A stretch of 40,510 nt of DNA from positions 1 through 40,510 of the forward strand of contig VBIL01000032.1 in assembly GCA_005879975.1 (NCBI GenBank), in the 5' to 3' direction. Made by a program: the position numbers and the translations under genes. The notes below the pieces were generated by a model that did not search any database, had not been told where the DNA came from, and saw only the letters and a list, made by a program, of their open reading frames with translations. Shown piece by piece: positions 1 to 40,510 of this stretch (positions within the stretch are counted from its first letter, which is position 1; the number at the start of each line of letters is the position of its first letter). The DNA comes from Chloroflexota bacterium (GTDB lineage Bacteria; Chloroflexota; Limnocylindria; P2-11E).

Positions 1-147
1 CGTCTCGTACGCAATGGTCGCCTTCGCGCCGGACGAGACGATGAGATGCGTCTCGACGTCTTTCGCTTTCTGCAGCGCTTCGAGCATGCGGATCCCATAG
101 ATGGCACCGGAAGCGCCTGAGATCCCGACGACGATCCTTCTCGTCAT
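1..147 (-). CDS. ubiX: UbiX family flavin prenyltransferase (N-terminal part, cut by window edge)
   Basis: The first 49 codons are visible, starting at ATG 147, and the rest lies beyond the left edge. The protein starts MTRRIVVGISGASGAIYG, the glycine- and serine-rich FMN-binding start of UbiX, followed by RMLEAL and a stretch ending SSGAKATIAYET that matches the family. UbiX attaches a dimethylallyl group to FMN to make the prenylated flavin that UbiD decarboxylases need. It lies downstream of a UbiD gene and a flavin reductase gene on the same strand, so it plausibly supplies cofactor to both UbiD enzymes in the window. A 220-base G-rich spacer separates it from the flavin reductase, so it may have its own promoter. 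The family call is secure even though only a quarter of the gene is seen. Confidence 0.9.
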   Translation of the reverse strand, partial: MTRRIVVGISGASGAIYGIRMLEALQKAKDVETHLIVSSGAKATIAYET

Positions 148-179
148 CGCTGCTCAGGAGCGCAGCGGGTCCTGTCCCA

Positions 180-215
180 GGGGTAGGGGCCCCTGGGGGG
201 GCAGGGGCCCCCAGG
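180..215. repeat. GC-rich palindromic element with G-quadruplex potential
   Basis: The spacer 148-367 holds no gene that I can support. Its striking part is 180-215. AGGGGCCCCT at 185-194 is a perfect palindrome, and CCTGGGGG (192-199) pairs with CCCCCAGG (208-215). The plus strand has four G-runs (180-183, 186-189, 195-201, 204-207) separated by 2, 5 and 2 bases, which fits a G-quadruplex motif. A similar GGGGGGCAG-type palindrome occurs at 21338-21354. Whether it acts as a terminator, an mRNA stabiliser or a dispersed repeat cannot be told from one window. Confidence 0.45.
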
Positions 216-367
216 TCGGGGGTCCGGGCTCGCCGCACCCTCCCGCCGCGCGTTCGCTTCGTCACGGCAGCCCTGCCGCGGCGGGTCCCAGGGCCCGCGG
301 CTCGCGCGCACCCCGCTCCCCCGTGCCACCCGCTGCGCTCGGGCGACCAGCGATGCGATCGGCAGGC

Positions 368-916
368 TCAGGTCGGATAACCTTCCGGCGCTTCTTCGGA
401 GGTCCAATGGCCCATCCGCATGTAGCGACGGCGATAGCGAAGGAGGGCGTCGATCTTCCGGTCGTCGGTCAGAGCCTCGATGACTTCGCCGACAAAGAGG
501 ATGTGATCACCGGTCGGGTGCTCCTCGCCTACCCGGCACCACATCACTGCCAAGCTGCCCGCCACTCCCGGTGCTGCAAAGCCGGACTGTTCGGCGACCG
601 GGATCTTGAGGGCGGCGAACTTGTCGGGACCCTCGCCGGACTTGCCGGCGGCGACCGCGAGCTCCTGCTGTGAATCGTGGAGCAACGACACGCTGAACTC
701 CCGTGACGCCTGGATGAGCCGCGTCGTACGCGAACCGGGATGCTCCGCGATCGCGACCATCGGCGGAACATGCGAGACATACATCACGGTGCCGGTCGCG
801 CACGAGCGCTCGCCGCCGTGGGCTGCGCCGATGATCGCCACCGGATGCGCAATGCGCGAAAGGATCAACTTCGCCGCGGCGTATCTATCCGTCTTGGAGG
901 AGAGCGCCGTCGACAT
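368..916 (-). CDS. Flavin reductase-like, FMN-binding protein
   Basis: A 182-aa protein of the flavin reductase-like split-barrel family. The N-terminal third (ILSRIAHPVAIIGA, then ATGTVMYVSHVPPMVAI) matches the FMN-binding core in which the enzyme exposes a flavin to NAD(P)H. The segment near residues 70-80 (REFSVSLLHDSQQELA) is also typical. Such enzymes supply reduced FMN or FAD to a partner oxygenase, or are themselves flavoproteins. The ATG at 916 overlaps the TGA of the upstream UbiD gene by one base (TGATG), so the two are translationally coupled. A GTG one codon upstream (919) is the alternative start. Possible partners are the acyl-CoA-dehydrogenase-fold flavoprotein at 9737-10894 or the prenyl-FMN system. 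The partner is inferred; the family is clear. Confidence 0.85.
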   Translation of the reverse strand: MSTALSSKTDRYAAAKLILSRIAHPVAIIGAAHGGERSCATGTVMYVSHVPPMVAIAEHPGSRTTRLIQASREFSVSLLHDSQQELAVAAGKSGEGPDKFAALKIPVAEQSGFAAPGVAGSLAVMWCRVGEEHPTGDHILFVGEVIEALTDDRKIDALLRYRRRYMRMGHWTSEEAPEGYPT

Positions 917-2718
917 CACATCCCGTCGTCGTTCGGAACGTCGCGCGGCGCCTCGTCGTCGTATCCGGGTCCACCTGGACCGTGCCCCACAGCGCGCGGG
1001 TCCACCGGCGTCCCGGGCATTGGGTCCGTGCCGATAAAGGCATCCGGTCTGGCCGCGCGCGTATCGGAAAGCTTCACGCGCCGGCGTGCGGTCTTCTCCC
1101 CGGTGACAAAGTGCTCGCCCCGGAGCGCAAGGCGCGCCTCTTCCTCGAGCTCCTCATCCCACTGGCCGAGCGAGTAGCCGTACCACGGCTGCTGAGGCCG
1201 CACCTTCGGTAGGCCGAGCTCGTTCCAGATCCGAAGAGCGTTCTCCATGTGCTCCTTCGTTGGGAGCGAGATGGGCGGCCAGGGCTCCTTGAGACAGGCG
1301 TTGATGAGCATTCCACTGTCGTCGGCCGGATCGCCGTGCCCGACGACGTCGCGGGCCTCGGCCGCCTGCTCGATGCCGGTGCCGCGGAAGGGCGGGGCGT
1401 GGCCTTTCTCGAGGTGCCCGGTGATCTCCACATCCTGCGCAGGACGAGAGCGGTAGCACACCGCCCACCAAAGCGCGGTCGCGTCTTCGGGATCGATGTC
1501 CTCATCGACGGCGATGCAGACCTTGCCGACGCCCTGATTGAAGCTCGACGCGGCGCGCAGCGCGCGCCAGATCTCGGCCTCGCGCGCGCCGCTGCTCATC
1601 TGGATCACGATGAGCTTTCTCAGGTTGGTGAGCGGCTCGTGCATGACTACTCGCTTCACACTCCGGATGTTGCAGGTCTGCCGGAGGTGCTGCGTGAAGA
1701 TCGGCTCGTAGGCGACCTTCTTAATGACGCTCGACTCGGATGGCGTGACCTGGCTGATGAAGGAGACCCAGATCGCGTCGTTCCGATGCGTGATCGCGGT
1801 GATCTCGAAGAACGGGTTCAGCTGCCGGGGATGCATGTAGCCGTGTGACTCGCCGAAGGGACCTTCCTCCTCGAGCTCCTGCGTGTTGATGTAGCCCTCG
1901 AAAACGATCTCGGCGTCGGCTGGGACCTCGAGGGGTACGGTCTTACAGCGGACCAGACGGATCGGCGCGCCCGCGAGACCGCCCGCGATGGAGAGCTCGT
2001 CGATCCCGTACGGGACCTTCTGGACCGCCGCGTAGCTCACGACCGGCGGACCACCGATGACGAGCGCGGCTGGCAAGTGCTGGCCCTTCTTTCGCGCCTT
2101 CTGCCAGTGGATGTAGACGTCCTGCCCGAGGCCGGACGGGAAAATCCCAATGCGCGTCGGGCTCTTGATCTGGCCGCGGTAGTTGCCCTGATTGCGCACC
2201 CCGGTCTCGGGATCCTTCGTGAACCAATGCGTGCATGTCGTGTACGGTCCGTTGTCGAAGCCCGGGGTCGAGATCGGGATCGGGAACTCGGCCGTCCCAC
2301 CCTTCGCCAGAAGCGCCTCGCCCATGTGCACCTCTTCGTGCACCGGTCCGTCTTCCACGATCGTCGGCGCGATGCGATTGGCGAGCGCGTTCTCCCAGCG
2401 TCCTGCGATCTCCTCGGGCTTGCAGCCGAGCCCCGTCGCGTAGACATATTTCGACGCGGCCAGCACGCCGACGCCAACGCGGAAGGGCGATGCGCCACCC
2501 TTCACGGTGCGAACGTCCTCGAAGAGGAAGGCGCGCCAATCTTCCTCGGGCAGACCCCCGCGGTATTGCCAGCGCACCAGCGGGTGTATCTCAGTTTCGG
2601 CCAGCATCGGACGGCGGACCCTCACCAAAAGCCCGGCGCGGTCGAGCGCCTCGAGGTGCTCGCGGAGGTCCGGGTAGCCTCTGCCACTTCGGGTCGTCGG
2701 GCGCGTCGCGACGGCCAT
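916..2718 (-). CDS. UbiD family decarboxylase, long form
   Basis: A 600-aa UbiD-type reversible (de)carboxylase that uses prenylated FMN and a divalent metal on unsaturated or aromatic carboxylic acids. The family signature NQGNYR (residues 177-182) carries the conserved Arg. EEEGPFGE (283-290) carries the conserved acidic pair of the E-R-E active site. TRIGIFPSG and VPADAEIVFEG are also typical. At 600 aa it is longer than most members (about 450-500 aa); the extra length includes a Gly/Pro/Asp-rich acidic tail after about residue 550. The gene starts three bases after the TAG of the GntR regulator and ends in a TGATG overlap with the flavin reductase, so regulator, UbiD and reductase form one operon with ubiX just beyond. 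The substrate is not identifiable; ubiquinone biosynthesis is unlikely in this catabolic setting. Confidence 0.92.
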   Translation of the reverse strand: MAVATRPTTRSGRGYPDLREHLEALDRAGLLVRVRRPMLAETEIHPLVRWQYRGGLPEEDWRAFLFEDVRTVKGGASPFRVGVGVLAASKYVYATGLGCKPEEIAGRWENALANRIAPTIVEDGPVHEEVHMGEALLAKGGTAEFPIPISTPGFDNGPYTTCTHWFTKDPETGVRNQGNYRGQIKSPTRIGIFPSGLGQDVYIHWQKARKKGQHLPAALVIGGPPVVSYAAVQKVPYGIDELSIAGGLAGAPIRLVRCKTVPLEVPADAEIVFEGYINTQELEEEGPFGESHGYMHPRQLNPFFEITAITHRNDAIWVSFISQVTPSESSVIKKVAYEPIFTQHLRQTCNIRSVKRVVMHEPLTNLRKLIVIQMSSGAREAEIWRALRAASSFNQGVGKVCIAVDEDIDPEDATALWWAVCYRSRPAQDVEITGHLEKGHAPPFRGTGIEQAAEARDVVGHGDPADDSGMLINACLKEPWPPISLPTKEHMENALRIWNELGLPKVRPQQPWYGYSLGQWDEELEEEARLALRGEHFVTGEKTARRRVKLSDTRAARPDAFIGTDPMPGTPVDPRAVGHGPGGPGYDDEAPRDVPNDDGM

Positions 2719-3480
2719 CTAGCGTCTCCCCTGCGGTCGGATGAGTCGATGGACGTTGCCGGTCGGAAGGCGCTCCTCCTCGCGCTCCGCGAGCCTTTTG
2801 CGGAGCCGCTTCTCGAAGTCCTCGAGGTGGGACACCATCAGCTCGCGCGCTCCGTCGGCGTCGTGTCGCCGGACCGCCTCGACGAGCTCCTCGTGCGCCT
2901 TCTGCGTCGTTCGCACGGTGCTCGGATTCCGCACTTCGCGCAGGGCCGGCACCAGCAGCTCGCGATACGCGGCCACCGTCGCATAGAGGACCTCGTTGTC
3001 GGCGGCGCGAGCGAGCTCGACGTGAAAATCCATACTGGCCTCGGCGTGCGTGACGCTGTCGCGTATGACCGCACGACCCTGCTGCGCGTTCTGTACGAGA
3101 CGCGAAACGGCCGCCGCGTCCGCGCGCTGAGCCGCGAGCGCGGCGGTCGCGGCCTCGACCACCGTGCGCGCCTCAGCAAGCTCCGAGAGCGTCATCCGCT
3201 TGAGCCGAATCAAGGTCGAGATCGACTCCGCGACGCGATCGGTGTTCGCATCGGCGACGAATGCCCCGCCGGTCGCTCCGACCTTCACGCGGATGAGACC
3301 GCGCGCTTCCAGGACCCGCAGCGCGTCGCGGACCGTGATGCGTGAGACACCGAACTGCTCCGCAAGCTCTCGTTCCGATTGAAGACGATCGCCAGGGGAA
3401 AGCTGCGCGGAAAAGATCGCTCGTTCGATCTGGGAGACGATCTCGCCCGAGGCGCGTGCCTGGTGGATCGGGGTGAACAT
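2719..3480 (-). CDS. FadR/GntR family transcriptional regulator (FCD domain)
   Basis: A 253-aa repressor-like protein. Residues 12-75 form the winged helix-turn-helix (GDRLQSERELAEQFGVSRITVRDALRVLE, written here in part: LQSERELAEQFGVSR). Residues 95-230 form the all-helical FCD effector domain with conserved His/Asp metal positions (MDFHVELARAADNEVL; MVSHLEDFE). I place the start at ATG 3480. A longer frame to 3537 would encode an atypical leader and read through a terminator and an operator. A FadR/PdhR-type operator lies 11 bases upstream (3491-3503), so autoregulation is likely. The gene is the first of an operon with UbiD, flavin reductase and perhaps ubiX. Three further copies of the operator in the window point to control of the whole island. 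The ligand is unknown, probably a carboxylic acid or CoA ester. Confidence 0.9.
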   Translation of the reverse strand: MFTPIHQARASGEIVSQIERAIFSAQLSPGDRLQSERELAEQFGVSRITVRDALRVLEARGLIRVKVGATGGAFVADANTDRVAESISTLIRLKRMTLSELAEARTVVEAATAALAAQRADAAAVSRLVQNAQQGRAVIRDSVTHAEASMDFHVELARAADNEVLYATVAAYRELLVPALREVRNPSTVRTTQKAHEELVEAVRRHDADGARELMVSHLEDFEKRLRKRLAEREEERLPTGNVHRLIRPQGRR

Positions 3481-3490
3481 CGCGACGTGA

Positions 3491-3503
3491 ATGGTATGAC
3501 CAT
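3491..3503. promoter_or_regulatory. FadR/PdhR-type GntR operator, copy 1 (in front of the regulator gene)
   Basis: ATGGTATGACCAT contains TGGT-N3-ACCA, the half-site arrangement of FadR-subfamily regulators (PdhR and LldR sites share TTGGTnnnACCAA). It lies between the VOC terminator and the ATG of the GntR gene at 3480. This is the best copy of the four in the window. Binding is inferred from the motif and its position. Confidence 0.65.
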
Positions 3504-3506
3504 TGA

Positions 3507-3535
3507 GGCCGCCGGGACAACCCGTCCCGGCGGCC
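3507..3535 (-). terminator. Strong GC hairpin after the VOC gene
   Basis: GGCCGCCGGGAC (3507-3518) pairs perfectly with GTCCCGGCGGCC (3524-3535) around the loop AACCC. It starts 12 bases after the VOC stop codon and ends just before the regulator's operator, so it probably insulates the two units. There is no U-tract, so termination strength is uncertain. Confidence 0.6.
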
Positions 3536-3546
3536 ACAAGAATTCC

Positions 3547-3948
3547 CTAGGCGCGCGTCTCCTGCTGCTGCTTCTGCGGCATGCTGTCCATGGTCACGCT
3601 TGGGTCGGCCTGGTAGAGCGAAAACTTGTTGCCCTCTGTATCGACGCAGGCCGAGAACCAGCCCTGGCCCGGGATCGGGAGCTTGTCATCGCCGGATCCG
3701 CCGAGCTCACGGACCTTCTTCAGCGATGCGTCGATGTTGTCCGTGCTGAAATAGACGATGGGCGCGCCCTTTGCGCCTCCCTCATCGGCGTAGATCGCGC
3801 CGGTCGGCTCATCTCCCTCCGTCATGAAGTAGTCCATCCCCGGCACGTTCATGTTCTTGAACTTCCAGTCGAAGAGGCTGCTGTAGAAACGCTTGGCGCG
3901 CTCCGCATCGGTCGCGACGAGTTCGAAGTGAACGATCTTCCCTGCCAT
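3547..3948 (-). CDS. VOC (glyoxalase/bleomycin-resistance) family protein
   Basis: A 133-aa single vicinal-oxygen-chelate fold protein. It starts AGKIVHFELVATDAERAKRF, the standard first beta-alpha unit in which a small ligand or metal is held by paired beta-alpha-beta-beta-beta modules, and it includes the typical GWFSACVDTEGNKFSLYQ near residues 95-112. GGGGAGGAGACC just upstream is a clear ribosome binding site for ATG 3948. It lies 47 bases downstream of the ABC permease on the same strand and ahead of the regulator operon. VOC proteins in such settings can be dioxygenases, isomerases, lyases or resistance proteins; sequence alone does not decide. The tail (about 15 residues, Gln-rich) is unordered-looking. 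Confidence 0.85.
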   Translation of the reverse strand: MAGKIVHFELVATDAERAKRFYSSLFDWKFKNMNVPGMDYFMTEGDEPTGAIYADEGGAKGAPIVYFSTDNIDASLKKVRELGGSGDDKLPIPGQGWFSACVDTEGNKFSLYQADPSVTMDSMPQKQQQETRA

Positions 3949-3995
3949 GAGGTCTCCTCCCCTGTCGTAGCTCCGAAGAGCCTAACGCTCCCGAG

Positions 3996-4913
3996 CTAGT
4001 TAGGGCGCGGCCGCCAGGCGTCGAAGCGCCGCTCGAGCCATTGCAGGGTGAACGTCATGAGCATTCCGGCGCCGGCGATGAGCACGAGCCCCGCGAACAC
4101 CTTCGAGCTCTGGAACGTAGCCCCCGCGACGAACATCATCTGCCCCACCCCGAACTGCGCCGCGACCGCTTCGCCGACGACCACGCCGGTCAGGGCGTGA
4201 CCGATACCCAGGCGCAGTCCGGTAAGGATGAACGGAACAGACCCGGGGAGAGCGACCGTCCGGAAGAGCTGCAGATCCGACGCGCCGAACGATCGCGCGA
4301 CCTTGATCAGATTCACGTCGAGATTCCGTACGCCGGCGGTCGTATTGATGATCATCGCGAAGAACGCGCCGAGGAAGACCACCGCTACTTTGGATTCGAC
4401 ACCGATCCCGAACCAGATGATGAGCAGCGGCAGCAGCACGATCCGCGGCGTCGCGTAGAGGAACGTCACGAACGGATCGAGGGCGTAACGGAAGCGGGCG
4501 TACCACCCCATGAGCAGACCTAGCGGGATCGCCAAGGCCGCCGCAAGGAGATACCCGTACGAGAGCTCCTGACCGCTCGTGAGGACGTCCTTGACGAACT
4601 TTGGGTCGCGCGCGTACGTGCCGAACGCCTGGCCGATCTCGACGGGCGTCGGCAGGAAGAGCTGAGTCGGGGCGACGAAGAAAAGCGGTCCGAGCGAGAT
4701 GCCCTCCGGCCAGACGGCGCGGATCACACCCACGCCCTGCCATACCGCCAGGAAGATGATCACCGCGGCGAGGCCGATCAGCTTGGATTCGTAGCTGTGA
4801 AACCGGCTCTCCCCGGTCCGTGCGTCGGCTGGCTTTCCCGCGAGCCACTCGGGCTCCGCCGGTGTCGCGACGGGCCCATACGGATCCGCCTGTCCCATGC
4901 CCTGGAGCGCCAT
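3996..4913 (-). CDS. ABC transporter permease, NitT/TauT (SsuC/TauC-like) type
   Basis: A 305-aa integral membrane protein with about six hydrophobic helices (for example LIGLAAVIIFLAVWQGVGVI, ALAIPLGLLMGWY, IVLLPLLIIWFGIG). The EAA-type coupling loop appears as ARSFGASDLQLFRTVALPGS, characteristic of permeases that import nitrate, taurine, sulfonates or aromatic acids such as phthalate. Its ATG overlaps the TGA of the upstream ATPase by one base, so the two are coupled. No binding protein lies beside the pair. Two orphan NitT/TauT-type binding lipoproteins at 12794-13822 and 15465-16499, one under a related operator, are the natural candidates. The transported substrate is unknown. Confidence 0.9.
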   Translation of the reverse strand: MALQGMGQADPYGPVATPAEPEWLAGKPADARTGESRFHSYESKLIGLAAVIIFLAVWQGVGVIRAVWPEGISLGPLFFVAPTQLFLPTPVEIGQAFGTYARDPKFVKDVLTSGQELSYGYLLAAALAIPLGLLMGWYARFRYALDPFVTFLYATPRIVLLPLLIIWFGIGVESKVAVVFLGAFFAMIINTTAGVRNLDVNLIKVARSFGASDLQLFRTVALPGSVPFILTGLRLGIGHALTGVVVGEAVAAQFGVGQMMFVAGATFQSSKVFAGLVLIAGAGMLMTFTLQWLERRFDAWRPRPN

Positions 4914-5725
4914 CAGGCCACCGCCCGCGTGCGCAGCGTCTCTGATCGAATCACCTCTTCGCGGATCGTCTCCCAGATCGTGCGTTCGTAGGCGACGAAC
5001 TCCACTTCGCGCTTGAGTCTGAGATCGCGCGGCCGCGGTAGCTCGATTTTTATGTCGAGCTTTACGCGGCCTGGCCGCGCGGTGAAGACGATCACGCGGT
5101 CGGCCAGGTACACGGCCTCGGCGATGTCGTGTGTGATGAAGATCGCCGTCTTCCGCGTCTCACCCCAGATGCGCGTGAGCTCCTGCTGCATCGTCTCGCG
5201 CGTCTGCGCGTCCAGGGCCGCGAAGGGCTCGTCCAGGAGGAGCAGCTCCGGGTCGGTGGCCAGCGCGCGCGCGAGGTTGACGCGCTGCTGCATGCCGCCG
5301 GAGAGCTCCGAGGGCCAGCTCTCGGCGAAGCCGCCAAGACCGACCAGGTCGATCAGTCGTTTCGCGATCTCGCGGGACTCGCGGCCGGCCCGGTGCTGCA
5401 TCTCGATGCCGTAGATGACGTTCCCCATGACCGTTCGCCATGGCAGCAGGCTCGGCTGCTGGAACACCATCGCTCGATCCGGACCTGGCGCGGTGATGTC
5501 GCGATCGTCGAGGAGCAACGAGCCCGACGCGATGGGGATGAGTCCGTCGACGGCATTGAGGAACGTCGTCTTTCCGCATCCGGAGGGTCCGACGATCGAG
5601 ACGAACTCTCCTTGAGACACGATCAGATCGACGCCGTCGACGGCGACGAGCTCATCGCCCGTACGCTGGCGGCGATAGCGGATGCCGACCCGACGTGCCT
5701 CGAGCTTCACGGTCACAGTCTCCAC
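4913..5725 (-). CDS. ABC transporter ATP-binding protein, NitT/TauT (SsuB/TauB-like) type
   Basis: About 270 aa with the full ABC set: Walker A GPSGCGKTTFLNAV, Q-loop FQQPSLLPWRTV, signature LSGGMQQRVNLARAL, Walker B LLLLDEPFAALD and switch His in FITHDIAEAV. It energises the permease encoded directly downstream (one-base overlap at 4913). The start is uncertain. The frame is open back to 5776, but a start there would include the operator at 5746-5758 and a non-conserved leader. GTG at 5725 (VETVTVKLEARRVG) or 5716 gives a normal family start. The promoter region is shared with the divergent binding-protein gene at 5800, with the operator between them, so both transporters may be co-regulated. 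Confidence 0.9.
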   Translation of the reverse strand: METVTVKLEARRVGIRYRRQRTGDELVAVDGVDLIVSQGEFVSIVGPSGCGKTTFLNAVDGLIPIASGSLLLDDRDITAPGPDRAMVFQQPSLLPWRTVMGNVIYGIEMQHRAGRESREIAKRLIDLVGLGGFAESWPSELSGGMQQRVNLARALATDPELLLLDEPFAALDAQTRETMQQELTRIWGETRKTAIFITHDIAEAVYLADRVIVFTARPGRVKLDIKIELPRPRDLRLKREVEFVAYERTIWETIREEVIRSETLRTRAVA

Positions 5726-5745
5726 GTCAGCGCGCCGTTGGTCCA

Positions 5746-5758
5746 ATGGTATGATCAT
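5746..5758. promoter_or_regulatory. FadR/PdhR-type GntR operator, copy 2 (between divergent ABC operons)
   Basis: ATGGTATGATCAT differs from copy 1 at one base. It lies between the leftward ABC ATPase and the rightward binding-protein gene. TATGAT within it (5750-5755) resembles a -10 box reading rightward and is 50 bases ahead of the start at 5800, so a bound repressor would block that promoter. No clear -35 is visible. This is inferred from sequence only. Confidence 0.6.
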
Positions 5759-5799
5759 TCGCCGTCCTGAGGTCACGCCCTTTCGCTGGAGGTGTGGGC

Positions 5800-6873
5800 A
5801 TGCGACGGCTTCTTACTGCGCTCGCCTTGGGTGGGCTCCTTCTCGCGGCCTGTGGCGGCACCGCGGCCGCGCCGTCTCCATCATCGAAGACTGCGCCGCC
5901 GCGTCCGAGCACGACGGAGTCTCCCGATGCGGTGATGACCCGCCTCTACGAGGCGGCGAAGGCCGAGGGAAAAGTTGCCATCTATTCATCGATGAACACC
6001 GACGACGCCAAGAAAGTGTTCCCTGTGTTCGAGGCGAAGTTCGCGGGCGTCAAGGTGGAGCACACGCGCGCGTCGGGCGAAGTGCTCACGACGCGCGTCG
6101 TGACTGAGAAGAAGGCGGGGCAAGACCTCTTCGACGTCGTCGAGTCGAACCTCTTCGAGGTCGGCTACATCATCGATCAGGGCTATACACAGAAGTACGT
6201 GGTCGCGTCGGCCGCTGACTACCCCGCAGAGGTCAAGGGCGCCGACGGCGCGTTCATCGCCGCGCGCCTCAACAACGACATCCCCGGAATCAACACGGCG
6301 AAGCTGCCCTCGGGCGTGACCATCAAGACCTGGAAGGACCTCTGCAATCCGGCGCTCAAGGGCAAGATCGCGGTCGAGCAAGGGGACGTCGTGGTGTACT
6401 CGGCACTCCGCAAGATCCTGGGAGACGCCGAGGCGCAGGCCGTGCTGAAGTGCATCGCAGCGAACCAGCCCTCGCTACGGAGCGGCCACACCGAAATGGC
6501 GAACCTCCTGGCGGCAGGGGAGTTCGCGGTGACGCTCTCCTCGAACGGCCACCGCCTGGCTCAGCTGAAGAACGAAGAGAACAAGCCGATCGACTGGGGT
6601 CGGACCGACCCGATCATCACGGACGTCCAGGGCATGGCGCTCGCCAACAAACCACCTCACGCGAACGCCGGCAAGCTGCTGATGGAGTGGCTCACCTCGG
6701 TGGACGGTCAGAAGGCGATCCAGTCGACCGGCCGCGTCCCGGCCAACCCGAAGGTCCCGCCGAAGTACCCGGACTTGAACAACTTCGCGAAGATCTTCTA
6801 CGTGAGCCTCGCGCTCCGCGCGGACTTCGATAAGGACCAGGCGTTCTGGAACAGCACCCTGGGCGTCAAATAA
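5800..6873 (+). CDS. Extracellular solute-binding lipoprotein, Fe3+/family-1 type
   Basis: A 357-aa substrate-binding lipoprotein. The signal peptide MRRLLTALALGGLLLAAC ends at the lipobox Cys18, followed by a Pro/Ser-rich linker. The mature part (GKVAIYSSMNTDDAKKVFPVF, SGEVLTTRVVTEKKAGQDLFD) is typical of the FbpA/AfuA-like family that binds Fe3+, thiamine, phosphonates or organic anions. The start is ATG 5800, with TGGAGG 7 bases upstream. It is the first gene of a complete importer with the permease at 6884 and the ATPase at 8599. An operator with an embedded -10-like box lies 42 bases upstream. In this catabolic island an organic ligand is as plausible as iron. The iron-type tyrosine ligands cannot be assigned with confidence by eye. 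Confidence 0.88.
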   Translation: MRRLLTALALGGLLLAACGGTAAAPSPSSKTAPPRPSTTESPDAVMTRLYEAAKAEGKVAIYSSMNTDDAKKVFPVFEAKFAGVKVEHTRASGEVLTTRVVTEKKAGQDLFDVVESNLFEVGYIIDQGYTQKYVVASAADYPAEVKGADGAFIAARLNNDIPGINTAKLPSGVTIKTWKDLCNPALKGKIAVEQGDVVVYSALRKILGDAEAQAVLKCIAANQPSLRSGHTEMANLLAAGEFAVTLSSNGHRLAQLKNEENKPIDWGRTDPIITDVQGMALANKPPHANAGKLLMEWLTSVDGQKAIQSTGRVPANPKVPPKYPDLNNFAKIFYVSLALRADFDKDQAFWNSTLGVK

Positions 6874-6883
6874 CCTCGAGCTG

Positions 6884-8602
6884 ATGGCGGCCACGACCGT
6901 CGGGCGCCGCGCTGGGATGCGCATCCCGGCCTGGCGCGCGGAGATCGTGGTCGCCGGCGGCGCCGCTCTCTTCCTCGCGTATCTCACGGTCGTGCCCCTC
7001 GCGATGCTCCTTCTCGGCGCCGTGTCCGCGTCGGGGAGCGCGCTCGATTTCCAGTTCACGACCCGCTACCTGGAGCGCGTCGTCACCGATCAAGCCTCGC
7101 TCGAGCTACTCGCCAATTCGCTTATCTACGCGGGCGGCGCAGCGGCCCTCGCGTTCGCCCTCGGAACTGCTGCCGCATGGGCGGTGGAGCGGACGAACAT
7201 CCCTGCGCGGAGCCTCTGGTACGGCCTCGCCCTCGTTCCACTGATCGTGCCCGGGATCGTCCATACCGTTGCCTGGCTCTTCCTGCTGAGCCCGGAGATC
7301 GGCTGGATCAACGCCCCGCTCAAGACGTTCTTCGGCTTCTCGCTCTCGGTCTACAGCCTCCCTGGGATGATCTGGATCGAGGGTCTGCACACCGCCCCGC
7401 TCGCGTTTGTCCTCATGAGTGCGGCGTTCCGCGCGATGGACCCGAGCCTCGAGGAGGCCGCGGCGGCGAGCCGGGCCGACGCGTGGAAGACGTTCCGGCG
7501 CGTGACCCTTCCGCTCCTTCTCCCAAGTGTCGCGTCGGTGCTGCTCATCCTGTTCGTGCGAGCGCTCGAGGGATTCGAGGTCCCGGCGATCATCGGCGTG
7601 CCGGGGCGGATCTTCGTCTACACCTCCCGAATCTATCTCTCGCTGAAGCTCTACCCGCCGAGCTTCGGGCTTGCCGCGGCATACGGCCTCGTGCTTCTCG
7701 CCATATCCATCGTCGGTCTCGTCCTCCACCGGCGCGCGACCCGCCACGCCGAGCGGTACGCGACCGTCACGGGAAAGGGCTACCGGCCGCGGCGCCTGCA
7801 GCTCGGTCGGTTTCGATACGTCGCGCTCGGCGCGCTAGGGCTCTACGCGTTTCTCGCGGTCGTTCTGCCGTTCCTGGTCCTTATCTACGCGAGCCTCGTC
7901 CGCGTGTATTCGGTCCCCTCGCTCGAGTCGCTCCGCGAGCTCACGCTCTCGAACTACTCCTTCATCCTCGAGGACGAGCTGACGAGGACCGCGGTCTTCA
8001 ACAGCCTGATCCTCGGCCTCGCCTCGGCGACCGTCGTCGTCGCGGTCACCGCCGTGATCGCGTGGATCACGGTCCGCACGCGGCTTCCCGGGCGCGGCGC
8101 GCTGGACTTCCTCGCATTCGTTCCGATCACGATCCCGGGGATCGTCCTAGGGATCAGCCTTATCTGGGTGTACTTCACGATCCCGATCCGGATCTACGGA
8201 ACGCTCTGGATCCTGCTCGTCGCGTACGTGACGCGGTACCTTCCGTACGGGATCCGCGGCACGACCTCGGCGCTCGTGCAGATCCATCGCGAGCTCGAGG
8301 AGGCGGCCGGCGCGGCCGGCGCGCGCTGGTGGGCAACGTTCCGCTACATCCTCATCCCACTGCTCCGGCCCGCGCTCGTGGGCGTGTGGATCTACGTGTT
8401 CATCATCTCGCTGCGCGAGCTCGGCGCCGGTGTGCTTCTTTACTCGAGCCAGAGCGTCGTCCTGGCGGTACGCATCTTCGACCTCCGCGACTCCGGCAAC
8501 TACACATCGATCGCGGCGCTTTCAGTCTTCCTCATCATCGTGCTCGTGACGCTCGTCTCCGTGCTCCAGCGCATCGGTGGGCGCACGATCCGCGAAGCGT
8601 GA
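6884..8602 (+). CDS. ABC transporter permease, two-module FbpB-like
   Basis: A 572-aa permease with two fused binding-protein-dependent transport modules, as in FbpB/AfuB. Each half has about six helices. The two EAA loops are visible as EEAAAASRADAWKTFRRVTL (about residues 190-210) and EEAAGAAGARWWATFRYILI (about 470-490). It forms the membrane channel for the binding protein encoded 10 bases upstream. Its TGA overlaps the GTG start of the ATPase gene in a GTGA junction (8599-8602), so production of channel and motor is coupled. The start at ATG 6884 follows directly on the preceding gene; no other in-frame start fits better. Confidence 0.9.
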   Translation: MAATTVGRRAGMRIPAWRAEIVVAGGAALFLAYLTVVPLAMLLLGAVSASGSALDFQFTTRYLERVVTDQASLELLANSLIYAGGAAALAFALGTAAAWAVERTNIPARSLWYGLALVPLIVPGIVHTVAWLFLLSPEIGWINAPLKTFFGFSLSVYSLPGMIWIEGLHTAPLAFVLMSAAFRAMDPSLEEAAAASRADAWKTFRRVTLPLLLPSVASVLLILFVRALEGFEVPAIIGVPGRIFVYTSRIYLSLKLYPPSFGLAAAYGLVLLAISIVGLVLHRRATRHAERYATVTGKGYRPRRLQLGRFRYVALGALGLYAFLAVVLPFLVLIYASLVRVYSVPSLESLRELTLSNYSFILEDELTRTAVFNSLILGLASATVVVAVTAVIAWITVRTRLPGRGALDFLAFVPITIPGIVLGISLIWVYFTIPIRIYGTLWILLVAYVTRYLPYGIRGTTSALVQIHRELEEAAGAAGARWWATFRYILIPLLRPALVGVWIYVFIISLRELGAGVLLYSSQSVVLAVRIFDLRDSGNYTSIAALSVFLIIVLVTLVSVLQRIGGRTIREA

Positions 8603-9723
8603 CCACACTCCGGGTCGAGTCGCTTCGGAAGACCTTCACGGCGCAGCGAGGCGCCGTACGCGCGGTCGAAGATGTCTCGTTCACGGTCGAGGATGCGCGT
8701 TTCTTCACGCTGCTCGGTCCTTCGGGTTGCGGCAAGACGACGACCCTTCGCTGCATCGCCGGACTTGAGCGCCCCGAGGCCGGCACGATCCGGCTCGACG
8801 ACGATGTGCTCTCCGGGGACGGCCGCTTCGTCCCGACCCACGCGCGCGATATCGGAATGGTCTTCCAGTCTTACGCGATCTGGCCGCACATGACCGTGTT
8901 CGAGAACGTCGCGTTCCCGCTCCGCGTCAGCGAGCACCCTCCATCGCGGGCGGAGACCCGCCGCTTGGTCGCGGAAGCGCTCGTGCTCGTCGGGCTCGAG
9001 GGCCTCGAGGAACGCCCCGCGCCGCAGCTTTCCGGCGGCCAGCAGCAGCGGCTCGCGCTCGCGCGCGCGCTCGTCCGCAAGCCCAAGCTGCTGCTGCTGG
9101 ACGAGCCGCTCTCGAATCTCGACGCGAAACTGCGGCAGCGCATGCGCATCGAGCTGCGCGAGCTGCAGCGGCGACTTGGCATCACGACGGTCTATGTCAC
9201 CCACGATCAGGGCGAGGCGCTCTTCCTGTCCCATCGGGTCGCGGTGATGCAGAACGGCCGCATCGTCCAGGAAGGCCGGCCGCGCGATCTTTACGCGTCT
9301 CCCGCGTCGGCGTTCGTGGCGGACTTCGTCGGGGATGCGACGTTCCTGCCGGGAGAGGTCGTCGAAGGCGGTGTGCGCGCGCTCGGGGGCATCGTGAGAT
9401 GCGCGCTGAGCGAAGCGCTCACCCCGGGGGCGAAAGCGCTGCTCGTGATGCGCCCTGAGCGGGTCCTGGTCCGGAGCGCCCCGGCGGGACTGGTGAATGA
9501 ATTCGCCGGCACGCTCCGCGTCGCGGCGTTCCTCGGCGACCACCTCGACTGCATCGTCGATGTGGTCGGCACTGAGCTTCGCGCCCGGGCGCACCCCACG
9601 GCGGAGCTCCGCCGCGAGCAGCGCGTGTGGGTCGAGCTTCCACCGGAGCACTGCCTCGCCATCCCCGACGATGGATGGCGGCCGCGGGCGCTCGCGCGTA
9701 CTTTTGACGACGACGAGACCTAG
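8599..9723 (+). CDS. ABC transporter ATP-binding protein, FbpC/PotA-like
   Basis: A 374-aa ATPase. Walker A is GPSGCGKTTT (residues 40-49), the Q-loop is VFQSYAIWPHMTV, the signature is LSGGQQQRLALARAL, Walker B is LLLLDEPLSNLD and the switch His is in YVTHDQGEALF. The last 120 residues form a TOBE-type domain seen in iron, spermidine and sugar importers. GTG 8599 lies in the GTGA overlap with the permease stop. A much longer in-frame open stretch runs back to 7177, but it is only the shadow of the permease gene. The protein energises the Fe3+-type importer. The TAG stop is followed 13 bases later by the flavoprotein gene, so transporter and enzyme genes probably share a transcript. Confidence 0.92.
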   Translation: MTTLRVESLRKTFTAQRGAVRAVEDVSFTVEDARFFTLLGPSGCGKTTTLRCIAGLERPEAGTIRLDDDVLSGDGRFVPTHARDIGMVFQSYAIWPHMTVFENVAFPLRVSEHPPSRAETRRLVAEALVLVGLEGLEERPAPQLSGGQQQRLALARALVRKPKLLLLDEPLSNLDAKLRQRMRIELRELQRRLGITTVYVTHDQGEALFLSHRVAVMQNGRIVQEGRPRDLYASPASAFVADFVGDATFLPGEVVEGGVRALGGIVRCALSEALTPGAKALLVMRPERVLVRSAPAGLVNEFAGTLRVAAFLGDHLDCIVDVVGTELRARAHPTAELRREQRVWVELPPEHCLAIPDDGWRPRALARTFDDDET

Positions 9724-9736
9724 GGGAGGCCGGCAG

Positions 9737-10894
9737 ATGGCGGTCGCGACGCGTCACTCGGTCGAAGGCGTTCAGCGAGGCATCCGCGACATCGCGACGC
9801 GATGGTCCAGTGAGCGAGCTGACCGGCAACAGCGCCGCGAGCTGCACGCGTCGGATTTCGCCGAGATCGCCGAGACCGGATTCCTCGAGCTGGTCGTGCC
9901 TGCCGAGGCCGGCGGGCTCTGGGCCGCCACAGCGACCTCGACGCGAGCGGTGTGCGAGGTGCTCCGCGAGCTCGCGCGCGCGGACTCATCGGTCGCGCTG
10001 GTCAGCTCGATGCATCTGACCGTCGTATATCTCTGCTGGCTTTCGGACCTTGAGGCGCCACCCGAACGCGCCAGAGCGTGGGGTTCGCAGCGCCGCGAGG
10101 TATTCCGCTCGATCCAGGACGGCGCGTGGTACGGGACGATCACGTCGGAGCCGGGGAGCGGCGGCGACGTCACGAAGACCAAAGCCACCGCGCAACCGAT
10201 AGCAGATGGTCGCTACCGCTTCTCCGGAACGAAGCACTTCGGCAGCGGCTCCGGGATCACCTCGTTCATGATGACAAGCGCCCTTCCGACGGATGCGAAG
10301 ACCCCCGAGATCTTCTACATGGACGTGCGTGGTGCCCGCTGGGATGGAAGCACCGGCATCACACTTCTCTCACCGTGGGACGGCCACGGCATGATCGCGA
10401 CGCAGAGCCATGCGTTTCGGTTCGACGGTTACACGGCGGCGCTCATCGGATGGCCGGGCTACCTCGAGAAGCGATTGCCCCAGGCGGGGCCCTTCCTCTC
10501 GTGCGCCTTCTCGGCCGTGATCGTGGGGATCGTCGAGGCGGCGATGGAGGCGGCACGCCAGGCGATCGGACCGAAGCGGACCACGCTGCGCGCCTACGAG
10601 CAGGTGGAGTGGGCGCAGGCGAACGTCGAGGCCTGGCTGATAGCGCAGGCGTACGAGGGGATGCTGCGCGCCATGGAGCGCGAGAGTGGACGTGGCACGC
10701 TCGAAGGCAAGACTGCGATCGCCGATCTCGCTGAGTCGGTTACGAGCCGGCTCTGCAAGATCGTAGGCGGCGGTACATTCGGTCGCGGCTCGCCGTTCGG
10801 CCACTTCGCCGAGGACGTGCGCGCGCTCGGGTTTCTTCGGCCACCGTGGGGACTGGCATATGACAGGCTCTTCGAGTCGTCCTGGGCGAGTTGA
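9737..10894 (+). CDS. Acyl-CoA dehydrogenase-fold flavoprotein (dehydrogenase or group D monooxygenase)
   Basis: A 385-aa protein of the acyl-CoA dehydrogenase superfamily. An N-terminal helical domain (DFAEIAETGFLELVVPAEAGG) is followed by a middle beta domain (TITSEPGSGGDVTKTKATA; YRFSGTKHFGSGSG) and a C-terminal four-helix domain ending near AEDVRALGFLRPPWGL. GGGGAGG 8 bases before ATG 9737 is a strong ribosome binding site. I do not see the usual catalytic Glu context of acyl-CoA dehydrogenases at the C-terminus. The FxSG loop is also compatible with two-component flavin monooxygenases (DszC/HpaH-like), which would use reduced flavin from the reductase at 368-916. Which of the two it is remains open. 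It sits between an importer and a UbiD decarboxylase on one strand, so it belongs to the catabolic unit. Confidence 0.8.
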   Translation: MAVATRHSVEGVQRGIRDIATRWSSERADRQQRRELHASDFAEIAETGFLELVVPAEAGGLWAATATSTRAVCEVLRELARADSSVALVSSMHLTVVYLCWLSDLEAPPERARAWGSQRREVFRSIQDGAWYGTITSEPGSGGDVTKTKATAQPIADGRYRFSGTKHFGSGSGITSFMMTSALPTDAKTPEIFYMDVRGARWDGSTGITLLSPWDGHGMIATQSHAFRFDGYTAALIGWPGYLEKRLPQAGPFLSCAFSAVIVGIVEAAMEAARQAIGPKRTTLRAYEQVEWAQANVEAWLIAQAYEGMLRAMERESGRGTLEGKTAIADLAESVTSRLCKIVGGGTFGRGSPFGHFAEDVRALGFLRPPWGLAYDRLFESSWAS

Positions 10895-10908
10895 GTAGGA
10901 GGCGGCAA

Positions 10909-12318
10909 ATGGCGACGACGATTCCAACCAAAATCTCGACACCCACCGATCTGCGGGACTGGCTCCGACGCGTCGACGCGCTCGGCGAGCTGCAAACGGT
11001 CCGCGGTGCGAATACCGAAGAGGACATCGGCATGGCGACCGAGCTTCTCGGACGGACCCGCCCCTCGAAGGCGACGGTCTTCGACGAGATCAAGGGATAC
11101 AAGAAGGGGTTCCGTGTCCTCTCTAACGGGCTGGGCTCCTTCGGTCGTATCGCGGTCACGCTGGGGTTAGACCCGAAGGCGTCGCCGCACGAGCTCGTCC
11201 GCATGTGGCAGGAGCGGGTCCGCAAAGGAATCACGACTATCCCCGCCGAGGTCGTGAAGGACGGCCCGGTCTTCGAGAATGTGCTCCGCGGCGACCAGGT
11301 CGACTGTCTCATCTTTCCGACCCCGAAGTGGCACGAGTTCGACGGCGGACGGTACCTCGGGACCGGCAGCTTCGACATCACGCGCGATCCGGACGAGGGC
11401 TGGGTGAATCTCGGCACCTATCGCGTGATGGTCCATGACAAGACGCGGCTCGGCTTCTACATCTCGCCCGGGAAGCACGGCCGTCAGCACCGCGACAAGT
11501 GGTTCGCGCGCAAGGAGAAGATGCCGCTGGCGTTCTGCGCGGGCGGTGACCCGCTGCTCTTCCTCGCGGCATGCACCGAAATCCCGTACGGCACGACCGA
11601 GTACGACTGGGCAGGTGGCGTGCGCGGCGCGCCGTATCGCGTGATGAAGGGACCGGTCACCGGCCTACCGATCCCCGCGGACGCGGAGATCGTGATGGAG
11701 GGCTGGGTCGATCCCGAAGAGCGCGAGGTCGAAGGGCCATTCGGCGAGTGGACCGGCTACTACGCCTCGGGCGAGCGAGCCGAGCCGGTGTTCCGGGTCG
11801 AGGCGATCTATCACCGAAACGACCCGATCATTCTGGCGTCGCCGCCGAACGTGCCGCCGGACGAGCAGTCCTTCTACCGCGCGTTCATGCGGAGCGCGCG
11901 CTTACGCGGCGACATCGAGGCCGCCTCGATCCCCGGCATCGTCGGCGTGTGGTGCCACGAGGTCGGCGGCTCGCGCCTGTTCAACGCGATCTCGATCAAC
12001 CAGCGCTACGCGGGCCACGCGCGCCAGGTGGGACACGCCGCGGCGAGCGTCCACACGGGCGCTTATCTCGGCCGCTACACGGTCGTCGTCGACGACGACA
12101 TCGACGTCATGGACCTGGAGCAGGTGCTCTGGGCGATGTGCACGCGGAGCGAGCCCGCCGAGTCGATCGACATCATCCCCCGGGCGTGGTCGGGCCCGCT
12201 CGATCCGCGCATCCAGTTCCCGGTATCGCAGCTGCCGACGCCCGAGACCAAGCGGAAAGCTCTAGAGCGCTGGGGCTGGCTCGTCGGCAAGGGAGAGAAG
12301 CCGAAGGACCTGCCCTGA
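10909..12318 (+). CDS. UbiD family decarboxylase, second copy
   Basis: A 469-aa UbiD-type enzyme of normal family length. NLGTYR (residues 167-172) carries the conserved Arg. VEGPFGE (274-280) carries the active-site acids. IPADAEIVMEG and the C-terminal domain with VVVDDDIDVMDLEQVLWAM are typical. ATG 10909 has AGGAGG 6 bases upstream; a frame from 10891 would overlap the preceding stop and lacks a site. It needs prenyl-FMN from UbiX, whose gene starts at 147. It differs strongly from the 600-aa UbiD in length and sequence, so the two probably act on different acids, or one works as a non-catalytic or scaffold partner. Its upstream neighbour is the flavoprotein gene, 14 bases away, in one operon. 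Confidence 0.92.
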   Translation: MATTIPTKISTPTDLRDWLRRVDALGELQTVRGANTEEDIGMATELLGRTRPSKATVFDEIKGYKKGFRVLSNGLGSFGRIAVTLGLDPKASPHELVRMWQERVRKGITTIPAEVVKDGPVFENVLRGDQVDCLIFPTPKWHEFDGGRYLGTGSFDITRDPDEGWVNLGTYRVMVHDKTRLGFYISPGKHGRQHRDKWFARKEKMPLAFCAGGDPLLFLAACTEIPYGTTEYDWAGGVRGAPYRVMKGPVTGLPIPADAEIVMEGWVDPEEREVEGPFGEWTGYYASGERAEPVFRVEAIYHRNDPIILASPPNVPPDEQSFYRAFMRSARLRGDIEAASIPGIVGVWCHEVGGSRLFNAISINQRYAGHARQVGHAAASVHTGAYLGRYTVVVDDDIDVMDLEQVLWAMCTRSEPAESIDIIPRAWSGPLDPRIQFPVSQLPTPETKRKALERWGWLVGKGEKPKDLP

Positions 12319-12372
12319 GCGCAAACAAGGTGACAATGGCGTAACTGGCACGGCGCGCGCGAGAATCGAGGC

Positions 12373-12666
12373 ATGAATGCCTTGGTCCACACGTTCAAGA
12401 GCGACATCGCCGACGCCGACGGCCATGTTTACGTCGCCCGTGCGGTCGGCCGCGGACGAAAGAACGGCACCTGGGTCGGCTGGATCGAGTTCACACCTCG
12501 GGGCACCGGCGGCATGGTCCGGAGGAGCCCGATCGAGACGACGCAGCCGAACCGGGCCGCGCTCGAGTACTGGGCCGGCGGCCTCGAGCCCGTCTACCTC
12601 GAGGGCGCTCTCGAACGCGCGATCACGCGCGACCGGATTCCCGCGCAGCTTCGAGGTAAGCACTAA
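12373..12666 (+). CDS. Small conserved-looking protein of unknown function
   Basis: A 97-aa protein with no signal peptide or membrane segment. It contains VYVARAVGRGRKNGTWVGWI, then RRSPIETTQPNRAALEYWAG and LEPVYLEGALERAI. The regular beta-strand and Gly/Trp pattern looks like a small beta domain rather than a shadow frame, and codon third positions are G/C-rich as in neighbouring genes. I do not recognise a named family, though the motif GTWxGWxEF with a downstream ETTQPNRxxLEYWA looks conserved. It lies 54 bases after the UbiD gene on the same strand and 70 bases before an operator, so it could be the last gene of the upstream operon. Confidence 0.7.
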   Translation: MNALVHTFKSDIADADGHVYVARAVGRGRKNGTWVGWIEFTPRGTGGMVRRSPIETTQPNRAALEYWAGGLEPVYLEGALERAITRDRIPAQLRGKH

Positions 12667-12736
12667 GCGGAATAGTTTTCCGACGATGTCCACCGGAGCG
12701 CTTAAGTAAGGAAGGGCTCGTAGAGAGGACGGTCGA

Positions 12737-12749
12737 ATGGTATAACCTT
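12737..12749. promoter_or_regulatory. FadR/PdhR-type GntR operator, copy 3 (in front of a NitT/TauT binding protein)
   Basis: ATGGTATAACCTT matches copy 1 except for A for G in the centre and CCTT for CCAT at the end. The central TATAAC (12741-12746) is a good -10-like box reading rightward, 48 bases ahead of the ATG at 12794. Repression by occluding RNA polymerase is a reasonable inference. This is the weakest half-site match of the four. Confidence 0.5.
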
Positions 12750-12793
12750 TGCCGCCGCTGCCCGGTGCGTCGGCGGCGCGGAGGTGGCGGGAG

Positions 12794-13822
12794 ATGCGCA
12801 GGTTCAGAGGCGCGCTCGTTCCGGTCACGGTCCTATCGGTGATCTTCGCGGCGTGCGGCGCCGCGACGCCGGCCCCCAGTCCATCGCCCTCCTCGGGCGC
12901 GACACTCGCGCCCGAGCTCGTCAAGATCAAATCCTCGTACGGCAACGTGACGCCGGCGAACCTCGCACCCTTCTTCGCGAAGGAGATGGGCATTTTCGCG
13001 AAGCACGGCCTGGACGTCGACCTCGTACTTATCGACGGTGGCGCACCGTCGGCGGCCGCGCTCATCTCTGGACAGATCCAGTTCGGGAACTTCGGTGGGA
13101 CCGAAACGATGAGCGGAGTCGCCGCCGGCTCCGACATGGTCGCGGTCTCGCTCTTCGTTCCCGTGACGCCCTGGCAGCTCCTCGCGAAATCCGACTACAA
13201 GACGCCTGAGGACCTACGCGGCAAGGTGGTGGGGGTCGCGTCCAAGGGCGGTTCGAGTGAGGTCGCGGCGGACCTTTCGCTTCAGCGGCTCAAGCTCGAC
13301 CCCAACAAGGACGTGACCAAACAGGCCCTCGGATCGGTCGCGAACCTCACAGCGGCGATGATCGGCGGGGCCGTCTACGCCGGGCCCGGGCATCCGCCGG
13401 ACACGGTGCTGCTCCTCAAGAACGGCTTCAAGGTGATCGTCGACCTCGCAGCCGAGAAGATCCCGGCCACCGACAACTGCACGGTCGTGCGTCGCTCTTA
13501 TTTGCAGACGAATCGCCAGACGGTGCAGGCGTATATCGACGCCGAGATCGAAGCCATCGCCGCCGCCAAGAAGGACAAGCCTGGAACGATCAAGGTCATG
13601 AGCAAGCTCCTGAAGATCGAAGACCAGGACGCCCTCGGCCAGGCATATGACTTTTACGTTGGCCAGATCATGCCGACGTATCCGCACCTCGACGTCGCGG
13701 CATTCAACTACACCAGGGACGCGCTCGCCGCCACAAATCCGAACGTCAAAACCTTGGACGTCACGAAGGCGATCGACGATTCGTTCGTCGCCGATGCGGA
13801 GAAGCGCGGGGTCGGTAAATAG
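12794..13822 (+). CDS. NitT/TauT-type substrate-binding lipoprotein
   Basis: A 342-aa binding protein. The signal peptide ends at lipobox IFAAC (Cys21), with a Pro/Ser linker after it. The mature part (KIKSSYGNVTPANLAPFFAKEM, written here in part: ANLAPFFAKEMGIF; GHPPDTVLLLKNGF) is typical of SsuA/TauA/NMT1-like proteins that bind sulfonates, pyrimidines or aromatic acids. ATG 12794 follows GGAG; upstream in-frame ATG 12749 lies inside the operator and encodes a poor leader. No permease or ATPase gene lies beside it; the leftward NitT/TauT pair at 3996-5725 could serve it. Its TAG overlaps the presumed ATA start of the thiamine-diphosphate enzyme (ATAG at 13819-13822), so the two are coupled. 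Confidence 0.88.
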   Translation: MRRFRGALVPVTVLSVIFAACGAATPAPSPSPSSGATLAPELVKIKSSYGNVTPANLAPFFAKEMGIFAKHGLDVDLVLIDGGAPSAAALISGQIQFGNFGGTETMSGVAAGSDMVAVSLFVPVTPWQLLAKSDYKTPEDLRGKVVGVASKGGSSEVAADLSLQRLKLDPNKDVTKQALGSVANLTAAMIGGAVYAGPGHPPDTVLLLKNGFKVIVDLAAEKIPATDNCTVVRRSYLQTNRQTVQAYIDAEIEAIAAAKKDKPGTIKVMSKLLKIEDQDALGQAYDFYVGQIMPTYPHLDVAAFNYTRDALAATNPNVKTLDVTKAIDDSFVADAEKRGVGK

Positions 13823-15456
13823 CGGAGCAGCGGTACGGGTCGGACGTCATCGTCGACCTGCTCCGGGCGTTCGGGATCGAATACGTCGCCCTGAACCCCG
13901 GAGCGTCGTACCGGGGTCTTCACGACTCGCTCGTCAACTACGGCGCCAACAAGCCCGAGATCATCCTCTGCACTCATGAAGAGATCGCGGTCTCCATCGC
14001 ACACGGGTACGCGAAGGCGACGGGCCGGCCGATGGCCGCCGCGGTGCATGACGTGGTCGGTCTCCTCCACGCGACGATGACCATCTACTACGCGCACGTG
14101 GACCGCGCGCCCGTGCTGGTGTTGGGCGCGACGGGACCGGTCGATCGGAACAAACGACGTCCTTACATCGACTGGATCCACACCGCGCAAGTGAACGGCA
14201 ACGCCGTGCGCGACTACACGAAGTGGGACGACCAGCCCGCGACCGTGGCCGACTTCCCGGCGTCCTTCGCGCGCGCCTACCGTATGGCGACCACGGAGCC
14301 GTGCGGCCCGGTCTACCTCTGCTACGACGCGGGACTGCAGGAGGAGAAGCTTGCCCGGCCGATCGACGTGGCCGAGGTTGCCGCGGCCGCACGGCCCAGC
14401 GCGGCGCAGGCCGATCCTGCCGCGATCACGAGGGCCGCTGACCTCATGGCGCGAGCGGAGCGGCCCGTCATCATCGCCGAGTTCACCGGACGACATCCGG
14501 ACGCGGTCGGCGACCTCGTCGCGCTGTTCGTCCTCGCGCTCGACGTCGGCGACCTCTCGCGGTCGCTGAACGAGCTCGACCGATTGACGAACGAGAAGCG
14601 CTCGCGCATTCCGGCAGGGACGCCGATCGTCGACATCGGTCTCTCTGAGCTGCGACAGAGCAAGTGGGCCGAGGACCTCGGCCAGTTCCAACCCGTGGCT
14701 CTTTCGATCGTCGCGGACACGCGGCTCGCGATCCCCGTGCTTCGCGCGGCGGTCCGCGAGCGCGCCGGGGGACGCGATCGATCGGCGCGCTGCGCCGAGC
14801 TGCAGCGAAAGCACGACGAGATCCGCGCACGGTGGGAGCGCGATGCTCGGGAGGACTGGGACGCGTCTCCGCTCACGGCGCCGCGCCTCGCCTCCGAGAT
14901 CTGGTCGGTGATCAAGGGCGAGGACTGGATCCTGACGTCGAACACGCTCGAGGACTGGGCGCTGCGTCTGTGGGACATCGACGGCCCGCGGCGTCATCCG
15001 GGCCGCTCGTTCGGGACGGCGACGCAGATCGGAACCTCACTCGGCGTTGGCCTGGCGTATCGCGGCACGGACCGCCTCGTCGTCGACATTCAGCCCGACG
15101 GTGATCTCCTGTACGACCCGGGCGCGCTCTGGACCGCCGCGCACCACCGCATCCCTCTGCTGGTCGTCATGTACAACAACCGGGCTTACTACAACGACTG
15201 GGAGCATCAGCTCCGGGTCGCGCAGCATCGCGGCACGCCGAAGGAGAACGCGCGCATCGGTCAGGAGATCGACGACCCGGCGCCCGACTTCGCGATGCTC
15301 GCGCGTTCGTTCGGCTGGCACGCCGAGGGTCCGATCGCCGATCCCGCGAAGGTACGTCCGGCTCTCGAGCGCGCGCTCGAGGTCGTTCGCAGAGAGAGGC
15401 GACCCGCGCTCGTCGACACGATCGTCCGCCACCGGCAAGAGAAGCGTTTTCGCTAG
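13819..15456 (+). CDS. Thiamine-diphosphate-dependent enzyme (acetolactate synthase/benzoylformate decarboxylase fold); no canonical start codon
   Basis: About 545 aa with three TPP-enzyme domains. The N-terminal pyrimidine-binding domain includes ALNPGASYRGLHDSL and the activating Glu in THEEIAVSIAHGYAKATGRP. The C-terminal domain has the TPP/Mg motif starting at PDGDLLYDPG and ending at MYNNRAYYNDWEH (GDG...NN type). The only in-frame ATG is 14032, which would delete most of the first domain including the Glu. Between the in-frame TAA at 13816 and 14032 there is no ATG, GTG or TTG. I therefore extend it to ATA 13819, which forms a 4-nt overlap (ATAG) with the preceding stop. Start and length are inferred. 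It probably cleaves or makes a C-C bond in a 2-oxo acid or acyl-CoA; the substrate is unknown. Two transporter binding proteins flank it. Confidence 0.82.
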   Translation: MAEQRYGSDVIVDLLRAFGIEYVALNPGASYRGLHDSLVNYGANKPEIILCTHEEIAVSIAHGYAKATGRPMAAAVHDVVGLLHATMTIYYAHVDRAPVLVLGATGPVDRNKRRPYIDWIHTAQVNGNAVRDYTKWDDQPATVADFPASFARAYRMATTEPCGPVYLCYDAGLQEEKLARPIDVAEVAAAARPSAAQADPAAITRAADLMARAERPVIIAEFTGRHPDAVGDLVALFVLALDVGDLSRSLNELDRLTNEKRSRIPAGTPIVDIGLSELRQSKWAEDLGQFQPVALSIVADTRLAIPVLRAAVRERAGGRDRSARCAELQRKHDEIRARWERDAREDWDASPLTAPRLASEIWSVIKGEDWILTSNTLEDWALRLWDIDGPRRHPGRSFGTATQIGTSLGVGLAYRGTDRLVVDIQPDGDLLYDPGALWTAAHHRIPLLVVMYNNRAYYNDWEHQLRVAQHRGTPKENARIGQEIDDPAPDFAMLARSFGWHAEGPIADPAKVRPALERALEVVRRERRPALVDTIVRHRQEKRFR

Positions 15457-15464
15457 GAGGAGAG

Positions 15465-16499
15465 ATGCGCAGACTCGTCACGCTCATCGTGTTCGCGGGG
15501 ATCGTCGTCGCGGCCTGCGGAGGCGGAACCCCCGCGCCGTCGCCGGCCGCTTCCGTGCCCGCAGCCGCGTCGGCGACGCCGGTCACGCCGATCAGCGTCA
15601 AGGCCGCATATACGAATCTCACCGGCGACAGCCTCCCGATCTGGACGGCCATGGACGCCGGCATCTTCACGAAGAACGGGCTCACCGTCGACCTGCAGTC
15701 GATCAACGGCGGCTCCCAAGGGATGGCCGCGCTCCTCGCCGGGAGCGTCGAGATCATCAGCGTCGGCGGTGCTGAGTCCCTGTCGGCGACCGCGAGCGGC
15801 GGCAAGATCACGGTCACCGCCATCCTGACCCCCGTATTCCCATATCTCCTCATGGCCGCGCCCGACATCAAGACGGCGGCGGATCTCAAGGGCAAGAAGA
15901 TCGGTATCTCGAGCCCGGGAGGCTCCGCGGACATCGCGACGCGCAAAGCGCTCAAAGCGCTGGGGCTCGATCCGGAGAAAGACGTCACGCTGGTGCCACT
16001 CGGCTCGCACGCCCAGCGGACGGCCGCCCTTTTCGCGGGGTCGATCCAGGCGGCCGTCGATGACCCGCCAAACACCGCCGAGCTGATCGACCGCGGTTTC
16101 CACAGCGTGTACGACCTCGCGGGCCAGAAGCTCCCGACCGCACAGACCGGGATCGTGGTGCAGACCCCGTTCATCTCAGCGAAGCGTGAGGCGATGCAGC
16201 GCTGGATCGATTCTCTCGTCGAGGCGGTCGCTTACATGAAAAAGAACAAGGCCCAGACCGTGACGATCATGAAGAAGTACTTCCAGGCCGACCCGGCGGC
16301 GAAGGGCTTCGAGGAGGCGGTCGAGTTCTACGGGAGCGAAGCGCTCGCCGCACTGCCCTACCCCAAGCCCGAGCTATTCGCTGCGGCCCAGGAGACGCTC
16401 GGCGCTTCCAACCCGGCCGTGAAGGCCCTCGATGTCAAGACGATCCTCGACGAGTCGTTCGTGAAGAGCGCCGCGGATCGGGGCTTGGACAAGAAGTAG
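15465..16499 (+). CDS. NitT/TauT-type substrate-binding lipoprotein, second copy
   Basis: A 344-aa binding lipoprotein paralogous to the one at 12794. The signal peptide MRRLVTLIVFAGIVVAAC ends at Cys18. The mature part includes SIKAAYTNLTGDSLPIWTA-like text (seen as VKAAYTNLTGDSLPIW), then KTAADLKGKKIGISSPGG and GHAQRTAALFAGSIQ-like (SHAQRTAALFAGSIQ), all typical of NMT1/TauA-like proteins. AGGAGG ends 6 bases before ATG 15465, and the preceding TAG at 15454-15456 leaves only 8 bases between genes, so it is co-transcribed with the TPP enzyme. It lacks a neighbouring permease and ATPase. A strong hairpin at 16504-16529 closes the transcript. Confidence 0.9.
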   Translation: MRRLVTLIVFAGIVVAACGGGTPAPSPAASVPAAASATPVTPISVKAAYTNLTGDSLPIWTAMDAGIFTKNGLTVDLQSINGGSQGMAALLAGSVEIISVGGAESLSATASGGKITVTAILTPVFPYLLMAAPDIKTAADLKGKKIGISSPGGSADIATRKALKALGLDPEKDVTLVPLGSHAQRTAALFAGSIQAAVDDPPNTAELIDRGFHSVYDLAGQKLPTAQTGIVVQTPFISAKREAMQRWIDSLVEAVAYMKKNKAQTVTIMKKYFQADPAAKGFEEAVEFYGSEALAALPYPKPELFAAAQETLGASNPAVKALDVKTILDESFVKSAADRGLDKK

Positions 16500-16503
16500 G
16501 AAA

Positions 16504-16529
16504 TGAGGGCCAGCGCGAGCTGGCCCTCA
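16504..16529. terminator. Hairpin ending the plus-strand operon
   Basis: TGAGGGCCAGC (16504-16514) pairs perfectly with GCTGGCCCTCA (16519-16529) around a GCGA tetraloop, starting 5 bases after the TAG of the binding-protein gene. The minus-strand secreted-protein gene ends 6 bases later, so the hairpin can serve both convergent transcripts. No poly-U tract follows. Confidence 0.75.
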
Positions 16530-16534
16530 CCCCT

Positions 16535-17071
16535 CTATTGCTGGAAGTAGGCGCAGCGGTTGCGACCGAAGGGCTGAAAAGGTAAGTCCGGACCCGCCGA
16601 GGAGACTTCGCGGACGAACTGCGTGACTGGGACACCGGCGTCGTAGCCGATCACGACCGCTTCAAAGGCGACGCGCCCCGAGTCCATGCCGACCCCCGAG
16701 ATCCTTTCGAGGAGTCCCGTCCCGACGATCGTCACGACGGTGTTCAGGGCGGCCCCGTCGGTGTAGTAGAAGTGCAGCACCTGCGGGCTCGCCGAGGTGT
16801 ACGCCTGGTCGGTGCCAGGCCGGTACACCGTGACCTTCCACGAAGGGAACGTATCGACCTCGCGCACGATATTGCCGTCGTTGTCGTAGAAGACCTTGAT
16901 GTTGGCGTCGCCCTCGAAGTGAGCGCGGATCTCGAATCCGCAAATTCTGCTCGCGACGTTCGCAGGGACGTCCGCGTCGACGTGGCGCCGCACTTGAAGC
17001 GGCTGGTCGGCTGAGGCGTTCCCCTGCATCGCTATGAGTAGGGCAGCGACGAACACGAATAGCTTGAACAT
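16535..17071 (-). CDS. Secreted protein of unknown function
   Basis: 178 aa. An N-terminal signal peptide (MFKLFVFVAALLIAMQGNASA, cut after ASA) is followed by a soluble beta-rich domain. Its segments KVFYDNDGNIVREVD and WKVTVYRPGTDQ resemble extracellular adhesion or assembly domains but fit no family I can name. The start is at 17071, where GAGGG precedes ATG; an upstream in-frame ATG at 17110 adds 13 non-conserved residues ahead of the signal. One Cys pair (Cys in SRICGFE and RNRCAYF) could form a disulfide. Neighbours give no functional clue: it lies convergent with the plus-strand operon and divergent from a frameshifted small-protein gene. Confidence 0.7.
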   Translation of the reverse strand: MFKLFVFVAALLIAMQGNASADQPLQVRRHVDADVPANVASRICGFEIRAHFEGDANIKVFYDNDGNIVREVDTFPSWKVTVYRPGTDQAYTSASPQVLHFYYTDGAALNTVVTIVGTGLLERISGVGMDSGRVAFEAVVIGYDAGVPVTQFVREVSSAGPDLPFQPFGRNRCAYFQQ

Positions 17072-17226
17072 GACCCTCCCCTTCGTCAGTCCTCTGACCA
17101 ACGGGCGCAAGTCTTAATGGGTAGTCAAGCAACCAGCCGTTCGTTCGTGGCACGAGATGGCTCGTAGAACTTGGACGACGGCAACTCTGATTCGGGGCCG
17201 GGTATGGCGCCCGAAACTGACCTTAT

Positions 17227-17873
17227 ATGGGCTCCTGGGCCGTCCGGGGCGTGATGGCAGCGTTCGCCATCTTTCTCGTCATCGCAACCGTCCCCCGCTC
17301 GAATCTGACGCCGGCGCCGACGGCCACGCCTTCGCTGATTGCCGCCGCGAGCGAGGCGCCGATCGCCGCGAAAGTTGCGGACGCCTGCTCGTCGGTGTTC
17401 GTCCCGGACCGATGCGCGACCCGCGAGCGCCCGCGTGCCGCCCTGAGCTGCTCGAGCTCGGGCAGCCGATCTTCGTCCGCCAGTACCCCGCGACTACGGG
17501 CAAATGGCTCCTCCCAGTGCGCTACCAGGACCAAACGCTGGTGACGGTCTTCGTGTCGAGCGGCGCCGATGGAATGGGCACCGTCGGCGGAGGTCGCGGC
17601 GGCGGGATCACGATCCCGAGCGAGGCCGAGGCGCGAGCCGCCGGAGGAACGACGGACGATCCGATCAAAGACGCGGAGCTTGTTCTAGGCAACGCCAGCT
17701 GCGGAAGGGATCTGGTGATGTGGAGGCTGGTCCGGCGGAGCGGAACGACCGTCTACCTCGTCCCCGAATTCCCCGGCGCCGCGCCGCCGGGCGCCCTCAT
17801 GACGGACCGCGAGGTCTGGTTCAGCACATCGGGACGGCCGACCGCGAACGCGAAGCTCGCCGCGGCCTGCTAG
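17227..17873 (+). pseudogene. Membrane-anchored protein gene with an apparent frameshift
   Basis: The N-terminal part reads in one frame: MGSWAVRGVMAAFAIFLVIA, a signal or membrane anchor, then a Pro/Thr/Ala linker and VADACSSVFVPDRCATRERP. The remainder reads in another frame: ELLELGQPIFVRQYPATTGK, RYQDQTLVTVFVSSGADGMG and a Gly-rich loop, to TAG at 17873. The switch falls near 17410-17450 and equals the loss of one base. Both parts have strongly G/C-rich third positions, and each other frame there looks like noise. Either a recent frameshift (a true pseudogene) or a sequencing or assembly error is likely. The domain after the shift is not recognised. No typical terminator lies between this gene and the convergent molybdenum-hydroxylase gene 4 bases on. 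Confidence 0.6.
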
Positions 17874-17877
17874 TCGA

Positions 17878-20034
17878 TCACTTCGGCAGCTCGGCCCAGA
17901 TCTTCTCGGCGGTCACCGGCAGGCTCATAACCCGCGCGCCGCAGGCATCCTGGACGGCGTTCGCGACGGCAGCGCCGACCGCGGGATTGGCGAGCTCGCC
18001 GACCGACTTCGCGCCGAAAGGCCCGGGTCCCGGATGGTCGGTGATCAGCTCGATCCGTAGTGGCGGCGCGTCGGCGATCGTCGGGAGCTTGTAGTCGCCG
18101 AGGTTCGCCGTCACGACACGGCCGTCCTCAACGCGAAGCTCTTCCATGACGGCCTGACCGAGGCCGAAGATGAACCCTCCCTCGAGTTGCCCGCGCAGCG
18201 CGACCGGATTGATGACCTTGCCGACATCGGCAACGAGCGTGGCGTCGTCGATCTTCAGCGAGCCCGTTTCGCGGTCGATGGTTACCCGTAGGGCGTAGGC
18301 GTACGTCGAAGCCTCGTGCGTCTCCTGCGCCGCTTCGCCCGTAACCTCGATCTCGCTGGCATCGTCGATCGAGCGCCCGAGCTCGGCGAGCTTCGCGTTG
18401 AGCTTTCGCGCCGCGTCGAGCGCGGCGCTCCCCTGGACAGGCGTCACGCGACTACCGCCCACCCCCGGATCGCTGAGCACGGCGTCGGTCGTGCCACGGC
18501 TTACGGCGACGCGATCGAGCGGGATGCTCAGCTCGGCCGCGACTATTCGCTGGAAGAGCGTGTGCGCGCCGCCGCCCTGGTCGGACACGCCCGTGCGGAG
18601 CTCGACGCGTCCGCCGGCGAGCGTCCGCAGAACCATCGAGGCGCGGCCGCGCCCGACGTGCCTGACCCCGAGCGCGACGCCCCAGCCCCACCAGTTCACC
18701 TGGTTAGGCCTCGCCAGCGAGGGTCCATAGCGGGATGCCGTGCGCAGCCGGGCAAGCAGCGCAGGGCCGTCGGTACCGTGCCACGGCTTTCCGGTGACGT
18801 CGACGTCCCCGTGTCGCACGATGTTGCGCTCGCGGAACTCGAGCGGATCGATCGCGAGGTCGCGCGCGATGAGATCGATATGCGATTCCGCGGCGAATGC
18901 GTTCTGGGGCTGCCCCGGCGCGCGCGCATGCCCGGCGGGGACCTGGTTGGTGTACACGGTCGTCGCCTCCACACGCGCGGCGGGCACGCGGTACCCCGCG
19001 AGCGTGAGCATCGCGTCGCCGGGCATCAGCGTGATCACGGGCTTGCCGGCCGCGTACGCGCCGCCGTCGAACAGGACGCGCGAGGTATGCGCGAGGATCC
19101 GACCTTCCGCGTCGACGCCGGTGCGCAGCGTGATCGTCGCCGCGTGTCTGGTGTTGGTCGCCTGGAGGTCGTCGGCGTAGCGCGTAAGCGCACGGACCGG
19201 ACGTCCGGTCGCGCGGGCGAGGTGATAGAGGACGAACTCGTCGATCGAAAGACCCTTGCCGCCGAAGTCGCCGCCGATGTGCCCCGCGTCGACGACGATC
19301 CGCGGCTCGGGAACGCCGAGCGCGACGGACATGTGCTGCCGCAGCGCGAAGGGCGCCTTGTTGGTCGTGACCACGCGCACGGTCTCGCCGTCGAGCCAGA
19401 CAAGGGTCGCCCGCGGCTCGATGTACGCCTGGTGCGTCCGTGGCAGCGTGAACGTGTGCTCGTACACCTTGTGCGACGTGCGGAACCCGGCTTCTACATC
19501 GCCGTGCTCATGAAGGGCCTGTCCCTGGACGTTGGGATGCGATCGCTGCGCGCGCGTGCCGCCGAGGAACGCGTAGTTCGCGGCGTCGGGGTGCAGGACC
19601 GGCGCGCCCGCCGCAAGCGCGGCGTCCGCATCGAGTACCGCGGGAAGCTCCTCATACTCCACCTCGACCAGCCGAGCAGCCTCATCGGCGATCGCGGCGG
19701 TGTCGGCGGCGATCGCCGCCACGCGATCGCCGATGAAGAGCACGCGATCCCAGCAGAGGATCGGCCAGTCCTGAAGCCTGCGCCCCAAGCGGCCGGGCTT
19801 CGTGTCGGCGCCGGTGATCACGGCGCGAACGCCCGGAAGCGCCCGCGCGGCCGAGACGTCGATCGAGACGATGCGCGCGTGCGCGTATGGGCTCGTCACG
19901 TACGCCGCCTGCAGCATGCCGGGCATGACGACATCGGCGGCATAGCGGGCCGCCCCGGTCACCTTGTCGCGGCCTTCGACCCGGTACTCAGGCTGGTCCA
20001 GGATCGAGGCGGAGCGCTCGGCGACACCGGTCAC
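17878..20034 (-). CDS. Molybdenum hydroxylase large (molybdopterin-binding) subunit, xanthine dehydrogenase family
   Basis: A 718-aa catalytic subunit. The order is an N-terminal substrate and dimer domain (PEYRVEGRDKVTGAARYAAD), GGDFGGKG of the cofactor pocket, ARAPGQPQ at the position of the CO dehydrogenase active-site loop, and near the C-terminus FGAKSVGEL with the catalytic Glu. It lacks the AYRCSFR loop of CO dehydrogenase, so it is not CoxL. Hydroxylation or dehydrogenation of an aromatic or heterocyclic (possibly CoA-bound) substrate is more likely. The start is GTG 20034, in a GTGA overlap with the CoxG-like gene; the frame is open to 20064. It is the last of seven coupled genes in the aromatic operon. 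Confidence 0.9.
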   Translation of the reverse strand: MTGVAERSASILDQPEYRVEGRDKVTGAARYAADVVMPGMLQAAYVTSPYAHARIVSIDVSAARALPGVRAVITGADTKPGRLGRRLQDWPILCWDRVLFIGDRVAAIAADTAAIADEAARLVEVEYEELPAVLDADAALAAGAPVLHPDAANYAFLGGTRAQRSHPNVQGQALHEHGDVEAGFRTSHKVYEHTFTLPRTHQAYIEPRATLVWLDGETVRVVTTNKAPFALRQHMSVALGVPEPRIVVDAGHIGGDFGGKGLSIDEFVLYHLARATGRPVRALTRYADDLQATNTRHAATITLRTGVDAEGRILAHTSRVLFDGGAYAAGKPVITLMPGDAMLTLAGYRVPAARVEATTVYTNQVPAGHARAPGQPQNAFAAESHIDLIARDLAIDPLEFRERNIVRHGDVDVTGKPWHGTDGPALLARLRTASRYGPSLARPNQVNWWGWGVALGVRHVGRGRASMVLRTLAGGRVELRTGVSDQGGGAHTLFQRIVAAELSIPLDRVAVSRGTTDAVLSDPGVGGSRVTPVQGSAALDAARKLNAKLAELGRSIDDASEIEVTGEAAQETHEASTYAYALRVTIDRETGSLKIDDATLVADVGKVINPVALRGQLEGGFIFGLGQAVMEELRVEDGRVVTANLGDYKLPTIADAPPLRIELITDHPGPGPFGAKSVGELANPAVGAAVANAVQDACGARVMSLPVTAEKIWAELPK

Positions 20035-20483
20035 CTGGCGGTCATGACCTGCCGGGCCAGGCACTCGGCGAAGTCCCCCATCAGCTGATCGGCCTTGCGC
20101 TTGATCACGGCCTGCCCGAACTCGCCGAGACGGCCCATGACCGCGAGGTCCGTCGCGATCTTCACCTCGGTCTGCCCCTCCTTCTCCGCGAGTGCCAGGT
20201 CCATCGTCGCGCGTATCGCGCCGCCGACGCGCGAGTCCTTCGCATCCGCCTTGAGCGACGCCGTGCCCGCCTGCTCGTCGCGTGCGGTCATCACGAAGTC
20301 GCCGTCGAGCACTAGGCGCACCGGGCCGATCTGCACGGCAAGCGTCCCTTGGTACTTGTCCTTACCGGATGCGCGAACGGACGCGACGCCGGGAACGCAT
20401 CGCGCGGCGGAGGGGATGTCCATGATCCGCGCCCAGACCTTGTCGCGGGGCGCCGCGACGGTCGCCGTGTGTGTGAACTTCAA
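20031..20483 (-). CDS. CoxG-like SRPBCC protein (molybdenum hydroxylase accessory)
   Basis: A 150-aa SRPBCC/START-fold protein (FTHTATVAAPRDKVWARI; VPGVASVRASGKDKYQGT; GPVRLVLDGDF; KRKADQLMGDFAECLA). This is the CO dehydrogenase subunit G family, linked to membrane anchoring or assembly of molybdenum hydroxylases. The start is TTG 20483 in a TTGA overlap with the preceding FAD-subunit stop; this gives the family-typical (M)KFTHTATV beginning. The GTG-started molybdopterin subunit overlaps its stop. Presence between the FAD and molybdopterin subunit genes argues that it works with this particular hydroxylase. It has no signal peptide or membrane segment. Confidence 0.85.
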   Translation of the reverse strand: MKFTHTATVAAPRDKVWARIMDIPSAARCVPGVASVRASGKDKYQGTLAVQIGPVRLVLDGDFVMTARDEQAGTASLKADAKDSRVGGAIRATMDLALAEKEGQTEVKIATDLAVMGRLGEFGQAVIKRKADQLMGDFAECLARQVMTAR

Positions 20484-21328
20484 CGGGTGACCCGCGCGAG
20501 CGCGCGCCCGGTCCACACGCGGGCCATCTCGCGCTTGTACGCCGCCGAGCCTCGGAGGTCGTCGATCGGATCGACCTCGTCGGGTACGAGCTCGAGCGCA
20601 TCCCGCACCCGCGACGGCGGCTGGCCACGTAGCGCGTCCTCGACGCGCCGTGCGCGGATCGGAGTCGGTCCGACAGCTCCGAGAACGATCCGTGTCTCCG
20701 CGATCGTGCCGTCTGGAGCGAAGCGCAGGGTCGCCGCGACGGAGACCGTCGCATAGTCGTCGGCCGTCTTCGGCAGGAACTTGAGGTACGTCTCGCGCGA
20801 GCCCGGCTCGATCGGCGGTAGGACGACACCGGTGATGATCTCGTCGTGCGCAAGCGACGTCGTGAAGTGATCGACCGCGAGCTCGTCGATCGGTAGCGAG
20901 CGCTCGCCCCGCGACGAACGAATCGACACCGTCGCATTCAGGGCAGCAAGCATCGGGGGCGGGTCCTGCGCCGGATCGGCGTGCGCGAGGTTCCCCCCGA
21001 CCATCGCCTGATTTCGTATGCGGACGGTGGCGACGCTTGCGAACGCGTCGGTCAGCGCGGGGCTGTACATGCGTGCCTCGGGCGAACGCTCTACCGCGCG
21101 GAGCGTGGCCGTCGCGCCGATGCGCAGCCCGCCGTCCCGCGTGGGCGTGATGCCACGGAGATCGTCGATCGCGCGCAGCCCGATGACGTGCCCGGGCCGG
21201 AGGAGTCCCTGGCGCATGAGGAGGACGGTCGCCGTGCCGCCCGCCATGAGGTGGGCATCGTCGCCGTACCGGTCCAGCAGCGCGAGCGCTTCGGCAAGCG
21301 AGCGCGGCTCGTGGTAGTCGAACGTCAC
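20480..21328 (-). CDS. Molybdenum hydroxylase FAD-binding subunit (CoxM-like)
   Basis: A 282-aa subunit of the FAD-binding domain of molybdopterin dehydrogenases (PF00941-type) with a C-terminal CO-dehydrogenase-flavoprotein-like domain. The flavin-binding motifs AGGTATVLLMRQG and GNLAHADPAQDPPP are visible. It shuttles electrons from the Fe-S subunit to an acceptor. The start GTG 21328 (VTFDYHEPRSLAEALALL) lies in a GTGA overlap with the Fe-S subunit stop; the longer open frame upstream is the shadow of that gene. It has no extra [4Fe-4S] insertion like that of 4-hydroxybenzoyl-CoA reductase, so the reductase reaction is less likely than hydroxylation. Confidence 0.9.
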   Translation of the reverse strand: MTFDYHEPRSLAEALALLDRYGDDAHLMAGGTATVLLMRQGLLRPGHVIGLRAIDDLRGITPTRDGGLRIGATATLRAVERSPEARMYSPALTDAFASVATVRIRNQAMVGGNLAHADPAQDPPPMLAALNATVSIRSSRGERSLPIDELAVDHFTTSLAHDEIITGVVLPPIEPGSRETYLKFLPKTADDYATVSVAATLRFAPDGTIAETRIVLGAVGPTPIRARRVEDALRGQPPSRVRDALELVPDEVDPIDDLRGSAAYKREMARVWTGRALARVTR

Positions 21329-21813
21329 AAGCGATTCGGAGGGCTCTGCCCCCCGACCCCCGAGGCTTTCTGGATCGCGCGCTCGATCCCGTAGTAGCCG
21401 GTGCAGCGGCACAGGTTCCCCATCATCCAGGTGCGGATCGCTTCGTGGTCCGGCCGTGGCTGCTCGCTGAGCAGAGCGGTCGCGGCAATGAGCTGTCCCG
21501 GCGTGCAGATCCCGCACTGGAAGCCACCTTCGCGGATGAACGCGTCCTGCAGTGGCGTGAGGTCATTTTTCGCGAGACCTTCGACCGTGGTGATGCGCCG
21601 TCCGTCGGCGAAGACCGCGGGCAAAAGACAGGCGGACAGGAGCTCGCCGTCGACGAGAACGCTGCACGCTCCGCAAACGCCGACGGCACAGCCGAGCTTC
21701 GTACCAGTGGCGCCGCAATCGTCGCGGATGACCTCGATGAGCAACCGATCCGCCGCCACTTCGAGCTCGTGTTTTGTGCCGTTCAGGGTGAACGACAGGC
21801 GGTGCGTGCTCAT
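21325..21813 (-). CDS. Molybdenum hydroxylase [2Fe-2S] subunit (CoxS-like)
   Basis: A 162-aa electron-transfer subunit with a plant-type ferredoxin fold. Cysteines lie in CGATGTKLGC, VCGAC and LLSAC, and a second cluster is held by CGICTPGQ and CRCTG in the all-helical C-terminal domain. ATG 21813 is in an ATGA overlap with the ligase stop, and TGA at 21325-21327 overlaps the GTG of the FAD subunit. The last residues (GGQSPPNRL) are encoded by a GC-rich palindrome at 21338-21354 and may be an inserted tail. Confidence 0.93.
   Translation of the reverse strand: MSTHRLSFTLNGTKHELEVAADRLLIEVIRDDCGATGTKLGCAVGVCGACSVLVDGELLSACLLPAVFADGRRITTVEGLAKNDLTPLQDAFIREGGFQCGICTPGQLIAATALLSEQPRPDHEAIRTWMMGNLCRCTGYYGIERAIQKASGVGGQSPPNRL
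21338..21354. repeat. GC-rich palindrome inside the end of the CoxS-like gene
   Basis: GGAGGGC (21338-21344) pairs with GCCCCCC (21348-21354, one G-T pair) around TCT. It codes the Gly/Pro-rich tail of the Fe-S subunit and resembles the palindromic element at 180-215. A dispersed repeat that landed at a gene end is possible; two examples do not prove it. Confidence 0.35.
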
Positions 21814-23339
21814 CTCGATCGCAGCTTGAAGCGCTGGATCTTGCCGGTGGACGTCTTGGGTAGCTCCGGGACGAACTCGATCCATCGAGGGTACTTGTAT
21901 GGCGCGAGGCGGTCTTTCACGAACGCGCGCAGCTCGCCGGCGAGGGTTTGGCTCGCGGCGCCGTTCTTCAGCACGACGTAGGCGCTGGGCTTGATCAAAC
22001 CCTCGGCGTCTTCGCGCCCCACGACCGCACATTCGAGGACGGCCGCGTGCTCGAGCAGAGCGCTCTCCACCTCGAGCGGCGAGACCCAGATGCCGCCGAC
22101 CTTGAGCAGATCGTCGCTGCGCCCGTGATTCGTGTGGTAGCCGTCTTCGCTCACGGAGTAGCGGTCTCCCGTGAAGACCCACTCGCCACGGAACGTGCGT
22201 TTGGTCGCATCGCGCTTGTTCCAGTAGCCGAGCGCGGTCGACGGTCCGCGGACCATCAGGTCGCCGACCGCGTCCGGCGGCAGCGGCGCGCCGGTCTCGC
22301 CGACCACTCGCGACTCGTACCCCGGAATCAGCTCTCCGGACGTGCCCGGCCGGACCCGGCCGGCGAAGTTCGAGATGGCGATGTACCCGATCTCGGTGGA
22401 ACCGATCCCGTCCAGGATCTCGAGACCGAAGCGGGCCCTCCAGCGCTCGAAGAGCGGCCGCGGCAGCGCCTCTCCCGCGGAGATGCAGAGCCGGACCGAC
22501 GAGAGGTCGTACGCGGCGCCCTGTTCCGCGGCCGCGAGAAGCGCTGCATACGAGGTCGGCACGCCGTAGAAGACGGTCGGCCGTTCGGCGGCGATCGCCG
22601 CGAAGATCGCGCGCGGCTCCGGGCGCCCGGCGAACAGGATCGACGTCGCGCCGTGCCGCAACGGGATAACGAGCGAGTTGTTCAAGCCGTACGAGAAGAA
22701 GAGCTTGGCGACGCTGAACACGCGGTCGTCGGAAGATAGCCCGACCACGTGCCGACCGTGCAGATCGGCCGGGGTCATCGCGCTCGCATGCAGGTGGATC
22801 ACGGCCCTCGGTGCACCGGTCGTGCCGCTCGAGTACTGCCAGAAGCACATGTCATCGGGACTCGTCGGCTCGGCGGCGAGCACGCTCGAGGCAGCGGCCA
22901 GGATTTCCCGCAGCGCCGCCCGGCCTTTCGGAGGGTCGCCCGCGACGGTGATGTGCGCCAGATGCGGAAGCTCCTTGGTGAGGGGCGCGATCTGCGCGAG
23001 GAGCGCCTGGTCCACGACGGCGACGCGGGCCCGGCAGTCGGCCAGGAGGTACGCATAGTCGTGGGCGGTGAGGAGCGTCGAGAGGGTGACGGGGACGGCG
23101 CCGATCTTGATCGCGCCAAGGAACACCGCGACGAAGTCTGGCGAGTCCGCCAGGAGGAGCGCGATGCGCTGCTCAGGCTCGAGGCCGAGTGAGCGCAGCG
23201 CGTTGCCGGCGCGGTTGACGGATCGCGCGACGTCCTTGTACGTGAGGGTCGCGCCCTCAAAGCGGATTGCGGGACGGTCAGCGCGACCGGCATCCAAATG
23301 CGAGTCGACGAGCGCGCTCGCGAGGTTGAACGTCGTTAC
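21810..23339 (-). CDS. Benzoate-CoA ligase-like acyl-CoA synthetase; start codon GTA inferred
   Basis: A 509-aa ANL-superfamily ligase that adenylates a carboxylic acid and forms its CoA thioester. Motifs seen are YSSGTTGAPRAV (P-loop, residues 169-180), DGIGSTEIGYIAISN (benzoate-ligase-like), GRSDDLLKVGGIWVSP (hinge region) and LPKTSTGKIQR with the catalytic Lys near the C-terminus. The family start (M)TTFNLASAL corresponds to GTA 23339, which with the preceding TAA forms a 4-nt overlap GTAA; every later junction of this operon is also a 4-nt overlap. No ATG, GTG or TTG exists until TTG 23297. It sits between two diiron proteins and the molybdenum hydroxylase, so it makes the CoA substrate for one or both. 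The acid is unknown. Confidence 0.9.
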   Translation of the reverse strand, partial: VTTFNLASALVDSHLDAGRADRPAIRFEGATLTYKDVARSVNRAGNALRSLGLEPEQRIALLLADSPDFVAVFLGAIKIGAVPVTLSTLLTAHDYAYLLADCRARVAVVDQALLAQIAPLTKELPHLAHITVAGDPPKGRAALREILAAASSVLAAEPTSPDDMCFWQYSSGTTGAPRAVIHLHASAMTPADLHGRHVVGLSSDDRVFSVAKLFFSYGLNNSLVIPLRHGATSILFAGRPEPRAIFAAIAAERPTVFYGVPTSYAALLAAAEQGAAYDLSSVRLCISAGEALPRPLFERWRARFGLEILDGIGSTEIGYIAISNFAGRVRPGTSGELIPGYESRVVGETGAPLPPDAVGDLMVRGPSTALGYWNKRDATKRTFRGEWVFTGDRYSVSEDGYHTNHGRSDDLLKVGGIWVSPLEVESALLEHAAVLECAVVGREDAEGLIKPSAYVVLKNGAASQTLAGELRAFVKDRLAPYKYPRWIEFVPELPKTSTGKIQRFKLRSR

Positions 23340-24058
23340 AGGTACTTCCGACCTTTCAGCTTGTCGGGCACAACGAGACCGACGCCCTCGATCAGGGGAT
23401 CGACCTCGGCGATGTACTGGCGGCGGGCCTCCTCGTTCGTGCGACGCTTGAGGCCCCACTCGATGTAGCGCTCGGTCCGGGCCGACTGCGACTGTCCGAA
23501 CATGTCGAGGCCGACGGTGTACCACTTGTCGACCGCTGCTTGCGCCTGCTCGCGACCTTCGTCGCCCGACTTCACGAGCTTCTCGAGCTGCTGCTGGCCG
23601 TAGCTGATGTGCCCCTTCTCCTCGCGAAGGATCTGGCCCAGGTAGTCCTCGATCGGCCGGTACGTGGACCCGTTCATCTCCTCGAGCTGGTACTCGCCCA
23701 CCTTGTCGATGAGCATCCCGAACGCCGCGAAGTCGGCCCAGGTTGGCATGTCTTCCTTGAAGGCGTCGACCTCGCGCTTGCTGCGGGGCCGCGTGAGGAT
23801 GTCGGAGCGATCGATGTCCAGTAAGCCGAGCAGCCGGAGCATCTTGCGGCAATGGTCGATCTCCTCGGCCGCGATCCGCGCGACGCGCCACTGATCGTCG
23901 ACGGTCGGCGCGCGCAAGGTCCAGTGGTCCACGTAGATATGGGGTCCGCCGATCTCGCAGTCCGCCTGGATGGTGAGTAGGCGCGTGAGAAGATCCTGGT
24001 ATTCCTTTGGCATCTTCGTGAAGTCCATGGGCTCGACCTTGTCGTTGAACTGCGCCAC
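23336..24058 (-). CDS. PaaA-like ferritin-fold diiron protein
   Basis: A 240-aa protein of the phenylacetyl-CoA epoxidase family (PaaA/PaaC). It carries a full set of carboxylate-bridged diiron ligands: E35, E66-x-x-H69 (AAEEIDH), D118 and E147-x-x-H150 (REEKGH). GTG 24058 is chosen because GGGGAGG lies 5 bases upstream; the longer frame to 24250 would encode a nonsense leader. It is closest to PaaA by length and motif but is not followed by paaBCDE genes. Its partner is probably the BoxB-like protein encoded 82 bases upstream. It presumably activates O2 for ring epoxidation or hydroxylation of a CoA-bound aromatic. The TAA stop lies in a GTAA overlap with the ligase. Confidence 0.85.
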   Translation of the reverse strand: MAQFNDKVEPMDFTKMPKEYQDLLTRLLTIQADCEIGGPHIYVDHWTLRAPTVDDQWRVARIAAEEIDHCRKMLRLLGLLDIDRSDILTRPRSKREVDAFKEDMPTWADFAAFGMLIDKVGEYQLEEMNGSTYRPIEDYLGQILREEKGHISYGQQQLEKLVKSGDEGREQAQAAVDKWYTVGLDMFGQSQSARTERYIEWGLKRRTNEEARRQYIAEVDPLIEGVGLVVPDKLKGRKYL

Positions 24059-24079
24059 GTCGACCTCCCCTGACTTTTC

Positions 24080-24131
24080 GCAGGGGAAGTATCCCCTGCA
24101 CCCCTCTTCGCTCGCCGCGTTAGCGGCGAGC
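24080..24131. other. Two hairpins between the diiron genes
   Basis: GCAGGGGA (24080-24087) pairs with TCCCCTGC (24092-24099) around AGTA. GCTCGCCGC (24110-24118) pairs with GCGGCGAGC (24123-24131) around GTTA. They lie in the 82-base gap of a coupled operon. Partial termination, mRNA processing or protection of the mRNA between the BoxB-like and PaaA-like genes is possible. The ribosome binding site of the downstream gene lies just after the first hairpin. Confidence 0.5.
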
Positions 24132-24140
24132 TGGGCTGAC

Positions 24141-25472
24141 CTAGCCGGACTCCTGGACCCAGCGGACGGATTTCGCGCACGGACAGCCCCCACCGACACG
24201 GGCGAGGCGCGGCATCGAGTTGATCGCTTCTTTGAGCGGCGTCTCGCCACGCGTGACCTTGCGCTGCAGATCGGCCCAATGCTTCACGTCGATCGACGCG
24301 CGGTACGCCTCCGGCAGATTCGCGAGGACGTGAGCGATGTACTTCTCGACATCGGTGAACGCCCCGCCGTGCGTCCCCACCATCTGGTACGCGAATTCGC
24401 CACGTCGGCGGAAGAAGCGCCGGTCCGGCAGCCGCAGTAGGTCCTCGGAGCCGACGCCATCGACGGTCTCGCCGGACTTGATCCGCGCGAAAGCCTTCTC
24501 GGCGTCGTCGCGCGAGAGCTTGGGGAAACGCGCCCGGACATAGCGCTCGTTCAGGTCGTCGTACATACGCTGGCATTCGTCGATGTACATGTCCTGCGCC
24601 TCGCGGTTGGCCATGTCCTTGAGGCCAAATTTGACGTTCGTCTGGCCGCCCCGCTCGTCGCCGAACATCTCGAGCCCTCTCCCGAACCACTTGTGCGTCG
24701 CCCTTTGGATGTCGCTCATCGTGATGTAGCCGTCGCCACGCGCCGCGGCCTCGACCCAGCGCCGCAGCGGGATCACGCCCGCCGCTAGGTGGAACGCCTC
24801 CTCGCGCAGCATCGGCGGCATGCTCGACGCGTAGGGCTTGTACGCGGAGATCTTCTGCATCGTGAGCTGGTACTTCCCTACCCGATCGATGAACGCGGCG
24901 AACACGACGTTGTCGAGGAAGCTGTCGTACTCGAGGTTGAACGCGGCGAGCAGGTGCGAGCCGGTCTGCATGGAGAGGATCTCCTCCACCATGTCCGAGG
25001 CCTTCGTGTTGGTTACCGGCGACCAGTCTGCGCTCGTGAGCAGATGGACCATCTGGTACCCGTGACGCAGCTCCTCGGCCATCACACGCAGCGCCCACGC
25101 GTGATCCTGCGGCTCCTGCGCGCGCGCGAGCGTGCCCTGGTGCTGCTGGATGGAGCCGAACTCGGTCGACGCCTGCGCCTTGATCGCCGTCAGGAGGTGC
25201 TGCGCCGCCTCCTCGGGTAGTTCCCTTGGCGCGAGCGCTTTTTCCTCACCCTTGCGCTCGCCGACCTCGATCTCGCTCGGAATGTCCTCCGCGATCTTCG
25301 CGCAGAGGCAGAACGGCTCGTCCTTCGGAAAGAAGCGGTCCCATTCTTCGGCGAGCTTCGGATAGTCCGGAAAATTGTGCCGCTGCCAGTGCTCGATGGC
25401 CTCGTGGTACGGCTTCGGCAGCGTGCGAACCTCGTCTCTCACAGCACTAGCGTACCGAGTTTCGCTTGTCAT
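24141..25472 (-). CDS. BoxB-like benzoyl-CoA epoxidase (diiron)
   Basis: A 443-aa ferritin-fold diiron protein related to BoxB, the oxygenase of aerobic benzoyl-CoA breakdown. HLLAAFNLEYDSFLDNVVFA, FIDRVGKYQL and SMPPMLREEAFHLAAG match BoxB. Iron ligands are E104, E134-x-x-H137, D196 and E225-x-x-H228. The N-terminus is shorter than in BoxB of proteobacteria, so function is an analogue rather than an identity. No boxA or boxC is seen. The upstream operator overlaps ATG 25472 (operator 25471-25483). If the -10-like TATGAC in it is used, transcription would start about at this ATG, and GTG 25442 is an alternative start. It is the first gene of the seven-gene operon and probably sets substrate specificity. 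Confidence 0.85.
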   Translation of the reverse strand: MTSETRYASAVRDEVRTLPKPYHEAIEHWQRHNFPDYPKLAEEWDRFFPKDEPFCLCAKIAEDIPSEIEVGERKGEEKALAPRELPEEAAQHLLTAIKAQASTEFGSIQQHQGTLARAQEPQDHAWALRVMAEELRHGYQMVHLLTSADWSPVTNTKASDMVEEILSMQTGSHLLAAFNLEYDSFLDNVVFAAFIDRVGKYQLTMQKISAYKPYASSMPPMLREEAFHLAAGVIPLRRWVEAAARGDGYITMSDIQRATHKWFGRGLEMFGDERGGQTNVKFGLKDMANREAQDMYIDECQRMYDDLNERYVRARFPKLSRDDAEKAFARIKSGETVDGVGSEDLLRLPDRRFFRRRGEFAYQMVGTHGGAFTDVEKYIAHVLANLPEAYRASIDVKHWADLQRKVTRGETPLKEAINSMPRLARVGGGCPCAKSVRWVQESG

Positions 25473-25483
25473 TGGTCATACCG
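25471..25483. promoter_or_regulatory. FadR/PdhR-type GntR operator, copy 4 (at the start of the aromatic operon)
   Basis: Read on the minus strand this is CGGTATGACCAAT, close to the TTGGTnnnACCAA consensus. It covers the presumed ATG of the BoxB-like gene. Its TATGAC (25480-25475) is -10-like in the transcription direction. If this is the operator of the local GntR regulator, it puts the seven-gene operon in the same regulon as the two ABC systems and the regulator itself. Confidence 0.6.
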
Positions 25484-25499
25484 TTCGCCGGAGCGAACG
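25482..25499. terminator. Short hairpin between the response-regulator gene and the aromatic operon
   Basis: CGTTCGC (25482-25488) pairs with GCGAACG (25493-25499) around CGGA. It follows the response-regulator stop at 25521 on the minus strand and abuts operator copy 4. It could be a weak terminator or part of the operator region. Confidence is low because the stem is short and no U-tract follows. Confidence 0.35.
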
Positions 25500-25520
25500 T
25501 GCTCGGGACTCAGATCCGAC

Positions 25521-25976
25521 CTAGGTGGAGGCCTTTTCTGGCTCTACCTGTGGGGCCTGCGAAGCTGCGTCGGGCGACGAGGCGCTTTCTCTGTCATCGA
25601 CCGACGGCGTCAGGAGCTTCCGCGCGAGACTGACCAGCTCTTCGTTGTCGAATGGCTTTCGCAGATAGTTACTGGCGCCGATCTGCTGCGCAAACGACTC
25701 GAGGTCCGGTCTTGCGCTCATCGCGATGATTGGTGCTCGATTCTCGGCGCGCACGCGTCTTCGGTACTCCTGCGCAAAGCGGATCGCCAGCTCAGCCTTG
25801 GGGACATAGACGTCAAGGATGATGAGATCGGGCTTGAGCGCGGCGGCCGACCTGATGGCGTGATCACCGTCTACAGCTGTCTGCGCGTCGAATCCGGCGT
25901 CGACCATCAAGCCGGCTACGAGCTGGCGTACGTCGGGGTCATCCTCGACGACCAGGACACGCTTTCGACCCACCAT
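25521..25976 (-). CDS. Single-domain response regulator (receiver)
   Basis: A 151-aa protein consisting of one CheY-like receiver domain and a 35-residue Ser/Asp/Ala-rich tail. D12/D13 form the acidic pocket, D55 (ILDVYVPK) is the phosphoacceptor, S87 is the switch residue and K107 (YLRKPF) the conserved Lys. No output domain is present, so it probably signals through protein contacts. No histidine kinase gene lies nearby. GNAT and response-regulator genes are separated by 105 bases on the same strand; the promoter is not obvious. It may be unrelated to the aromatic island. Confidence 0.9.
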   Translation of the reverse strand: MVGRKRVLVVEDDPDVRQLVAGLMVDAGFDAQTAVDGDHAIRSAAALKPDLIILDVYVPKAELAIRFAQEYRRRVRAENRAPIIAMSARPDLESFAQQIGASNYLRKPFDNEELVSLARKLLTPSVDDRESASSPDAASQAPQVEPEKAST

Positions 25977-26081
25977 GCGGAAAGGTAAACGCGATGTGGG
26001 TCAACGTGCAACGGCCCGATAATTCGCTTGACTTCTATCCGACCTGAGAGAGGAACTGTCTCTTCCTTAGCGTCTGGATCG

Positions 26082-26519
26082 CTACAGGCGCTTTTCGAGC
26101 GCGGTCAACGGCGCGGGCACGAAGCCCATCGCCGCAATGAAGCTCGCGATCTCCTTGTCCTGCGACGCGACCATGGTGCGCGCGACGTGCGCGCCCTTAG
26201 ACCGGAAGTGCCCGAGCAGCGCCTCGATGAGCCGCCGGCCCACACCTTTCTCGCGCGCGGAAGGGTCCACCCCGAAGAACTCCACCCAGCCGGTGGGCTC
26301 CTCGAGGCCGAACTCGCCGCCACGAACCTCTCCGAGCATGAAGCCGACAACACGGCCGTCGACCTCTGCGACCTGCGACGAATCCGGGTCGCGCCGCAGG
26401 TAGTAGGCGGTGCGCTGCTCCCAGACGTCGGGCCGATACCGGCCCGTGATGCGTTCGTCGATGCGGCAGATCCCCTCGATGTCGAGCTCGTTCATCGGGC
26501 GTACGCGCACGTCGGGCAT
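26082..26519 (-). CDS. GNAT family N-acetyltransferase
   Basis: A 145-aa acetyl-CoA-dependent acetyltransferase. The N-terminal strand VRVRPMNELDIEGICRID is followed by the acetyl-CoA-binding motif EFFGVDPSAREKGVGRRLIE (R/Q-x-x-G-x-G/A type) near residues 80-100 and a C-terminal SFIAAMGFVPAP strand-helix segment. The substrate (amine or protein N-terminus) cannot be told. It starts 21 bases downstream of the cytochrome b-c gene, on the same strand as the respiratory operon, so read-through transcription is possible. No promoter was identified. Confidence 0.88.
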   Translation of the reverse strand: MPDVRVRPMNELDIEGICRIDERITGRYRPDVWEQRTAYYLRRDPDSSQVAEVDGRVVGFMLGEVRGGEFGLEEPTGWVEFFGVDPSAREKGVGRRLIEALLGHFRSKGAHVARTMVASQDKEIASFIAAMGFVPAPLTALEKRL

Positions 26520-26540
26520 CGGCGCGAGTTTAGGGGTAGA

Positions 26541-27953
26541 TCACTTCCGGGTGGCGAGGAACGTCACGAGATCGTCGAGCTCGGTGGGCGTCACGCTGCC
26601 GGCATAAGCCGGCATTCCACCGCCCCCGGTCGCGATGCGCTGCGTCAGCTGATCGCGTGATAACCGCGACGCGACGTGTGTGAGGTCCGGCCCCCGCCGG
26701 CCGCCCGTCCCGTCGATCTGATGGCACGCCCAGCACGATTTCGTCAGGAACAGATCCGCGCCGTGGCGCGCGGTGCCGCTCAGGCCGTCGGTCGCCGACA
26801 CAGGCAGCGCGGCGCCCTCGAGTCGCGGCACCCACGGCGACTGCAGTCCCGCGACGGTGAGGGCGGCGTACGCGACGAACGGCAGCGCGACCGCGGCGAC
26901 CGCGGCGGGTCTGCGCGACCAGTGCCTCTCGCCGTCCGGCCACAGCAATGGGACCAGGAAGAGGAACACGAACGCGAACAGCGGAAGCCCGACGATGACG
27001 ATCGACTCCGTCGCCGGCGGTATGAGTGCCAGGATCGCGAAGTAGCCCAGGAAATACCAGTCGGGGCGCGGGTCCGCGACCACGTTCGTGGGGTCCGGCG
27101 GCTTCCCGAGAGCCGGCGCGCCGAGTGCCGCCGCGAGAATCACCACCGCGACGACCGCAAGGGTGGCCACGACGACGTCGCGCCACGCCGCATCCGGCCA
27201 GAACGGGATACCGCGGCGCAGGATGTCGGCGTAACGCGCGCGGTAAGTGCGTGGCTCGACCGGATCGCCCGCGACCGGCGGCTCGAAGATGCCGCGCTTT
27301 ACCACGAGATACAAATGCATCCCGATCAGGCCGAAGATCGCGGCTGGGATCAGGAACACGTGGGTCGCGTAGAACCGCGTGAGCGTGGCGCCTCCCACGT
27401 TGTTGCCCGCGACGACGAGGCGCGCGAGCCAATCTCCGATGACCGGCGCCCGCGCCGCTTGTTCTGCCGCGACCACGACCGACCAGAACGCGTCCTGGTC
27501 CCACCGCAGGAGCTGCCCGGTGAAGGCCATCGCGAGCGTTGCGAGGAGGAGGAGCGACCCGGTGAGCCAGTTCGCTTCGCGGGGGAACTTGAAGGCTCCG
27601 AACAGATACACCTGCGTCATGTGGACAAGGACGAGGACCACCATCGCGCCCGCCCCGAAATAGTGCATTCCGCGCACGACCGCGCCGAGGGTCGCATCGT
27701 GACTAATGAACTGCAGCGAGTCGTACGCGCTGTTCGGTGCGGGGACATACGTCATCGCCAGACCGACCCCGGTGACGACCTGGACGACGAACACGGCGAG
27801 CGTCGCGCTTCCGGTGACGTACCACCAGCCGATCGGACGCTCGAGCTCGCGCGGTACCGGATGCCGGAGTACCGCGAGGACCGAGTCCTCGAGCTCGAAC
27901 CGCTCGCCGAGCCAGCTCGCGCATCGATCCAGCAGCGCGCGCAGCGATCTCAT
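26541..27953 (-). CDS. Cytochrome b fused to cytochrome c (one-polypeptide b6/subunit IV/c)
   Basis: A 470-aa membrane subunit of the quinol-cytochrome c reductase. Heme-ligand pairs are H97/H111 (13 residues between) and H198/H213 (14 between, a b6-type spacing). PDWY (297-300) is the quinol-site signature in place of PEWY. A C-terminal cytochrome c domain has CWACH (407-411) with Met in GGMPAY. Thus b6-like, subunit IV-like and c domains are fused in one chain; Bacillus-type complexes carry c fused to subunit IV only. The start ATG 27953 is in an ATGA overlap with the Rieske stop, and the longer frame upstream is a shadow. It replaces a separate cytochrome c1. Confidence 0.9.
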   Translation of the reverse strand: MRSLRALLDRCASWLGERFELEDSVLAVLRHPVPRELERPIGWWYVTGSATLAVFVVQVVTGVGLAMTYVPAPNSAYDSLQFISHDATLGAVVRGMHYFGAGAMVVLVLVHMTQVYLFGAFKFPREANWLTGSLLLLATLAMAFTGQLLRWDQDAFWSVVVAAEQAARAPVIGDWLARLVVAGNNVGGATLTRFYATHVFLIPAAIFGLIGMHLYLVVKRGIFEPPVAGDPVEPRTYRARYADILRRGIPFWPDAAWRDVVVATLAVVAVVILAAALGAPALGKPPDPTNVVADPRPDWYFLGYFAILALIPPATESIVIVGLPLFAFVFLFLVPLLWPDGERHWSRRPAAVAAVALPFVAYAALTVAGLQSPWVPRLEGAALPVSATDGLSGTARHGADLFLTKSCWACHQIDGTGGRRGPDLTHVASRLSRDQLTQRIATGGGGMPAYAGSVTPTELDDLVTFLATRK

Positions 27954-28450
27954 CCCTGCTTCACGGTCGGGAGCGGTTGCTGCCGCACGAGGAGCTGGTC
28001 GCCGCTGACCTCCCACCCGCGTTCGAAGAGCGGCCGCGGCGGCGGACCGCCCGCAACGGTCCCGTCCTCGTAGAAGACCCCGCCGTGACACGGGCAGAGG
28101 AAGATCTTCGCGTCGGCCTGCCAGTTCACTGGGCACCCCAGGTGCGTGCAGTTCACGTTGAAGACCTGGAACATCTGGGGCCCGCTTTCCTGGCGGCGCC
28201 GGACCCAGAGCGCGGTATCCGCGGCCTGGCCAGCCCAGGCGAGCGGGCTTGGGTCGCGCACCTTGACGAGCCTCGTCTGGCCGAGCGGGAACTCGCTCAG
28301 CTTTCCGACGGGGACCGGCACGTCTGGCGTTTTCTGAAAGAGCGGGGCGAGCAGGTAGCCGACGATCGGGACGCCGACGATGCCGGCGATCGCCGCGGTG
28401 AGCCCCAGCGAAACGCGCGATAGGAAGGCGCGCCGCGTGATCTCGTTCAT
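27950..28450 (-). CDS. Rieske [2Fe-2S] protein of the bc complex
   Basis: A 166-aa subunit with an N-terminal Tat-like signal anchor (RRAFLSRVSLGLTAA plus a hydrophobic stretch). Rieske box I is CTHLGC (C101, H103, C106) and box II is CPCHGG (C119, C121, H122), which bind the cluster. It passes electrons from quinol to the cytochrome c domain encoded directly downstream. ATG 28450 lies in ATGA with the preceding small-subunit stop, and TGA 27950 overlaps the cytochrome b start, so stoichiometric production is likely. Confidence 0.93.
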   Translation of the reverse strand: MNEITRRAFLSRVSLGLTAAIAGIVGVPIVGYLLAPLFQKTPDVPVPVGKLSEFPLGQTRLVKVRDPSPLAWAGQAADTALWVRRRQESGPQMFQVFNVNCTHLGCPVNWQADAKIFLCPCHGGVFYEDGTVAGGPPPRPLFERGWEVSGDQLLVRQQPLPTVKQG

Positions 28451-28632
28451 GGCGCGGCCTCGTCGAGCGCCTGGGCGATCCAGCCGACCAGCGCGAACGC
28501 GGCGATGACCGCCCCCGCGGCGACGATGATCCAGCTCGTGAGGATCCCGAGCGCAGCGAGACCGACGCCGGTCGCGAGCGTTACGGGCCAGATGGACGGG
28601 GCGGGGCCATGCCTCGCGCGGTGCTGGTTCAC
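28447..28632 (-). CDS. Small membrane protein, probable cytochrome c oxidase subunit IV
   Basis: A 61-aa protein with one long or two short hydrophobic helices (WPVTLATGVGLAALGILTSW and IIVAAGAVIAAFALVGWIA). The start is GTG 28632 in a GTGA overlap with the coxC stop; an ATG at 28674 would add 14 arginine-rich residues encoded inside coxC. Position between coxC and the Rieske gene and its size suggest the small subunit IV of Gram-positive-type oxidases, but no diagnostic residues are visible. Confidence 0.7.
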   Translation of the reverse strand: MNQHRARHGPAPSIWPVTLATGVGLAALGILTSWIIVAAGAVIAAFALVGWIAQALDEAAP

Positions 28633-29192
28633 AGGAGCGTGCCCAGGTACACGACGCTGAAGACGACGACCCAAACGGCGTCGACGAAATGCCAGTACAG
28701 GCCGACGGCCTCGAAGGCCACCGGGCGCAGCGCGGACCGACGGCGGATGTGCGCGGCGAGGAGCGCGAAGAGTGCGACGAGCCCGCCGAGCACGTGCACG
28801 CCGTGCAGCCCGGTCAATGTGAAGAACGTCGTTCCGAACAGCTCGCGGCCTGGGCCGATGCCGCTCGCCAGCAGACGCGCGTACTCGCTCCCCTGCCCCG
28901 CGAGGAACACGGCGCCCAGCGCGATCGTCGCGACGAGCCAGCTCCGGCTCCCATGGCGCGCCGCGAGGGCCATCGTCGCGCTGCTCGAAAAGAGCGCGAT
29001 CGAGAAGATCGCCGTGCGCGGGATATCGAGGTTCGCTTTCGCCGTTGCGAGGCCCGCGTCGCGATACGCGAGGTACGCAAGCACGATCGCTAAGAAGAAC
29101 ACCGACTCCGAAGCGATGAAGACAGCAACGCCGAGCAGGACACGATCGTGAGCGATGCTCGGACCCCGGCCGACGGCGACGCTCGCGCTCAT
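28629..29192 (-). CDS. coxC: Cytochrome c oxidase subunit III (short, five-helix type)
   Basis: A 187-aa membrane protein with about five hydrophobic helices, including LLGVAVFIASESVFFLAIVL, LTGLHGVHVLGGLVALF and LYWHFVDAVWVVVFSVVYLG. The conserved ESVFF and WHFVDxVW features fit CoxC. It is the short form that lacks the first two helices of the mitochondrial subunit, as in caa3 oxidases of Gram-positives. ATG 29192 lies in ATGA with coxA, and its TGA overlaps the GTG of the small subunit gene. Confidence 0.92.
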   Translation of the reverse strand: MSASVAVGRGPSIAHDRVLLGVAVFIASESVFFLAIVLAYLAYRDAGLATAKANLDIPRTAIFSIALFSSSATMALAARHGSRSWLVATIALGAVFLAGQGSEYARLLASGIGPGRELFGTTFFTLTGLHGVHVLGGLVALFALLAAHIRRRSALRPVAFEAVGLYWHFVDAVWVVVFSVVYLGTLL

Positions 29193-30814
29193 GCCCGGTC
29201 TCGCTGGTCGGGATGCTTGCGATCCCAGAGCGGGCGCCGGCCGGTGACCGCGGGGATCGTCGGGAAATTCTCGGCAGGCGGCGGAGAGGAGGTTGCCCAC
29301 TCGAGCGTGAACCCGTCCCAGGGGTCGTCGCCGGCGACCTCGCCGGAGCGCAGGCTGCGCACGAGGTTCACGGCAAAGATCACCATCGCGACCGCGAGGA
29401 TCGCCGCACCGATGGTCGAGACGAGGTTCAAGGGGCCCCAGCCCGTGCTCGCGGCGTAGGTGAAGACGCGGCGGGGCATGCCTACGGCGCCAAGCCAGTG
29501 CTGCGGCAGGAACGTGAGGTTGAAGCCGGCGAAGGTTGCCCAGAAATGCAGCTTGCCGAGGCCCTCGTCGAGCAGCCGGCCGGTCATCTTCGGGAACCAG
29601 TAGTACGCGCCCGCGAAGATCCCGAGCATCGTCCCGCCGAACAGGACGTAGTGCAGGTGCGCGACGACGTAGTAGCTGTCGGTCACCGCGAGGTCGATCG
29701 GCACGACCGCCAGGGAGACTCCGGAAAGTCCGCCGATCACGAACATCGCGATGAAGCCGACCGCGAACAGCATCGCGGTCGTGAGACGGATGCGGCCGCC
29801 GACCATCGTGGCGATCCAGTTGAAGATCTTCACGCCGGTCGGGACCGCGATGAGCATGCTCGTCGCCGCGAAGATCGCGTTCTCGGTGTCGCCAAGGCCG
29901 ACTGCGAACATGTGGTGGGCCCAGACGCCGAACGAGAGGAACGCGATCGCCACGCTCGACCCGGCCACGAACCGGTAGCCGAAGATCGGCTTGCCGCTGA
30001 ACACCGGGATGATCTCCGAGATCATCCCCATCGCGGGCAGCACCATGATGTAGACCTCCGGATGACCGAAGAACCAGAAGAGGTGCTGCCACAACACCAC
30101 CTGGCCGCCGCCCGCGGGGTCGAAAAAGTGTCCCCCGAGCTGGCGATCGACGAACAGCATCACGAGCGCGGCCGTGAGGGCGGGGTACGCGCCGAGGATG
30201 AGGATGCTCGTGACGAGCGTCATCCACACGAAGAGCGGCACGCGTGAGATCGCCATCCCGGGGCAGCGCATGAGGAGGATCGTCACCGTGAGGTTGATCG
30301 CGCCGATGATCGTGCCGGCGCCGTTCACCGCGAGCCCGACGATGTAGTAGTCGACGCCCAGGCCCGGCGCGAATGAGCGCTCGGCGAGCGGCGCGTACGA
30401 GAACCATCCGGTGTCCGGCGCGCCGCCGGCGAGGAAGCTGAAGTACAGGACGATGCCGCCCACCAGCGAGAGCCAGAACGAGAGCGCATTGAGGCGTGGG
30501 TAGGCGACATCGGGCGCGCCGATCATCAGAGGCACGAGGTAATTCGCGAAGCCGACGAGGAGCGGGACGACCGCGAGGAGGATCATCGTCACGCCGTGGA
30601 CCGTGAACGCCTGGTCATAGGTGGATGGATCCACGAGGCGCGACTCCGGGGTCGCTAGCTGCGCGCGCAAGAGCAGGGCCTCGAGGCCGCCTATCGCGAA
30701 GAACGCGACGCCCATGCCGATGTACAGGACGCCGATCTCCTTGTGGTCGACGGTGCGCAGCCAGCCGACGCGCTCGCCGGACGGGCGGCGGACCCACAGC
30801 GGTAGCGCGGTCAT
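29189..30814 (-). CDS. coxA: Cytochrome c oxidase subunit I (A1-type)
   Basis: A 541-aa heme-copper oxidase subunit with 12 predicted helices. Residues seen are H73 (heme a), H251/E253/Y255 in GHPEVYI (CuB ligand, D-channel Glu and cross-linked Tyr), H300/H301 (CuB), H386 and H388 (heme a3/a), D102 (D-channel entrance) and K329 in PTGVKIFNW (K channel). All proton-channel residues are intact, so it is an A1-type proton-pumping oxidase. It is encoded in an ATGA overlap after coxB and before coxC. Confidence 0.96.
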   Translation of the reverse strand: MTALPLWVRRPSGERVGWLRTVDHKEIGVLYIGMGVAFFAIGGLEALLLRAQLATPESRLVDPSTYDQAFTVHGVTMILLAVVPLLVGFANYLVPLMIGAPDVAYPRLNALSFWLSLVGGIVLYFSFLAGGAPDTGWFSYAPLAERSFAPGLGVDYYIVGLAVNGAGTIIGAINLTVTILLMRCPGMAISRVPLFVWMTLVTSILILGAYPALTAALVMLFVDRQLGGHFFDPAGGGQVVLWQHLFWFFGHPEVYIMVLPAMGMISEIIPVFSGKPIFGYRFVAGSSVAIAFLSFGVWAHHMFAVGLGDTENAIFAATSMLIAVPTGVKIFNWIATMVGGRIRLTTAMLFAVGFIAMFVIGGLSGVSLAVVPIDLAVTDSYYVVAHLHYVLFGGTMLGIFAGAYYWFPKMTGRLLDEGLGKLHFWATFAGFNLTFLPQHWLGAVGMPRRVFTYAASTGWGPLNLVSTIGAAILAVAMVIFAVNLVRSLRSGEVAGDDPWDGFTLEWATSSPPPAENFPTIPAVTGRRPLWDRKHPDQRDRA

Positions 30815-31722
30815 TTCAGCGAGACCAGGTACGCGGCGAGCGCGTCGAGCTCGGGATCCGACAACGGGACCCGAGGCATGAGCGCGCCGGGCTTGTACTG
30901 CTGGGGATCGGCGATCCAGGCGCGCATCCGCGCGACGTCGTTGGGCAGGACCCCCGCGCCCAGAGTCGCCCGCGCGCCGGCGTGCGTGAGGTCGGGACCC
31001 GCGGCGCCGGCCGCCGTCGTGCCGCGGATCGTGTGGCAGTTCACGCAGATGTTCGCGAGGAAGATGCGCTCCCCATCGCCGCCGCGCGCCGCGGCGGACT
31101 GCCCCTGCGCCGCGAGCCATCGATCGAAGTCCGCCTGCGACTCAGCTACCACGCGAATGCGCATCCATGCGTGCTCGATGCCGCAGAACTCGGAGCACTG
31201 CCCTTCGTAGACGCCCGCTCGCCGCGCGAAGAGTCGCAGGTGATTCGTCGTCCCGGGCAGCATGTCGCTCTTCCCGCCGAGCTCCGGGACCCAGAAGCTG
31301 TGGATGACGTCGGTCGACGTGAGGTCAAGCTCGACGGCGGTCTCGACCGGGATGTGCAGCTCGTTCGCGGTGGTGACCGCCCCGTAGCCGAACTCCCACC
31401 ACCACTGATGCCCGACGACGCGAACGCGCAGCCCCGGTTCGACTCCGGCGCCGCCGATCTCGGCCATCGCGCCGAGCATGAGAACAAAGACGAGTGCGAG
31501 CACGAGCGCGGGGAGCGCCGTCCACGCGATTTCGACGCGCGTGTTTCGCTCGAATCGCGCCGGCTGTTCGGTGGACGAACGGGATGCGCGGTAGCGCCAC
31601 ACCGCGTAGATGAGCGCGCCCTCGACCCCGATGAAAATGAGGAGCGCGATCGCACCGACGATGAGGGCGAGCGTGCCGATCGCCTCGGCCGGGGGTCGCA
31701 CGATCGGAGGGTAGGCCTGCAC
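30811..31722 (-). CDS. coxB: Cytochrome c oxidase subunit II with fused cytochrome c (caa3 type)
   Basis: A 303-aa subunit with two N-terminal helices and a periplasmic cupredoxin domain. CuA ligands are H141, C176, E178, C180, H184 and M187 (GQCSEFCGIEHAWM). A C-terminal cytochrome c domain has CVNCH (226-230) and Met in ALMPRVPL. This is the caa3 layout, in which the oxidase carries its own electron donor. It has no lipobox at the N-terminus. ATG 31722 starts the operon; the terminator at 31741-31766 isolates it from the gene upstream, so a promoter should lie in 31723-31740 or in that spacer, but no clear box is visible. Confidence 0.94.
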   Translation of the reverse strand: MQAYPPIVRPPAEAIGTLALIVGAIALLIFIGVEGALIYAVWRYRASRSSTEQPARFERNTRVEIAWTALPALVLALVFVLMLGAMAEIGGAGVEPGLRVRVVGHQWWWEFGYGAVTTANELHIPVETAVELDLTSTDVIHSFWVPELGGKSDMLPGTTNHLRLFARRAGVYEGQCSEFCGIEHAWMRIRVVAESQADFDRWLAAQGQSAAARGGDGERIFLANICVNCHTIRGTTAAGAAGPDLTHAGARATLGAGVLPNDVARMRAWIADPQQYKPGALMPRVPLSDPELDALAAYLVSLK

Positions 31723-31740
31723 GGCGCGTGCGCAAACGAA

Positions 31741-31766
31741 GAGCCCGCCCCGGAAGGGGCGGGCTC
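31741..31766 (-). terminator. Intrinsic terminator after the DUF4349 gene
   Basis: GAGCCCGCCCC (31741-31751) pairs perfectly with GGGGCGGGCTC (31756-31766) around GGAA. Read leftward, the hairpin is followed by TTCGTTTGCG, a weak T-tract, which fits a terminator between the DUF4349 gene (stop 31792) and the cox operon (start 31722). Confidence 0.8.
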
Positions 31767-31791
31767 GTTCGCGGGGGAGTAGGTTGCTTGG

Positions 31792-32688
31792 TTAGGCGGT
31801 CGGCGCAGTCGGCGCTGCCGGACGGCGTGTGCGCGTGGCGGCCAGACCGACGCCGAGGATGATCAGCGGGATCGCTCCGAAGACCATGATCCAGATGGCG
31901 AAGTCGGCGAATACCCGAAGCATGGATCCGAGGGTCGCGAGTGCGCGGGCGAAGGTGTTCGCCGGGTCCCACGCCTTACCCGGCTCCTCGACCGGCGTCG
32001 CAATAGCCGGGATCGGTGTTACCGAGAGCACGAGTGTGGAGAAGTCGGTCCGGCTCTTCAAGGAGTTGATCTGGCCGGTGAGCTGCTCGACCTGCGTGCG
32101 GACGTTCGTGATCGACGCGTCGACCTTCAGGATCTCGTCGATCGTGTTCGCGCGCGCGAGGAGCGCGAGGTAGCGCTGCTCCTCGGTCTGCTTCGCCGCG
32201 AGGCGCGCCTGGAGGTCGACGAACTGATCGGTCACGTCCTGGCCGGTGACGTTCGATGTCACGACCTCACCGTCGAGACTGCGGAACTGGCGGAGCGCCT
32301 CGCCGAAGCTGCGCGACGGGACGCGAACGGTGAGCGTCGCCGTCTTGTTCTCGCTGCTTCCGGACTCGCTGAGGCTCAGCACGTCTCCGCCCAGCGACGC
32401 GACGATCAGCTGCGCTTTCTCGCTCGTCGCCCAGGGGTCCTTGGCGCGCATCGAGATGTTCGCGGTCAGGATGAGGTTCCGGTCGGCATTGAACGCGACC
32501 GGGTTCGGGATGCCCTCCTTCGGCGCCGGCGCGCCCACCGCGGCGGTGCCGACCTGGGCCGAGTCGATGCCCTGGGCCGTCGCGCCGCCTACGCCTCCGG
32601 GACGGGGCGCCGCGGCGGTGGGAGCGCTCGCGGCCGAACAGGCCGCCAGAAAGAGCGGTGCGGCGAGCAAAAGGGCGAGCCTACGCAT
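31792..32688 (-). CDS. DUF4349 domain lipoprotein
   Basis: A 298-aa lipoprotein. The signal peptide ends at LAAC (Cys17), then an Ala/Pro/Gly-rich linker. The DUF4349 core follows (NISMRAKDPWATSEKAQLIV; TLTVRVPSRSFGEALRQFR; a region from VDLQARLAAKQTEEQRYLAL that looks coiled-coil). A C-terminal helix (FADFAIWIMVFGAIPLIIL) anchors it in the membrane, followed by a short basic tail. The family's role is unknown, possibly envelope structure or membrane stress. It is downstream of tatD by 43 bases on the same strand and ends at a strong terminator, so it may be the last gene of the metG-tatD unit. Confidence 0.9.
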   Translation of the reverse strand: MRRLALLLAAPLFLAACSAASAPTAAAPRPGGVGGATAQGIDSAQVGTAAVGAPAPKEGIPNPVAFNADRNLILTANISMRAKDPWATSEKAQLIVASLGGDVLSLSESGSSENKTATLTVRVPSRSFGEALRQFRSLDGEVVTSNVTGQDVTDQFVDLQARLAAKQTEEQRYLALLARANTIDEILKVDASITNVRTQVEQLTGQINSLKSRTDFSTLVLSVTPIPAIATPVEEPGKAWDPANTFARALATLGSMLRVFADFAIWIMVFGAIPLIILGVGLAATRTRRPAAPTAPTA

Positions 32689-32731
32689 CTAAGTCACCTG
32701 CTTTCGGCGGGTCTTTGTGACTGTGTAGACG

Positions 32732-33511
32732 TCAGGTAGGCGAGCCAGGTTCCCAGCGGGTTCCAAAGAGGCTCCGGGCGTTCTCGGCGATCCGGGCGAC
32801 CAGCTCGCCCAGGTCCTCCCGGCGGTCGTGCGCCAGCGCGGCGTGGGTCGCCGCCACATAGATCGGCTCGTTGCGGCGTCCGCGGGCATTCTGGGGTGCC
32901 AGGTAGGGCGCGTCGGTCTCGGCCAGCAGGCGGTCCGCCGGAACGAGGATCGCGGCATCGCGGAGGCGCTCGCTGCCGGGATAGGTCACCGTGCCGGCGA
33001 ACGATATGAGGAGGCCGAGACCGAGCCACTCCTCGATCTCGGCCGGTCCCTCGCTGTAGCAGTGCACCATGCCACGCACCTCTGGGCCGTCGCGGAGGAT
33101 CGCCCGGACGCGCTCCCCGGAGTCGCGCACGTGTAGAACGACTGGCAGGTCGAGCAGAGAAGCGACCGCGAGCTGACCACGAAGTGCCTTCTCCTGGAGA
33201 TCCGGCGGCGCACTGCGGCCGGAGAAGTCCATGCCGATCTCGCCGATCGCGACCACGCGCTCATCACCGGCCAGCTCCGTGATGCGGGCGACGGTTTCCG
33301 CGTCCCACGCCGCGGCGCGATGCGGATGCACGCCGACCGCGGCGCGCACGCCTTCATACCGTCGCGCGAGCGCGATCGCTTCCGCGCTCGACGCGACGTC
33401 CTCGCCCGCGGTGAGGATCCGGTCGACGCCGGCCTTCCGCGCCCGGTCAAGGACATCGGGCAGGTCGTCGGCGAAGCGTCGATCCGTCAGGTGCGCGTGC
33501 GCGTCGATCAC
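32732..33511 (-). CDS. tatD: TatD family metal-dependent hydrolase (DNase-like)
   Basis: A 259-aa TIM-barrel amidohydrolase. Metal ligands are H5 and H7 (DAHAH), E91 (GEIGMDF), H127 (LHVRD), H150 (HCYS) and D200 (ETDAPYL), a complete TatD set. The start is GTG 33511, six bases after the metG stop; a frame from 33598 would be metG shadow. metG-tatD adjacency is common in bacteria, and the function is nucleic-acid quality control or DNA repair. Confidence 0.92.
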   Translation of the reverse strand: MIDAHAHLTDRRFADDLPDVLDRARKAGVDRILTAGEDVASSAEAIALARRYEGVRAAVGVHPHRAAAWDAETVARITELAGDERVVAIGEIGMDFSGRSAPPDLQEKALRGQLAVASLLDLPVVLHVRDSGERVRAILRDGPEVRGMVHCYSEGPAEIEEWLGLGLLISFAGTVTYPGSERLRDAAILVPADRLLAETDAPYLAPQNARGRRNEPIYVAATHAALAHDRREDLGELVARIAENARSLFGTRWEPGSPT

Positions 33512-33516
33512 CGAGG

Positions 33517-35064
33517 CTACGCGGCGGTCGTCCGCTCCAGGCGCGGGAAGAGCGGCGCACCGACGCTCACCGGCGAGCCCTTCCGGAGCAGGCCCCACCT
33601 GGCGACGTCAGACCACTTGCTGGTGCTGGCCAGAGGCACACCGAGCTGCGTGGTGATGCGATCGGCGACGGTCGGCGTGTACGGGTAGAGCAGATACGCG
33701 ACCAGGCGTACCGCCTCGAGACCGGCGTAGAGGGCGGCCTCCAGCGGCGCACGATCCGTAGGCGACTTCGCGAGCTGCCACGGCTGCGTGCGCTGGTAGT
33801 GCTTATTGGCCGCGTCGACGAGCGAGAAGATCGCCGCGAGAGCATCAGCGAAACGCAGCTCGCTCGCGGCGCCGTCGTGATCGCGCAATGCGCGCTCCGC
33901 CACCTCGCGGATCATCCGCTCCGACTCACCGGGAGCGCCCGTGTCGGGAACGCGCGACTCGCAGTACTGGGCGACCATCGCGAGCGTGCGCGACACGAGA
34001 TTCCCGAGGCCGTTCGCCAGATCCGCGTTGAACCGAGCGTTCAACAGCTCTGGCGAGATCGGTGAGTCCTTCTCGAACGGCGCTTCGCGCAGGACGAGAT
34101 AGCGCGCGGCATCGACGCCCCACTCCTCGGCCGAGGCGAATGGGTCGATCATGTTGCCGCTCGATTTCGAAAGTCTCTGGCCGCGATATTCGAGGAACCC
34201 GTGCACGAAGATCTTGCGCGGGAGCTCCACCCCCGCCGAAAGCAGCATCGCCGGCCAGTAGATGCAGTGAAAGCGGCTGATGTCCTTGCCGATGATGTGA
34301 ACGTCCGCCGGCCACCATTTCTTGAACTTCTTCTCGTCGGTACCGAAGCCCACACCGGTCACGTAATTGATCAGCGCATCGAACCACACGTAGACGGTGT
34401 GATCCGGCCGGCCGGGCCAGGGTATGCCCCACTTGAGGCTCCGCCCGCGCGAGACGCTCACATCGCGGAGACCGCGATCGAACCATGCGATGACTTCGTT
34501 GCGCCGGTACTCCGGTACGGTGAAGCCGGGGTTGCGCTCGTACAGCTCGCGCAGGGCCTTTTCGTACTTGCTCAGACGGAAGAAGAAGTTCTCTTCTTTG
34601 ACCCGCTGAATGGCGTCGGGATTATCTGGATGGAACTGGCAGCGGCCGTTGACCAGCTCGTCCTCTTCGTAGAAGGCTTCGCAGCGTGTGCAGTAAAGCC
34701 CCTCGTACGTCGTCAGGTACACGTCGTCGTTGGCAATCCAGCGGCGGACGAATTCCTGGACGCCGGCGATGTGGTCGGGATCGACCGTCCGGACGAACCG
34801 GTCGTAGCTGATGTTCCAGGTGTCGCAGAGCCGCTTGAACGCGGCCGCGTTGCGATCGACGAAGGTCCGGGTGTCCACACCTGCCGCCTTCGCGGCCTGC
34901 TCGTTCTTGGTCGCGTTGTCGTCGGTGCCGGTCAGGAAGAACACATCGTCGCCGCGCTGGCGGTGGAAGCGGGCAAGCGCGTCCGCCCCGGTCTTCTCAT
35001 ACGCATGATGAAGCCCCGGCTCCGCGTTGACGTAGTCGATGGCGGTCGTCAGATAGAACTTCAT
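33517..35064 (-). CDS. metG: Methionyl-tRNA synthetase with an unusual HIGH motif
   Basis: A 515-aa class I synthetase that charges tRNA-Met. The class I motif expected as PHIGHAY reads PGLHHAY (residues 16-22), so the first His of HIGH is Gly and the third position is His. The rest is normal: RLSKSSGN (296-303) is the KMSKS variant, Zn-site residues are C124, C127, C141 and H144, and the GTDDNATKNEQAAKA region fits the subfamily. The ATG at 35064 is the first gene of a unit with tatD and DUF4349. The start is 15 bases from the divergent M28 gene at 35080, so its promoter overlaps that region or lies inside the gene opposite. Confidence 0.93.
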   Translation of the reverse strand: MKFYLTTAIDYVNAEPGLHHAYEKTGADALARFHRQRGDDVFFLTGTDDNATKNEQAAKAAGVDTRTFVDRNAAAFKRLCDTWNISYDRFVRTVDPDHIAGVQEFVRRWIANDDVYLTTYEGLYCTRCEAFYEEDELVNGRCQFHPDNPDAIQRVKEENFFFRLSKYEKALRELYERNPGFTVPEYRRNEVIAWFDRGLRDVSVSRGRSLKWGIPWPGRPDHTVYVWFDALINYVTGVGFGTDEKKFKKWWPADVHIIGKDISRFHCIYWPAMLLSAGVELPRKIFVHGFLEYRGQRLSKSSGNMIDPFASAEEWGVDAARYLVLREAPFEKDSPISPELLNARFNADLANGLGNLVSRTLAMVAQYCESRVPDTGAPGESERMIREVAERALRDHDGAASELRFADALAAIFSLVDAANKHYQRTQPWQLAKSPTDRAPLEAALYAGLEAVRLVAYLLYPYTPTVADRITTQLGVPLASTSKWSDVARWGLLRKGSPVSVGAPLFPRLERTTAA

Positions 35065-35079
35065 GGCCTTGAAGCCATT

Positions 35080-36534
35080 ATGTTAGGTGTAGTGCGCGCG
35101 CTGCGACCGCTGTTTTTCATCGCAGCGTTGCTCTTCGCGTGCACAACGCACACAGCTGAGACGCCCGCCACGCAGTCGCCAACAACCACGCCATCGACCA
35201 ATCCCACGGCATCGAGCTCGACCTTCGATGGCGCAAGAGCGAAAGCGCACGTCGACTATCTCGCGGATCCGGCCCGCGGTGGCCGCTACTCGGGGTCCGC
35301 GGGGTATCTCGATGCGGCCACGTATGTGGCCGAGCGCTTCCGGGAGATCGGCCTCGAGCCGGCCGGCGATAGCGGCACGTACTTCGAGCACTTCACGATG
35401 CCGCTCGTGGATCTGACCGCGATGTCCGTACTCGCGATCGGCACGAAGACGTATCGCCCGCGCGTGGATTTCACCGAGAGCGTTGGCGGTCGCTCTGGCT
35501 CGGGCGCCGCCGAAGCGCAGCTCGCGGTCGTCGGCGGCGCGGCGCGCACCGGCGGACAGAACGACTTCGCGGGCACGGACGCGCGAGGGAAGGTCGCGCT
35601 CATCACCGGACCGGCGGCGCCCGGGGGCGGCGGTGCCGTTGAGAATGCCTACCAGGAAGGCGCGATTGGCGTGCTGGTCATCGGCGGCGCGACCCTTCGC
35701 TACTCGTACGCTCCGCGGTTTCAGACGACGACGATCCCGACCCTCGTCATCACTGAAGGCGTCGCCAACGAGCTCATCGCCGCGAGTGGAAAGAAGGTCT
35801 CCGACGTGCAGGCGGCGGTCCGAGCCCGCCGCTCCGATCCGAGCGCGCCGGCGCCCGGCTTCGACGTACCGACGACCGTGCGCGTGAGCGTCTCGCTAAC
35901 GCCCGTGCACGAGGTCGACGCGATCAACGTCGTCGGTCTGCTGCGCTCTCCCGACGAGCTTGGCGGAAAGCGCGCGGTGCTCGTCGGCGGGCACCTCGAC
36001 GGCGTCGGCACGGATCCGGACGGAACGGTGTTCCAGGCCGCGAATGACAACGCATCGGGACCGGCCATCACGATCGAGGTCGCGCGCGCGCTTGCCGCGG
36101 ACCGCGCAACGCTCACGCACTCCGTCGTGTTCGTCGCGTTCGCCGGCGAGGAGGAAGGCTACTTCGGCTCCGAAGCCTATGTCGCGCAGACAGCGACGAC
36201 ACCGGGTCGCGTGGAGAGTCTCATCGCGATGCTCAACCTCGACGTGATCGGCTGCTGCAGCGACACGCTCATCGTCTCGAACGAGGCTCCGGACCTCCAG
36301 CAAAAGGTCCGCGAGACGGCCACGAGCCTAGGGATCTCGAGCCAGGCGATCGGCGGCGGCGGAAGCGATCAGACCAGCTTCGCGCGACGGCGCGTCCCCG
36401 CGGTCTTCATCGGGATGTCGGACTACATCCTCCACGTGTACGCCGACAAGCCGAGCGTTGTCGAAGCGGGCCGGCTCAAGAAGGCAGGCGATGTCGTGAC
36501 GACGGTCGCGCGCCAGCTCGCGGCGGGTGGCTAG
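35080..36534 (+). CDS. M28 family peptidase lipoprotein
   Basis: A 484-aa zinc peptidase (aminopeptidase-like). The signal peptide ends at LLFAC (Cys21), then a Thr/Ser/Pro-rich linker. A PA-type domain is visible around GALRYSY-like text (GGATLRYSYAPRFQ). Zinc ligands are in GGHLDGVG (His), NDNASG (Asp), GEEEG (catalytic Glu and ligand), LNLDVIG and the His of YILHVYADK. It hydrolyses peptides outside the cell. ATG 35080 has no ribosome site; GTG 35092 with AGGT upstream is an alternative start. Its TAG at 36532-36534 overlaps the convergent DinB-fold gene. Confidence 0.88.
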   Translation: MLGVVRALRPLFFIAALLFACTTHTAETPATQSPTTTPSTNPTASSSTFDGARAKAHVDYLADPARGGRYSGSAGYLDAATYVAERFREIGLEPAGDSGTYFEHFTMPLVDLTAMSVLAIGTKTYRPRVDFTESVGGRSGSGAAEAQLAVVGGAARTGGQNDFAGTDARGKVALITGPAAPGGGGAVENAYQEGAIGVLVIGGATLRYSYAPRFQTTTIPTLVITEGVANELIAASGKKVSDVQAAVRARRSDPSAPAPGFDVPTTVRVSVSLTPVHEVDAINVVGLLRSPDELGGKRAVLVGGHLDGVGTDPDGTVFQAANDNASGPAITIEVARALAADRATLTHSVVFVAFAGEEEGYFGSEAYVAQTATTPGRVESLIAMLNLDVIGCCSDTLIVSNEAPDLQQKVRETATSLGISSQAIGGGGSDQTSFARRRVPAVFIGMSDYILHVYADKPSVVEAGRLKKAGDVVTTVARQLAAGG

Positions 36535-37373
36535 CTCCTCGCCGAAACGGCGATCTCCGCTGCTCTCTCGCTGAGCGCGGCAGCGACCGCTTCGCGCTCC
36601 TTCTCGCCGAACTGGGTCGAACCGAGCATCTCGACCGGCGCGAGGTCGCGGTATAGGACGCGGACGAGACGGCGCGCCTCCGTCGGACCGCGTTCGATCA
36701 ACTCCAGCGTCTTCTCGACCTGCACGGTGTGCTGCACGATGTGCGCCTCGAACCGGTGCAGCCGAAAGCGGATCGGCTTCTCGCCGTCCCAGAACATCGC
36801 CGGCTTCTCGAGGGCTTCATCCGGAAGCGGCCCGAGCTCGCGCAGGATGCGGCGGTGGATCTCGAAGATCGCGTTCCGTACGTCCGCGATACCGCCCTCG
36901 AGCGTCTTGGGGGCGCGGTAGTTGTGCTCGTCGCGCCAGGAGTCCCAGCGTTCCTCGGCCTCTTCGGCATCGCGCGGTCGGTCGGGCGAGAGGGCGTACT
37001 GGACGACGCCGAGGAAGCCGTACTCAGCCCCGAGCATGTGCTCAAGGACCTCGCGAACCGGCCACTCACCGACCGCGGGCACGCGGTCGAGATCGTCGTC
37101 ACGGAGACCCGCGAGTACGCCGGCAAGATCGCGGTACGCGAGATGGTATTGACCCAGGATGCGCTCGGTCTGCGACTCCGGCGGGCCTTTCCTGGCCCGG
37201 AGCGATGCGAGGCGCACCGCGAGGTCGCGGAGCTCGTGCTGCGCGAGGAGCAGCGTGAAGCGAAGGCCTTCGTCGTCGTACTCGCGCCACACCCACGGCC
37301 GGCCCATGTCGAGATCGGAAAGACCGACCGTTGTCCGAACGAGCTCCTCGACAGCCTGCGTGACGGTTGGCAC
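36531..37373 (-). CDS. DinB-like four-helix protein
   Basis: A 280-aa DinB-superfamily protein. Metal-site His candidates lie in VLEHMLGAEYG and RFEAHIVQHTVQ, with the helix LGQYHLAYRDLAGVLAGL before them. Its N-terminal 80 residues are an unassigned helical extension. The start is GTG 37373 with AGGA upstream and a 4-base gap from the ligase stop. DinB-fold proteins include thiol (bacillithiol, mycothiol) S-transferases, so with an ATP-grasp pair and a GCS2 ligase next to it a thiol-metabolite transferase is a reasonable guess. The stop TAG pairs with the convergent M28 stop: the palindrome CTAG at 36531-36534 is used by both. Confidence 0.8.
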   Translation of the reverse strand: MPTVTQAVEELVRTTVGLSDLDMGRPWVWREYDDEGLRFTLLLAQHELRDLAVRLASLRARKGPPESQTERILGQYHLAYRDLAGVLAGLRDDDLDRVPAVGEWPVREVLEHMLGAEYGFLGVVQYALSPDRPRDAEEAEERWDSWRDEHNYRAPKTLEGGIADVRNAIFEIHRRILRELGPLPDEALEKPAMFWDGEKPIRFRLHRFEAHIVQHTVQVEKTLELIERGPTEARRLVRVLYRDLAPVEMLGSTQFGEKEREAVAAALSERAAEIAVSARS

Positions 37374-37377
37374 GTTC

Positions 37378-38502
37378 CTAGACCGCGACCGCCGCGACCC
37401 CAGCGACGGTCTCGCCAGCGACGAGGTCAACAACGGCATGCAGGTGCCCGGTCTCTTTCCAAGCGCGGATCTGCCGGTCCGCGCTCGTGCCGTCGCGCAC
37501 GATGGTCTCCAGGTAAGCGACCTCTCTGCGCGAGCCCAGGGCGTCGACCACGTCGTCGACGAACTCCAGTAGCTCGATCGCGAGGTCCTTCATCGGAACC
37601 TCGGTCTGTTTCCCGAAATCGATGAGTTTCGCGTCCATACCCCCGCGGATCGCTCGCCATTTGTTCTCCTGGATCAACGCCGGCGCGTAGCGGCGAAAGC
37701 CGAGGTTGCTGTCGCGCAACATCAGAAGCTTCGCGCAGATCGCCTGGACCAAGGCTGCGAGGCAAAGCGTCTCCTCCATCCTCGTCGCCGCGTCGCAGAT
37801 CCGGAACTCGATGGTGGGATAGAAGGCGTGCGGACGAAGATCCCACCAGATCTTCCGTCCGTTGTCGATCGACGCGGTCTTGACCAGGAGCTCGACGAAG
37901 TTCTCGTACTCATCGTGGCTCGAGAACTCCGGCGGGATGCCGGTACGCGGGAAACGGCCCCAGATGACCTGGCGGTAGGACTTCAGGCCCGTGTTTCGGG
38001 TGAGCCAGAAGGGGCTGGATGTCGAGATCGCGAGCAAGTGCGGGAGGAAGTAACGGGCCTCGTTCATCACCTCGATGCGCCGCTCGCGGTCGGCGATGCC
38101 CACATGCACATGGAGGCCGAAGATCAGGAGCTCACGGATCACGTCCTGGAGCTCCTCCTCGAGGACCTTGTAGCGCTCGTGCTCGGTCACCAGCTGGTCC
38201 TGCCAGTGTGAGAACGGATGCGTGCCCGCGGACGCGATCCGCAGCCCGACCGGTTGGAGCAACGCCGCAAGCGTCCCGCGCAACGTGGCGATCTCCTCCC
38301 GCGCCTCGCTGATGTCCGCGCAGATCTTCGTTCCGGCCTCGATCACCGATTGCATCATTTCGGGCTTGATCTGCTCGCCGAGGCGTGGCCTCGCCGCGGC
38401 AAGCAGTGTCGCGCTGTGGCTCTTGAGCTGCCCCTCGCCGTCGACGATCTGGAACTCCTCCTCGATGCCGATGGTGAGGCGGGGTACATCGGTCTTCCTC
38501 AC
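37378..38502 (-). CDS. Carboxylate-amine ligase, GCS2/YbdK family
   Basis: A 374-aa ATP-dependent ligase of the glutamate-cysteine ligase type 2 superfamily. TIGIEEEFQIVDGEG (about residues 10-24) is the ATP/metal-binding start, and FGLHVHVGIAD and EFRICDA are further motifs. Known members form gamma-glutamyl or other amide bonds. ATG 38502 lies in an ATGA overlap with the permuted ATP-grasp gene. It is YbdK-like rather than a dedicated glutathione enzyme, as there is no gshB next door. The linked ATP-grasp genes suggest a peptide-like product. Confidence 0.9.
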   Translation of the reverse strand: MRKTDVPRLTIGIEEEFQIVDGEGQLKSHSATLLAAARPRLGEQIKPEMMQSVIEAGTKICADISEAREEIATLRGTLAALLQPVGLRIASAGTHPFSHWQDQLVTEHERYKVLEEELQDVIRELLIFGLHVHVGIADRERRIEVMNEARYFLPHLLAISTSSPFWLTRNTGLKSYRQVIWGRFPRTGIPPEFSSHDEYENFVELLVKTASIDNGRKIWWDLRPHAFYPTIEFRICDAATRMEETLCLAALVQAICAKLLMLRDSNLGFRRYAPALIQENKWRAIRGGMDAKLIDFGKQTEVPMKDLAIELLEFVDDVVDALGSRREVAYLETIVRDGTSADRQIRAWKETGHLHAVVDLVAGETVAGVAAVAV

Positions 38503-39872
38503 GCGGCCTCCACGATGTAGGTCGGCACCACGCTGCCTGCACCAGCCGTCACGTTCAGCAGCGCACTCGAGCTGACGCGCGCGAGCGTGCCCGAGACCCT
38601 GCCCCAGAAGAGGTACGGGTCGTGGTCGATGGATAGATCGAGGAAGTGCATGCGGTCCAGGATCACCGGGAACGGGTAGCGCGGCACATCGACACGCTCC
38701 TGCGCGACGTACGAGCTCTCGAGCGCGGCGAGGAACGACTGCTCCCAGTCGTGTTGATCGACCGTCCAGCCGAGGACGACGCCCTTTCCGCCGTACTCGT
38801 CGTTGGGCTTCAGGACGAGGCGCTCGCGGTGGCCGACCACGAACTCGGCGAGATCGACGACCTTCCCGCGGTAGGTGGTGTGCCCTTCACGGATTTTTCG
38901 GGTCCAGGGAATGTGCTTCGCGATCGCGGCGCGTTGCGGCGCGGTGTACAGGGCCTCGTAGCGATCATCAGAGAGGAGCGCGAGGCTCATCTTCTTGTGC
39001 AGGAGCTTCGCGCGGAAGCTGTTGACCACGGTGACCGCGCCCTCGAGATACGCCCGGACCAGCGGTCGCGCGACCAAATCTTTCGCGAGGAGCTCGCTCG
39101 TGAGGACCCGTCGGTATACGAGGTCGACGGGCCGTCCTGACGCGCGCAAGGTGCCGCGCGAATACCTGAGGTCCTCCGGAGCGCAGATGACGGTCGCGAT
39201 GCCACGCGACTCGAAGAAACGCTGGAACATCTCGAACTCGGTGAGCGTGGGCAGGCCGCGCCAGTCCACGATTGCGATCGCCGGCCCCTTGCTGGTGCGA
39301 CCGCGATGGGCGCGCAACATGGCCGTGAGCTGCCGTCCCCGTGTCGGCACGACGCGCATGCGGAAACGCTCGCGGAACCGCTTCACGACCGGGAGGGATG
39401 CGAAGACCTCCGCGAGCTCGTCGTTATAGGCCATGCCCGCCGGGGACTCCGCGTTGTACTCCACGAACCTGATCACACCGTCCTCGCCGATGAAGCCGTC
39501 GAGGCGCGAGGACGGCGAGGCGGCCGCGAAGCCTGGATCGGCGAGGGCGAGGGCCTCTTCGCGAGGATCCAGATCGAGCTCTCGCCGAAGATCTTCGTTC
39601 TTGAGGAGTGCCTGTTCGAGGCGGCCGAGAGCCGCATAGATCGTCTCGGCGGCGGCGTTCACCTCCGCGTACTGCCACTCGCTGATGAGATTCGGTCGAA
39701 GCGAGACGCAGAGCGGCCGCTTGCCGAATACCAGGCGGCGTTCGCGCTGACCCTCGGTGAGCATCGCCGCGCTCTCCTGCGCGAGTACGCCGTCCTCGAG
39801 CAGCTCGTGGTAGGCGACCAGCGGCGCCAGCGCCGCGCCTCGCTTATTCGCTACCGCACGTGCCGCCACCAC
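38499..39872 (-). CDS. Circularly permuted ATP-grasp ligase
   Basis: A 457-aa protein in which ATP-grasp motifs occur in swapped order. EYNAE with SPAG (about residues 138-146), normally C-terminal, precedes LVLKPNDEYGGKGVV (about 352-366), normally N-terminal; this is the hallmark of the permuted family. Such enzymes make amide bonds in secondary peptides. The start is GTG 39872, with GGGGGAG 6 bases upstream; a frame to 39953 would be shadow. It overlaps the end of the upstream ATP-grasp gene by 22 bases, and its stop overlaps the GCS2 start, so the three are coupled. Confidence 0.88.
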   Translation of the reverse strand: MVAARAVANKRGAALAPLVAYHELLEDGVLAQESAAMLTEGQRERRLVFGKRPLCVSLRPNLISEWQYAEVNAAAETIYAALGRLEQALLKNEDLRRELDLDPREEALALADPGFAAASPSSRLDGFIGEDGVIRFVEYNAESPAGMAYNDELAEVFASLPVVKRFRERFRMRVVPTRGRQLTAMLRAHRGRTSKGPAIAIVDWRGLPTLTEFEMFQRFFESRGIATVICAPEDLRYSRGTLRASGRPVDLVYRRVLTSELLAKDLVARPLVRAYLEGAVTVVNSFRAKLLHKKMSLALLSDDRYEALYTAPQRAAIAKHIPWTRKIREGHTTYRGKVVDLAEFVVGHRERLVLKPNDEYGGKGVVLGWTVDQHDWEQSFLAALESSYVAQERVDVPRYPFPVILDRMHFLDLSIDHDPYLFWGRVSGTLARVSSSALLNVTAGAGSVVPTYIVEAA

Positions 39873-40510
39873 CGATGCTCCCCCTTCCACGGCGGCGTCG
39901 CTTCGCCGGTCGCGTATGAGATGACGAGATCGCTCATCTTCTCGAGCACCCATGCGAAGTTGTCTTCTTTGATCGAGAAGTTATCGAAGTCGGGCGCCGG
40001 GTTTAGGAAGTCGATCGCGTAGAGCTCACCGTCTCGGACCGCGAACTCGACGGTGTCCATGTCGTAGCCCAAGGCGTCCGTCAGCCGGATGGCATTGAGG
40101 ATCGCGCGCGTCCGCAGATCGCCCTCGACGGGCCGGCTAATGACGTAGCGCTCCTGGAACGGGGCGGTCGGGTCGTAGCGGATCGGGAGGACATCCGTGC
40201 GGCCGATCGCGATGCACCGAACATAGTCCGTCCACTCGATGAACTCCTGCAGGATCATCGTCTTCGGCCGGTAACCAGCAGTCAGCCCACCTGATTGGTC
40301 GTACGCCCAGATCAGCTCCTCCTTGGTGTCCACCCGATAGACGTCCTTCCATCCGCCGCCGGTGTTTGGCTTGAGGATCGCCGGCAGTCCTGTGTACGCG
40401 ATGAGCCCATCCCAGTCGAGTGGGTAAACCAAATTCCGAAGGGACTGGTCACTGATATCCGGGATGTACGCCTTGTTGGGAAGGACGACGGTTTTCGGGA
40501 CCGCCACGCC
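39851..40510 (-). CDS. ATP-grasp domain ligase (5' end beyond window)
   Basis: At least 219 residues of an ATP-grasp enzyme, cut at its start by the right edge. Visible are AILKPNTGGGWKDVYRV (nucleotide-binding loop), QEFIEWTDYVRCIAIG (hinge and metal region) and VRDGELYAIDFLNPAPDFD (Mg-binding Asp/Asn). It ends TAG at 39851, overlapping the permuted ATP-grasp gene. It probably forms a complementary amide bond in the same pathway. Confidence 0.85.
   Translation of the reverse strand, partial: GVAVPKTVVLPNKAYIPDISDQSLRNLVYPLDWDGLIAYTGLPAILKPNTGGGWKDVYRVDTKEELIWAYDQSGGLTAGYRPKTMILQEFIEWTDYVRCIAIGRTDVLPIRYDPTAPFQERYVISRPVEGDLRTRAILNAIRLTDALGYDMDTVEFAVRDGELYAIDFLNPAPDFDNFSIKEDNFAWVLEKMSDLVISYATGEATPPWKGEHRWWRHVR

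Follow-up and report, generated by a model that had tools for sequence, protein, structure and literature searches.

ATA as the probable start codon of a TPP-dependent enzyme gene at an ATAG stop/start overlap in a soil Chloroflexota lineage

The 40,510-nucleotide stretch of Chloroflexota DNA analysed here (the window, contig VBIL01000032.1) carries a gene for a TPP-dependent enzyme that appears to begin at an ATA codon, and comparison of sequences indicates that ATA is very probably a working start codon in the lineage concerned. The host belongs to a little-known group of soil Chloroflexota in which several genes appear to be started by ATA, often where this codon lies over the stop codon of the gene upstream. 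The enzyme gene (13819..15456, + strand) encodes 545 amino acids and is acetolactate synthase/benzoylformate decarboxylase-like, as judged from Pfam matches, alignment to the benzoylformate decarboxylase 4q9d and dN/dS. Conservation of the start across several species, purifying selection on the part of the gene that lacks any NTG codon and the presence of other ATA-started genes all support placing its start at ATA.

The arrangement of the two genes at this junction is compact. The upstream gene (12794..13822, + strand) encodes an ABC-transporter substrate-binding lipoprotein of the NMT1/SsuA type, with a signal/lipobox-like N-terminus and matches to Pfam NMT1 and NCBIfam SsuA_fam, and it ends in TAG. 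The enzyme gene lies in frame -1 relative to it, such that the putative start ATA (13819-13821) and the stop TAG (13820-13822) are contained within a single ATAG (13819..13822, + strand), a 4-nt overlap that an earlier note on this DNA had described and that the sequence confirms. Both genes of the pair are coding and share their stop and start nucleotides, with ATA over TAG in place of the NTG over TGA that defines -4 nt overlap pairs. A TAA in the frame of the enzyme gene (13816..13818, + strand) abuts the ATA, so that no start further upstream is possible in the window frame, and between this TAA and an ATG at 14032..14034 (+ strand) there is indeed no ATG, GTG or TTG, as the same note had stated. 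This ATG, at codon index 71, is the first canonical start and is unlikely to be the true one. Six nucleotides 5' of the ATA lies a weak to moderate Shine-Dalgarno-like GGGGT (13808..13812, + strand), for which the calculated anti-SD duplex, assuming a standard anti-SD tail, amounts to -6.2 kcal/mol against a median of -2.9 at random in-gene sites. On the same assumption 26% of random in-gene sites reach -5 kcal/mol, and the pairing before the ATA, which is moderate, thus beats that of most random sites yet is unexceptional.

Comparison with relatives bears out the ATA as the start. Orthologues within the same genus have ATA (G004, G008 and G010) or GTA (G007) at the corresponding position, in every instance overlapping the TAG of the same adjoining binding-protein gene. 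The open reading frame 5' of the start codon holds no NTG at all in the window genome (G000), G004, G007 and G008, and in G010 the nearest upstream NTG is 216 codons away. In-frame stops lie close upstream in G000, G004 and G007; in G008 and G010 the frame is open upstream, and there the stretch is strongly non-coding in the enzyme frame and coding in that of the binding protein. The distance from the TAG to a conserved RYGSD block varies among the orthologues solely by multiples of three. Three species of the ATA-bearing genus have another arrangement, in which the enzyme gene starts with NTG. Separately, the enzyme gene of G012 (L037) also has no NTG near its start and there shows the ATA of AAATAA.

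If the protein did not begin at ATA, where might it begin? A shorter product from an internal start, either the ATG at 14032 or a CTG or ATC at around codons 10-25, would fit with the conservation of an ATG at codon 71/72 and with a CTG that three species have at codon 13 or 14. However, purifying selection is evident across the entire NTG-less part: each of the six pairwise comparisons of G000, G004, G007 and G008 gives a dN/dS of 0.03-0.14 over the first 72 codons, and this stretch is therefore translated and selected as protein. The coding score 5' of the first NTG, from a codon-usage scan, is +18.8, with the next-best gene of the window at about +2. As the earlier note had proposed, conserved N-terminal sequence lies 5' of the ATG at 14032: the N-terminal TPP (PYR) domain PF02776 matches residues 7-112 with 80 bits (cut-off 26.8), and the TPP-activating catalytic Glu, located by alignment to 4q9d, is residue 54 (codon 13978..13980, + strand), such that a start at 14032 would drop most of the domain. 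Nor do all five species share any single near-cognate codon downstream of ATA and before the RYGSD block. An internal start is for these reasons quite improbable.

The remainder of the enzyme raises the question of whether this copy is intact. The C-terminal TPP (PP) domain PF02775 is matched with 61.7 bits (cut-off 21.9), and the N- and C-terminal TPP domains together with the conserved Glu are what the window enzyme has in common with benzoylformate decarboxylase/acetolactate-synthase-like enzymes (PF02776, PF02775), from which it differs in its odd start codon and in missing part of the central domain. About 35 central-domain residues have been lost in-frame at residue ~236 (window ~14526-14530) relative to the full-length copies of G004, G007 and G008, which reflects either a real deletion or an assembly collapse, and given this loss the window copy may be damaged. 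It could accordingly be argued that the gene is decaying in the window species, its start having simply been lost and its message not properly translated, and a Pfam profile search finds no match in it to the central domain PF00205 (TPP_enzyme_M), whereas the full-length relative L033 does match this domain, with 27.7 bits and thus below the cut-off of 30.4. Against decay, the full-length relatives share the ATA/GTA start. Furthermore, the window gene has no other lesion, and pairs that include G000 give dN/dS values just as low as pairs of the other species, which makes decay very unlikely as the reason for the missing NTG.

A positive control, showing ATA as a start in its own right, comes from a gene with a quite different setting. 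The infC gene is noted for non-canonical starts, such as AUU in Escherichia coli. In this family its start is ATA, within an open reading frame devoid of NTG, in 12 of the 12 genomes retrieved, including that of the window (L121 9833-9851, + strand), where a GAGGT precedes the ATA by six bases and no upstream gene overlaps it. The lineage's translation machinery must therefore accept ATA. In other families of the class infC apparently starts with ATA, ATC or CTG; the infC loci compared, inside the family and beyond it, were L121 and L295-L310.

Further ATA starts are found at ATAG overlaps in housekeeping and other genes of the window genome. One is rsmI (L120:1079-1795, - strand; TIGR00096), where residue 1, encoded by ATA, aligns with Met1 of RsmI in 5hw4. 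Across species the codon at this position is ATA in seven, six of them of the window genus and one of another genus, and ATG, GTG or TTG in 15, in all cases immediately 5' of GKLYL or a variant of it; in G002 the ATA follows a good Shine-Dalgarno sequence and is not at a 4-nt overlap. A second is a PolA-like 5'-3' exonuclease (L190:2130-3011, - strand), whose start-position codon is ATA in ten species, eight from the same genus and two from the next, and GTA in one. A third is lysA (L370:12142-13446, - strand; TIGR01048), with ATA in G000, where the open reading frame has no upstream NTG, and in its sister G004; other members have a GTG one codon off the ATA position, and the ATA itself is preceded by almost no SD-like site. 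The enzyme gene, rsmI, the exonuclease, lysA and infC thus share one pattern: an AUA at the homologous start position of several species, with no NTG that could take its place. The nucleotide after ATA is G or A in every case, and the second codon starts with G in the enzyme gene, rsmI and the exonuclease. The exonuclease genes of G019 and G012 (L251, L259) have no NTG near the start, and no ATA of AAATAA either.

A scan of junctions between co-directional gene pairs, covering 842 kb of the window genome with the window included and hence a partial census, separates ATA from its near relatives. Seven of ten junctions with an ATA overlap have no NTG within 12 codons, compared with 8 of 41 with CTA, GTA or TTA (Fisher p = 0.004; 0.002-0.016 at other window sizes), a contrast indicating that it is ATA itself, not any NTA, that replaces the start. 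A selB-like gene (L187), a permease gene (L144) and a gene at 39854 on the minus strand of the window were set aside as ambiguous, each with an ATG or GTG 5-6 codons upstream of the NTA.

The companion case within the window is weaker. A gene of the benzoate-CoA-ligase family (21810..23339, - strand), matching TIGR02262 from residue 3, has a GTA (23339-23337) over the TAA of its upstream gene, and this geometry, which had been put forward alongside the ATA as a parallel, is as described. The use of GTA as a start is ambiguous: a TTG lies 14 codons 3' of the GTA as a possible start, the relatives G007 and G008 have CTA (CTAG) at the overlap, and in G001 and G004 a GTG lies within an inserted segment that bears a perfect hairpin (L154, L156). 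GTA and CTA starts are thus possible, on evidence weaker than that for the ATA cases.

Neither the genetic code nor the initiator tRNA appears to have been altered to suit AUA. An altered code in which AUA specifies Met was rejected, since orthologues have I, V or L, and not M, at the positions of internal ATA codons, and the code is accordingly standard. An altered anticodon arm of the initiator tRNA was likewise rejected: the canonical arm, GGGCTCATAACCC, is present in 24 of 29 genomes, within tRNAs at the loci examined. That arm was not found in the window assembly, probably as a result of the incompleteness of the assembly.

The other genes also bear on a quite different explanation, namely that ribosomes nearing the end of the binding-protein gene undergo a programmed -1 frameshift and so make a fusion protein for which no start codon is needed. 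The -1 frame of the enzyme gene relative to the binding protein is what such an event would use. Against it, there is no slippery heptamer, and GGT AAA TAG would slip onto the TAA; the upstream gene encodes a lipoprotein that is exported; and in related genera the binding-protein and enzyme genes are split by about 25 nt, with the latter starting at ATG or GTG. In addition, infC has its ATA with no overlapping upstream partner, and the genes upstream of rsmI and lysA are unrelated, all of which renders a frameshift highly improbable. A sequencing or assembly error concealing a true ATG or GTG, which the earlier note had allowed for and which might be entertained since the window derives from one metagenome assembly (G000; 2.66 Mb, 210 contigs, 83% complete), is refuted for practical purposes and has next to no probability left, as separate assemblies of four other species carry the same ATA (or GTA), an ATG at 13819 would leave the upstream gene without its TAG, and the same pattern is seen in rsmI, the exonuclease and lysA.

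The account that best joins these observations, and one in which we have good confidence, is that ATA 13819 is the true start of the enzyme gene, that either the terminating ribosome or a new one initiates there with fMet-tRNA, and that AUA belongs, as a minor member, to the normal start codons of the family. We infer the initiation at AUA, its coupling, its efficiency and its origin in one step. In this scheme the ribosome completing the binding-protein gene would halt at the TAG with the overlapping AUA beside the P site, and the same ribosome or a fresh 30S subunit would then initiate at the AUA, aided by the GGGGT inside the upstream gene. The ordinary fMet-tRNA would be used, with A tolerated at the third codon position. 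The family would employ AUA both in infC, where there is no overlap, and at the ATAG junctions of rsmI, the exonuclease, lysA and the enzyme gene. Such a junction could arise in one step, with a G-to-A change turning ATGG into ATAG and so giving a new upstream TAG stop and a weaker downstream start. The output of the enzyme would be expected to be low relative to that of the binding protein, by analogy with Staphylococcus aureus.

In S. aureus, infC, ccpN, citZ and cvfC1 have AUA/AUU start codons, and AUA starts there were measured at 10-30% of AUG activity (PMC13009471). AUA is thus a poor start codon where its activity was measured, a fact that counts against the ATA reading. So do the moderate strength of the SD-like site and its near absence at lysA, the NTG arrangement in three species of the genus, the possible damage to the window copy, and the origin of every genome compared from a metagenome assembly. 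The Chloroflexota genes resemble these AUA genes in having a conserved, presumably weak AUA start, and infC of the family likewise begins with ATA. They differ in that the S. aureus sites depend on extended Shine-Dalgarno pairing, whereas several of the Chloroflexota sites, rsmI and lysA included, lie at a 4-nt TAG overlap, and in that ATA here recurs across different lineages. The second point of comparison is with -4 nt termination-reinitiation overlaps (Huber et al., PMC6728339; PMC10666635; reviewed in PMC12548453), which are similarly co-directional, have a 4-nt stop/start overlap and often an intragenic SD. It is from this analogy and the overlap geometry that initiation at ATAG is probably coupled to termination. 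The known class, however, consists of NTG over TGA, whereas the Chloroflexota case consists of ATA, perhaps GTA or CTA, over TAG or TAA.

Coupling need not be what permits the codon. The earlier note had suggested that coupled re-initiation tolerates the odd start, a proposal that is not established, since infC, with no overlap, and rsmI of G002, with its SD and no 4-nt overlap, both use ATA; coupling is thus not required for ATA use, and the idea that ATA functions solely at overlaps was rejected on the same two genes. A broader version, in which NTA (mostly ATA, but also GTA and CTA) over TAG or TAA provides the regular start of dozens of family genes, with post-termination ribosomes choosing mainly by position, would amount to a second, uncounted class of -4 overlap and, taken with the AUA of infC, might bring such genes under IF3-dependent control; it is conceivable but doubtful.

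Neither AUA starts nor 4-nt overlaps are new in themselves; what looks new is their recurrent combination as ATAG, housekeeping genes included, of which a search of open-access text found no description. Overlap surveys presume start codons ending in G (PMC10666635), so that ATAG goes uncounted and is missed as an overlap, and since gene finders and start surveys take only ATG, GTG and TTG, conserved enzymes of this lineage would be truncated or called partial. If AUA starts at ATAG hold, a single G-to-A change would set an upstream stop together with a weaker, coupled downstream start, and the lineage would provide a natural setting in which to study the extent to which terminating ribosomes relax start-codon choice. 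The ATA start shared by infC makes a link to IF3 directly testable.

Two minor features may be recorded. CTG starts are apparent at CTGA overlaps with no nearby ATG, GTG or TTG, at L120 (-) 8234-9112, L129 (-) 17858-18556, L145 (-) 98-1504, L178 (-) 1127-1930 and L113 from 4180 (+). Stop codons in 648 kb of the window genome comprise 208 TAG, 294 TGA and 59 TAA, an unusually high frequency of TAG given the high GC content.

Follow-up and report, generated by a model that had tools for sequence, protein, structure and literature searches.

Candidate NUA start codons at four-base stop overlaps in a benzoate-CoA ligase family gene and a TPP enzyme gene of a Chloroflexota genome

How does translation begin in a gene that has no ATG, GTG or TTG at the point where its protein family begins? 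The question is raised by a benzoate-CoA ligase family gene in the 40,510-nt stretch of DNA analysed here (the window), a contig of a metagenome-assembled genome (MAG G000; 82.7% complete, 210 contigs) whose near relatives among named records are soil 'Chloroflexi bacterium' MAGs. The gene belongs to a minus-strand operon, in which it is preceded by a BoxB/PaaA-like and a PaaA-like gene and followed by a CoxG-like gene and three genes for subunits of a xanthine-dehydrogenase-type Mo hydroxylase (Table 1). An earlier note on this DNA had placed the ligase start at a GTA codon within a GTAA overlap, pointing to the same four-base geometry at the four later junctions of the operon. These junctions are indeed ATGA (21813-21810), GTGA (21328-21325), TTGA (20483-20480) and GTGA (20034-20031), and the start at the GTAA overlap is supported by the evidence presented below. 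The note was right and understated its case: the pattern is recurrent, is found at the level of the clade, and has a second gene in the window.

Table 1. Genes and stop/start overlaps of the window considered in the text.
Feature	Coordinates	Strand	Evidence or remark
BoxB/PaaA-like gene, operon head	24141..25472	-	TIGR03225 63 bits, under cut-off
PaaA-like gene, start GTG 24058, protein end GRKYL	23336..24058	-	PF05138 101.6 bits; PaaA 98 bits
GTAA overlap	23336..23339	-	Inferred ligase start GTA 23339-23337 over PaaA-like stop TAA 23338-23336
Benzoate-CoA ligase family gene, 509 aa and TGA	21810..23339	-	TIGR02262 638.5 bits; PF00501/PF13193; PDB 2v7b 473 bits
2Fe-2S subunit, xanthine-dehydrogenase-type Mo hydroxylase, ATGA junction	21325..21813	-	Domain/profile matches
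FAD subunit, GTGA junction	20480..21328	-	Domain/profile matches
CoxG-like protein, TTGA junction	20031..20483	-	Domain match
Mo-binding subunit, GTGA junction	17878..20034	-	Domain/profile matches
ABC substrate-binding protein (NMT1/THI5-like)	12791..13822	+	PF09084 53.6 bits; upstream of TPP enzyme
ATAG overlap	13819..13822	+	Inferred TPP start ATA 13819-13821 over ABC-gene stop TAG 13820-13822; TAA 13816-13818 before
TPP enzyme, 545 aa	13819..15456	+	PF02776 residues 6-111, PF02775

At the end of the PaaA-like gene the minus strand reads GGT CGG AAG TAC CTG TAA, and the GRKYL that it encodes is invariant in 12 of 12 aligned proteins. The PaaA-like and ligase genes lie on the same strand with the four-base stop/start overlap geometry (GTAA 23339-23336), the overlap codon being GTA with TAA, not NTG with TGA. 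Downstream, the frame reaches its first canonical codon at TTG 23297, 14 codons on, confirming what had been said of it. Homology had been described as beginning at (M)TTFNLASAL, and this holds: positions 2-507 of the 508 in the TIGR02262 profile correspond to ligase residues 3-508 (638.5 bits against a cut-off of 375.25), and in alignments with benzoate-CoA ligases of solved structure the match starts at residue 4, FNLA. On sequence grounds, the homology supports a probable start at the GTA overlap. The exact codon is ambiguous, since a further in-frame GTA stands two codons 5' of the overlap (23345-23343), as it does in all nine relatives' and window ligase junctions that lack a canonical start; the predicted N-terminal peptide of the ligase would begin fMet/Met-TTFNLASALVDSH or TTFNL. 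Inspection by eye shows a possible Shine-Dalgarno sequence, GGAAG at 23349-23345, 5 nt before the GTA, but the conserved R-K of GRKYL is specified by the same nucleotides.

The PaaA-like gene was matched 19 times in 18 of the 29 genomes of the order, with the ligase directly after it in 14 of the 19 cases; the ligase is absent, distant or elsewhere in G010, G011, G018, G021 and G022. In two relatives (L065, L119) the ligase is missing and the 2Fe-2S subunit gene comes straight after the PaaA-like gene; the L119 junction is CTGA with a CTG start. Nine of the 14 adjacent junctions, in eight genomes (G000, G002, G005, G006, G007, G008 twice, G009 and G027), have no ATG, GTG or TTG near the ligase N-terminus, which is more than chance. 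The four-base geometry is present in all nine, with GTA in G000 (CTG TAA) and CTA in the other eight (CTC TAG). Comparison of the start codon in relatives, proposed earlier as a check, thus found CTAG at eight junctions in seven other genomes, likewise without a canonical start. A ligase GTG is present in G012, G013 and G015, and in G004 and G001 a GTG lies inside a hairpin-like insert. This insert (L045/L047) is G/C-rich and palindrome-like, sits in frame between the PaaA-like stop and the ligase, brings the whole stop-to-FNL distance to 44 nt, and holds the sole nearby canonical GTG.

If the ligase starts at the stop or before it, indels at these junctions should keep the frame relative to the upstream stop. 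The distance from the stop to FNL was 5, 14, 17 or 44 nt in 11 of the 13 junctions measured (G027, whose FNL is not conserved, falls outside this set), all 2 mod 3 and hence in the -1 frame; the exceptions, G013 (28 nt) and G015 (25 nt), are 1 mod 3 and each has its own GTG. Purifying selection acts on the part of the ligase N-terminus that precedes the first canonical start. Among group-2 ligases (five sequences), pN/pS was 0.31 over codons 1-38, about 2.3 in the shifted frames and 0.34 over codons 39-60. For the group-1 ligases (five sequences) it was 0.40 over the first 37 codons from FNL, and 0.52 over the same codons in the three that lack a canonical start.

The TPP enzyme gene on the plus strand shows the non-canonical overlap start more cleanly than does the ligase. 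Its ATA lies within ATAG and an in-frame TAA adjoins it directly on the 5' side, so that no upstream start is possible. The first ATG of the frame is at 14032, 71 codons on, and gene calling from canonical starts loses 71 residues. The junction carries ATA (ATAG) in G000, G004, G008 and G010 and GTA (GTAG) in G007, the TAA stands immediately before the ATA in G000 and G004, and the distance to a conserved RYGSD is 8 or 11 nt. Relatives of the TPP enzyme in other genera mostly have an ATG, GTG or TTG nearby; within the same genus this is true of G002, G005 and G009, with G012 and G022 assigned to neither side. Over the 65 codons that precede the ATG, four genomes gave a pN/pS of 0.06, with 7.2 and 4.9 in the shifted frames and 0.05 after the ATG; G007 was dropped from this calculation for an in-frame indel, leaving four of the five sequences.

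What recurs in two genes, then, is the sequence of the overlap, a conserved geometry and phase, an N-terminus under selection, and the absence of a canonical start close by. The best explanation, to which a probability of roughly 0.74 is assigned, is that the ligase is translated by termination-coupled re-initiation at an NUA codon overlapping the stop. Not all ribosomes ending the PaaA-like gene at UAA would leave the message; those remaining would move back by one base and begin at the NUR codon made by the stop itself, which would be GUA in the window ligase, CUA in its relatives, and AUA or GUA at the TPP junction. Because every stop codon begins with U, a four-base overlap always gives NUR (NUG with UGA, NUA with UAA or UAG), and the initiator anticodon CAU pairs centrally (A-U) with all of these codons. 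The initiator tRNA would keep this central pair and tolerate a mismatch at the first base, the third base or both. As start codons, GUA and CUA are poor. A ribosome that has not left the mRNA may re-initiate with less need of a strong start codon, and by analogy with re-initiation work in E. coli the normal initiator tRNA might serve at GUA and CUA. Translation begun in this way may be weak or sensitive to IF3.

Several other explanations deserve consideration. A fusion protein with no separate start, made by a -1 ribosomal frameshift in the final codons of the upstream gene, would fit the -1 position of the downstream frame relative to the stop in 11 of the 13 measured junctions and the open upstream frame of group 2. 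It is nevertheless unlikely, as a search by eye revealed no slippery heptamer at CGG AAG TAC CTC TAG or at the other ligase junctions inspected, and none of the complete upstream genes at the inspected loci was seen to be fused in frame. At the TPP junction the -1 frame has a TAA directly before the ATA in G000 and G004, and the protein encoded upstream resembles an exported lipoprotein (a lipoprotein-like signal, FAAC, was read by eye as its lipobox), to which a frameshift fusion of the TPP enzyme is implausible. Slightly less probable is a ligase start at a canonical codon some 40 codons upstream, inside the PaaA-like gene. The window has an in-frame GTG 40 codons before the GTA, in a frame open to 24101, and a GTG or ATG in the same frame about 40-44 codons upstream is found in seven of the eight ligase cases enumerated (G006 left out): at -40 in six junctions (GTG, or ATG in G005) and as a GTG at -44 in G008a. 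This codon, however, is forced by the upstream EW codons (GAG-TGG), and the 40 residues that it would add, rich in Arg and read from an alternative frame, have no counterpart in the family model. An upstream start is also inapplicable to the TPP enzyme in G000 or G004. Among the enumerated ligase cases, G007 alone excludes it directly, through an in-frame TGA 14 codons 5' of its FNL with no ATG, GTG or TTG between.

A start at TTG 23297, the preceding residues being untranslated, is very improbable. The TTG does exist at +14 in the window, but the relatives have no such codon: across the nine junctions the first canonical codon downstream falls between +10 and +61, and in the relatives it lies at +10, +31, +39, +47 or +61 (the +31 of G006 was read by eye). 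The stretch that would be skipped is conserved and under purifying selection, and the solved ligases align from residue 4. A little less credible again is the use of another near-cognate codon in the short N-terminus, such as ACG or GTC, in place of the overlapping NUA; G000 has ACG at +1 and +2, and G007 and G008a have it nearby, but group 2 has just GCC GCG (or GCA) between CTA and TTC, and the TPP gene has no near-cognate between the ATA and the conserved RYGSD. Least probable is an assembly or consensus error hiding a true GTGA. G000 is indeed a single MAG of limited completeness in many contigs, but CTAG stands at the same place in eight other junctions from seven further genomes and ATAG at the TPP junction in four genomes, and an error at the ligase GTA is very unlikely.

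Two changes to the initiation machinery were also considered and rejected. Loss of IF3 was rejected on the strength of matches in nine of the 11 genus genomes, eight of them over the cut-off. An altered initiator tRNA was likewise rejected: 30 of 32 tRNA matches in G000 were scanned, with ordinary anticodons, and a CAT initiator tRNA was found in eight of the 11 genus genomes, although that of G000 itself was not found in its assembly. As both the CAT initiator tRNA and IF3 are present in the genus, no exotic tRNA or factor is needed for re-initiation at the overlap. The initiator tRNA genes of G001, G004, G005 and G008 (L282-L285) seemingly have T, not C, at position 1 (T1-A72). The infC gene has a conserved ATA near its expected start in seven of seven sequences read (L238-L242, L244, L245), with no canonical start before about +40 save an ATG at +21 in L238; this ATA is a known kind of infC start.

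The breadth of the pattern was gauged in a 740-kb sample of the genus, its contigs picked partly for carrying ligase matches, in which a codon-usage gene finder called 701 genes and 295 close same-strand pairs. Pairs without a canonical start in -45..+33 numbered 22 in the -1 phase (12 with TGA, 10 with TAA or TAG) and seven in other phases; several of the phase 0 and +1 pairs resemble mis-called gene starts and were kept in the counts, not as evidence. With canonical four-base overlaps set aside, and with p values that ignore relatedness, the absence of a canonical start was more frequent in the -1 phase than in the others both for TAA/TAG stops (10/35 vs 5/49; Fisher p 0.04) and for TGA stops (12/41 vs 2/32; Fisher p 0.016). 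The 12 TGA cases comprise 11 CTGA and one artefact, whose frame meets a stop immediately beyond the overlap. The 10 NTAR cases divide into five from the ligase, on contigs chosen for carrying it, three from the TPP gene and two that are weakly supported. Further CTGA cases come from other genera of the family (five), the class control G033 (two) and Nonomuraea (one), so CTG at the overlap is not special to the genus. The controls hold so few same-phase pairs with TAA or TAG stops (seven in G033, none in Nonomuraea) that restriction of NTA starts to the genus cannot be cleanly claimed on statistical grounds.

A gene beginning LTH.HRHDDEAIDPAALAGELEEGQ has CTG within CTGA in G005:C101 and G026:C38, and the same CTG in G002:C181; another overlap site has CTG in G026 and GTG in G005 and G009. 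A CoA-transferase-like gene (LLGGCRVLDLA) in G005:C101 (near 27774), G002:C181 and G026:C38 (67819, minus strand) has no canonical start up to about +25 codons in the three genomes and lies in +1 phase to the upstream TAG. It is tentatively suggested, at less than even odds, that terminating ribosomes throughout the genus re-phase by -1 and begin on any NUR, such that AUA, GUA, CUA and CUG would be natural starts throughout operons and start-codon identity would be largely relaxed in coupled translation.

If re-initiation at the overlapping NUA is correct, a natural bacterial start can be set by where it lies relative to a stop codon and not by which codon it is, and gene callers limited to ATG, GTG and TTG truncate or misplace such genes, as with the 71 residues of the TPP enzyme. 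The junctions also provide natural sequences for testing whether re-initiating ribosomes relax start-codon choice.

Parts of this proposal have clear precedents. NTGA (-4) gene pairs are coupled by termination-reinitiation (PMC6728339, PMC12548453), and the junctions described here resemble them in joining same-strand genes by a four-base stop/start overlap, in the style of the operon's four later junctions. The available portions of those two papers describe only NTGA at -4, whereas here the start is NTA and the stop TAA or TAG. In E. coli, according to the accessible text of PMC2268962, both initiator tRNA and IF2 are required for re-initiation, an excess of IF3 lowers it, and codons other than AUG can serve when mutant initiator tRNAs match them. 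The same text cites an IF3-dependent GUA initiation-codon mutant of E. coli recJ (Haggerty and Lovett 1997), in which, as here, GUA starts a gene apparently coupled to an upstream ORF by re-initiation. As that text presents it, this is the nearest precedent for putative use of GUA or CUA with a normal initiator tRNA; the recJ codon, however, is a laboratory mutation, rescued by altered IF3, and not a conserved start found in nature. A report of re-initiation in frog oocytes, known from part of its text (PMC4648390), was not used as evidence here.

Natural starts outside the canonical three are also known. The sigR start of Streptomyces is GTC in 32 of 34 species and GTT in two, according to the portion of PMC5472188 consulted, and is similarly a conserved natural start outside ATG, GTG and TTG in a high-GC bacterium; sigR, however, comes first in its gene pair and is served by a strong RBS, whereas here the odd codon belongs to the downstream gene and overlaps a stop. 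The AUU and AUA starts of infC and other genes, which come with extended Shine-Dalgarno motifs and are interpreted as weak starts subject to regulation (PMC13009471, as far as its available text goes), share with the TPP gene a natural AUA, but no stop overlap is described in that text. As in natural genes with non-canonical starts, a conserved codon outside ATG, GTG and TTG was found here with no canonical alternative. The open-access literature searched yielded no report of natural NTAA or NTAG overlap starts. Non-canonical starts and four-base coupling are thus each known, and what appears to be new is their meeting in conserved natural NUA starts set by TAA and TAG overlaps.
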